Shown here: in pieces, positions 1-33,722 of the stretch
How the letters are laid out: each line of letters starts with the position of its first letter
Numbering within the stretch: position 1 is the first letter of the stretch
From: Caldisericia bacterium
GTDB lineage: Bacteria; Caldisericota; Caldisericia; JAAYUI01
NCBI GenBank assembly: GCA_017999835.1
Contig: JAGNLA010000016.1
Span: forward strand, 1 to 33,722
Direction: 5' to 3'
DNA: 33,722 nucleotides
Position numbers and translations under genes: made by a program
Notes under the pieces: generated by a model
Seen by the model: the letters and a program-made list of their open reading frames with translations, nothing else
What the model was told of the DNA's origin: nothing
Databases searched by the model: none

Positions 1-1
1 A

Positions 2-1273
2 AAATTGTTAACTCTGGCAGTATTACTAGTTTTGGCTGGATGTTCTGCCAATACTGACACGGCAGGAACACAACTTTGGCAAGGAGCCGGGATGAACAGC
101 TAGCATACAGGTCAATCGCAAGGACAGCTGCTTGGACCGTTTGGCAAAGACTGGAATGCAAAACTTGGTGGTATAGGATTCAGTGCTTTCGCTGTTGCTG
201 ATGTACCCGATATCCCTTTGAGAAACGACAAACTTGTTATGAGGTTAGCGTTTGTTAGCACGAAAGACGGCGTCTTGTATGCTCTTGATTGGCAGACAGG
301 CGAGATAATCTGGCACCAGAAACTTTCAGGGCAAGCTGGCGATCCTTTGTTCGCCAAGGGTAGAGTTTATGTTTCATGCGCTGACGGTTCATGGAACTGC
401 TACTCAGCCTGGGACGGAACGCCTGTTTGGTCAAGCAGGTTTTATTCTGCGACAACAGTGCTTGATCCAATTTGGAAAGACAGAGCGGAGAACGCTGCTC
501 CAGTTGCCGACGAAGAGAGACTTTATGCTGTCCATTCAACAAAAAATGTAATGGCATTCGATCTGGTTGAGGGCAGGGAGCAATGGCATTACCAGCTTGG
601 AGATGCGGCCATGTCTTCCCCTGTGCTAGTTGATGACAAGCTCATAGTTGTTGATTATTCCATGAAAGTGACAGCTTTGAATACCAAAACTGGCTCAAGA
701 GTGTGGGTGACAGACATTCAGGAAAAGGTGAATTCAAGCCTTCTGTGTGATGGGACAAAGGTCTATGTTGTTGGTTCATTTGGCAAGGTGTTTGCGTTGT
801 CGATACAGGACGGTTCCATTTCCTGGACTCTCGATTCAGGCGGACTGATTGAGTTTTCTTCGTGTTTCGTTGGCAAGTTCCTTGCAATTCCAAATTGCAC
901 AAAAAAGTCAATTGACCTTGTTTCGCTTGATACAGGCGTGGTCAAGGAATCGTTCGTTTTGAACAACATCGAAATTGGTTCGGCGCTCGTTGCCAGCGAC
1001 AACTATGTCTGCTTTGGCACCAAAGATGGCAACGTTTGTTACGTTGATCTTGAAAAGAAGACTGCAGCAATTGGTTTCAGCTTCGAATCAAGCAAAATGA
1101 CCGGTACAATGAGAGTATACGGTTACCCTGCAATTCTTCATGGCAGGTTACTTATAACCGACGGCATGTCAGAGGTAGTGCTTCTGGCGCCAAAGGAATT
1201 GGCACAGGAAAATGAGAATCAACCAATAGAAAATCCGACAGAAACGAGAAAACTCAAAGACAAAGATGAGTAA
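2..1273 (+). CDS. PQQ-like beta-propeller lipoprotein, 5' partial, interrupted by an in-frame amber codon
   Basis: Reading from base 2 gives the end of a lipoprotein signal (hydrophobic run ending in lipobox LAGC, Cys at codon 14), then a propeller of repeated blades with motifs such as GVLYALDWQTGEIIW and KVYVVGSFGKVFALS. This is the outer-barrel/PQQ-like family, usually a surface scaffold or binding protein. The start codon lies just upstream of the window. Codon 34 (101-103) is TAG, inside NS*HTGQS, which matches the family's N-terminal W-x-MFR-x-x-x-QHTG-x-S region. The rest is open to TAA at 1271-1273 and ends in a charged tail. A TTG at 218 could restart translation but would lack the export signal. 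The gene is either a recent nonsense pseudogene, suppressed, or a sequence error. A paralogue lies at 10551-11912. Confidence 0.72.
101..103 (+). other. In-frame TAG (amber) codon inside the propeller lipoprotein gene
   Basis: The TAG shares a frame with both the upstream lipobox segment and the downstream propeller, so no frameshift is needed to join them. It stands where related proteins often have Gln before His-Thr-Gly, so a single CAG to TAG transition would explain it. TAG is used as a normal stop by other genes here (for example at 1326-1328, 31901-31903 and 32664-32666), so wholesale amber reassignment is unlikely. Confidence 0.85.
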
Positions 1274-1293
1274 TCTTTGGCATGACTTACATC

Positions 1294-1320
1294 AAAGCCC
1301 GACTTTGAGTCGGGCTTTTT
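1294..1320 (+). terminator. Intrinsic terminator after the propeller lipoprotein gene
   Basis: A perfect 11-bp stem (1294-1304 with 1308-1318) around a 3-nt loop, ending in a T run, sits 20 nt after the stop. It lies between two convergent genes, but the T run is good only on the + strand. Confidence 0.85.
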
Positions 1321-1325
1321 GTATG

Positions 1326-1997
1326 CTACCCAACGTCCTGGTACCGAGCTTTTCTGGAAATCTGTTCAAGGCTCACCCTTGGCCCCATGGCTATGATTAG
1401 ATCGTTGTTACATAGCGGATCATTGGGGTTTGGAGGCATGATTACTTGCCCGTCTCTTCGCAGGGCAACGATTATTATGCCCCTATCCTGACGGAGGTTT
1501 AAATCTGAAATCTTCTTGCATTTCCACTCATTTGGAATAGGGAATTCAGTTATGGCGTATTCATCGGAGATCTCGATAAAATCAAGAAAGCTTGTCCCAG
1601 TTATCCTGTTGAGGATTCTCAACGCCATGTCCTCTTCTGGCGAAAAGATGTCGTCAGCACCAATTTTTTGGAGAATTTTTGCGTGAGTGTGGGTTTCGGC
1701 TCGGGCAATAACAAATGGAACGCCGATTTCCTTGAGCGTTGAGGTCATCAAGATGTTGTTCTCAATGTTTTTGCCAAATGCAACAACGGCAACCTGACAT
1801 TCAGCAACACCAGTTTCCCTTACACTTGTTTCGTCTACATGACGAAGCAAGCAAACCTTGTCCAATACATTGCGGACACGCTCTATCTTGTCACGCTCCA
1901 TGTCCACGGCCATCACGCTGTAGCCTTTCTTTGCCAACTCGACAGACAGAGCCAGACCAAAGCGACCCAATCCAAATACTGCTACCTGTATAGGCAT
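1326..1997 (-). CDS. KtrA/TrkA-type potassium channel regulatory subunit
   Basis: The 223-residue protein has an RCK-N Rossmann fold starting VAVFGLGRFG (Gly9, Gly11, Gly14) for NAD(H)/ATP binding and an RCK-C domain from about residue 140. That is the size and layout of KtrA/KtrC, the cytosolic gating ring of Ktr potassium uptake systems, rather than the doubled TrkA of enterics. The membrane partner KtrB/TrkH is not next to it, so it lies elsewhere or the protein gates another channel. The start ATG follows AGAGGTG at a good distance. It is divergent from the SCIFF-like peptide gene and stops with TAG. Confidence 0.85.
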   Translation of the reverse strand: MPIQVAVFGLGRFGLALSVELAKKGYSVMAVDMERDKIERVRNVLDKVCLLRHVDETSVRETGVAECQVAVVAFGKNIENNILMTSTLKEIGVPFVIARAETHTHAKILQKIGADDIFSPEEDMALRILNRITGTSFLDFIEISDEYAITEFPIPNEWKCKKISDLNLRQDRGIIIVALRRDGQVIMPPNPNDPLCNNDLIIAMGPRVSLEQISRKARYQDVG

Positions 1998-2031
1998 AAT
2001 ACACCTCTGGTGGAGAATATACTGTGTTTCC

Positions 2032-2059
2032 TTGACTGGTAATTACGGTTTGGTAAAAT
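2032..2059 (+). promoter_or_regulatory. Promoter for the SCIFF-like peptide/maturase operon
   Basis: TTGACT (2032-2037), a 16-bp spacer and TAAAAT (2054-2059) form a good sigma70-type promoter. It leads into GGAGG just before the peptide ATG at 2077. Confidence 0.6.
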
Positions 2060-2076
2060 TTTTTCCGGAGGTTTTA

Positions 2077-2238
2077 ATGACTATCGAGATCATCGTCAGG
2101 AAACCGGCAATGTGTCAGATTGACGACCCAAAGTGCAGGGAATGCCAGACACCATGCAAGTCTGCCGCAAAGACTGCAAACACAACCGGAAACCAGGTCT
2201 GCGAACTCAAAGGAGAGCAGTCACCCTGGATACTGTAA
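2077..2238 (+). CDS. SCIFF-like (ranthipeptide) precursor peptide, five-cysteine variant
   Basis: A 53-residue peptide has a clear GGAGG site 6 nt before its ATG. The core from Cys20 to Cys42 follows the clostridial SCIFF pattern (recalled from memory: CGECQTSCQSACKTSCT, then an NQ-x-C element), reading CRECQTPCKSAAKTANTT and then GNQVC. Cys20, Cys23, Cys27 and Cys42 are kept. The positions of the fourth and fifth family cysteines are Ala31 and Asn35. An extra Cys13 lies in the leader, and a WIL tail follows. The neighbouring radical SAM gene is of the SCIFF-maturase type, which supports the call. SCIFF/ranthipeptides receive Cys-to-residue thioether bridges; their role is unsettled. A non-modified small Cys protein is the alternative. 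Confidence 0.8.
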   Translation: MTIEIIVRKPAMCQIDDPKCRECQTPCKSAAKTANTTGNQVCELKGEQSPWIL

Positions 2239-2267
2239 GCCGGATTCACGTTTTCAAAGTTTTTGAC

Positions 2268-3557
2268 ATGACCCTGTTGTTCGATACGACGACAGGGTCT
2301 CTTCTTTTGCCGGATGAGGAATCTGCTGACATTTTTGCCAAACTGGAATCCGGACAAAAACCAAACCTTCCAAAAGAAATTCAAACTCTTGTCGATGATG
2401 GTGTCATTATGGGCAAGATTACAATACCTGGGCCGCAAACCCTTTCGCCAAAATCTCTGTGCATGATAGTTTCTCATGCATGCAATCTCAATTGCACCTA
2501 TTGCTCCCTTGGTTCAGTTACTGGTGAAGGAACAACCATGAGCATCGAAACAGCCAGAAAAACTCTTGACTGGCTTGTTCCAAACGCTCCAGGGCAAAAA
2601 ATCGACATCGATTTTTTTGGTGGCGAACCCCTGCTTGCCTGGGAAACCGTCAAGGATTCAATTCTTTACGGCAATGAACTGGCAAAAAAAAACGACAAGA
2701 ATCTTCGATGGTCGATATCCACCAACGCTGTTGGGCTGACCGATGAGATACTGGATTTCTGCGATGAAAAATATGTTTCGCTTGTTTTGAGTCTTGACGG
2801 GGCAAAGCAGGCAAACGACGTTTTCAGGCTGACAAAACTTGGACAAAGCTCATACGATAAGGTTCTTTCAAATATTCTAAAAGTGGTCGCAAGACGTGAG
2901 CGTGGGTATTATGTTCGGGGAACCTACACGTCAAAAACCATCAATTTTGCGGATGAAGTCATAACTTTGCACAAACTTGGAATAAAATCGCTGGCTTTTG
3001 AACCGGTTGTGACAAGCGATCCGGATTTGGCTCTCACAAATGAAATGCTTCCGGTCATCAGGCGTGAATATGAGAAGCTTGCAAAATATTATGTAGACCA
3101 AAAACTATCCGGGAATCCGTTCAGATACTACCACTTCGAGCTGGATCTTGAACAGGGGCCATGCATCAGAAAAAGCGCTGGTGGATGCGGAGCAGGAGCA
3201 GAGTATCTGGCAGTTTCTCCCAATGGAACTTTTTATGTCTGTCACCAGCTTGACGGAATGAAGGATTTTTCGCTTGGCAACCTGGATAATCCTCCGAGCC
3301 AGTCGGATTTTGATGTGTGGACTCAAAACAACCATCTATTGTCAAAACCAGTATGTTTGAATTGCTGGGCAATGTTTTTGTGTTCAGGTGGATGCCTTGC
3401 AGCCAATAAAACAACAAAGGGCGACATTCGAAGCCTGCACGATGTTGGATGCGAGATCCAAAAAATAAGGCTCGAAGTCGCCCTTTGGATAAATAGCTAT
3501 TTGAGGATTTGCGGAACCAATGCTTCCAGTTCAGTAAGTGATTTTTCCAATTCGTAA
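2268..3557 (+). CDS. Radical SAM/SPASM peptide maturase (SCIFF maturase, CteB-like)
   Basis: The radical SAM CxxxCxxC is Cys72/76/79 (HACNLNCTYC), followed by a DFFGGEPLL motif. A C-terminal SPASM region (GPC...GCGAG, VCHQL, CLNCWAMFLCSGGC, GCE) should carry two auxiliary Fe-S clusters. This pattern and the immediately upstream peptide mark it as the enzyme that installs thioether crosslinks in the SCIFF-like precursor. ATG 2268 has no SD. Homology appears to extend upstream in frame (IHVFKVFD, from 2244), and an AGGAG at 2211-2215 is better placed for a CTG at 2226, so the true start may be non-AUG inside the peptide's 3' end. The 3' end overlaps the convergent gene by 61 bp, and its tail beyond GCEIQKIR is longer than I expect for the family. 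Confidence 0.88.
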   Translation: MTLLFDTTTGSLLLPDEESADIFAKLESGQKPNLPKEIQTLVDDGVIMGKITIPGPQTLSPKSLCMIVSHACNLNCTYCSLGSVTGEGTTMSIETARKTLDWLVPNAPGQKIDIDFFGGEPLLAWETVKDSILYGNELAKKNDKNLRWSISTNAVGLTDEILDFCDEKYVSLVLSLDGAKQANDVFRLTKLGQSSYDKVLSNILKVVARRERGYYVRGTYTSKTINFADEVITLHKLGIKSLAFEPVVTSDPDLALTNEMLPVIRREYEKLAKYYVDQKLSGNPFRYYHFELDLEQGPCIRKSAGGCGAGAEYLAVSPNGTFYVCHQLDGMKDFSLGNLDNPPSQSDFDVWTQNNHLLSKPVCLNCWAMFLCSGGCLAANKTTKGDIRSLHDVGCEIQKIRLEVALWINSYLRICGTNASSSVSDFSNS

Positions 3558-3883
3558 GTGGTAGCTCCGGACACTTTGCTTGTTGGACTCCAAAGCTGGT
3601 TACGCCTTGCAACCCAGTTTTTCTCAAAATAACCGATCAAGGCTTTCGCCCTGCCGATTGTCTCGAGGTTTACATTAGGATACTTGTCTGCCATTGCCCC
3701 GTTCATTTCCTTGATTATTTCAAGGTCGCCCTCGATGGCAAGGTAGCGTTTGTCCAGTTCGGTAAGTTTTCCGGCGCGATCCCTTGCTGAAGCCTCAATG
3801 TTTTTGCGATTGGCAAAAACAATTGCCACACCAGCAACGACGCCTATGGCCACCGCAACCAGAATCAACCATATAAATGTCAT
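3497..3883 (-). CDS. Small single-pass membrane protein linked to PspA
   Basis: The 128-residue product has one strong N-terminal transmembrane segment (residues 2-24) and a largely helical, charged cytosolic part. I do not recognise a family. Its ATG lies 3 nt after the pspA-like stop, with an AAAGG inside that gene's end, so the two are probably translated together. This suggests a membrane anchor or partner for the PspA-like protein, comparable in logic but not in sequence to PspB/PspC or LiaI. The last 61 bp overlap the convergent radical SAM gene. Confidence 0.7.
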   Translation of the reverse strand: MTFIWLILVAVAIGVVAGVAIVFANRKNIEASARDRAGKLTELDKRYLAIEGDLEIIKEMNGAMADKYPNVNLETIGRAKALIGYFEKNWVARRNQLWSPTSKVSGATTYELEKSLTELEALVPQILK

Positions 3884-3885
3884 TA

Positions 3886-4545
3886 TCAGGCGCCTTTCAG
3901 TCTCAGAAGCCTCTGTTCAATCTCGTCGCTGTTGTTGCTCTTTGCTATTTCGTCGTCAAGTGAGTCGGCAATTGAGCCGATTTCTGCAAGAGCCTGAACC
4001 TTTTGCTCTCTCTTGATGACTCTTTCTTCAAGTTCGTCAAAGGTTGTGCCGATGTCTGGAGTTGAGATGCCTGACATGGTTTTGACAACCTTTTCCTGCG
4101 CCTTTGAAGCTTTGTCCCTGGCAACGAGTTCGTCAAGCTTCATTGATGCTTCTTCAATCTTTGCCTTGAGGGCATCGAGTACCTGCTTGATTTTTCCGTT
4201 TGTCTGTCCCTGAGTGACAAGTGAGTTTTCGGCTGCCTTTTCCTGGTTTTCGAGTGTCACAACCCTTGCAAGACATTTTCTTGAGAGATCTTCGTTGCCT
4301 GCTCCAAGGGCATTCTTTGCTGCGAGGTTGTATTTGTTGAGGTCTGATTTGATTTCACTGAGTCTGATCTCTGTTGTTTTGTAAGAAGCCATTGATTCTG
4401 CAAGTGCATCTGCCGCTTCAGCGTACTGCTGTCTCATTTCATCAATCTTGAACGGCAACATCTTTGCCGGATCCTCCATTGTTTTGAGCCAATCGTTGAC
4501 ATTGCTGTTTAGAATGTCGCCAACTCTTTTCCAAAATCCTGCCAT
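3886..4545 (-). CDS. pspA: PspA/IM30 (ESCRT-III-like) family membrane stress protein
   Basis: The 219-residue, almost wholly alpha-helical, charged protein has an N-terminal amphipathic start (MAGFWKRVGDIL) followed by EDPAKML, as in PspA/Vipp1, where this helix binds stressed membranes. Long coiled coil fills residues 30-150, and a C-terminal helix ends EQRLLRLKGA. It probably maintains envelope integrity. The operon continues with the small membrane protein at 3497-3883. It is divergent from the ABC exporter, so both could respond to envelope stress (inference). Confidence 0.85.
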   Translation of the reverse strand: MAGFWKRVGDILNSNVNDWLKTMEDPAKMLPFKIDEMRQQYAEAADALAESMASYKTTEIRLSEIKSDLNKYNLAAKNALGAGNEDLSRKCLARVVTLENQEKAAENSLVTQGQTNGKIKQVLDALKAKIEEASMKLDELVARDKASKAQEKVVKTMSGISTPDIGTTFDELEERVIKREQKVQALAEIGSIADSLDDEIAKSNNSDEIEQRLLRLKGA

Positions 4546-4577
4546 TTTTCAAAACCTCCTCTATAGGTATCATTAAC

Positions 4578-4606
4578 ATTTTATATATGTGCGGCTTATT
4601 AGGCAA
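4578..4606 (-). promoter_or_regulatory. Promoter for the pspA-like operon
   Basis: On the minus strand TTGCCT (4601-4606), a 17-bp spacer and TAAAAT (4578-4583) form a sigma70-like promoter. No convincing sigma54 -24/-12 element, as used by enteric pspA, was seen. Confidence 0.5.
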
Positions 4607-4631
4607 TATCCCTTGAAAACTATAGGTTGTC

Positions 4632-6398
4632 ATGGATAATCTTTTCATGACAGTATTCCAATATTACGCACGACTAATTAGACCCTATTTTGGACAATAT
4701 GTTTTGTCACTGTTTGGCATTCTTTCAACGACGCTTAACATGCTCATACCGAAGATTGTGATGAGTGGAAGCATTGATGCTGTAAATAACAAATTGCCCG
4801 ATGCCAACGCTATAGTCCTTAGACTCATGATATTTGGTCTAATAATAACGGTAGTCAGAATTGTTATTTTTCTTTTTGCCAGGTTCAGCCTTGCAAAAAT
4901 ATCCCGAAAAGTTGCCTTCGACCTTCGAAATCAAATTTATGACAAGCTTTTGGTTTTGCCGGACAAGTTTTTTAACAATATGGCGTCTGGCGAGGTCATG
5001 TACAGGGCAAGCTCTGACGTGCAGCAGATCATGCAGTTGCTTGGAGCGGGTTCGGTACAATTTCCAAATGCCATTTTTACGACGATTGTGGGTCTGATTT
5101 TCATTTTTATGACCTCATGGCAGCTTGCATTGGTCATCGTTTTCTTCATTCCGTTTGTCTTTCTGATTGAGTTTATTTTTGGCAAGAGGATTCACAAACT
5201 TTTCTTCCTCATCCAACAATACTTCGATAAAATCAGTGACAGAATAAACGAGAACCTCTCAGGCTCGAGAGTAATCAAGTCCTATGCTCAGGAGAAGCTA
5301 GAAGAAAAACGCTTTGACGGCATGCTCAACACCTATGTCGACAAGGTGAAACCTTTAAACAAAATTCTTGCCATCTGGTGGCCATTGCTTTATCTGACAA
5401 TCAACCTCCCTGTCATTGCGATCATCTGGCTTGGCGGTGTCCTTGTAATTAACAAAGCTATAACAATTGGCGACCTTTCGGCTTTTGTTGTCTACATATT
5501 CATGCTTGTTTGGCCAATGATCATGATGGGCTGGATAATCAACATGTACCAGCGTTCAAATGTATCCATCAAAAGAATCCTTGAAATAATCAATGCTCCA
5601 GTGGATATCACCACTCCTCCAAACGCATACAACCCGGCAAAGACAACAGGCGATATCGAACTCGAAGACGCAACTCTAACCTACGGTCATGACCAGAACA
5701 AAATCAGCCACATCAACCTCAAGATTCCGACAGGTCAGATTGTTGGCGTTGTCGGCCCGGTAGGTTCTGGCAAGAGCTCTTTGGCAAAGCTTCTACTTCG
5801 AATCTGGGATTGCGACAACGGTTCTGTCAAGATTGACGGTGTCAATGTCAAAGATTGGGATCTCAAGACTCTGAGGGGATCATTTGCCTATGTGCCCCAG
5901 GATGCGTTCCTGTTCTCCTCGTCGATATCTGACAACATCGCTTTCGCAAGGCCAGAAGCAACTCGGGAAGAGATACTTCTGGCAGCCGAGCTTGTCCAGA
6001 TAAGGAAAGAAGTTGAAGATTTCCAAAAGAAATTCGACACAATCATTGGAGAGAGAGGCGTTACGCTTTCAGGCGGACAAAAACAGAGGGTTGCAATCGC
6101 CAGGGCAATGCTTCAGGACACGCCCATGATGATCCTTGACGACCCGTTGTCGGCAGTTGACACCAACACCGAAGAGGCGATTCTAACAGCCATAAAGCCA
6201 AAACTTCAAAACAGAACAGTGCTCATCATGGCTCACAGGGTCAGTGCCCTGCGCCATTGTCAAAGAATAATCGTTCTCGACCATGGAAAGGTGGTTGAGG
6301 ATGGCACCCAGGAAGAGCTGATAGCCAAGAAGGGCTATTTTGCAAAACTGGTTGAACAGCAGAAACTAGAATCACAAATGGAGGAAGCCAATGCCTGA
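4632..6398 (+). CDS. Heterodimeric ABC exporter, subunit with degenerate Walker B
   Basis: The 588-residue half-transporter has a six-helix type IV exporter membrane domain (to about residue 320) and an ATPase domain with Walker A GPVGSGKSS (375-383), intact signature LSGGQ (479-483), Walker B ILDDP and H-loop His535. Asp504 replaces the catalytic Glu, as in TM287-type subunits of heterodimeric exporters. The complementary subunit follows with an 8-bp overlap. The pair should export lipophilic drugs, lipids or peptides; the substrate is not evident. The SD is weak (AGG six nt before ATG); Met6 at 4647 is an alternative start. Confidence 0.9.
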   Translation: MDNLFMTVFQYYARLIRPYFGQYVLSLFGILSTTLNMLIPKIVMSGSIDAVNNKLPDANAIVLRLMIFGLIITVVRIVIFLFARFSLAKISRKVAFDLRNQIYDKLLVLPDKFFNNMASGEVMYRASSDVQQIMQLLGAGSVQFPNAIFTTIVGLIFIFMTSWQLALVIVFFIPFVFLIEFIFGKRIHKLFFLIQQYFDKISDRINENLSGSRVIKSYAQEKLEEKRFDGMLNTYVDKVKPLNKILAIWWPLLYLTINLPVIAIIWLGGVLVINKAITIGDLSAFVVYIFMLVWPMIMMGWIINMYQRSNVSIKRILEIINAPVDITTPPNAYNPAKTTGDIELEDATLTYGHDQNKISHINLKIPTGQIVGVVGPVGSGKSSLAKLLLRIWDCDNGSVKIDGVNVKDWDLKTLRGSFAYVPQDAFLFSSSISDNIAFARPEATREEILLAAELVQIRKEVEDFQKKFDTIIGERGVTLSGGQKQRVAIARAMLQDTPMMILDDPLSAVDTNTEEAILTAIKPKLQNRTVLIMAHRVSALRHCQRIIVLDHGKVVEDGTQEELIAKKGYFAKLVEQQKLESQMEEANA

Positions 6399-8175
6399 GT
6401 ACGTACACGAAGAAGAGATCATTGGCAAGCCGTTTGATTTAAAGTTGACCATGCGTATGATCAGGTTCCTGGCTCCATACAAACCAATGGTTGTCCTGTC
6501 GTTTGTAATGCTAATGCTATGGACGCTTTCATCAATGTTCCTTCCAATTTTGATGAAAATTGCAATAGATGACATGGTCAAAGCTGGAGATTATACAGGT
6601 TTGATGTACGTCTGTCTGGCTTATATCGGATTGCTTTTGTTCAAGGTAGTCGCCCAGTATTTTCAGGTTTTGACCATGAGCAACATCGGCCAGCTGATGA
6701 TGAGAGACATGAGAAACGCCATATTCTCAAAACTTCAGGCTCTGCAGATGACTTATTATGACAAAAATCCTGTTGGCAGGATTTTTACAAGAATGACCTC
6801 AGATGTTGATTCGGTGTTTGAATTTATCACTGATGGCGTCATCACCGTCATTGCCGACATCATCATCGTAATTGGTACCATTGTTTTCATCTTCTGGATG
6901 GACTGGCGATTGTCGTTGGTGACTATTGCCCTGTTTCCATTGATGATCGGCCAAGCCTGGGTCTTCCAGTATCTTGCAACCCGATTCTACAGAAATGTCA
7001 GAATCAAGCAGGCAAAGGTCAATGCGTTCCTCAACGAAAACATCATGGGCATGAGAACAATCCAGTGGAGCAACAGACAAAAAGTCAACAAAGGCATGTT
7101 TTTCAAGATCAATGAAGACATGTACAAGGCTCAGCTCAAATCCATGCTCAACTTCACAGTGTTTATGAATGGCATCGACTTTACCCAGACGGTTGCGCTC
7201 GTATTGTTGATTTTTGTCGGATCAAAACTCATTCTTGCCGGAACAGTCATGGTTGGTACGGTCATGGCGTTTGGTACATATGTTCAGAACTTCTATGGTT
7301 CTATGCATGACATTTCTGAGCATTTCAACACATTCCAGACGGCAATGGTCGGCGCCGAGAGGGTCACCGAATTGCTTGACTATCCGGTGACCATTCAGGA
7401 CAAACCAAATGCAATCGAGATAAATGATAGGTTACAGGGCAAGGTGACCTTTGAAAACGTCACCTTCAGCTATGACGGTAAAAACGATGTTCTCAAAAAT
7501 GTCAGCTTTACGGTTGAGCCTGGTCAGACTGTTGCAATCGTTGGCCCAACGGGTGCTGGTAAAACCTCGATTATCAGCCTGATATCAAGGCTGTATGACA
7601 TCCAACATGGCGATATCAAAATAGACGGAATCTCGATTTACGACATGAAGCTTGAATCGCTGCGAAGGATGACCTCGGTTGTGCTTCAGGATCCGTTCAT
7701 CTTCTCCGGTCTTGTAATTGACAACATCAAACTGCTTTCAAATATTTCGGACGAAGTTGCCATCAATGCGGCAAAAGTCGTAGGCGCTGATGATTTCATT
7801 GACAGGCTTCCAGACTGCTACAACCATGTTCTGACCGAGAGGGGCTCAACGCTCTCTGTTGGCCAACGGCAGCTTCTGTCGTTTGCAAGGGCAATCGCAC
7901 ACGACCCAACAATCCTTGTGCTTGATGAGGCAACAAGCTCGATTGACACAGCCTCGGAACAAATCATTCAGGAAGCACTGAGCAAAATTGTCAAGAATCG
8001 AACCTCAATAGTAATTGCCCACAGGCTCTCAACCATCAAAAACGCCGACAAGGTGCTTGTCATCAGCAACGGCAAAATAGCAGAACAGGGAACCCATGAC
8101 CAGCTGCTTGCTCAAAATGGTCTTTACAAGAAGCTCTATGAACTTCAATACAAGGGTCAGGAAACAGCCAAGTAA
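6391..8175 (+). CDS. Heterodimeric ABC exporter, subunit with consensus catalytic Glu
   Basis: The 594-residue half-transporter has a membrane domain to about residue 330, Walker A GPTGAGKT (385-392), a degenerate signature LSVGQ (488-492), Walker B VLDEATSSID with Glu513, and H-loop His544. The altered signature should face the degenerate Walker B of the partner, leaving one fully active ATP site, the typical TM287/288-like asymmetry. ATG 6391 follows GAGGAAG within the upstream gene's end, so the two are translationally coupled. Confidence 0.9.
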   Translation: MPEYVHEEEIIGKPFDLKLTMRMIRFLAPYKPMVVLSFVMLMLWTLSSMFLPILMKIAIDDMVKAGDYTGLMYVCLAYIGLLLFKVVAQYFQVLTMSNIGQLMMRDMRNAIFSKLQALQMTYYDKNPVGRIFTRMTSDVDSVFEFITDGVITVIADIIIVIGTIVFIFWMDWRLSLVTIALFPLMIGQAWVFQYLATRFYRNVRIKQAKVNAFLNENIMGMRTIQWSNRQKVNKGMFFKINEDMYKAQLKSMLNFTVFMNGIDFTQTVALVLLIFVGSKLILAGTVMVGTVMAFGTYVQNFYGSMHDISEHFNTFQTAMVGAERVTELLDYPVTIQDKPNAIEINDRLQGKVTFENVTFSYDGKNDVLKNVSFTVEPGQTVAIVGPTGAGKTSIISLISRLYDIQHGDIKIDGISIYDMKLESLRRMTSVVLQDPFIFSGLVIDNIKLLSNISDEVAINAAKVVGADDFIDRLPDCYNHVLTERGSTLSVGQRQLLSFARAIAHDPTILVLDEATSSIDTASEQIIQEALSKIVKNRTSIVIAHRLSTIKNADKVLVISNGKIAEQGTHDQLLAQNGLYKKLYELQYKGQETAK

Positions 8176-8178
8176 TAT

Positions 8179-8195
8179 TTGCACACAATGTGCAA
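8179..8195 (+). repeat. Short inverted repeat after the exporter operon
   Basis: TTGCACA-CAA-TGTGCAA is a perfect 7-bp stem with 3-nt loop, 3 nt past the stop and followed by GATTTTC. It may be a weak terminator. It also shares the TGCACA/TGTGCA half-sites of the larger palindrome at 8210-8241, so it could be a second regulator site. Confidence 0.5.
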
Positions 8196-8209
8196 GATTT
8201 TCATAGTGA

Positions 8210-8241
8210 GTCAATACTGCACAATATTGTGCAGTATTGAC
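8210..8241. promoter_or_regulatory. Perfect 32-bp palindrome, probable operator
   Basis: The left arm GTCAATACTGCACAAT (8210-8225) is followed without spacer by its exact reverse complement (8226-8241). The right arm contributes most of the -35 box of the promoter that follows. There is no T run, so a terminator is unlikely. A repressor bound here would block transcription of the peptidase gene. The cognate regulator is unknown. Confidence 0.7.
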
Positions 8242-8264
8242 ATATAATATTCCAAATGTATACT
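8237..8264 (+). promoter_or_regulatory. Promoter of the double-M23 gene
   Basis: A consensus TTGACA (8237-8242), 16-bp spacer and TATACT (8259-8264) end 26 nt before the ATG, with AGGAGG at 8281-8285. The -35 box overlaps the 32-bp palindrome. Confidence 0.7.
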
Positions 8265-8290
8265 CCGATATATCATTTTGAGGAGGCACT

Positions 8291-9271
8291 ATGAAAAAGT
8301 GGGTAAAGATAGTTCTAGTCTGTTCTGTTGTGGCATTGTTGGCTGGCGCAGGTTTTTGGATTTGGCACGTTGAAAGTGAGAAACGTGAAGCCAATGCCTT
8401 TGCCTGGCCGGTAAAGATTGCAGATAACCAAAAGATTAAGTTAAACCGTGATTTCGGTTTTAACTTCAATCCGATTTCTGAAAAGGAAGACAACAATACT
8501 AACCTCGAGATCGATGCCAGAACTGGTGACAAGGTTTTTGCAAGCAGAGATGGTGTAGTGGATTTGGCTAGCTGGCATGGCGGATATGGAATGAGCGTAA
8601 GGATAGACCATGGCGATGGTTACAAAACTCTTTATGGGCACCTTTACTCAACCCCGGCTTCAATAAAGAAGGGGGAATCGGTCAAAAAGGGTGATATTAT
8701 AGGGATAGTAGGCAGTACCGGATTTACAATGGACGATCAGCTGTCTTTTTCAATAACTAAAGATGAGAAATACGTTGATCCCAAAAACCTTTTGCCCAAA
8801 GTTGCTAGTTTGGAAGTTGCAATGCCCAAACCAGCCACAAACAAAACAAACGTAAAATCTGACTCAGGCTTTATCTGTCCTTTCAAGAAAAGCATGTACA
8901 AAAAAGTTGACCTGACGCCAGGTTTTGGTAACAGGATAAATCCAATAAGTAATCTCGCGGAATTTCATACTGGAATAGATATTTATCTCCCCGTGAACGC
9001 AGAGATTCTTGCCGTTGGCTCAGGCACGGTGACCAAGTCAGAATGGTATGGTGGTTATGGCAATTTTGTCGAAATTGACCATGGAAACGGAATAAAATCA
9101 AGATATGGACATCTAAATGAACTGCTTGTCAAGAATGGTGAAAAAGTTGAAATGGGACAAATAATAGGTCTGTGCGGTAGCACTGGCTATTCGATTGAAC
9201 CTCACCTGCATTTTGAAATTATGAAAGGCAAGGATTTCTACGACCCAGAGAAGTTTGTAAACCTGAGATAA
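8291..9271 (+). CDS. Exported protein with two M23/LytM domains, the first degenerate
   Basis: The 326-residue protein has an N-terminal membrane anchor (residues 6-26) and two LytM-type domains. The second (about 205-320) keeps all zinc-site residues: His226 and Asp230 (HTGID), GHL at His274 and HLHFE (His305, His307). The first (about 50-168) keeps Asp75 and GHL (His117) but has Asn71 for the first His and Gln150/Ser152 for the HxH pair, so it cannot bind zinc normally. It is likely a cell-wall endopeptidase with a regulatory or substrate-holding partner domain, as degenerate LytM domains are in EnvC-like activators. It has its own promoter and terminator. Confidence 0.88.
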   Translation: MKKWVKIVLVCSVVALLAGAGFWIWHVESEKREANAFAWPVKIADNQKIKLNRDFGFNFNPISEKEDNNTNLEIDARTGDKVFASRDGVVDLASWHGGYGMSVRIDHGDGYKTLYGHLYSTPASIKKGESVKKGDIIGIVGSTGFTMDDQLSFSITKDEKYVDPKNLLPKVASLEVAMPKPATNKTNVKSDSGFICPFKKSMYKKVDLTPGFGNRINPISNLAEFHTGIDIYLPVNAEILAVGSGTVTKSEWYGGYGNFVEIDHGNGIKSRYGHLNELLVKNGEKVEMGQIIGLCGSTGYSIEPHLHFEIMKGKDFYDPEKFVNLR

Positions 9272-9280
9272 AACCATCAT

Positions 9281-9317
9281 ATCAAAAAAAGGAGCCGTTA
9301 TGGCTCCTTTTTTTGAT
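9281..9317 (+). terminator. Strong intrinsic terminator after the M23 gene
   Basis: A perfect 16-bp stem (9281-9296 with 9302-9317) with a GTTAT loop includes a GGAGCC/GGCTCC core and a seven-T tract. Confidence 0.92.
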
Positions 9318-9329
9318 GGATAAAAAGGT

Positions 9330-9359
9330 TTGACAAAAACTAAATAAGACAGTTATAAT
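9330..9359 (+). promoter_or_regulatory. Consensus promoter for the orphan membrane protein
   Basis: TTGACA (9330-9335), 18-bp spacer and TATAAT (9354-9359) match both hexamer consensuses exactly, 31 nt before the ATG at 9391. Confidence 0.75.
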
Positions 9360-9390
9360 CAAGAACATCTTTTTATATTAAGGGGTAAAA

Positions 9391-10545
9391 ATGGAGGATA
9401 AGTTTAACTCTTTTATTAAAACATTGAAAGTTTCTGTTGTGTTTCGTGCATTCTATGCCGGGATAGTCATTTTGATCGTTATGTATGCAGTTGACACCAA
9501 TGCAACGATATTATTGATCGAAAAAACTAACCTTTTAATCATCCTGCTGCTCTTTTTTGTTGGTTCGATGTATTGGGCTATCCACAGATTATTTTTCGGC
9601 GAAACGTTCTTGTATCATTTTCAAATAGCGTTTAGCGCAATAGTCGATTTGTTATCAAGGAAGACGTTTGTATTGAATATCCAAAACAAGAAAGGGAAAA
9701 CCGATACCGAGACAATTCCAAAATATATAAGTGACACACTTTTTTTTATCGATGTTCTCGGAATATCTTTTTTTGATATAAGAGCTGCCTATCAGCAACT
9801 CCTGAGACAATTCTATAATGCGTATGACTTCCCGGGAAAAGACGTAATCAAAGAAAGAACACATACCTACAACACAGATAACAGAGCAGAAAGAAAAGAG
9901 TACGATTTTGAAAAAAAAGACATAGAAGGTTCCTATAAAGATAACGATTTGAAATGTAGTGTTAAGATTGAAGAAAAGTACGATGAGAATAGTTTTGCCA
10001 AAGTTCTTAAGGACACTAAAGATAAAATTGAGAATGAACATACTGATATCCATCTCTTTTATGTTGCCGCCGAAGTAACATTATTTGGATATTTGTTTTG
10101 TTCATCAGGGTTCTTTTCAACGACCCTTCCACCAAGGTATATTTTTGCAATGGGTTTGCTGTCTTTGAGTTTGTTTATTTTTGGAATGATTTCAGAAATC
10201 AGGCAACATGCGCTGGAAACAAGGATATATGTTCGTCTTTATTCTGTTAAAGATTCAAGGGATATTCTGATTTCATATTTGAAGATGTATAATTTTGAGC
10301 CGCTAATGGTAAAAATCAACGAATTGAGTACCGAAGAAAAGACTTTGAGTTATGCCAACCACACACCAAAGGAGTTGGAAAGATTATCAGAGATAAAACA
10401 AGAATATAAATACCTTTCTGAAAGAATAAGAAAGAATAAACATGTATCTTGCATCATGATAACAATTATATCTATTGTAGCATTGGGGCTGTTTGCCTTA
10501 TTTATTTGGCATCTTTATTCGTATTATCAAATAATTTCTTTCTGA
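9391..10545 (+). CDS. Unrecognised multi-pass membrane protein, AT-rich
   Basis: The 384-residue product matches no family I know. Hydrophobic segments lie near residues 15-34, 44-66, 222-242, 250-268 and 351-375, with a charged, probably cytosolic loop (about 90-220) rich in Lys, Asp and Glu, and a second charged stretch (about 270-350). AGGGG precedes the ATG. The gene is visibly richer in A/T and in AAA/GAA/TTT codons than its neighbours, stands alone with its own consensus promoter, and abuts a convergent gene by 5 bp with no terminator between. These signs suggest recent acquisition. Confidence 0.75.
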   Translation: MEDKFNSFIKTLKVSVVFRAFYAGIVILIVMYAVDTNATILLIEKTNLLIILLLFFVGSMYWAIHRLFFGETFLYHFQIAFSAIVDLLSRKTFVLNIQNKKGKTDTETIPKYISDTLFFIDVLGISFFDIRAAYQQLLRQFYNAYDFPGKDVIKERTHTYNTDNRAERKEYDFEKKDIEGSYKDNDLKCSVKIEEKYDENSFAKVLKDTKDKIENEHTDIHLFYVAAEVTLFGYLFCSSGFFSTTLPPRYIFAMGLLSLSLFIFGMISEIRQHALETRIYVRLYSVKDSRDILISYLKMYNFEPLMVKINELSTEEKTLSYANHTPKELERLSEIKQEYKYLSERIRKNKHVSCIMITIISIVALGLFALFIWHLYSYYQIISF

Positions 10546-10550
10546 ATCGT

Positions 10551-11912
10551 TTATTGTCCTCTGACTATATACACATTGCTGTCGTAGCTGCTGAAGATTA
10601 TCTCGTTGCCGATGATGATTGGTGACGAACCAATACACCTGTTTGCGCTGCCAACCGTGCTGACCGTGTTTGTGTAATATTTGTCGAGATCCTTGCCGGT
10701 TTTCTTATCGATAATATAAAGAACACCGTCTTTATCAGCACAAATCAGATAATCTCTTACGATCAGAGGATCTGCAAGCAACGATGTTTTACTGGTTTGA
10801 GACTGCCATAGTTGCTCGCCAGTTTTTCTGTCCAGCGCGAATGTGACGCCGCCAGCAGTTGTCCCATAAACATATTTTTCATCAATTATTGGGCAAGACT
10901 CAATGCCAAAGTCATTGTCTGGAGCCTGATAATCCCAGAGTATTTTGCCGTTGTTGGTGTTCAAACAGTAAAGTTTGGAATTTTTGCAGCCGACCCAAAG
11001 CCTTGAGCCAAAAACGATTGGAGAACCGAGAGTTCCCTTTGGAAGGGCTGTTGTCCAGATTTCTTTGCCACTATCCGCGCTTAGACAAATTATCTGGCCA
11101 CCAAAGTTTGAGAAATACAGCTTGTTATCAGCTATTGCTGGTGAAGCATAAATCTTCGATTTTGTAGGAAAATTCCAGATTTCTTTCCCATCTTTTGCTT
11201 TCAAGCAATATATTTTGCCGTCAAATGAACCGAAATAAATCTTATCACCAACAACCTTTGGTCCACCAATAATCAAACCGTTGCCGATTATGTCGCCAGC
11301 TTGCGTGTCAGGTGGAGCGGAGATGTTTTTACCCGTTTTAAACCCCCACATCTTGATGTCGCCAAAAAGATCATAGGCGTAAAGATTGCCTTGTCCTGTT
11401 CCAAAAAAAACCATGCTTTCGTTTGCAGCCAGTGTTGAGGTTACCGGGCCGCTGCCATTGTCAAATTGTTCAGAATTTTTCCATTTTGGTTCGCTGGTTT
11501 CAAAATTGTAACATGAGAGAAAACCAAGTTGGCAGCCAAAGTAGAGGTTGCTTCTGGTTACTGTTGGTGAACCGTAAATGATGTTTGATGTCGGTGCTCC
11601 AAATGACATGAATCTATATTCATCTTTACCTTTTTTAAGAGGAAGTTTGATGTCTGCATCTACCATACCCATGTTGTCGGGGGTGCGGCGGAACATTGTC
11701 CACTCGGTTGCTGGTGTGGCTGTTGGAAAAGCCGGCTCAGTCAGGTCGTCAGGATTGGTTGAAGTTGTTGTCGAGTTTGTTTCTACCACCTGGTCAGTTT
11801 TTTTGTTCGGGTCATACTTTGGAATGTTAATTTTCTCTACAACCTGGTTTCCACAACCGGCAAAAGACATTATCAGGATGACTATCAATGGCATCAATAT
11901 TACTTTTTTCAT
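10551..11912 (-). CDS. PQQ-like beta-propeller lipoprotein
   Basis: The 453-residue protein has a lipoprotein signal ending SFAGC (Cys20), a Thr/Ser-rich linker, a WTMFRRTPDNMG entry motif and seven or more blades with repeated forms such as KIYCLKAKDGKEIWNF and KLYCLNTNNGKILWDY. The blades resemble PQQ-dependent dehydrogenases and BamB, but no catalytic dehydrogenase signature was noted, so an outer-surface scaffold or binding role is likely. It starts at ATG after GGAGG. It is the intact counterpart of the amber-split gene at 2-1273. Confidence 0.88.
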   Translation of the reverse strand: MKKVILMPLIVILIMSFAGCGNQVVEKINIPKYDPNKKTDQVVETNSTTTSTNPDDLTEPAFPTATPATEWTMFRRTPDNMGMVDADIKLPLKKGKDEYRFMSFGAPTSNIIYGSPTVTRSNLYFGCQLGFLSCYNFETSEPKWKNSEQFDNGSGPVTSTLAANESMVFFGTGQGNLYAYDLFGDIKMWGFKTGKNISAPPDTQAGDIIGNGLIIGGPKVVGDKIYFGSFDGKIYCLKAKDGKEIWNFPTKSKIYASPAIADNKLYFSNFGGQIICLSADSGKEIWTTALPKGTLGSPIVFGSRLWVGCKNSKLYCLNTNNGKILWDYQAPDNDFGIESCPIIDEKYVYGTTAGGVTFALDRKTGEQLWQSQTSKTSLLADPLIVRDYLICADKDGVLYIIDKKTGKDLDKYYTNTVSTVGSANRCIGSSPIIIGNEIIFSSYDSNVYIVRGQ

Positions 11913-12011
11913 CAGACCTCCGACTTTACTACACGTCTTGGTTCTTTTTTGTTCAAACCATTGTAACCTAGATTGCAGTGTTGTGTCAAAAGATATCGTA
12001 AGGAGGATTAT

Positions 12012-13160
12012 ATGGATTATTTTCTCAAAGAAGAGCAGAAGATGATTAAAAATCTTGCCAGGAAGATAGCCGAAGAAAAGCTTAAACCTGTTAGGGCAAA
12101 AAATGACAAAGAAGGCGTCTTTCCAATGGACATCATAAAGGAACTTGCAAAGGCCGATATGATGAGACTTTACATCCCAAGCCAGTATGACGGTTTAGGC
12201 TGCGGTGTGCTTGAGCTCTGTCTTGTTATTGAAGAATTGGCAAAAGTCGATGGTGGCGTGGCTGTTTCGTATGCTGTCAACGCTCTTGGCTCTTTCCCGA
12301 TCGTCATCATGGGCAATGAAGACCAGAAGAAAAAGTATCTAACCAAGGCAGCATCAGGTGAATGGCTTACAGCCTTTGCCCTTACCGAGGCAAACGCTGG
12401 CTCGGATGCATCAAACATGCAGACAACAGCTGTCAAAGATGGCGACCATTTCATCCTCAACGGAACCAAGCAGTTCATCACAAACGGTTCCGTGGCTGAT
12501 TTTGTGACCGTAATTGCCATGACCGACAAAACCAAGGGTATGAGAGGTCTTACAGCATTCGTTGTTGAAAAAGGCACACCAGGATTTACCTACGGCAAAG
12601 AAGAAGACAAGATGGGCATCCGTTCATCAGTCACCTCAGAGCTTGTTTTCCAGGACTGCAGAGTTCCAAAGGAAAACATCCTCGGCGGCGAAGGACAGGG
12701 TTTCGTTACGGCCATGAGGACACTCGACAAGTCACGGCCAGGCATTGGCGCACAGGGACTTGGAATTGCACAGGGTGCATACGAGGAAGCTCTCGCTTAC
12801 GCTAAGCAGAGAGTTCAGTTTGGTCAGGCAATCGTCAATTTCCAGGCCATCTCGTTCATGCTTGCTGACATGGCAACCCAAATCGAAGCCGGAAGAGCCC
12901 TTTGCTATCAGACAGCAAGACTCATCGACTCAGGTTCGACAAAGTACTCAAAAGAATCAGCAATGACCAAACTCTATTGCACAGATTTGGCAATGAGGGT
13001 CACAACCGACGCAGTCCAGATTTTCGGTGGCTATGGCTACATGAAGGACTATCCAGTCGAAAAGATGATGAGAGACGCAAAAATCACACAGATTTACGAA
13101 GGCACCAACCAGATCCAGCGCCACGTCATCGCAGCAAACATCGTAAAAGATGTAATGTAA
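12012..13160 (+). CDS. Acyl-CoA dehydrogenase (short/medium chain type)
   Basis: The 382-residue protein covers the whole family: N-terminal helical domain, FAD-binding middle (AFALTEANAGSDA) and C-terminal helical domain with YGGYGYMKDYPVEKMMRDAK and the catalytic base Glu363 in IYEGTNQIQR. It catalyses alpha,beta-dehydrogenation of acyl-CoA in beta-oxidation, or the reverse in butyrate-type fermentation, with an electron-transfer flavoprotein. No etfAB, thiolase or hydratase is adjacent, so chain length and direction are open. The start follows AAGGAGG at 12000-12006; an in-frame GTG at 11973 is less likely. Confidence 0.93.
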   Translation: MDYFLKEEQKMIKNLARKIAEEKLKPVRAKNDKEGVFPMDIIKELAKADMMRLYIPSQYDGLGCGVLELCLVIEELAKVDGGVAVSYAVNALGSFPIVIMGNEDQKKKYLTKAASGEWLTAFALTEANAGSDASNMQTTAVKDGDHFILNGTKQFITNGSVADFVTVIAMTDKTKGMRGLTAFVVEKGTPGFTYGKEEDKMGIRSSVTSELVFQDCRVPKENILGGEGQGFVTAMRTLDKSRPGIGAQGLGIAQGAYEEALAYAKQRVQFGQAIVNFQAISFMLADMATQIEAGRALCYQTARLIDSGSTKYSKESAMTKLYCTDLAMRVTTDAVQIFGGYGYMKDYPVEKMMRDAKITQIYEGTNQIQRHVIAANIVKDVM

Positions 13161-13174
13161 TCAAGCTAGATTTT

Positions 13175-13206
13175 AAAAAGGCTCTGTTTTTTGCAGAGCC
13201 TTTTTT
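13175..13206 (+). terminator. Intrinsic terminator after the acyl-CoA dehydrogenase gene
   Basis: GGCTCTG (13180-13186) pairs with CAGAGCC (13194-13200), extended by flanking A and T runs. The same hairpin can also end the convergent minus-strand gene at 13220. Confidence 0.88.
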
Positions 13207-13219
13207 ATTGAATACAAAC

Positions 13220-14038
13220 CTATTCCAAATACTTCTTTGCTTCTTCCATGAATTTGTCAAAGTAATATGATGGCGACGTCACCTTGTGACCTCTTACAAT
13301 TAGTCCTCTAAAATCACCACGTTTTGCTACCTCAGTATTGTCTGTCTCAGCGTTCAGGAAGACCACTTCAAGCTCTGGCTTGAGCTCTTTGAGCTGTGCT
13401 GCTGCCTTGGCAAAGAAAACGTGGTAGTAAGGGCACATAATAGGCGACTCAATGACCAGTATCCTGTCTTTGTCTTCACTCTGAGGGATGTAGTCTTTGG
13501 TGGCGTTGTCTTCAAAGAAACCGTCTCTCTGAGGGTCTTTGTGGTAGACATAACCTGTCTCAACAGGGTAGTAGAGGATGCAGTTGTCCTCAGGAGTAGT
13601 CGTAAACCCTTTTTTTACCATGAACTCAAACCATTTTTTCTGTTCAGGATAACCCCCATCAAAAGGTTGAGCAATGATGGCAACAGCAGGTTTGCCGTTG
13701 AAACATTCACAAGATTTTGCGTAATCGATAAGTTTTTGCATGATTTTAGAGGCAACGCCTTTATCCCAATGGCTTTTCCTGGGCACCCAGATGCATTTTA
13801 TGCTGATGATTTTTGATTCTTCTCTGTGTTCAAGATTGAAAATCCCAGCTGGTTTGCCATCAAGCCAGGCAACAAATCCAGGCACAAAACCTTTTTTTAT
13901 CTCCGCCTCAGCCCATTGCGTCTTTAGGGTACACCCCTGATCGGCAAGCTCCAGACCAACATCGGCTGGATCAGAACAGACGTATGAAGCACACTGGATG
14001 GTTTCGCTTGTTATCGGCAAGACTTTGATTTCTGGCAT
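13220..14038 (-). CDS. GNAT N-acetyltransferase with YoaP-like C-terminal domain
   Basis: The 272-residue protein begins with a GNAT-like fold (about 1-150; WLDGKPAGIFNLEHREESK and a KGVASKIMQKLIDYAK acetyl-CoA loop). A C-terminal domain (about 165-272) has a CPYY motif after a beta strand and ends in SPSYYFDKFMEEA, resembling the YoaP C-terminal domain. Its substrate is unknown. ATG 14038 is preferred because GGAGG stands 5 nt upstream; an earlier ATG at 14050 lacks an SD. It has its own promoter, downstream of the sulfur-operon terminator. Confidence 0.75.
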   Translation of the reverse strand: MPEIKVLPITSETIQCASYVCSDPADVGLELADQGCTLKTQWAEAEIKKGFVPGFVAWLDGKPAGIFNLEHREESKIISIKCIWVPRKSHWDKGVASKIMQKLIDYAKSCECFNGKPAVAIIAQPFDGGYPEQKKWFEFMVKKGFTTTPEDNCILYYPVETGYVYHKDPQRDGFFEDNATKDYIPQSEDKDRILVIESPIMCPYYHVFFAKAAAQLKELKPELEVVFLNAETDNTEVAKRGDFRGLIVRGHKVTSPSYYFDKFMEEAKKYLE

Positions 14039-14056
14039 TGTTACCTCCATTGATGA

Positions 14057-14084
14057 ATTATATCATAAAAAAGCTCAGTGACAA
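14057..14084 (-). promoter_or_regulatory. Promoter of the YoaP-like gene
   Basis: On the minus strand TTGTCA (14079-14084), 16-bp spacer and TATAAT (14057-14062) stand 18 nt before the ATG. Confidence 0.65.
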
Positions 14085-14115
14085 AAAACAAAAGCCCGGC
14101 CTGAAAGACCGGGCT
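14083..14115 (-). terminator. Terminator of the sulfur-relay operon
   Basis: A 7-bp GC-rich stem (AGCCCGG 14093-14099 with CCGGGCT 14109-14115) is followed on the minus strand by TTTTGTTTTTTG, 20 nt past the last gene of the operon. Confidence 0.85.
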
Positions 14116-14135
14116 GGACGGTTAATTATTTCGTA

Positions 14136-14438
14136 TCAATAACTAAGGTCGCACTCGCATAGCAGGTCGATTTGTTCTCCAAAATCAATAGCTTTGACTC
14201 CAGTCAGCGGCATGATGCCTCTGGCGATGCAATCAGGTTTGGATGCAAAAATTCTTACGCCTTCGTCCATTTTTGCCTTGACCAGTTTTGAAATCTCTGA
14301 TTCAGGATTTGAGAAACCAAGAATAGAATCCTGAGCAAAGACCACGACGTCGTCTTTTACTGTCCTTTCAAGACGTGCCTTGTCCTCGTCGTTGCCAAAC
14401 GGTGTTTTTGTCAGCATCACAAATATTTTCTTTGCCAT
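14136..14438 (-). CDS. DsrH/TusB-like sulfur-relay subunit
   Basis: The 100-residue protein has the small alpha/beta DsrE-superfamily shape and a TusB/DsrH-like DDVVVFAQDSIL strand. It is the last of three DsrE-superfamily genes in the order D/E-, C/F- and B/H-like, as in tusDCB and dsrEFH, where the three form a heterohexamer that passes persulfide sulfur. Cys49... of the fold was not assigned; visible cysteines are in KPDC and LLCEC. GAGG precedes the ATG. Similarity within the family is remote, so the subunit label rests partly on gene order. Confidence 0.7.
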   Translation of the reverse strand: MAKKIFVMLTKTPFGNDEDKARLERTVKDDVVVFAQDSILGFSNPESEISKLVKAKMDEGVRIFASKPDCIARGIMPLTGVKAIDFGEQIDLLCECDLSY

Positions 14439-14440
14439 CG

Positions 14441-14797
14441 TCAGAACCTCAGAATCGCGTCAGAATCGCGCAGCATTGCTTCAAGACCAGCATCATCGAT
14501 TGCCTGGCATTCCATCAGATCCTGGCATCTAATGCCTCGTGCCTCAACCGATGGTTTGTGGACGAAGAGGTTGAAGCCGTAGTCATCATACATCATGAAC
14601 GCTTCGCCCATGTGTCCAAAATCGAGCCCATCTTTTGGGTTGGCGGTTTTTAAAAGCGCATATACAGCATCACCTTCCAGAACAACGTTTGTGTCGATGT
14701 TTGTTGAGGGGATACCCATTGCAGCCCTGAACGCCTCTGCCATGATGGCTGAGCCGTACGGTGGTTTCGTAACGACAATTGTAGCTTTCTTGGCCAT
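14441..14797 (-). CDS. DsrF/TusC-like sulfur-relay subunit
   Basis: The 118-residue protein starts KKATIVVTKPPYGSAIMAEAFRA, typical of DsrF/TusC (an aromatic-Gly after the first strand), and continues with EGDAVYALLKT. It should be the middle subunit of a DsrEFH/TusBCD-like complex. ATG 14797 with an upstream GGGG is preferred to the longer in-frame start at 14830, which would run deep into the gene before it. It lies 2 nt from both neighbours. Confidence 0.72.
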   Translation of the reverse strand: MAKKATIVVTKPPYGSAIMAEAFRAAMGIPSTNIDTNVVLEGDAVYALLKTANPKDGLDFGHMGEAFMMYDDYGFNLFVHKPSVEARGIRCQDLMECQAIDDAGLEAMLRDSDAILRF

Positions 14798-14799
14798 AG

Positions 14800-15150
14800 T
14801 TAAAACCCCAGCGATATTGTTCTGTCGCACTCATTGATGAGGCGACCCAAAGCAGCGATGCCTGCCTGTTTGATGCCAGGAATGGTATCTGACTGCTTGA
14901 CACCGCGATAGTTGCAGCACACGCCGCAAGGAGTGAACCTTACTCCACGTTCCATGAGCTTTGTCATTTTTTCAGGAATGGATCTGTCTTGTCCGGGTTT
15001 TATGTTGTTTGATGTGGCGATAACACCGTCCATATACAGAAAGACATCACAGGTATGGCCTTTGTCCAGTGCTGCCTCGATGAGGCTGAGCGCTGTGTCC
15101 GTGTTTTGAAATGTGTAAGGAGCGGTTGTGACAATGAATCCTATGCGCAT
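14800..15150 (-). CDS. DsrE/TusD-like persulfide carrier subunit
   Basis: The 116-residue protein carries the active-site region FTPCGVCCNYRGV (Cys75, Cys78, Cys79), matching the position of the persulfide-bearing Cys78 of TusD, and a DVFLYMDGV strand. It should accept sulfur from a TusA-type carrier and share it with the next two subunits. Its ATG overlaps the tusA stop in TGATG, so translation is coupled. Confidence 0.82.
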   Translation of the reverse strand: MRIGFIVTTAPYTFQNTDTALSLIEAALDKGHTCDVFLYMDGVIATSNNIKPGQDRSIPEKMTKLMERGVRFTPCGVCCNYRGVKQSDTIPGIKQAGIAALGRLINECDRTISLGF

Positions 15151-15380
15151 CAACCCACCTTCTTGACGTATCCGATGATTTTTCCGCCTTCTTCTTCAAG
15201 ACCTAGGAATTCGTTGCCTGTCGATTCGCACCATGCCACGATGTCAGCTTTGAAACCGTCGTCGTCGGAAATGATTTTTAAAACCTGGCCTGCGGTAAGT
15301 TCTTTCATCTTTTTTGCTGTCTTTACGATTGGTACCGGACACTGCATCCCAAGTGTGTCGAGTTCTACGTCGAATTTCAT
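15150..15380 (-). CDS. tusA: TusA/SirA family sulfur carrier
   Basis: The 76-residue protein has the hallmark LGMQCPVPIVKT, with the persulfide-forming Cys14 in CPxP, and is full length for TusA. It should carry sulfane sulfur between a donor and the DsrE-type proteins around it. AGGAGG precedes ATG 15380; the longer open frame upstream has no SD and an unrelated N-terminus. Confidence 0.88.
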   Translation of the reverse strand: MKFDVELDTLGMQCPVPIVKTAKKMKELTAGQVLKIISDDDGFKADIVAWCESTGNEFLGLEEEGGKIIGYVKKVG

Positions 15381-15390
15381 TTTTATCCTC

Positions 15391-15870
15391 CTAGATAAAC
15401 AATGTAATTTTTGAGTTCTTGGCTTCGTTGATGTAGGTGGCAACTCCGACGATTTCCGATACTTCAGGGATCAGGTCGTCCTTGCCCACGCCCATAACGT
15501 CCATGCTCATTTTACACGCAATCATCTTTACGCCAAGATCAGCGGCATCGGCCATCATCTCTTCAAGTGACTGAACGTTTTGCCCCTTCATGATCTTTTT
15601 CATCATGGACTTGCCCATTCCGCTCATGTTGAACTTGGACAGCGGGAGTCTTTTTGAACCACCACGGTTCATCATGCCCATCATCTTCTGCATCCAGTTC
15701 TTGGCGCCTTTGATTGGGCCGGTATTCTTCTTTATTACGTTGAGTCCCCAGAACGTGAAAAATAGTGTTACATCCATGCCTGATGCGGCAGCGCCGTTGG
15801 CGATTGTGAAAGCTGCCAGGGCTTTGTCAAACTCACCTGAGAAGACTACTATCGTAGCTTTATCAGCCAT
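15391..15870 (-). CDS. DsrE2-like (DsrE/DsrF superfamily) peripheral sulfurtransferase
   Basis: The 159-residue protein opens ATIVVFSGEFDKALAAFTIANGAAASG and keeps the family's Cys119 in MIACKMSMDVMGV. DsrE2 proteins are regularly encoded with TusA in persulfide-handling loci. The middle (about 60-95) is rich in Met, Lys and Gly. It is the first gene of the operon, with AAGGAGG before ATG 15870, a CsoR-family operator in its leader and a consensus -35 upstream. Confidence 0.88.
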   Translation of the reverse strand: MADKATIVVFSGEFDKALAAFTIANGAAASGMDVTLFFTFWGLNVIKKNTGPIKGAKNWMQKMMGMMNRGGSKRLPLSKFNMSGMGKSMMKKIMKGQNVQSLEEMMADAADLGVKMIACKMSMDVMGVGKDDLIPEVSEIVGVATYINEAKNSKITLFI

Positions 15871-15884
15871 TGTATCCTCCTTAT

Positions 15885-15901
15885 ATACCCCTAGGGGGTA
15901 T
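15885..15901 (-). promoter_or_regulatory. CsoR/CstR-type operator in the sulfur-operon leader
   Basis: ATACCCCCTAGGGGTAT (minus strand) is an inverted repeat of the TACC/GGTA type with internal G/C runs that CsoR-family repressors bind. It starts just downstream of the predicted transcription start and 14 nt before ATG 15870. The likely ligand-sensing repressor is encoded at 22924-23220. Confidence 0.75.
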
Positions 15902-15910
15902 TTGACTATT

Positions 15911-15939
15911 TGAATACCTGATTTAACAAATTTTGTCAA
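15911..15939 (-). promoter_or_regulatory. Promoter of the sulfur-relay operon
   Basis: TTGACA (15934-15939), 17-bp spacer and TATTCA (15911-15916) on the minus strand put the transcription start near 15904, immediately beside the operator. Confidence 0.65.
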
Positions 15940-15950
15940 TACGACTTTCT

Positions 15951-15979
15951 TTGAAATAGGTTAATTTCTGGCATAATTC
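15951..15979 (+). promoter_or_regulatory. Promoter of the PP-loop ATPase gene
   Basis: TTGAAA (15951-15956), 17-bp spacer and TAATTC (15974-15979) lie 34 nt before ATG 16014, back to back with the sulfur-operon promoter. Confidence 0.45.
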
Positions 15980-16013
15980 TTCCTAACAATTACAAACACG
16001 GCAAGAGGTGCAA

Positions 16014-16709
16014 ATGAAGGTAGCATGTTCCTGGAGTGGCGGAAAAGACTCTGCGCTGGCGTTTTGGAGAGCAGTCAATTGTGGCATTGATGTCACCATG
16101 ATAGTGAATTTTGTTACTTTGGGCAATGGGCGATGTTGTTTCCACGGTATTCCTATTGGTTTGGTGAAAGATCAGGCAGAATGCATGGATGTTGAGCTAC
16201 TTCAAGTTGACATGCCTGAAACTATGGAAGGATATGAAAATAAGTTTAGGCAAATGCTGGGAGAATTGAAATCGTTGGGTTTTGAAGCAATGGTTTTTGG
16301 CGATATCTATCTTGACGAACACAGAGACTGGGTTGAAAAGGTCTGTGGAACGGAAAATATGCGAGCCATCCTGCCTTTGTGGAACGAAAAACCTGTGGAT
16401 CTGTTAGTCGAGATGGATTCCATGGGTCTGGAATCTACGGTTGTCAGTTGCCTTGAAAGACTGGGCGAGGATTTTATTGGCAAGAGAATAACGCCAGACC
16501 TAAACAGCTTCTTTCTGAAAGAACAGATTTGCCCATGCGGTGAACATGGCGAGTATCACACGGTTGTGACAGATGGCCCGATGTTTTTCGACAAAAGGAT
16601 AACTCTTGGAGACACAAAAAAAATCCTCAAGGATGGGTTCTGGAAGCACTGGCATCTGGATATAGAAACCTGGAACATGCAAACAAAAAACCGCCAGAGG
16701 CAACCCTGA
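16014..16709 (+). CDS. PP-loop ATPase of the Dph6 (diphthine-ammonia ligase-like) family
   Basis: The 231-residue protein has the N-type ATP pyrophosphatase P-loop SWSGGKDSALA near the N-terminus, then GDIYLDEHRDWVEKVC and a C-terminal CPCGEHGEYHT motif that is characteristic of the Dph6/MJ0570 family. The archaeal and eukaryotic enzymes amidate diphthine on EF2; bacteria lack diphthamide, so the bacterial role is unknown. Several free cysteines (GRCCFHG, CPCG) fit a thiol- or metal-linked role. ATG 16014 is preferred (GAGG 5 nt upstream) to a GTG at 16008. Confidence 0.82.
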   Translation: MKVACSWSGGKDSALAFWRAVNCGIDVTMIVNFVTLGNGRCCFHGIPIGLVKDQAECMDVELLQVDMPETMEGYENKFRQMLGELKSLGFEAMVFGDIYLDEHRDWVEKVCGTENMRAILPLWNEKPVDLLVEMDSMGLESTVVSCLERLGEDFIGKRITPDLNSFFLKEQICPCGEHGEYHTVVTDGPMFFDKRITLGDTKKILKDGFWKHWHLDIETWNMQTKNRQRQP

Positions 16710-16715
16710 CGGTTT
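16685..16715 (-). terminator. Terminator for the GyrI-like/AraC transcript
   Basis: On the minus strand ACCGTCAG (from 16713) pairs with CTGGCGGT through one G-U wobble, followed by TTTTTTG. It lies inside the 3' end of the convergent PP-loop gene. Confidence 0.7.
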
Positions 16716-16733
16716 ATAAATGTAAGACTAAAG

Positions 16734-17192
16734 CTACTTTATTGGGATGTAGATGTCGAATTCTGAGCTCGGGTCGTTATCCTTGAACCTTTCGTCGTAC
16801 CACTCGAAATTGAGCGCAGTACCAACTTCGAGTCCACATTCCTTTATCCATTTCGAGAAAATGTAGTCATAGGTTTCGTGGAGGTTGTTTAGAAGTCCCC
16901 TGTGCGTGAAAACAGCATATTTGCTTGCCGGAACATCCCTTGAGACAAAGAGTGGATCCATGTCTGCTGTTGAGTCGACCATGAAACCAGCGCTGTATTC
17001 AAACTTTTCCATCTCGCCAGGAAGCATGATGCACAGACCGATTGCAGGGGAATTGGTTTTAACGTGTTTGAATTTATCACAATTCTTGTTGAATTCGCCC
17101 CAGAGACCCTTGATTTCATCGTTCTTGTTGTCACCAAAGTATCGGAGTCCCACAAACTTAAACGCATCCAGTTGAACAATTTTTGGTTCCAT
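16734..17192 (-). CDS. Stand-alone GyrI-like effector-binding domain protein
   Basis: The 152-residue protein is a GyrI-like/AraC-effector-binding (SHS2-type) domain: MEPKIVQLDAFKFVGLRYFG at the start and EWYDERFKDNDPSSEFDIYIPI at the end. It is clearly paralogous to residues 135-292 of the AraC-type protein upstream, including the GDNKN and ERFKD motifs. It may bind the same small molecule as the regulator and buffer or titrate it. GGAGAAAAAA precedes the ATG, and the gap to the regulator is 13 nt. Confidence 0.85.
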   Translation of the reverse strand: MEPKIVQLDAFKFVGLRYFGDNKNDEIKGLWGEFNKNCDKFKHVKTNSPAIGLCIMLPGEMEKFEYSAGFMVDSTADMDPLFVSRDVPASKYAVFTHRGLLNNLHETYDYIFSKWIKECGLEVGTALNFEWYDERFKDNDPSSEFDIYIPIK

Positions 17193-17205
17193 TTTTTTCT
17201 CCTTT

Positions 17206-17682
17206 TTATTTGATTGGTATCATGATATCAAACTCTGAATCAGGTGCAAAATCTTTGAATCTTTCGTCGTACCATTCAAGGTCTGGTCCGTCACCCAGTT
17301 CGTAACCTGAGTTTGGCAGCCATGTTGAGTAAGCATATGAGAATGTGTCCTTGAGCGTCTCAAGTGATCCTTTATGTGTAAATACTGCATATTTCTGTGC
17401 AGGGACCGTTTTCAATACATAACCTTCTCCTGGCTCCTCCATTTTGTCGACCATAACCCCAACAATGTACTCAAATCTTTCTTTCTCGCCTGGAATCATC
17501 GAACATACACCAAGGCATGGCGAACCTGGTTTGGCATTTGCATGTCTGCCGCAATTGCCGTCTTCACTGCACTGCTTGTTGCATTCACCCCAAAGTTGTG
17601 GAATTTCCTGGTTCTTGTTGTCGCCAATGTATTTCATTCCAACGACAGTAAACTCGTCAAGCACTACAATTTTTGGTTCCAT
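17206..17682 (-). other. Possible internal translation unit: effector domain of the AraC-type gene
   Basis: Codon 135 of the regulator is ATG (17680-17682), 5 nt after AGGAG (complement of 17688-17692) in AGAGAGGAGTGACA. It begins MEPKIVVLDEF, the same first residues as the stand-alone paralogue at 17192, and would give a 158-residue free effector domain. Whether it is used is inference. Confidence 0.45.
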
Positions 17683-18084
17683 TGTCACTCCTCTCTGAAG
17701 ATGCGCCAGTATCTCTCGTGTCAGGCGCCTTTTGAAGTAGAACAGTTTTGGCATCTCTGCCTTGCGAAACGCCCCTGGGGTCATGCCAAACATCTTTGAA
17801 AACGATCTTGTGAATGATTCCTGTGACTCAAACTGGTAGGCCAGGGCAATGTCGATGATCCTACGGTCAGATGTTAGCAATTCTCCTCCAGCTTCAGACA
17901 GTCTACGCCTTCGCAGGTAGTCGCTGAATGTGGTACCGACAAGAGCGACAAAAACCCTGTGGAAATGATAGAGCGAGAACCCAGAGCGCAAAGCCACATC
18001 TTCAAGCGAAATTTTCTCTTTGATGTGCTCCTCGGCAAAGTCTATTGACTGCTGGATTGCCTGAATGTAGGAACCTATCGACAT
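17206..18084 (-). CDS. AraC-family regulator with GyrI-like effector domain
   Basis: The 292-residue protein has an N-terminal double helix-turn-helix of the AraC/Rob type (about 8-110; SLYHFHRVF and SQESFTRSFSKMFGMTPGAFRK) and a C-terminal GyrI-like domain (135-292). That layout is typical of Rob/SoxS-like multidrug and stress regulators. A Cys-rich insert (CNKQC, CGRHANAKPGSPC) distinguishes its effector domain from the stand-alone copy. No SD precedes ATG 18084. A TATGAT lies 6 nt upstream, so the mRNA may be leaderless. An internal RBS and ATG at the domain boundary could yield the effector domain alone. Confidence 0.9.
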   Translation of the reverse strand: MSIGSYIQAIQQSIDFAEEHIKEKISLEDVALRSGFSLYHFHRVFVALVGTTFSDYLRRRRLSEAGGELLTSDRRIIDIALAYQFESQESFTRSFSKMFGMTPGAFRKAEMPKLFYFKRRLTREILAHLQRGVTMEPKIVVLDEFTVVGMKYIGDNKNQEIPQLWGECNKQCSEDGNCGRHANAKPGSPCLGVCSMIPGEKERFEYIVGVMVDKMEEPGEGYVLKTVPAQKYAVFTHKGSLETLKDTFSYAYSTWLPNSGYELGDGPDLEWYDERFKDFAPDSEFDIMIPIK

Positions 18085-18151
18085 GACACAATCATATCAT
18101 ATCTCAAGGTTTCAGTTTTGACTTTTTCTGCCTTTTTGTTAAACAGATGTT

Positions 18152-18748
18152 TCAGTTTTCGAGTAAAGCCTTTTCATACTCTTCTTCGAGATATTTATCG
18201 ACAATGTTTTTGAATGGGAAACCTGCCTCGGCAAATCGACGATTGAGGTTCCAATAACCATAATCCTGCATGGAAAATAATATTGGCTGGATCTTCTCAA
18301 GGTCTGCTTTCTTGTTTGTGATCATTTCGCTGTCGCAATGAGTTGCAAGGATTTTTCCAATGTACACTCTGTAATTTGGCAGTTCGACTGTATGGGTAAC
18401 CTGACATTCCATGTTTATATGGCATTGTTTGATCATTGGGATGGTCTTTGAGATTCCATAAAAAGTCTCAAAATTGACTGACTTGTCGTAATCCCTGCCT
18501 GATATATGTCCGCAAAGATCAACTTCCCTGACCATGTCTACTGACGGTAGGTTGACACTGAAAGAATTGTTTTTTGTGATACCTTCATTTATGTAGTGTT
18601 CTTTTCTGACCGATACCGAGAGTCTTTGTAGGTCAACAATTCCAACGTGCGATATGGTTGTAAATGTTGGTTTATTTTTGACAACTGAACCGACAATGGT
18701 TACTGGCATTGGATACATAAGGTTTACTGAGCCTATTTTTGTCTTCAT
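18152..18748 (-). CDS. Flavin reductase-like (FMN-binding split barrel) protein
   Basis: The 198-residue protein resembles the DIM6/NTAB flavin reductase-like family: YPMPVTIVGSVVKNKPTFTTISHVGIVDLQ at the start of the FMN barrel, then ENLFSVN-like NSFSVNLPS and a GHISGRDYDKSVNFETFYG loop. Such proteins bind FMN and serve as flavin reductases or redox flavoproteins. AAGGAG precedes the ATG. A Fur-like box lies in the leader, which suggests iron or peroxide control. It is monocistronic. Confidence 0.85.
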   Translation of the reverse strand: MKTKIGSVNLMYPMPVTIVGSVVKNKPTFTTISHVGIVDLQRLSVSVRKEHYINEGITKNNSFSVNLPSVDMVREVDLCGHISGRDYDKSVNFETFYGISKTIPMIKQCHINMECQVTHTVELPNYRVYIGKILATHCDSEMITNKKADLEKIQPILFSMQDYGYWNLNRRFAEAGFPFKNIVDKYLEEEYEKALLEN

Positions 18749-18761
18749 TGCTTACTCCTTA

Positions 18762-18776
18762 CGATAATGATTATCG
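18762..18776 (-). promoter_or_regulatory. Fur-like operator before the flavin reductase-like gene
   Basis: CGATAATGATTATCG is a perfect 7-1-7 inverted repeat containing GATAAT-N-ATTATC, the Fur 6-1-6 motif. It lies 3 nt upstream of the SD, and a possible -10 (TATATT on the minus strand) lies just before it, so repressor binding would overlap the transcription start. Confidence 0.65.
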
Positions 18777-18806
18777 CTTGTCAAATATAACTGCATAGAA
18801 TTTGCA

Positions 18807-18840
18807 ATAAAACAAAACAGCCCTTAAAAAGGGCTGTTTT
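18807..18840 (-). terminator. Terminator after the DUF1566 gene
   Basis: A 12-bp stem (18814-18825 with 18829-18840) around AAA contains AGCCCTT/AAGGGCT and is followed on the minus strand by a T-rich tract (TTTTGTTTTATT). Confidence 0.88.
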
Positions 18841-18865
18841 CGATTCAGTACAATGTTGTCAAGGT

Positions 18866-20119
18866 CTAGAAATTTCTGACCAACCTGACATAGTTGAGGA
18901 TTCGGATAACGTCACCTTGTGGGCCTTTGCCAACCGGGTAATCAGCAGGATCCCCATCTTTTGGGTCAGAACGCTGGCAACCAGCGCCATGAACATCCAT
19001 AAGAGTAGGCTCTTCGTTTGACAGTTTGATGATTGATGTTGGTTTGGGAGGAGGACCAGCAGGCATGAATCCAAGTCCTCTACCAAAACAGACATAGACA
19101 CCGCCCATGTTGTCAAGATGGGTTGTGCCTGTCCAGTAGAATGGGTAGTCGTCCTGGCCACCTTCGTTTTTTATTTTTGTGCAGCTAAACACAGGGTCTA
19201 TGGCTGGTGAATCTGTTGTATCCGGCGAACGGGTGTAGTCGACTATGGATTGAAGCTCTTTTGCGTTTGGCAGGCGCCAGTCGCTATACCCTAGGTATTT
19301 CTCTTTGTTTTTTTGCTGCACCCAGGCTAGGGCGTCTTTCCAGATCATCCCCTTGTCACTGTCATCTTTTGACCACATCAAACCTGTAGCTGCGTCGGAA
19401 ATTGTCTTGTCGTCGTTCTCTGTCAGTTCGTTTTTGCCGTAGTCAGCGTTTCCCCTGACATACCTTACATAGAGTTTGTTTGTTTTTTGGTTGTTGCCAT
19501 GAGGGTCTTTGGTTTCTTTCGGATATCCCTTTATTCTTCCATCGGCAAAGTTCACGCCAAAAGCTGTTGGGTTGCCGTTCATGGTTGTGCTGACATAAGT
19601 GGTCGATGACCAATCCTGACAATCGATGATCCTCTCACCTTTGGATGTTTCGCCGTATTTGAATTCAAAATAATTTGTATCTAGATAAGGGGTGCAGTAT
19701 TTGGTTTTTGTCGTAGACCTGCATTTGCCGGTGAATTCGATGAGAGAATAGAGCTCCTTTATTGTAGGCATGCGCCAGTCGTCGTAACTGCCAACAGAAC
19801 ATTTTTTTGCACCCGCCAATGCGTCGTCCCATGAAACTTTGGAGCCTCTTGCTTTGACCCACATCAGACCGGTAACGTTGTCTGTGATTGTTCCATCGCC
19901 ATTGTCCTTATACGATGGCTGGTTGTCTTCGAAGTTGGCATCCTGACCGTAATAGTCCTTGTCAGGTTTTGGAGGCTTTATTTCGTCAGATTTGCCATAG
20001 AACTGGGTTTGGTTTGTGTCAACAATTGGATATTTTACTTTGTCGGTTTGAGTGCTGAGAGGAACAAATCCTGATATCGCAATGATAATCGATGTTAAAA
20101 CAGCAAAAATATTAGCCAT
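18866..20119 (-). CDS. Exported protein with two DUF1566 (Lcl C-terminal) domains
   Basis: The 417-residue protein has an N-terminal signal or anchor (residues 4-22), a polar linker, and two copies of the DUF1566 domain. Hallmarks occur twice: DNVTGLMW / DAATGLMW, SYDDWRMPTIKEL / GYSDWRLPNAKEL and final YVRYVRG / YVRLVRN strands. The fold is C-type-lectin/FGE-like and usually binds ligands at the cell surface; domains of this fold are also targets of diversity-generating retroelements, but no reverse transcriptase or template repeat is visible here. AGGAG precedes the ATG. Confidence 0.85.
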   Translation of the reverse strand: MANIFAVLTSIIIAISGFVPLSTQTDKVKYPIVDTNQTQFYGKSDEIKPPKPDKDYYGQDANFEDNQPSYKDNGDGTITDNVTGLMWVKARGSKVSWDDALAGAKKCSVGSYDDWRMPTIKELYSLIEFTGKCRSTTKTKYCTPYLDTNYFEFKYGETSKGERIIDCQDWSSTTYVSTTMNGNPTAFGVNFADGRIKGYPKETKDPHGNNQKTNKLYVRYVRGNADYGKNELTENDDKTISDAATGLMWSKDDSDKGMIWKDALAWVQQKNKEKYLGYSDWRLPNAKELQSIVDYTRSPDTTDSPAIDPVFSCTKIKNEGGQDDYPFYWTGTTHLDNMGGVYVCFGRGLGFMPAGPPPKPTSIIKLSNEEPTLMDVHGAGCQRSDPKDGDPADYPVGKGPQGDVIRILNYVRLVRNF

Positions 20120-20184
20120 GACTCCTGCCTTTCATGTTCATGATATATTTTACGGCAAGGTTTGCAAATATGTCAGCTGACAAT

Positions 20185-20216
20185 AAAAAACCGGTCGTCT
20201 TTTCGACAACCGGTTT
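20185..20216 (-). terminator. Terminator of the csoR/FAD-oxidase/Fe-S operon
   Basis: A 12-bp stem (20188-20199 and 20205-20216, one G-U wobble on the minus strand) is followed on that strand by TTTTTTATTG. Confidence 0.85.
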
Positions 20217-20233
20217 GGGTTTTCTTGTTTTTA

Positions 20234-21433
20234 TCAGGCTTTTGGTTCGGCTGGCTTTTCTGGTTTTGGGAGTTGGGCAACGATCATCTCAAGCAGGTCA
20301 GCGCTTTCGAGTTTGACCTCGGCGCGTTTTGCTGTGTCCTTGAGTTGTTTTTTGCATGATGGGCAGCATGTTACAACGATAGGTGCCACTTCGGCAAGCG
20401 ATTTTGCCCTCTTCTGACCGATCTGGTCAGACATGTCAGCGTTGGTCATCATCAGGTCGCCACCAGCGCCACAGCAGTTGCTTATATCCTTTGATTCCGG
20501 GTGTTCAATGAATTTGATTCCAGGGATCATCTTGAGAATTTCCCTTGGTTCGTCGTAGACTCCACCGTTTCTGCCAAGGTCGCACCCGTCGTGGAATGTG
20601 ACTGTTGTCGGTTCTTTTGCCTCTGTCAGCTTGATTTTGCCTTCCTTGAGGAGCCTGAGAACAAATTGTGTTGAGTGGAGAACTTCAAAATCGAGAGCTT
20701 TGTGCGAAAGGTGTGGGTATTCTTTTTTCCACATGCTCGTGCATGCCGGGCAGGTGGCAACGACGGTTTTGGCGCCGTATTTTTTGATGGTTTCGAGATT
20801 GTGCTTCATGAAGTCTTTGGCTTCCTTGACCTTGCCGGTTGTTAAAGACGGGAAACCGCAGCAGTACTCTTCTGGGCCCATGATGGCAAACTTTATGCCG
20901 GCTGCGTCAAGAATCTGTGCCATCGCTCTGGCAAGCGACTGTGCTTGTGGAAAGTAAGAGCTCATGCAGCCAACAAAGTAGACCACATCAGCTTTTTCGA
21001 CCGTTGTCGGGTCAAAGCTCAGTTTTGCCCTCTTGAGCCAGAGGTGTCTTTCTTCGTTTGGTTGGTCAGCAACGTTCTTTTTTGTTGTCAGAACGCCATT
21101 GACCTGCTCGATGATGTCGAGTTTGATGCCTGCGTCTTCGACCAAACCCCTCATCTCAATCCAGACGTCCGGGAAGTCGATGTCGGTTATGCACTCAACC
21201 TTGCAGCGACCGCAGAGGGTGCACTGGTAAAGTCTCTGAGCAAATTCCTTGTTCATTTTCACTTTTGACGGCCATCTGCCAAAAAGATAATCTCTGGCAA
21301 ACATAACTTTTGCTCTTGGGGAACATGACAACCAGCCGACTTCTTTGCCGGTTGGACAGTTGACCCTGCATGAACCGCACTGGATGCATTTTCTTATCTG
21401 CTGGGCAACAAGCGGGTAATTCTTTCTGTTCAT
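20234..21433 (-). CDS. GlcF/HdrD-like iron-sulfur protein with two CCG domains
   Basis: The 399-residue protein has two ferredoxin motifs (Cys16/19/22/26 in CIQCGSCRVNCP; Cys71/74/77/81 in CTLCGRCKVEC) and two CCG domains (YCCGFPSL, NCCGAGGD), as in GlcF, LutA, GlpC and HdrD. These accept electrons from a flavin partner and pass them to quinone, menaquinone or another carrier. It pairs with the FAD oxidase gene directly upstream. ATG 21433 is chosen because AGGAGGAGG stands 6 nt upstream inside the preceding gene's end, and only one base separates that stop from the ATG. Confidence 0.88.
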   Translation of the reverse strand: MNRKNYPLVAQQIRKCIQCGSCRVNCPTGKEVGWLSCSPRAKVMFARDYLFGRWPSKVKMNKEFAQRLYQCTLCGRCKVECITDIDFPDVWIEMRGLVEDAGIKLDIIEQVNGVLTTKKNVADQPNEERHLWLKRAKLSFDPTTVEKADVVYFVGCMSSYFPQAQSLARAMAQILDAAGIKFAIMGPEEYCCGFPSLTTGKVKEAKDFMKHNLETIKKYGAKTVVATCPACTSMWKKEYPHLSHKALDFEVLHSTQFVLRLLKEGKIKLTEAKEPTTVTFHDGCDLGRNGGVYDEPREILKMIPGIKFIEHPESKDISNCCGAGGDLMMTNADMSDQIGQKRAKSLAEVAPIVVTCCPSCKKQLKDTAKRAEVKLESADLLEMIVAQLPKPEKPAEPKA

Positions 21434-21434
21434 G

Positions 21435-22913
21435 CTACCACCTCCTCCTGATGCCACCGACAATTGCGCAAACTGGCTCCAGGCACTTCATTCCTGAAAA
21501 GTAGATGTACGGTCTTAGATAGAACGGAGGATCTGGCCACTTGCCAGGGTTCATAATCCAGGCTGGGTCAAGTTCCTCTTTTTTATCTACAAAATTCATT
21601 CGCTCGTTATACGTTTTCAAGCCGTAAATGTATGGTGTGTTGAGCATTCCGATGCCACCGTTTGGACCACCGCCAAGCCTTATGGCGTTGAAGATGATTT
21701 CCATCTGATATGGAGCTGTTGACATGAATTTCACGATGGAAAGTTCGTTGCCGAGTACCATGAAGTACATTATGCCACAGTTGTTGCCGCCAAGGAGTTC
21801 ACCCTTGTAAGCCATCTTGAACCTGAACTTCGAGCATTTTTCAAGCATCTTGCCAAGGCTGGTCGTTGGAACCTGGATGTCGGCAGGGGTGACTGATGGG
21901 AATGCGCACTTTATCCTGAAATAGTCGAGTCTTTCGGCATATTCCTCTTCGGCTTCGTGGGTATCGAGTTCCTTGATTGAAGCATCTGCCGCAACCATCG
22001 CCTTGAGGGCTGCAACACCGGCTTTGACAGTTGCATCGTCGCCTTCGAATCTGATGACTGCTGAAACGTTTTCTTCGGTGTGCTGTGGAGCGTGGAATTT
22101 GCCAATCTTTAGAAGGTCGAGGAAGGCTCCGTTGACAAACTCAACAAAGTAGATTCCCTGCATGGTTTCAAGTGTTGTTGCATACTTTGAAAAATGGGCA
22201 TTATCCTTGAACATGAGCAGGTGAGTGGAGACTGACTGAGGGATTTTTCTGACCTCAAGGTCAACCTGGGTAATCAAGCCATACATGCCTTCGGACTTGA
22301 AGAAATCGTCAAAGGAAATAGTGCCCTTGCCAGATTTGACTCCATCGCCCTTCTTGAGGGTGATGATCTCGCCGGTTGGTAGAACCGCTTCAATCCTTGA
22401 GACTAGTTTTCTGATGTTTCCATACATAAGCGAGCCGACACCTGCGCCTTCGGTTTGCATCCAGCCGGCAACAGTCGAGCTTCTGTAGGATGTTGGGTAG
22501 GTTTTTAGGCAGTAGCCTTGTTTTTTAAGTTCCCATTCGATGTCTAACCAGATGGCACCTGAACCGACGGTGACTGTGGAGGTTTCAGGATTGACCTTGC
22601 CAATCGAGTTGATGGCCAGTGTTTCAATGAGAATTCCTCTTTTTCTTGGTACAGCCTGGAAATAGCCAGCTGTTCCACCACCGCGTGGCGTTACCGGAAT
22701 GCCTGTCGCCGTTGCGTTGGAGAGAATGAACGAAACCTCGTCGGCATTCTTTGGTCTGGTTATGATGTTGGGCGTGTGCCCGTTAAAGATGTAATAGGCT
22801 TCCTTTGGAAGTGGGGTTACATCGTAGCCGTAGAACTGGCATTCGAAAGGACTGTCTTCCGACTGTATGCCCTGTGTCTTGATCCTGTTATAAATCTCTT
22901 TGATTTTTTTCAT
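21435..22913 (-). CDS. GlcD-like FAD-binding oxidase/dehydrogenase
   Basis: The 492-residue flavoprotein has the FAD_binding_4 (PCMH) signature PKNADEVSFILSNATATG and TPRGGGTAGYFQ, where glycolate/lactate dehydrogenases have P-R-G-G-G-T, then SSTVAGWMQTEGAGVGSLMYG. With the CCG Fe-S protein it forms a GlcD/GlcF- or Dld/LldEF-like membrane-associated dehydrogenase for a 2-hydroxy acid. The substrate is not evident. The C-terminal third diverges and ends in a CLEPVC motif. AAAGGAG precedes the ATG. Confidence 0.85.
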   Translation of the reverse strand: MKKIKEIYNRIKTQGIQSEDSPFECQFYGYDVTPLPKEAYYIFNGHTPNIITRPKNADEVSFILSNATATGIPVTPRGGGTAGYFQAVPRKRGILIETLAINSIGKVNPETSTVTVGSGAIWLDIEWELKKQGYCLKTYPTSYRSSTVAGWMQTEGAGVGSLMYGNIRKLVSRIEAVLPTGEIITLKKGDGVKSGKGTISFDDFFKSEGMYGLITQVDLEVRKIPQSVSTHLLMFKDNAHFSKYATTLETMQGIYFVEFVNGAFLDLLKIGKFHAPQHTEENVSAVIRFEGDDATVKAGVAALKAMVAADASIKELDTHEAEEEYAERLDYFRIKCAFPSVTPADIQVPTTSLGKMLEKCSKFRFKMAYKGELLGGNNCGIMYFMVLGNELSIVKFMSTAPYQMEIIFNAIRLGGGPNGGIGMLNTPYIYGLKTYNERMNFVDKKEELDPAWIMNPGKWPDPPFYLRPYIYFSGMKCLEPVCAIVGGIRRRW

Positions 22914-22923
22914 TGATCTCCTT

Positions 22924-23220
22924 TCAGGAACCTGCCATTTTAATCAACATCTTTCGCAATGACTGGATCTTTTCTTCATTCAGCTTTCCTTCAAGCAAAC
23001 ACTCGGTAAGTTTTTGCTCAAGGATGATGATGCCAACTCTGCCAATGGCCGACTTTGCCGCCGATACCTGGGTCGTAATTTCCTCGCACGATTGTTCAGA
23101 GTCAATCATCTTGGATAAACCCCTGATCTGGCCTTCAATACGTGCCAGTCTTTTGAGTATCTTCTCTTTGGCTTGTTCAGTCACAAACCCGAATTTAGCG
23201 TAAAATGCGGATAAAATCAA
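22924..23220 (-). CDS. CsoR-family repressor, CstR-like (thiol-only) sensor
   Basis: The protein has the all-helical DUF156 fold: KRLARIEGQIRGLSKMIDSE, then Cys45 (SCEEI), QVSAAKSAIGRVG, and Cys74 (TEC). The two cysteines are 29 apart, exactly like Cys36/Cys65 of CsoR and Cys31/Cys60 of CstR. The copper ligand His61 of CsoR is Lys70 here, so Cu(I) sensing is unlikely and a CstR-like persulfide sensor fits. TTG 23220 has AAGGAAAG upstream; GTG at codon 13 is an alternative start. It leads the flavoprotein operon with an 11-nt gap and probably also controls the sulfur operon at 15870. Confidence 0.85.
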   Translation of the reverse strand: MILSAFYAKFGFVTEQAKEKILKRLARIEGQIRGLSKMIDSEQSCEEITTQVSAAKSAIGRVGIIILEQKLTECLLEGKLNEEKIQSLRKMLIKMAGS

Positions 23221-23288
23221 TGTGCTTTCCTTTTAACCAGAAGTAAAGCTAACATATCTGAGAATAACCCTAAAAATGAGGTTTAAAT

Positions 23289-23726
23289 GTGAGATTGTGG
23301 TCTCTACACCCTGTATATCTTGATTGCAAAGGGTTGCTTGCGCTATGGCGAGAAGGTTTGCTGGCAAAGAAAGTATTGGAAAACAGAACAATCGGTTATA
23401 AAAACCATCCTCAGTTGATCCGGTTTCGCAATGTTAACAATCCTGACTTGGCGATAAACGCTTTTTTGACAGCAGTCTTTCTTGAGGCTCGCAATAGAGG
23501 TTACAGCTTCGACCAATCCAAGATAAAATTTGCACTCAGCGGTGGTTTAATACCTTTGCAAAAAGGTCAGCTTGAATACGAGTTTAAACATCTGCTTTCA
23601 AAACTAAAAACACGTGATCCGGAAAGATTTGAAAATTTATCTCAAGAGAGTATTGGAAACATTTCTCCAAATCCAGTTTTTAAAGTTGTCGATGGACCAA
23701 TTGAGACCTGGGAACGGTGTAAATAA
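23289..23726 (+). CDS. Pyrimidine dimer DNA glycosylase (endonuclease V/Pyr_excise-like)
   Basis: The 145-residue protein begins MRLWSLHPVYLDCKGLLALW, then HPQLIRFRN and EARNRGYSFDQSKI, the pattern of the bacterial branch of the T4 endonuclease V-type glycosylase family that cuts UV cyclobutane dimers. The assignment is by motif; activity in this branch is poorly tested. GTG start with GAGG 8 nt upstream. It is divergent from the CsoR-type gene, with a 68-bp gap. Confidence 0.75.
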   Translation: MRLWSLHPVYLDCKGLLALWREGLLAKKVLENRTIGYKNHPQLIRFRNVNNPDLAINAFLTAVFLEARNRGYSFDQSKIKFALSGGLIPLQKGQLEYEFKHLLSKLKTRDPERFENLSQESIGNISPNPVFKVVDGPIETWERCK

Positions 23727-23727
23727 A

Positions 23728-23755
23728 AAGAACCCTGGAGAAATCCAGGGTTCTT
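23728..23755. terminator. Bidirectional intrinsic terminator
   Basis: A perfect 11-bp stem (23728-23738 with 23745-23755) around AGAAAT has AAAAAG before and TTCTT after it. It lies between the convergent glycosylase and speD genes and can serve both. Confidence 0.85.
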
Positions 23756-23778
23756 GTCAATGTTTGATGATAGTGGGG

Positions 23779-24180
23779 TTATGCCGGTAATTCAGCCTTG
23801 TTTACGACTTCGTAGGTGAACTCACCGTTAACTTTTGGCAGTCCTCTGTTCACCTTCACAATGTCGGTAGCAGTCGCTCCGAACGCCTTAGCACAATACT
23901 GCAGTGCGGCTTCAGGGTCTGTGTGATCTCCACAAGTGTAGATATCCACAGCAGCATAACCGTATTCCGGCCAAGAGTGAATAGAGAGATGACTCTCTGA
24001 GATCACTACGACTCCGGACACGCCTTGCGGGAAGAAACGATGGAAAGAAACTTCCATTATTTCAGCCTTGGCTTCGGTGGCTGCTTTAAACAGGATGTCG
24101 CGGACGGCGTCAACGTCGCCGATTATCCGGGCATCACACCCCGAAAATTCGCACATAAGGTGGGTACCGTTTGTGTACAA
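23779..24180 (-). CDS. speD: S-adenosylmethionine decarboxylase proenzyme
   Basis: The 133-residue protein is a prokaryotic class 1B SpeD. It self-cleaves between Glu62 and Ser63 in ISESHLSIHSW to form the pyruvoyl group; His68 and Cys83 are the expected processing and catalytic residues. It makes decarboxylated AdoMet for spermidine synthesis. Translation most likely starts at TTG 24180, 8 nt after AAGGAGG. An ATG 3 nt after the SD is out of frame and too close. No speE is nearby. It has a consensus promoter with a poly-G spacer. Confidence 0.92.
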   Translation of the reverse strand: MYTNGTHLMCEFSGCDARIIGDVDAVRDILFKAATEAKAEIMEVSFHRFFPQGVSGVVVISESHLSIHSWPEYGYAAVDIYTCGDHTDPEAALQYCAKAFGATATDIVKVNRGLPKVNGEFTYEVVNKAELPA

Positions 24181-24221
24181 CTCATAAGCCTCCTTTTGTG
24201 GAATTTTTAAAAACGAATTGC

Positions 24222-24249
24222 ATTATAGACCCCCCCGCAAGTTTGTCAA
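24222..24249 (-). promoter_or_regulatory. speD promoter with a seven-G tract in the spacer
   Basis: On the minus strand TTGACA (24244-24249), 16-bp spacer and TATAAT (24222-24227) are both full consensus. The spacer contains G7 (complement of 24230-24236), so slippage would alter the -35/-10 distance. Confidence 0.8.
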
Positions 24250-24256
24250 TACCTCT

Positions 24257-24889
24257 TTACATCAGTTCTTTACCAACCTTGCACTGCAAAGGAATGTGGC
24301 AAATGCTGCATTTTGGGCTAATTGGTTTGCAAATGTTTTGACCAAATCTCACCAGCACTTCGTTTGTTACGATCCAAAGATCCTTTGGGATGAGTTTTTG
24401 GAGAGCCATTTCTGTTTCTTCAGGGGTTTTTGTGTCAACCCAGCCTGTCCTGTTGCTGATTCTATGCACATGGGTGTCAACGCAGATGGCTGGAATGTGG
24501 TAACCGAAAGTCAGTATCAGATTGGCGGTTTTTCGGCCAATTCCCCTGATTGTCAGAAGGTTATCCATCGAATTGGGAACAACACCGGAAAATCTTTCGA
24601 TTATGTCGTTTGCAATTTCGATAATCCGTCCAGCCTTGGTCTGGTAAAAACCTGCCGGATACATCGCTTTGGCAACTTCTTCTGAGTCAGCCTCGGACAT
24701 CGATTTGATGTCTGGCCATTTTTCAAAGACCCTCTGGGTGGCAGGGTAGGTGACGTTGTCGTTGGTACGGTGGGAGATGATGCCTGAAACCAGAATTCGC
24801 CAGGGATCGTGCTTGTTGAATACGGCAAATTCATCGCCGCTCCAGTGTTTCATCAGCTCTCTTATGGCGATTTCAGCATCAGTTTTCAT
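24257..24889 (-). CDS. nth: Endonuclease III (DNA glycosylase/AP lyase)
   Basis: The 210-residue protein has the helix-hairpin-helix LLTIRGIGRKTANLIL with catalytic Lys120, catalytic Asp138 (VDTHVHR) and a C-terminal 4Fe-4S loop Cys187/194/197/203 (C-x6-C-x2-C-x5-C). It removes oxidised pyrimidines and nicks AP sites. In place of the usual L-S-A-Q near residue 39 it has IISHRTND, so it may be of an archaeal-like Nth branch. It overlaps the end of selA by 11 bp. Confidence 0.92.
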   Translation of the reverse strand: MKTDAEIAIRELMKHWSGDEFAVFNKHDPWRILVSGIISHRTNDNVTYPATQRVFEKWPDIKSMSEADSEEVAKAMYPAGFYQTKAGRIIEIANDIIERFSGVVPNSMDNLLTIRGIGRKTANLILTFGYHIPAICVDTHVHRISNRTGWVDTKTPEETEMALQKLIPKDLWIVTNEVLVRFGQNICKPISPKCSICHIPLQCKVGKELM

Positions 24890-26264
24890 AAGAGAATTTT
24901 ATGGCTTTGACGACTGTCTCGTCTTCTCCAGGAAGGATACATCTTGTGTCGAGTACGACAGCATCGTCTTCAACTCTGGCAATGACTGGCGTATCAAATG
25001 ATCTCAGTTTTGAAAGCAAATCCTGAGCTGCTCCGTTCCATTCGAGCTTGATACCAAACGAATTGAAGTCGATGTCTGGCAACGTACCGCCACCCATCTG
25101 GCCAACGAGTGGCACAACCTCTGGCTTGGCTATTGGTGAAGCTTTTTTTACCATTTCCGCAAGCCCCTGGGCGTGAAGTTTAAGCTCCGCATCAGTTCTT
25201 GAAATCATCCTAAGCACTGGATTCCTTTTTATTACCTCTTGGTCTGGTAGCAGCCAGAGTCTGAGCGTTTCCTCGAGCATGCACATGTGCGCTTTTGCAA
25301 GCCTCAGACTTCTCATCATCGGCAGTTTTCCACAAGCGCCGGCTACTTTCTCAGTCCCAACGATGAATCCTGTCTGGGTTCCGCCTAGAAGCTTGTCGCC
25401 TGAGAACAGCACAGCGTCTGCACCTTCGGCAAGAACCTCGGAAAGACACGGTTCATCCTTGAATTTTGGGTGGTCAATGCGACGAATGAGTCCTGAGCCG
25501 ATATCGTTGCAATAAATAACACCTTTTTCTTTGGCAAGTTGAGCCAGTTCTGCGTTTGTCGGGCAGGTGGTGAATCCCCTGATGGCGTAGTTGGAAGGGT
25601 GAACTTTGAGGATCATGGCGGTTTTTTCGTTTATTGCGTTTGCATAATCTTTCAGATGAGTGCGGTTTGTGGTACCAACTTCACGAAGGATTGCGCCTGA
25701 TGCCTGCATCACTTCAGGAAGTCTGAATGACCCGCCAAGCTCGATGAGCTCACCTCGAGAAACGATTACTTCACGACCATCGGCATGGGTTTTGAGCAAA
25801 AGGAGCAGGGCAGCAGCGTTGTTGTTGACTACAACGATCGATTCAGCGCCTGTCATGACCTGCAAAACGCTTCTGACGTGAACGCCGCGTTTGCCACGAA
25901 CACCTTCCTTGAGGTCGTATTCAAGGTTGCAATAACCTTCTAGGATGTCGTTTAATGCTGGGTTAGGCATCATTGGTGCCCTGCCAAGATTCGTGTGAAG
26001 CACGATTCCTGTGGCGTTGACGACCCTTTTGAGGGAAGGAGTAGTGAGTATTCCAAGTTTTTTATCGATTGTTCTGGCAACGGCTTTTTCTACGTCTTCG
26101 ACGTCTTTGATTTTGCCATCTTTAATCAGGTTTCTGACTGTCTCCAGCCCATCACGCAGGAGATTTGTTACAAAATCCTGCTTGAAATGACCATATTTTT
26201 TTACAAATTCTGAACTGTCGATTATCGCCGAAACCTGAGGTATTGCCTTGAAGAGCTCCTGCAT
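24879..26264 (-). CDS. selA: L-seryl-tRNA(Sec) selenium transferase
   Basis: The 461-residue PLP enzyme is full length for SelA and carries the PLP lysine in FSGDKLLGGTQTG (Lys291), plus LHTNLGRAP and VHPSNYAIRGFT. It converts seryl- to selenocysteyl-tRNA(Sec) using selenophosphate. selB, selD and tRNA-Sec are not in the window; the usual selA-selB pairing is broken by nth. AGGAGG precedes the ATG. Its presence implies UGA recoding somewhere in the genome. Confidence 0.95.
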   Translation of the reverse strand: MQELFKAIPQVSAIIDSSEFVKKYGHFKQDFVTNLLRDGLETVRNLIKDGKIKDVEDVEKAVARTIDKKLGILTTPSLKRVVNATGIVLHTNLGRAPMMPNPALNDILEGYCNLEYDLKEGVRGKRGVHVRSVLQVMTGAESIVVVNNNAAALLLLLKTHADGREVIVSRGELIELGGSFRLPEVMQASGAILREVGTTNRTHLKDYANAINEKTAMILKVHPSNYAIRGFTTCPTNAELAQLAKEKGVIYCNDIGSGLIRRIDHPKFKDEPCLSEVLAEGADAVLFSGDKLLGGTQTGFIVGTEKVAGACGKLPMMRSLRLAKAHMCMLEETLRLWLLPDQEVIKRNPVLRMISRTDAELKLHAQGLAEMVKKASPIAKPEVVPLVGQMGGGTLPDIDFNSFGIKLEWNGAAQDLLSKLRSFDTPVIARVEDDAVVLDTRCILPGEDETVVKAIKFSYEN

Positions 26265-26276
26265 CCGGGGTTCCTC

Positions 26277-26684
26277 CTAGTTGTTGATCTTTGACACAAG
26301 CATATACCTTGCGGTTCCTTTTGCAATCAGTTCATTGTTTTCATCGCGTATCTCGGCTCTGGTGGTTATGATTCTGCCTTTTGTCTCGTCGACAAATCCC
26401 AAAACCTTGACCTTTGCACCAACTCTGAGCGGTCGGACAAACCTCACGGTCATCTCTGCCGTCAGGGCGTCGGGTTTGTCGGTCATTGCATGGTACATTG
26501 CCTCATCGATGAGCGTTGAAACGATACCTCCGTGGATGATTCCGTCCCAACCTTGGTATTTTTCAGGACATTCAAAAAAAGCTTCAACGTGGTCGTCAAA
26601 AACCGCAAACTTAAGCTGCAATCCGTCGGGGTTTAGTCTCCCGCAAGCAAAACAATATGTTTCTGTTCCAACGTATTCTGTCAT
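26277..26684 (-). CDS. PaaI-like hotdog-fold thioesterase
   Basis: The 135-residue protein has the PaaI-type motif HGGIVSTLIDEAMYHA and an N-terminal CFACGRLNPDGLQLKF typical of the 4HBT subgroup. It should hydrolyse an acyl-CoA or similar thioester. ATG 26684 is chosen because AGGAG lies 6 nt upstream; it overlaps the stop of the CoA-binding gene in ATGA, so the two are coupled. Confidence 0.87.
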   Translation of the reverse strand: MTEYVGTETYCFACGRLNPDGLQLKFAVFDDHVEAFFECPEKYQGWDGIIHGGIVSTLIDEAMYHAMTDKPDALTAEMTVRFVRPLRVGAKVKVLGFVDETKGRIITTRAEIRDENNELIAKGTARYMLVSKINN

Positions 26685-27067
26685 CCCAGCTCCTGCATTA
26701 TGCATTTATTTGAAATTACGCGAATACCAGCATTTATAAGTTTTAATTCAGACTCAGGACAGGATATGCCTGGCTGAAACCAGACTGTTGCTGGTTTTGC
26801 ACTAATCATCTCATCAATGAGATTTTGAACTGATTCTGATTTGATAAAGACATCAACTATGTCTATGTGTTCTTGGATTTGTGAAAGTTTTGCTATTATT
26901 TTTGTTTCAAGAAAGCTCTCGCCGGCATAGTTTGGATTGACGAGATAGACGGTATAACCTGCATCAATCAGAAATCTTGCTATACGATTGCTGGCTTTTG
27001 AAGGATTTGTCGAGAAGCCCAGCACTGCTATCACCTTTGCAGATTTCAACATTTCCAAGTTGCTCAT
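26681..27067 (-). CDS. CoA-binding domain protein (YccU-like)
   Basis: The 128-residue Rossmann protein has AVLGFSTNPSKASNRIARFL, VNPNY and VWFQPGISCPE followed by ISNKCIM, the CoA_binding_2/YccU pattern (often M-Q-G-I and D-R-C in relatives). It binds CoA or an acyl-CoA; its role is unknown, though coupling to a thioesterase fits CoA metabolism. GAGG lies 12 nt upstream of the ATG, and it is divergent from dxs. Confidence 0.85.
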   Translation of the reverse strand: MSNLEMLKSAKVIAVLGFSTNPSKASNRIARFLIDAGYTVYLVNPNYAGESFLETKIIAKLSQIQEHIDIVDVFIKSESVQNLIDEMISAKPATVWFQPGISCPESELKLINAGIRVISNKCIMQELG

Positions 27068-27107
27068 GATTTCATGTTACCCTCAACTTCAAGGGCGTCA
27101 ACAAACC

Positions 27108-27136
27108 TTGAAAATCTTTTTTGTTTTACCATTATT
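27108..27136 (+). promoter_or_regulatory. Candidate dxs promoter, leaderless
   Basis: TTGAAA (27108-27113), 17-bp spacer and ATTATT (27131-27136) would place the transcription start at 27142-27143, on the second of two tandem ATG codons. No SD is visible. Confidence 0.4.
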
Positions 27137-27139
27137 TTG

Positions 27140-28981
27140 ATGATGAGTTTGCTTGATGGGATCGATAGTCCTAAAGATCTCAAAAAACTAAAAGAGTACG
27201 AGCTTCCTAAGCTTGCAAAGGAGATTAGGGAGAAAATCATATCCGTCATGTCAAAAAACGGAGGCCATCTGGCGTCCAATCTTGGCATTGTTGACTTGAC
27301 AATAGCCATTGACTACGTTTTTAACTCCCCCGTGGATACTGTTATTTTTGATGTCGGACATCAGTGTTATACGCATAAAATTTTGACTGGCAGAAAGAAC
27401 AGGTTTGACTCAATAAGGCTCGAGAACGGCCTTTCAGGTTACCCCAACCCTTCAGAATCGGTTAATGACCACTACAACACTGGACATGCGTCAACAGCAA
27501 TCGGTCTTGCTGCTGGCGAGGCGCTGGCTAGGGATTTTGAAGGTGGGAAGAAAAAAGTCATTGCTGTTGTCGGTGATGGTGGCCTGACAGGTGGCGAGTC
27601 CTATGAGGCATTGAACTTCCTTGGTCAAAAAGATACAGATGTAATAGTCATTCTCAACGACAACGAAATGAGTATTAGCAAGTCAGTTGGCGCGATGTCG
27701 CTTCTTACTTCAAAATTTAGGGCGTCGGCTGCATACCGGTCGATGAGTAGAAAAATTGGTCTTTGGTTCATGAGAATGGGAAGGTTTGGAGAGTTCATGC
27801 TTTTCCAGGGAATGAAGCTGAAAGCAGTTTTCAAGAAAGCTCTCATGGCAGACCAGATTTTTGAACAATTAGGTTTTAAGTATCTTGGCCCTGTTGACGG
27901 GCATGACATCCTAACGGTTGTCACCTTCCTTCGCCACATAAAAAAATTCAATATGCCGGTTTTGCTCCACGTAAAAACAAAAAAAGGCAAGGGATGCGAT
28001 TTTGCCGAATGCAAGCCGACCCAGTTCCATGGAACCGCTCCGTTTGCCATAGAAAACGGCGACACAAAACCTGCAGAAAAGTCCTATTCGGCTCTGTTTG
28101 GTGAGACAATGACAAGACTAGCAGCCAATGATTCAAGAATCATTGGCATAACGGCTGCAATGACCGAAGGTACAGGTCTTTCGATAATGCAGGAGAGATA
28201 TCCAGATAGAGTCATCGACGTTGGTATCGCAGAACCGTTGGCAGTGACCATGGCCGCATCGCTTGCAAAGAATGGCATGAAACCTGTTGTTGCAATCTAC
28301 AGCACATTCCTCCAACGCTCTTACGACCAGATCATCCACGATGTCTCGCTGAACAATCTACCGGTGGTTTTTGCAATAGACAGAGCCGGCGTGGTTCCGG
28401 ACGACGGACCGACGCACCAGGGAATATTTGACCTTGCCTATCTTTCCAATGTTCCGCACATGACCGTCATGACTCCATCGACAGGATGCGAGATGGAGCA
28501 AATGCTCAAAATTGCGCTATCTTTGCCGACACCTTCTGCGATAAGGTATCCAAAGTCGAGAATCAATGAAAGCTCTTCGGAGCCAGTCATGTTGGGCAAA
28601 GCCTCGCTCGAGCGAGAAGGGAAAGACGTGCTTATTTGTTACCTTGGCTCAATGCGCGATGCTGCACATAAAGCTTCGGAATTGTTGGAACAAAAAGGAA
28701 TTTCTGCAACCATTCTGAACATGAGGTTTGCAAAACCAATAGATTTCGATTCTATCCAAAAGCACTCAGAGAACAAAAAGTTAGTTGTGACAATTGAAGA
28801 AGGCATTACCGATGGCGGAGTTGGTCAGAAAATAGCAGCAAAACTCCACACGGAAACACTGGTTATTGGTATAAATGATTCTTTCCCGACCATTGCAAAA
28901 AGGGACAAAATTCTGTCCATACATGGACTGGATGCGCAGTCAATCACCAACAGAATTGTCGAAAAGCTCAGCTCACTCTGA
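27140..28981 (+). CDS. dxs: 1-deoxy-D-xylulose-5-phosphate synthase
   Basis: The protein (613 residues from ATG 27140) is a full-length thiamine-diphosphate enzyme: GHQCYTHKILTGR, NTGHAS, the ThDP motif GDGGLTGG...LNDN, RAGVVPDDGPTHQG and a transketolase C-terminal domain. It makes DXP from pyruvate and glyceraldehyde 3-phosphate, the first step of the MEP isoprenoid pathway. ATG 27143 may be the true start (MSLLDGIDSPKDLKKL). The longer open frame to 27074 has no family similarity at its N-terminus. The last 9 bp overlap the convergent Roadblock-like gene. Confidence 0.95.
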   Translation: MMSLLDGIDSPKDLKKLKEYELPKLAKEIREKIISVMSKNGGHLASNLGIVDLTIAIDYVFNSPVDTVIFDVGHQCYTHKILTGRKNRFDSIRLENGLSGYPNPSESVNDHYNTGHASTAIGLAAGEALARDFEGGKKKVIAVVGDGGLTGGESYEALNFLGQKDTDVIVILNDNEMSISKSVGAMSLLTSKFRASAAYRSMSRKIGLWFMRMGRFGEFMLFQGMKLKAVFKKALMADQIFEQLGFKYLGPVDGHDILTVVTFLRHIKKFNMPVLLHVKTKKGKGCDFAECKPTQFHGTAPFAIENGDTKPAEKSYSALFGETMTRLAANDSRIIGITAAMTEGTGLSIMQERYPDRVIDVGIAEPLAVTMAASLAKNGMKPVVAIYSTFLQRSYDQIIHDVSLNNLPVVFAIDRAGVVPDDGPTHQGIFDLAYLSNVPHMTVMTPSTGCEMEQMLKIALSLPTPSAIRYPKSRINESSSEPVMLGKASLEREGKDVLICYLGSMRDAAHKASELLEQKGISATILNMRFAKPIDFDSIQKHSENKKLVVTIEEGITDGGVGQKIAAKLHTETLVIGINDSFPTIAKRDKILSIHGLDAQSITNRIVEKLSSL

Positions 28982-29371
28982 CAGAATTTGCCTTAGACTT
29001 GCGCACACATGTTTCATCTGCAGGCTCAACACACCAATATTGACATTTTTCTCGCAGATACATGTCAAAGCGGTTTCGTGATCGATCATGTATGTTTGCG
29101 ACCGGCCATCCTCGCAGATTGTTGTGAATTCTTCTAGAATCCCCTGGCACAGCATCATTCCCCAGCGTTGCGATATTGTGAGCGTTGTAACGATCATTGG
29201 GGCATATTTCTGCGCGTCCGAAGAATGACCATTTGAAAGAGTAGAGGCAATGGCTGTCCCGTCCGAATTGACAAGCAAACATGCCTTTATGCCTTTCGTG
29301 CATGATCCAAGCTCGACAAGCAGAGAGGATATTTGCAGTTTCTTAAGATTGATTGTTCCGGAGTCTGCCAT
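28973..29371 (-). CDS. Roadblock/LC7-like domain protein
   Basis: The 132-residue protein has GIKACLLVNSDGTAIASTLS, the beta-hairpin of the Roadblock/LC7 fold, and the rest of the alpha/beta pattern. It is rich in Cys (including CEDG and CICEKN). Such proteins regulate Ras-like GTPases such as MglA; no GTPase gene lies here. No SD is seen before its ATG; it follows the second Roadblock-like gene by 16 nt and is probably read from the same transcript. Confidence 0.7.
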   Translation of the reverse strand: MADSGTINLKKLQISSLLVELGSCTKGIKACLLVNSDGTAIASTLSNGHSSDAQKYAPMIVTTLTISQRWGMMLCQGILEEFTTICEDGRSQTYMIDHETALTCICEKNVNIGVLSLQMKHVCASLRQILSE

Positions 29372-29387
29372 AAAGGTTCATTTTATG

Positions 29388-29762
29388 CTAGTGTGGCATA
29401 GCCTCCAGAATTTTGTGTTCGAAGTTTTTCATTATCAGCCTTGAACGACCCAAGTTACCATTGGCTTTGTTTATTGCCAGCCCATGGTAGTATTCGCTTC
29501 CTGAAAAAATCCTTACGATGATGTAAAGGTTGTCAGTTGTGAAAAGGATATCCTCAAGTTTGTCGTTTCCCAGCGATCTCAATGCTCTCATTGAGGAATT
29601 GGTTACAGCAGCAAACTCTGCCGAAGCGACTGAAGAGTCGAAGTTGGGTATTATTGATCCGCCGGCTATGCTTATTCCATCGGTAATGCCAACAATATCG
29701 GTTGAAACGAATCCGTCAATTTCGTTTCGGAAATCTGTCAACACGTCGTCCAGTTTTGACAT
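29388..29762 (-). CDS. Roadblock/LC7-like domain protein, second copy
   Basis: The 124-residue protein has IVGITDGISIAGGSIIPNFDSS and LEDILFTTDNLYIIVRIFSGSEYYHGLAI, matching the Roadblock/MglB fold (predicted regulators of Ras-like GTPases). GGAGG precedes the ATG. It forms a two-gene unit with the following copy, perhaps a heterodimer. An AT-rich region lies upstream. Confidence 0.75.
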   Translation of the reverse strand: MSKLDDVLTDFRNEIDGFVSTDIVGITDGISIAGGSIIPNFDSSVASAEFAAVTNSSMRALRSLGNDKLEDILFTTDNLYIIVRIFSGSEYYHGLAINKANGNLGRSRLIMKNFEHKILEAMPH

Positions 29763-29970
29763 AACACCTCCGTTGAAAGTTTAGATTGATTTCATTAATA
29801 ATTTATTAAAGATAAATATTAGATATGTTTATTTTAACATAATTTATATTTAACTAATTAACAAAAAATGGTCACTTATTAGCATCAAAACTGACTCTTT
29901 TGAAGAAAAGTTTCAATTACGATGCCCTACCAATTGCTGTCCTACGAAATCTTAACTATACATTATAACC
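29763..29970. other. AT-rich intergenic region between divergent genes
   Basis: About 210 bp separate the Roadblock-like gene from the merR promoter. 29785-29880 is very AT-rich and may act as an UP element or curved DNA. I see no ORF, tRNA or strong hairpin in it. A weak minus-strand TTGTTA / TATGTT pair with a 17-bp gap is possible. Confidence 0.5.
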
Positions 29971-29974
29971 ATAC

Positions 29975-30005
29975 TTGACAATACCATTTATAGGTATACT
30001 ATAAA
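29975..30005 (+). promoter_or_regulatory. MerR-type promoter with 19-bp spacer and internal operator
   Basis: TTGACA (29975-29980) and TATAAA (30000-30005) are 19 bp apart, the long spacing typical of MerR-controlled promoters. The spacer holds an inverted repeat ATACC (29981-29985)-N7-GGTAT (29993-29997). Transcription would begin at or next to ATG 30011. TATACT at 29995-30000 gives only a 14-bp spacer and is less likely. Confidence 0.6.
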
Positions 30006-30010
30006 AAACG

Positions 30011-30313
30011 ATGGAAACTGATAGACCGGCATTACCAATTTCAGTCGTAGCAGACATGATCGGTGTCTGTGTACAAACCCTGAGGCTTTGGGAAAAGTCT
30101 GGTTTGCTCTCACCAACAAGAGCCGACAAAGGTTCAAGAAGGCTCTACTCGCTTGATGATGTCGACAGGCTTGAAATGATCAAGCGTCTGACATCCGAGG
30201 CAGGAATAAACCTTCAAGGCGTAAAGAAAATCCTTGAGATTTTTGATTCCTGCAAGAGCAGGCATTGTGACCGCATAAAAATGTGTTTAAAACTAAGTTC
30301 GGAGGCAGAATGA
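30011..30313 (+). CDS. MerR/HspR-like regulator with C-terminal cysteine cluster
   Basis: The 100-residue protein has a MerR winged helix (about 9-75; GVCVQTLRLWEKSGLL and GSRRLYSLDDVDRLEMIKRL), with the NLQGVKKILEIFD form of HspR-like members. It ends in CKSRHCDRIKMC: Cys81, His85, Cys86, Cys92. A further Cys20 lies in the recognition helix region. The cluster could bind an Fe-S centre or metal. Its stop overlaps iscS in ATGA, so it is the first gene of the Fe-S assembly operon. No SD precedes the ATG, so translation is probably leaderless. Confidence 0.85.
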   Translation: METDRPALPISVVADMIGVCVQTLRLWEKSGLLSPTRADKGSRRLYSLDDVDRLEMIKRLTSEAGINLQGVKKILEIFDSCKSRHCDRIKMCLKLSSEAE

Positions 30314-31512
30314 AAACCGTCTATCTGGATCATTCAGCAACAACACCGGTTGACCCTGAAGTTTTAGAAGCGATGCTACCTTACTTTTCTGATGAATTTG
30401 GCAATGCCTCGTCCCAGCATTCTGTTGGACAGGTTGCTGCCGAGGCCGTTGAAGAAGCCAGAAAACAGGTGGCTTTGCTCATAAATGCTGACCCATCGGA
30501 GATATTCTTTACCTCAGGTGGCACCGAGGCAGACAACATGGCGATCCGAGGCGCATACTTCAGACTTGCTCCTGATAAAAACCACATTGTAACAACTCAG
30601 ATCGAACATCACGCAGTTTTGCACACCGTGCAGGATTTAGTCAAGAATTATGGAGCAAGCGCAACCTATTTGCCTGTTGATGAGAATGGAATTGTCGTGT
30701 TGGCAGAGCTTGAAAAGGCAATAACCGACAAAACGGCCATTGTTTCAATTATGATGGCTAACAACGAAGTTGGAGCCATCCAGCCGGTCGAAGAGATTGC
30801 CAGGATTTGTAAGGCAAAAAATGTATATTTTCACACCGATGCGGTTCAGGCAGTTGGCAAAATTGCGGTTGACGTAAAAGCCATCGGCATGGACATGCTC
30901 TCTATCTCTGCGCACAAGTTCTATGGACCCAAAGGCGTTGGCGCCATTTTTATCAAAAAAGGTGTAAAGATAAGGCCGATGGTTGTTGGTGGAGGCCAGG
31001 AAAAATCTATAAGACCTGGAACTTACAATACCCCTGGTATAGTTGGCATGGGCAAAGCCGCCCAGCTGGCAAAAGAAAATCTTGCATGGCATATGGAACA
31101 CACTGGAAAACTCAGAAATGAACTCCAAAAACGAATCCAGGAAACAATTCCTGATGTTAAGGTCAATTGTTGCTGCAGCGCAAGGTTGCCGCAGATTCTC
31201 AACGTCAGCATAAGGTACTGTGAAGGTGAAGCCATGCTGATGCTTCTCGATATGGATGGCAACATTCAGGCTTCGTCAGGCTCCGCCTGCACTTCGCAAT
31301 CGCTTGCAGCATCGCACGTGCTTTTGGCAATGTGTGTCCCACATGACATAATCAATGGTTCAATCAGGTTTTCATTTGGCAAGGACAACACCATGACCGA
31401 TGTAGACAAGGTCATGGAAGTGCTTCCAAAAGTTGTTGAAAAACTAAGGGCAATGTCGGCTATCGGTCCAGACAAGGAGATTAAAAAAGATGTATTCACA
31501 AAAGGTCATTGA
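30310..31512 (+). CDS. iscS: Cysteine desulfurase (NifS/IscS type)
   Basis: The 400-residue class V aminotransferase-fold enzyme has PLP Lys203 (SAHKFYGPKG), the HHA...Q motif region (IEHHAVLHT) and active-site Cys327 on a loop SSGSACTSQ. The loop form is IscS/NifS-like (group I). It releases sulfur from cysteine as a persulfide for IscU and other acceptors, possibly also TusA. The start ATG follows GGAGG and overlaps the merR stop. A C-terminal tail (PDKEIKKDVFTKGH) overlaps iscU by 23 bp. An unusual CCC (287-289) is present. Confidence 0.95.
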   Translation: MKTVYLDHSATTPVDPEVLEAMLPYFSDEFGNASSQHSVGQVAAEAVEEARKQVALLINADPSEIFFTSGGTEADNMAIRGAYFRLAPDKNHIVTTQIEHHAVLHTVQDLVKNYGASATYLPVDENGIVVLAELEKAITDKTAIVSIMMANNEVGAIQPVEEIARICKAKNVYFHTDAVQAVGKIAVDVKAIGMDMLSISAHKFYGPKGVGAIFIKKGVKIRPMVVGGGQEKSIRPGTYNTPGIVGMGKAAQLAKENLAWHMEHTGKLRNELQKRIQETIPDVKVNCCCSARLPQILNVSIRYCEGEAMLMLLDMDGNIQASSGSACTSQSLAASHVLLAMCVPHDIINGSIRFSFGKDNTMTDVDKVMEVLPKVVEKLRAMSAIGPDKEIKKDVFTKGH

Positions 31513-31903
31513 GCATTTCAAAAATCCGCGAAATGTCGGCGAAATAGCTGACCCTGATGGAATCGGTGAGGTTGGAAATCCAATCTGCGGCGACATGATG
31601 ACGTTCTACATCAAAGTAAAAGATGGCAGAATCTCAGATATAAAGTTCAAGACGTTCGGCTGCGGTGCGGCAATTGCTGTTTCATCGATGATGTCAGAGA
31701 TGGCCATAGGACTTACAATCGACGAGGCCTTGAAGGTTTCAAACCAGGCCATTGCAGAGGCGCTTGGTGGACTCCCGCCAAACAAGATGCACTGCTCCAT
31801 GCTTGGGCAAACTGCGCTAGCAAGAGCAATCAATGATTACAAGAAGAAAAACGGCTTGCCATATGAGGATATTCCGGAACCGGAAGATGTTGAAGAAGGC
31901 TAG
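31490..31903 (+). CDS. iscU: Iron-sulfur cluster scaffold IscU (NifU N-terminal type)
   Basis: The 137-residue protein starts YSQKVIEHFKNPRNVGEI and has the three cluster ligands Cys33 (NPICGD, with Asp35), Cys58 (FGCGAA) and Cys102 (HCSMLG). It assembles 2Fe-2S/4Fe-4S clusters with sulfur from IscS. An AAGGAG lies about 10 nt before the ATG inside iscS. It ends with an acidic tail. hscA, hscB, fdx and iscA do not follow, so this is a minimal ISC set. Confidence 0.95.
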   Translation: MYSQKVIEHFKNPRNVGEIADPDGIGEVGNPICGDMMTFYIKVKDGRISDIKFKTFGCGAAIAVSSMMSEMAIGLTIDEALKVSNQAIAEALGGLPPNKMHCSMLGQTALARAINDYKKKNGLPYEDIPEPEDVEEG

Positions 31904-31921
31904 TAGATATTTAAATTGGAA

Positions 31922-31927
31922 TATAAT
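31922..31927 (+). promoter_or_regulatory. Candidate -10 element of the stalk-domain gene, leaderless
   Basis: A consensus TATAAT ends 7 nt before ATG 31935, where no SD exists. No good -35 was found, so this is tentative. Confidence 0.35.
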
Positions 31928-31934
31928 CAGATCC

Positions 31935-32666
31935 ATGAAAAAAAGTTCTTTTTTTATGGCTCTTGTTTTTTTGTTTGCCACACTTCCAGCTTTAGCCCTG
32001 CAAAATCAAAAGATTTCTGTTTCTACAAACACGCTTGCCTTTGGCAAGGTTTTGCGCGGTAACGAAAAAACACTGGAATTCTCAGTCAAAACAAAAGCAA
32101 ACGTTTCCATAAAAACTGATAAACTTTGGATAACACTTGACAGTTCTGTGTTGAAATCCTCTGGTAAAGTAAAAGTTTTGGTAAAAGCGTCGCTGCTTCC
32201 AATTGGAACGGATCACTTTGGAACAATCACCGTTTCAGCCAAAGGATTAGATCCTGCAACAATCAATGTATCGGTTTCAACCGAGAAAAACATAGAGCTA
32301 AAAATGAAAATTGGCGATAAAACGGCAACTGTAAACGGCAGAACTGTAACCGTCAAAACTCCGATGAGAATGAAAGGTTGCACGCCGCTTGTGCCGTTGA
32401 GGTTTGTCAATGACGTCCTTGGAGCAAAAACCTATTTTAACTCAAAAGACTCATCAATCACAATCACGAGACTGGATAGGATAATTGAGCTTCTGCCAGA
32501 CGTTGAGGAATATGAAATCAATGGAAAGAAACACATTTCCAATCCTGCTCCAACGACTTATGACGGAACAATGTTTGTCCCGCTTGGTTTTATAGGCACT
32601 TCATTCGGTGTATGCATCGACTGGGACAGGACAGGGCAACAGGGAACAATCAAACTCTGCGACTAG
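31935..32666 (+). CDS. Exported stalk-domain (copper amine oxidase N-terminal-like) protein
   Basis: The 243-residue protein has a signal peptide (KKSSFFMALVFLFATLPALA, residues 2-21), a BACON/Ig-like beta domain (about 24-120; STNTLAFGKVLRGNEKTLEF) and a copper-amine-oxidase-N1-like domain (about 130-243; TPLVPLRFVNDVLGAKTYF, TMFVPLGFIGTSFG). Such domains are structural modules of surface proteins in many anaerobes and do not imply oxidase activity. Three cysteines (CTPL, CIDW, final CD) stand in the mature part. ATG 31935 is preferred because only it gives a signal peptide; an in-frame ATG at 31833 lies inside iscU. Confidence 0.8.
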   Translation: MKKSSFFMALVFLFATLPALALQNQKISVSTNTLAFGKVLRGNEKTLEFSVKTKANVSIKTDKLWITLDSSVLKSSGKVKVLVKASLLPIGTDHFGTITVSAKGLDPATINVSVSTEKNIELKMKIGDKTATVNGRTVTVKTPMRMKGCTPLVPLRFVNDVLGAKTYFNSKDSSITITRLDRIIELLPDVEEYEINGKKHISNPAPTTYDGTMFVPLGFIGTSFGVCIDWDRTGQQGTIKLCD

Positions 32667-33538
32667 AATGGCAGCATTTCGATGATTTTCTGCTTGTCTT
32701 TCCACAACTTTTCAAGTTCAGAATTGTAAAGCATCTTATGAATGCCAGTAGAAATCCTCTCAGCTTCCTCAGCCAGCTCCGACATCCGTCTGGCAAATGA
32801 TCCCTGGATGCCCTTGGTTTCCTGGGCAAACCACATCAACGAGAGCCTCTGCCCCCTTATTCTTGAAAGGGTTCTTGTAAAGCAGCCGAAGTCATCATCT
32901 TTGCATGCTTGGCAAAAGAATTCCTTTTTTAGGTGAATCTTGACAGCCTCAAGGATGGTGTCTCCGTACTTGACAATGTCAGTATCGTGCTTGCCGTCTA
33001 ACAGTTCTAAGCCAAACTCTATTGCCACCCTGGCTGATTCTTCCCTGTCTTGTGTGAATGTTGACCGGCTGATGACGTGAAATTGTCCATGAGGATTAGG
33101 ATAGATTGGAAAACCTGAAAAGCAGACCCTCTCAGGTCTGTCGATTTCTTCATCCCAGCTGTCGATGACAGTAGCAAGCGGCCAGGTGTTTTCGATGACC
33201 ACATGGCCGGATTTGATTTTTTCTTTAATGGTTTGCCAGAATGTTCTCGGTCTTGCCAGGTAGGTATCGGATGATTTGTCACTTTTAACGAATTCAGTTT
33301 CGAGCTTGAGTCCAAGAGCAGTCGCTGCCGAATGCACGTTTATATCATTCCAGCCCTCCATCCACCACGCCATACAGTCTTCGTTGTGAAGGAGCGGCAG
33401 GGAGAAAGCCATGCCGGTCATGCCGTCTACCCAGGACTGGCTGGCGCCCAGACCAAATCTCGAAAGCGCATATCTGAGGCATACACCAAGCGAGTCGTCC
33501 CGGTTGCCGTTGCCAAAAACCCAGAGTCCTTCAATCAT
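32663..33538 (-). CDS. Unrecognised 291-residue protein
   Basis: I do not recognise this family with confidence. The N-terminal half has Cys20 (GVCLRYALSRF), MTGMAFSLPLLHNEDC and ENTWPLATVI, loosely like BtrH/C39-type cysteine proteins, but no complete triad can be argued. The C-terminal half is helical, with a CQACKDDDFGC cluster (three Cys) and a terminal coiled coil. AAAGG precedes the ATG. It overlaps the convergent stalk-domain gene by 4 bp and follows a partial gene by 3 nt, so it belongs to an operon entering from the right. Confidence 0.75.
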   Translation of the reverse strand: MIEGLWVFGNGNRDDSLGVCLRYALSRFGLGASQSWVDGMTGMAFSLPLLHNEDCMAWWMEGWNDINVHSAATALGLKLETEFVKSDKSSDTYLARPRTFWQTIKEKIKSGHVVIENTWPLATVIDSWDEEIDRPERVCFSGFPIYPNPHGQFHVISRSTFTQDREESARVAIEFGLELLDGKHDTDIVKYGDTILEAVKIHLKKEFFCQACKDDDFGCFTRTLSRIRGQRLSLMWFAQETKGIQGSFARRMSELAEEAERISTGIHKMLYNSELEKLWKDKQKIIEMLPF

Positions 33539-33541
33539 TGT

Positions 33542-33721
33542 TCAAACCTTTGCCAAAGCCATCTCACAAATGGCCTTCCTTCGTCTGTCATAAACAGGGT
33601 CTTGTGCAGATTTCTTAAGTGTCCGTTCAATGGCTGGTGCAGAGTATTCCATCTCTTCAACCGATTCTTTCGTGTCGATTTCGACTAGTGCTGATAAAGT
33701 CCAGAAGAATTGGAAAAAGCG
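33542..33721 (-). CDS. 3' end of an unrecognised gene, 5' part outside the window
   Basis: One minus-strand frame is open from the window edge to TGA at 33542-33544, giving 59 residues that are charged and helical (KESVEEMEYSAPAIERTL, DRRRKAICEMALAKV). The same-strand gene 33538-32663 starts 3 nt after this stop, so it is probably the preceding operon member. Too little is present to assign a function. Confidence 0.6.
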   Translation of the reverse strand, partial: RFFQFFWTLSALVEIDTKESVEEMEYSAPAIERTLKKSAQDPVYDRRRKAICEMALAKV

Positions 33722-33722
33722 C

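Follow-up and report, generated by a model that had tools for sequence, protein, structure and literature searches.

The window analysed here, a stretch of 33,722 nucleotides from a Caldisericia bacterium (phylum Caldisericota), carries the gene for a SCIFF-type ranthipeptide precursor and, overlapping its 3' end, the start of a gene for a SCIFF-type maturase (Table 1). Genes for a TrkA-type protein, a 128-aa protein without Pfam match, a PspA/IM30 protein and two ABC exporter subunits surround the pair (1326-8175). The sister genus has largely the same neighbours; the stretch compared there includes just the first exporter gene.

Table 1. Features of the precursor and maturase genes, numbered from the first base of the window
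Feature	Position	Strand	Basis
Promoter-like TTGACT-16-TAAAAT, ahead of the precursor gene	2032..2059	+	consensus match 10/12
Precursor ribosome binding site GGAGG, 5 bases 5' of the ATG	2067..2071	+	direct sequence reading
SCIFF-type ranthipeptide precursor, four core cysteines, 53 aa	2077..2238	+	PF13165 match; peptide recurs in five family genomes
Cys13, extra, upstream of the core	2113..2115	+	translation; Cys12 instead in the sister genus
Core CRECQTPCKSAAKTANTTGNQVCE	2134..2205	+	translation and family comparison
Ala31, site of the CteA thioether donor Cys32	2167..2169	+	Ala in 5/47, Cys in 42/47 phylum peptides
Thr33, counterpart of the CteA acceptor Thr34, retained	2173..2175	+	Thr in 47/47 phylum peptides
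Asn35, site of the fifth SCIFF cysteine	2179..2181	+	Cys in just 9/47 phylum peptides
SCIFF-type maturase (RRE, radical SAM and SPASM), 443 aa from the probable start	2226..3557	+	TIGR03974, CteB match, AF2 model
12-bp terminator-like hairpin with T-rich tail, within the 5' end of the maturase frame	2270..2299	+	
Radical SAM cluster motif CNLNCTYC	2481..2504	+	alignment with CteB
SPASM region with auxiliary-cluster C313, C321, C339, C377, C380, C386, C390 and C409	3162..3452	+	invariant columns, CteB alignment

The promoter-like site is listed as a suggestion only, because four such sites occur in the window against 2.2 expected by chance. The open frame of the maturase runs from 2124 to 3554 and ends with the stop codon at 3555-3557. 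No ATG, GTG or TTG precedes the first RRE strand in the maturases of the host family (f1; five genomes in two genera), and translation probably starts at a non-standard CTG at 2226. The C of this codon is the third base of a Pro codon and its TG the first two bases of the following Trp codon in the SPWIL tail of the precursor, so that the maturase gene overlaps the precursor stop (2226-2238). The equivalent start site is ATG in the related families f5 and f6 (loci L011, L018 and L020) and again CTG in locus L025. Hairpins comparable to the one in the 5' end of the maturase frame (11-13 bp, with a T-rich tail) occur at the equivalent place in all four sister-genus loci (L032-L035). CTG start and hairpin would together be expected to hold the maturase below the level of the peptide. 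A hairpin with a T-run at the maturase 5' end is also found in L016, L017, L018 and L028, which belong to other families, and this recurrence hints at attenuation inside the coding region.

Identity and cysteine pattern of the precursor

The precursor frame translates to MTIEIIVRKPAMCQIDDPKCRECQTPCKSAAKTANTTGNQVCELKGEQSPWIL*. The peptide matches the Pfam SCIFF model PF13165 with 40.0 bits (E 3.5e-10; curated cut-off 27) and the NCBI model TIGR03973 with 39.8 bits (E 3.2e-10), the latter below the equivalog cut-off of 50. In a profile search of the 1.89-Mb host genome it was the sole match to TIGR03973, with a score of 38.9. The two profile matches exclude a chance open reading frame. A search of PDB sequences with the peptide gave zero matches.

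In CteA and Tte1186a, according to published work, the fourth cysteine (Cys32) donates the sulfur of the thioether and Thr34 or Thr37 accepts it (PMC8326336, PMC8172795). No other donor position has been mapped in SCIFF peptides. Alignment of the window peptide with CteA gives an unambiguous register (C20/C23/C27/A31/T33/N35/T36/C42), in which cysteines 1, 2, 3 and 6 of the six-cysteine SCIFF pattern are kept, the fourth is replaced by Ala31 and the fifth by Asn35, and one further cysteine lies outside the pattern. Both candidate acceptors are retained, as Thr33 and Thr36. The donor segment S-A-C-K-T reads S-A-A-K-T in all five members of the host family. The original prediction, which had described a SCIFF-like precursor with a preserved CxxCxTxC and NQ-x-C framework, two lost family cysteines, alanine at the published donor position and an extra Cys13, is borne out by these comparisons, and the related genomes that it proposed to search do contain the Ala/Asn pattern. 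The peptide is best called a SCIFF-derived four-cysteine variant, not a standard SCIFF, because the Pfam cut-off is passed and a SCIFF-type maturase lies directly downstream, whereas the scores of precursor and maturase fall below both NCBI equivalog cut-offs and neither the six cysteines nor the donor segment is present.

The C-terminus (2215-2235) is a basic extension ending in WIL. Such extensions with an aromatic end motif (WIW, FIW, WIL or FVF) are typical of precursors of the same class (L002-L020, L023-L047) and are missing in the clostridial peptides and in family f7.

Donor loss in Caldisericota and Clostridia

A sample of 54 Caldisericota genomes was examined by profile search, and SCIFF precursors were found in 47. 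The core CRECQTPCKSAAKTANTxxNQxCE is present in all five host-family genomes, with KSAAKTAN identical throughout, and every one of the five alanines at the donor position belongs to this family. At the fifth-cysteine position the 47 phylum peptides have Val (15), Ser (14), Cys (9), Asn (5) or Met (4). Cysteines 1, 2, 3 and 6, the S-A and K-T pairs, the second Thr and N-Q (Asn39-Gln40) are invariant. Loss of cysteine 5 is commonplace in the phylum (38/47) and loss of cysteine 4 is the hallmark of the host family; of the two losses singled out originally, it is the fourth that is special. The order of dispensability within the phylum is thus C5, then C4, with C1, C2, C3 and C6 never lost.

Between the two genera of the host family, 9-11 synonymous differences per 15.3 sites stand against 4 nonsynonymous differences per 56.7 sites in the core, and the pN/pS of the maturase is 0.09-0.12 within the sister genus. 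By these measures the precursor-maturase pair is conserved under purifying selection and is not decaying. The absence of two conserved residues could also be read as a decaying gene pair or a sequencing error, but this is hardly credible: the same residues recur in five assemblies from two genera, pN/pS is low in both genes and all catalytic cysteines are retained. Sequencing error and pseudogene were rejected on the family-wide residues and the low pN/pS.

Although the variant had been regarded as one of a clostridial peptide, its host belongs to Caldisericota, outside the clostridial set, and donor loss was found in Clostridia as well. An evenly sampled set of 391 Clostridia genomes, 304 of which carry a SCIFF core as long as the search pattern prescribes, was screened for donor-position codons whose first base is A, C or G; the pattern demands C1, C2, C3, C6, Ala, Lys-Thr and Gln, and T-initial codons other than Cys would escape notice among the matches that were not listed. 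Three of the 391 genomes (L130-L132) lack the donor and have Ser instead (SASKTSC). One of the three belongs to a GTDB family in which 120 genomes were examined and 8 proved to be without donor (7 Ser, 1 Val). In the precursor of genome G850 (locus L133), Val replaces the fourth cysteine and Ser the fifth (SAVKTSS, in CGECQVSCQSAVKTSSAVANQKC); this peptide also has a leader cysteine and, having lost both cysteines, is in its sequence a parallel of the host-family state. Loci were read for seven of the donor-less clostridial precursors, and in each a SCIFF-type maturase gene adjoins the precursor. The search pattern matches 268 of 300 genomes in the class of the Selenomonadaceae genome G062; the matches listed, read by eye, all have Cys at the donor position. 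The 77 clostridial precursors found beside maturases all have the donor, which the reading pattern itself required; a looser pattern applied to the maturase-adjacent set revealed no donor loss. Donor loss is therefore rare and not unique to the host family.

In the maturase tree, the host-family enzymes form one clade (100/100), which lies in a starred set with the same-class families f3, f5 and f6, and those of the three sampled clostridial Ser variants group apart from them, in a clade of their own (100/85) among the Clostridia. From this separation it follows that donor loss arose at least twice. Two side observations concern the clostridial peptides: loci L058 and L101 contain two tandem SCIFF units within a single open reading frame, and in a large group (e.g. 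L049, L058, L063 and L064) Gly occupies the site of Thr37 (CKTSCGVANQ). In the latter group Thr37 cannot be the acceptor, which favours Thr34.

These distributions bear on an alternative in which SCIFF does not need the Cys32-Thr bridge. Its irreducible part would then be C-x2-C-x3-C-x14-C (residues 20, 23, 27 and 42), a putative metal or Fe-S site or a set of disulfides, and donor loss would cost just an accessory staple. We consider both this proposal and its consequence rather unlikely, though deserving of serious weight. The four cysteines found by profile search in every phylum peptide, against 38 losses of C5 and 5 of C4, agree with it, as do the independent clostridial losses, which keep the same four cysteines, although there the search pattern required them. 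An intact maturase under strong purifying selection would nevertheless need a reason if nothing were made, and elsewhere donor loss hardly ever occurs.

The maturase and candidate crosslinks

The maturase has the RRE, radical SAM and SPASM architecture with every cluster cysteine in place. Its best NCBIfam match is TIGR03974 with 384-387 bits, under the equivalog cut-off of 425; the donor-keeping families f3 and f5 likewise score below this value. The models NF040492 (not_ScfB, a ScfB-related orphan maturase; 332.7 bits, cut-off 855) and NF047865 (freyrasin-type PapB; 223.2 bits, cut-off 340) score lower. The nearest solved relative is CteB (5wgg, E 1.8e-90), and an AlphaFold2 model built from the CTG at 2226 (mean pLDDT 86.3) superimposes on 5wgg with a TM-score of 0.85/0.86 over its full length, the RRE included.

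Five near-invariant residues are altered in all host-family maturases: F to S after CxxxCxxC, S121A, T165S, S257A and F366T. A first count of departures at conserved columns (7-9 against 0-3) had pointed to specific co-adaptation of these enzymes, with conservation defined while the compared families were included. When each family was left out in turn, the departures amounted to 11-13/80 in the host family, 10-12/79 in the donor-keeping sister family f3, 8-9/79 in the donor-keeping f5 and 0/68 in the Ser-variant Clostridia. As f3 and f5 resemble the host family, the claim of co-adaptation was dropped, and until shown otherwise the changes are to be read as lineage divergence. The changed maturase specificity that had been offered as one way to accommodate the alanine is thus unsupported. 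Nor is it probable that the enzyme performs a different chemistry on the donor-less peptide, such as epimerisation or C-C bond formation; the five altered residues would fit such a change, but the departures are equal or nearly equal in f3 and f5 and the predicted fold is that of CteB, and we rate this option as quite remote.

A bridge shifted to the leader side deserves more attention, if still improbable. The extra cysteine would be joined to an aspartate in a freyrasin-like Cys-X3-Asp motif, which is present in both genera (C13-QID-D17 in the window, C12-SNI-D16 in the sister genus), and PapB forms Cys-Asp thioethers (PMC9413430); the leader cysteine of G850 points the same way. The cysteine position is, however, unequal between the genera, two adjacent Asp make a chance CX3D easy, a cysteine lies within 12 residues before C1 in 11 of the 77 donor-intact clostridial precursors, and the maturase scores 384 bits with the SCIFF maturase model against 223 with the PapB model. 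That the extra cysteine compensates for the lost donor is not supported, in view of its variable position and the leader cysteines of the 11 normal clostridial precursors; L136, itself donor-less, lacks an extra cysteine.

Two readings are the most likely, and the sequence does not decide between them: the maturase is still active and uses a retained cysteine, or SCIFF can do without the Cys32-Thr bridge. The original alternative of a crosslink formed elsewhere or a changed maturase left out this third option, a bridge that is dispensable or not the relevant product. We give about an even chance to a functional SCIFF-type pair whose maturase still makes a thioether with the sulfur of a retained cysteine; a thioether to a non-alpha carbon is what defines a ranthipeptide. 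The precursor leader would bind the N-terminal RRE domain and cysteine 1 could come near an auxiliary cluster, as CteA cysteine 1 (Cys21), which is not the donor, does in the CteB-peptide structure (PMC8326336). With the SAM cluster and both auxiliary clusters retained, the sulfur would be drawn from a remaining cysteine. The first-choice bridge would be Cys27 to Thr33, since Cys27 is the nearest remaining cysteine N-terminal of the retained acceptor; Cys20, Cys23 and Cys42 are possible alternatives.

The retained-cysteine bridge is favoured by the core that is identical in five genomes of two genera, by purifying selection on both genes, by intact cluster cysteines and a CteB-like predicted structure throughout, by Thr33 and Asn39-Gln40 in all phylum peptides, by the position of CteA cysteine 1 and by the tolerance of PapB, a related ranthipeptide enzyme, for Cys-to-acceptor spacings of 0-6 residues (PMC9413430). 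It is weakened by the finding that the other cysteines of CteA and Tte1186a stayed unbridged under the tested conditions (PMC8326336, PMC8172795), by the maturase sequence, in which a scan found no pointer to a particular new donor, and by the maturases of independent donor-less peptides, which show no unusual change. Since the donor is lost family-wide and peptide and enzyme are conserved, the staple would be located elsewhere, or the product that matters would be something else.

Few RiPPs are as widespread as SCIFF, whose active form and function are unsettled. The published bridge sites conflict (Cys32 to Thr37 or to Thr34), bridging of the other cysteines has been posed as a question (PMC8326336), and the Cys32-Thr bridge has been mapped solely in reconstituted or heterologous systems. 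In the literature searched, which covered few subscription papers, neither a SCIFF without the donor nor any SCIFF from Caldisericota was found to be described. As donor-less peptides arose at least twice beside intact maturases, the Cys32-Thr bridge may, although this is less likely than not, be neither universal among SCIFF products nor the feature that defines them; the conserved chemistry or binding site would then reside in C1, C2, C3, C6 and the K-T and N-Q pairs. Natural precursors that lack the assigned donor offer a clean test of the bridge: if the maturase still bridges them, the donor assignment is too narrow, and if it makes no bridge, selection preserves something else.

Comparison with known systems

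The window peptide resembles CteA of Clostridium thermocellum and Tte1186a of Caldanaerobacter in size, in the C-x2-C-x3-C-x-S-A-x-K-T core, in the NQ-x-C end, in both acceptor threonines and in the maturase gene next door. It differs from CteA by Ala in place of the donor Cys32 and Asn in place of Cys36, and from both peptides by the upstream extra cysteine, the WIL-ending tail and the TIGR03973 score below the cut-off. The maturase shares with CteB (5wgg/5why) the full-length predicted fold including the RRE, the CxxxCxxC motif and all SPASM cysteines; it is about 41% identical to CteB in the radical SAM-SPASM portion, and several otherwise conserved residues are altered.

The donor-less clostridial peptides (L130-L132, L134-L136 and L133) have in common with it the missing fourth cysteine and an adjacent maturase, and L133 also the missing fifth cysteine and the leader cysteine. 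Their donor position is occupied by Ser or Val, not Ala, and they are no close relatives of the host family; the Ser group, moreover, retains the fifth cysteine and has Ser or Ala at the Thr37 position. Freyrasin (PapA/PapB) likewise belongs to the ranthipeptides, and its radical SAM/SPASM maturase is related. It differs in its repeated Cys-X3-Asp motifs, in being without the SCIFF core and in the lower score of the PapB model on the window maturase.
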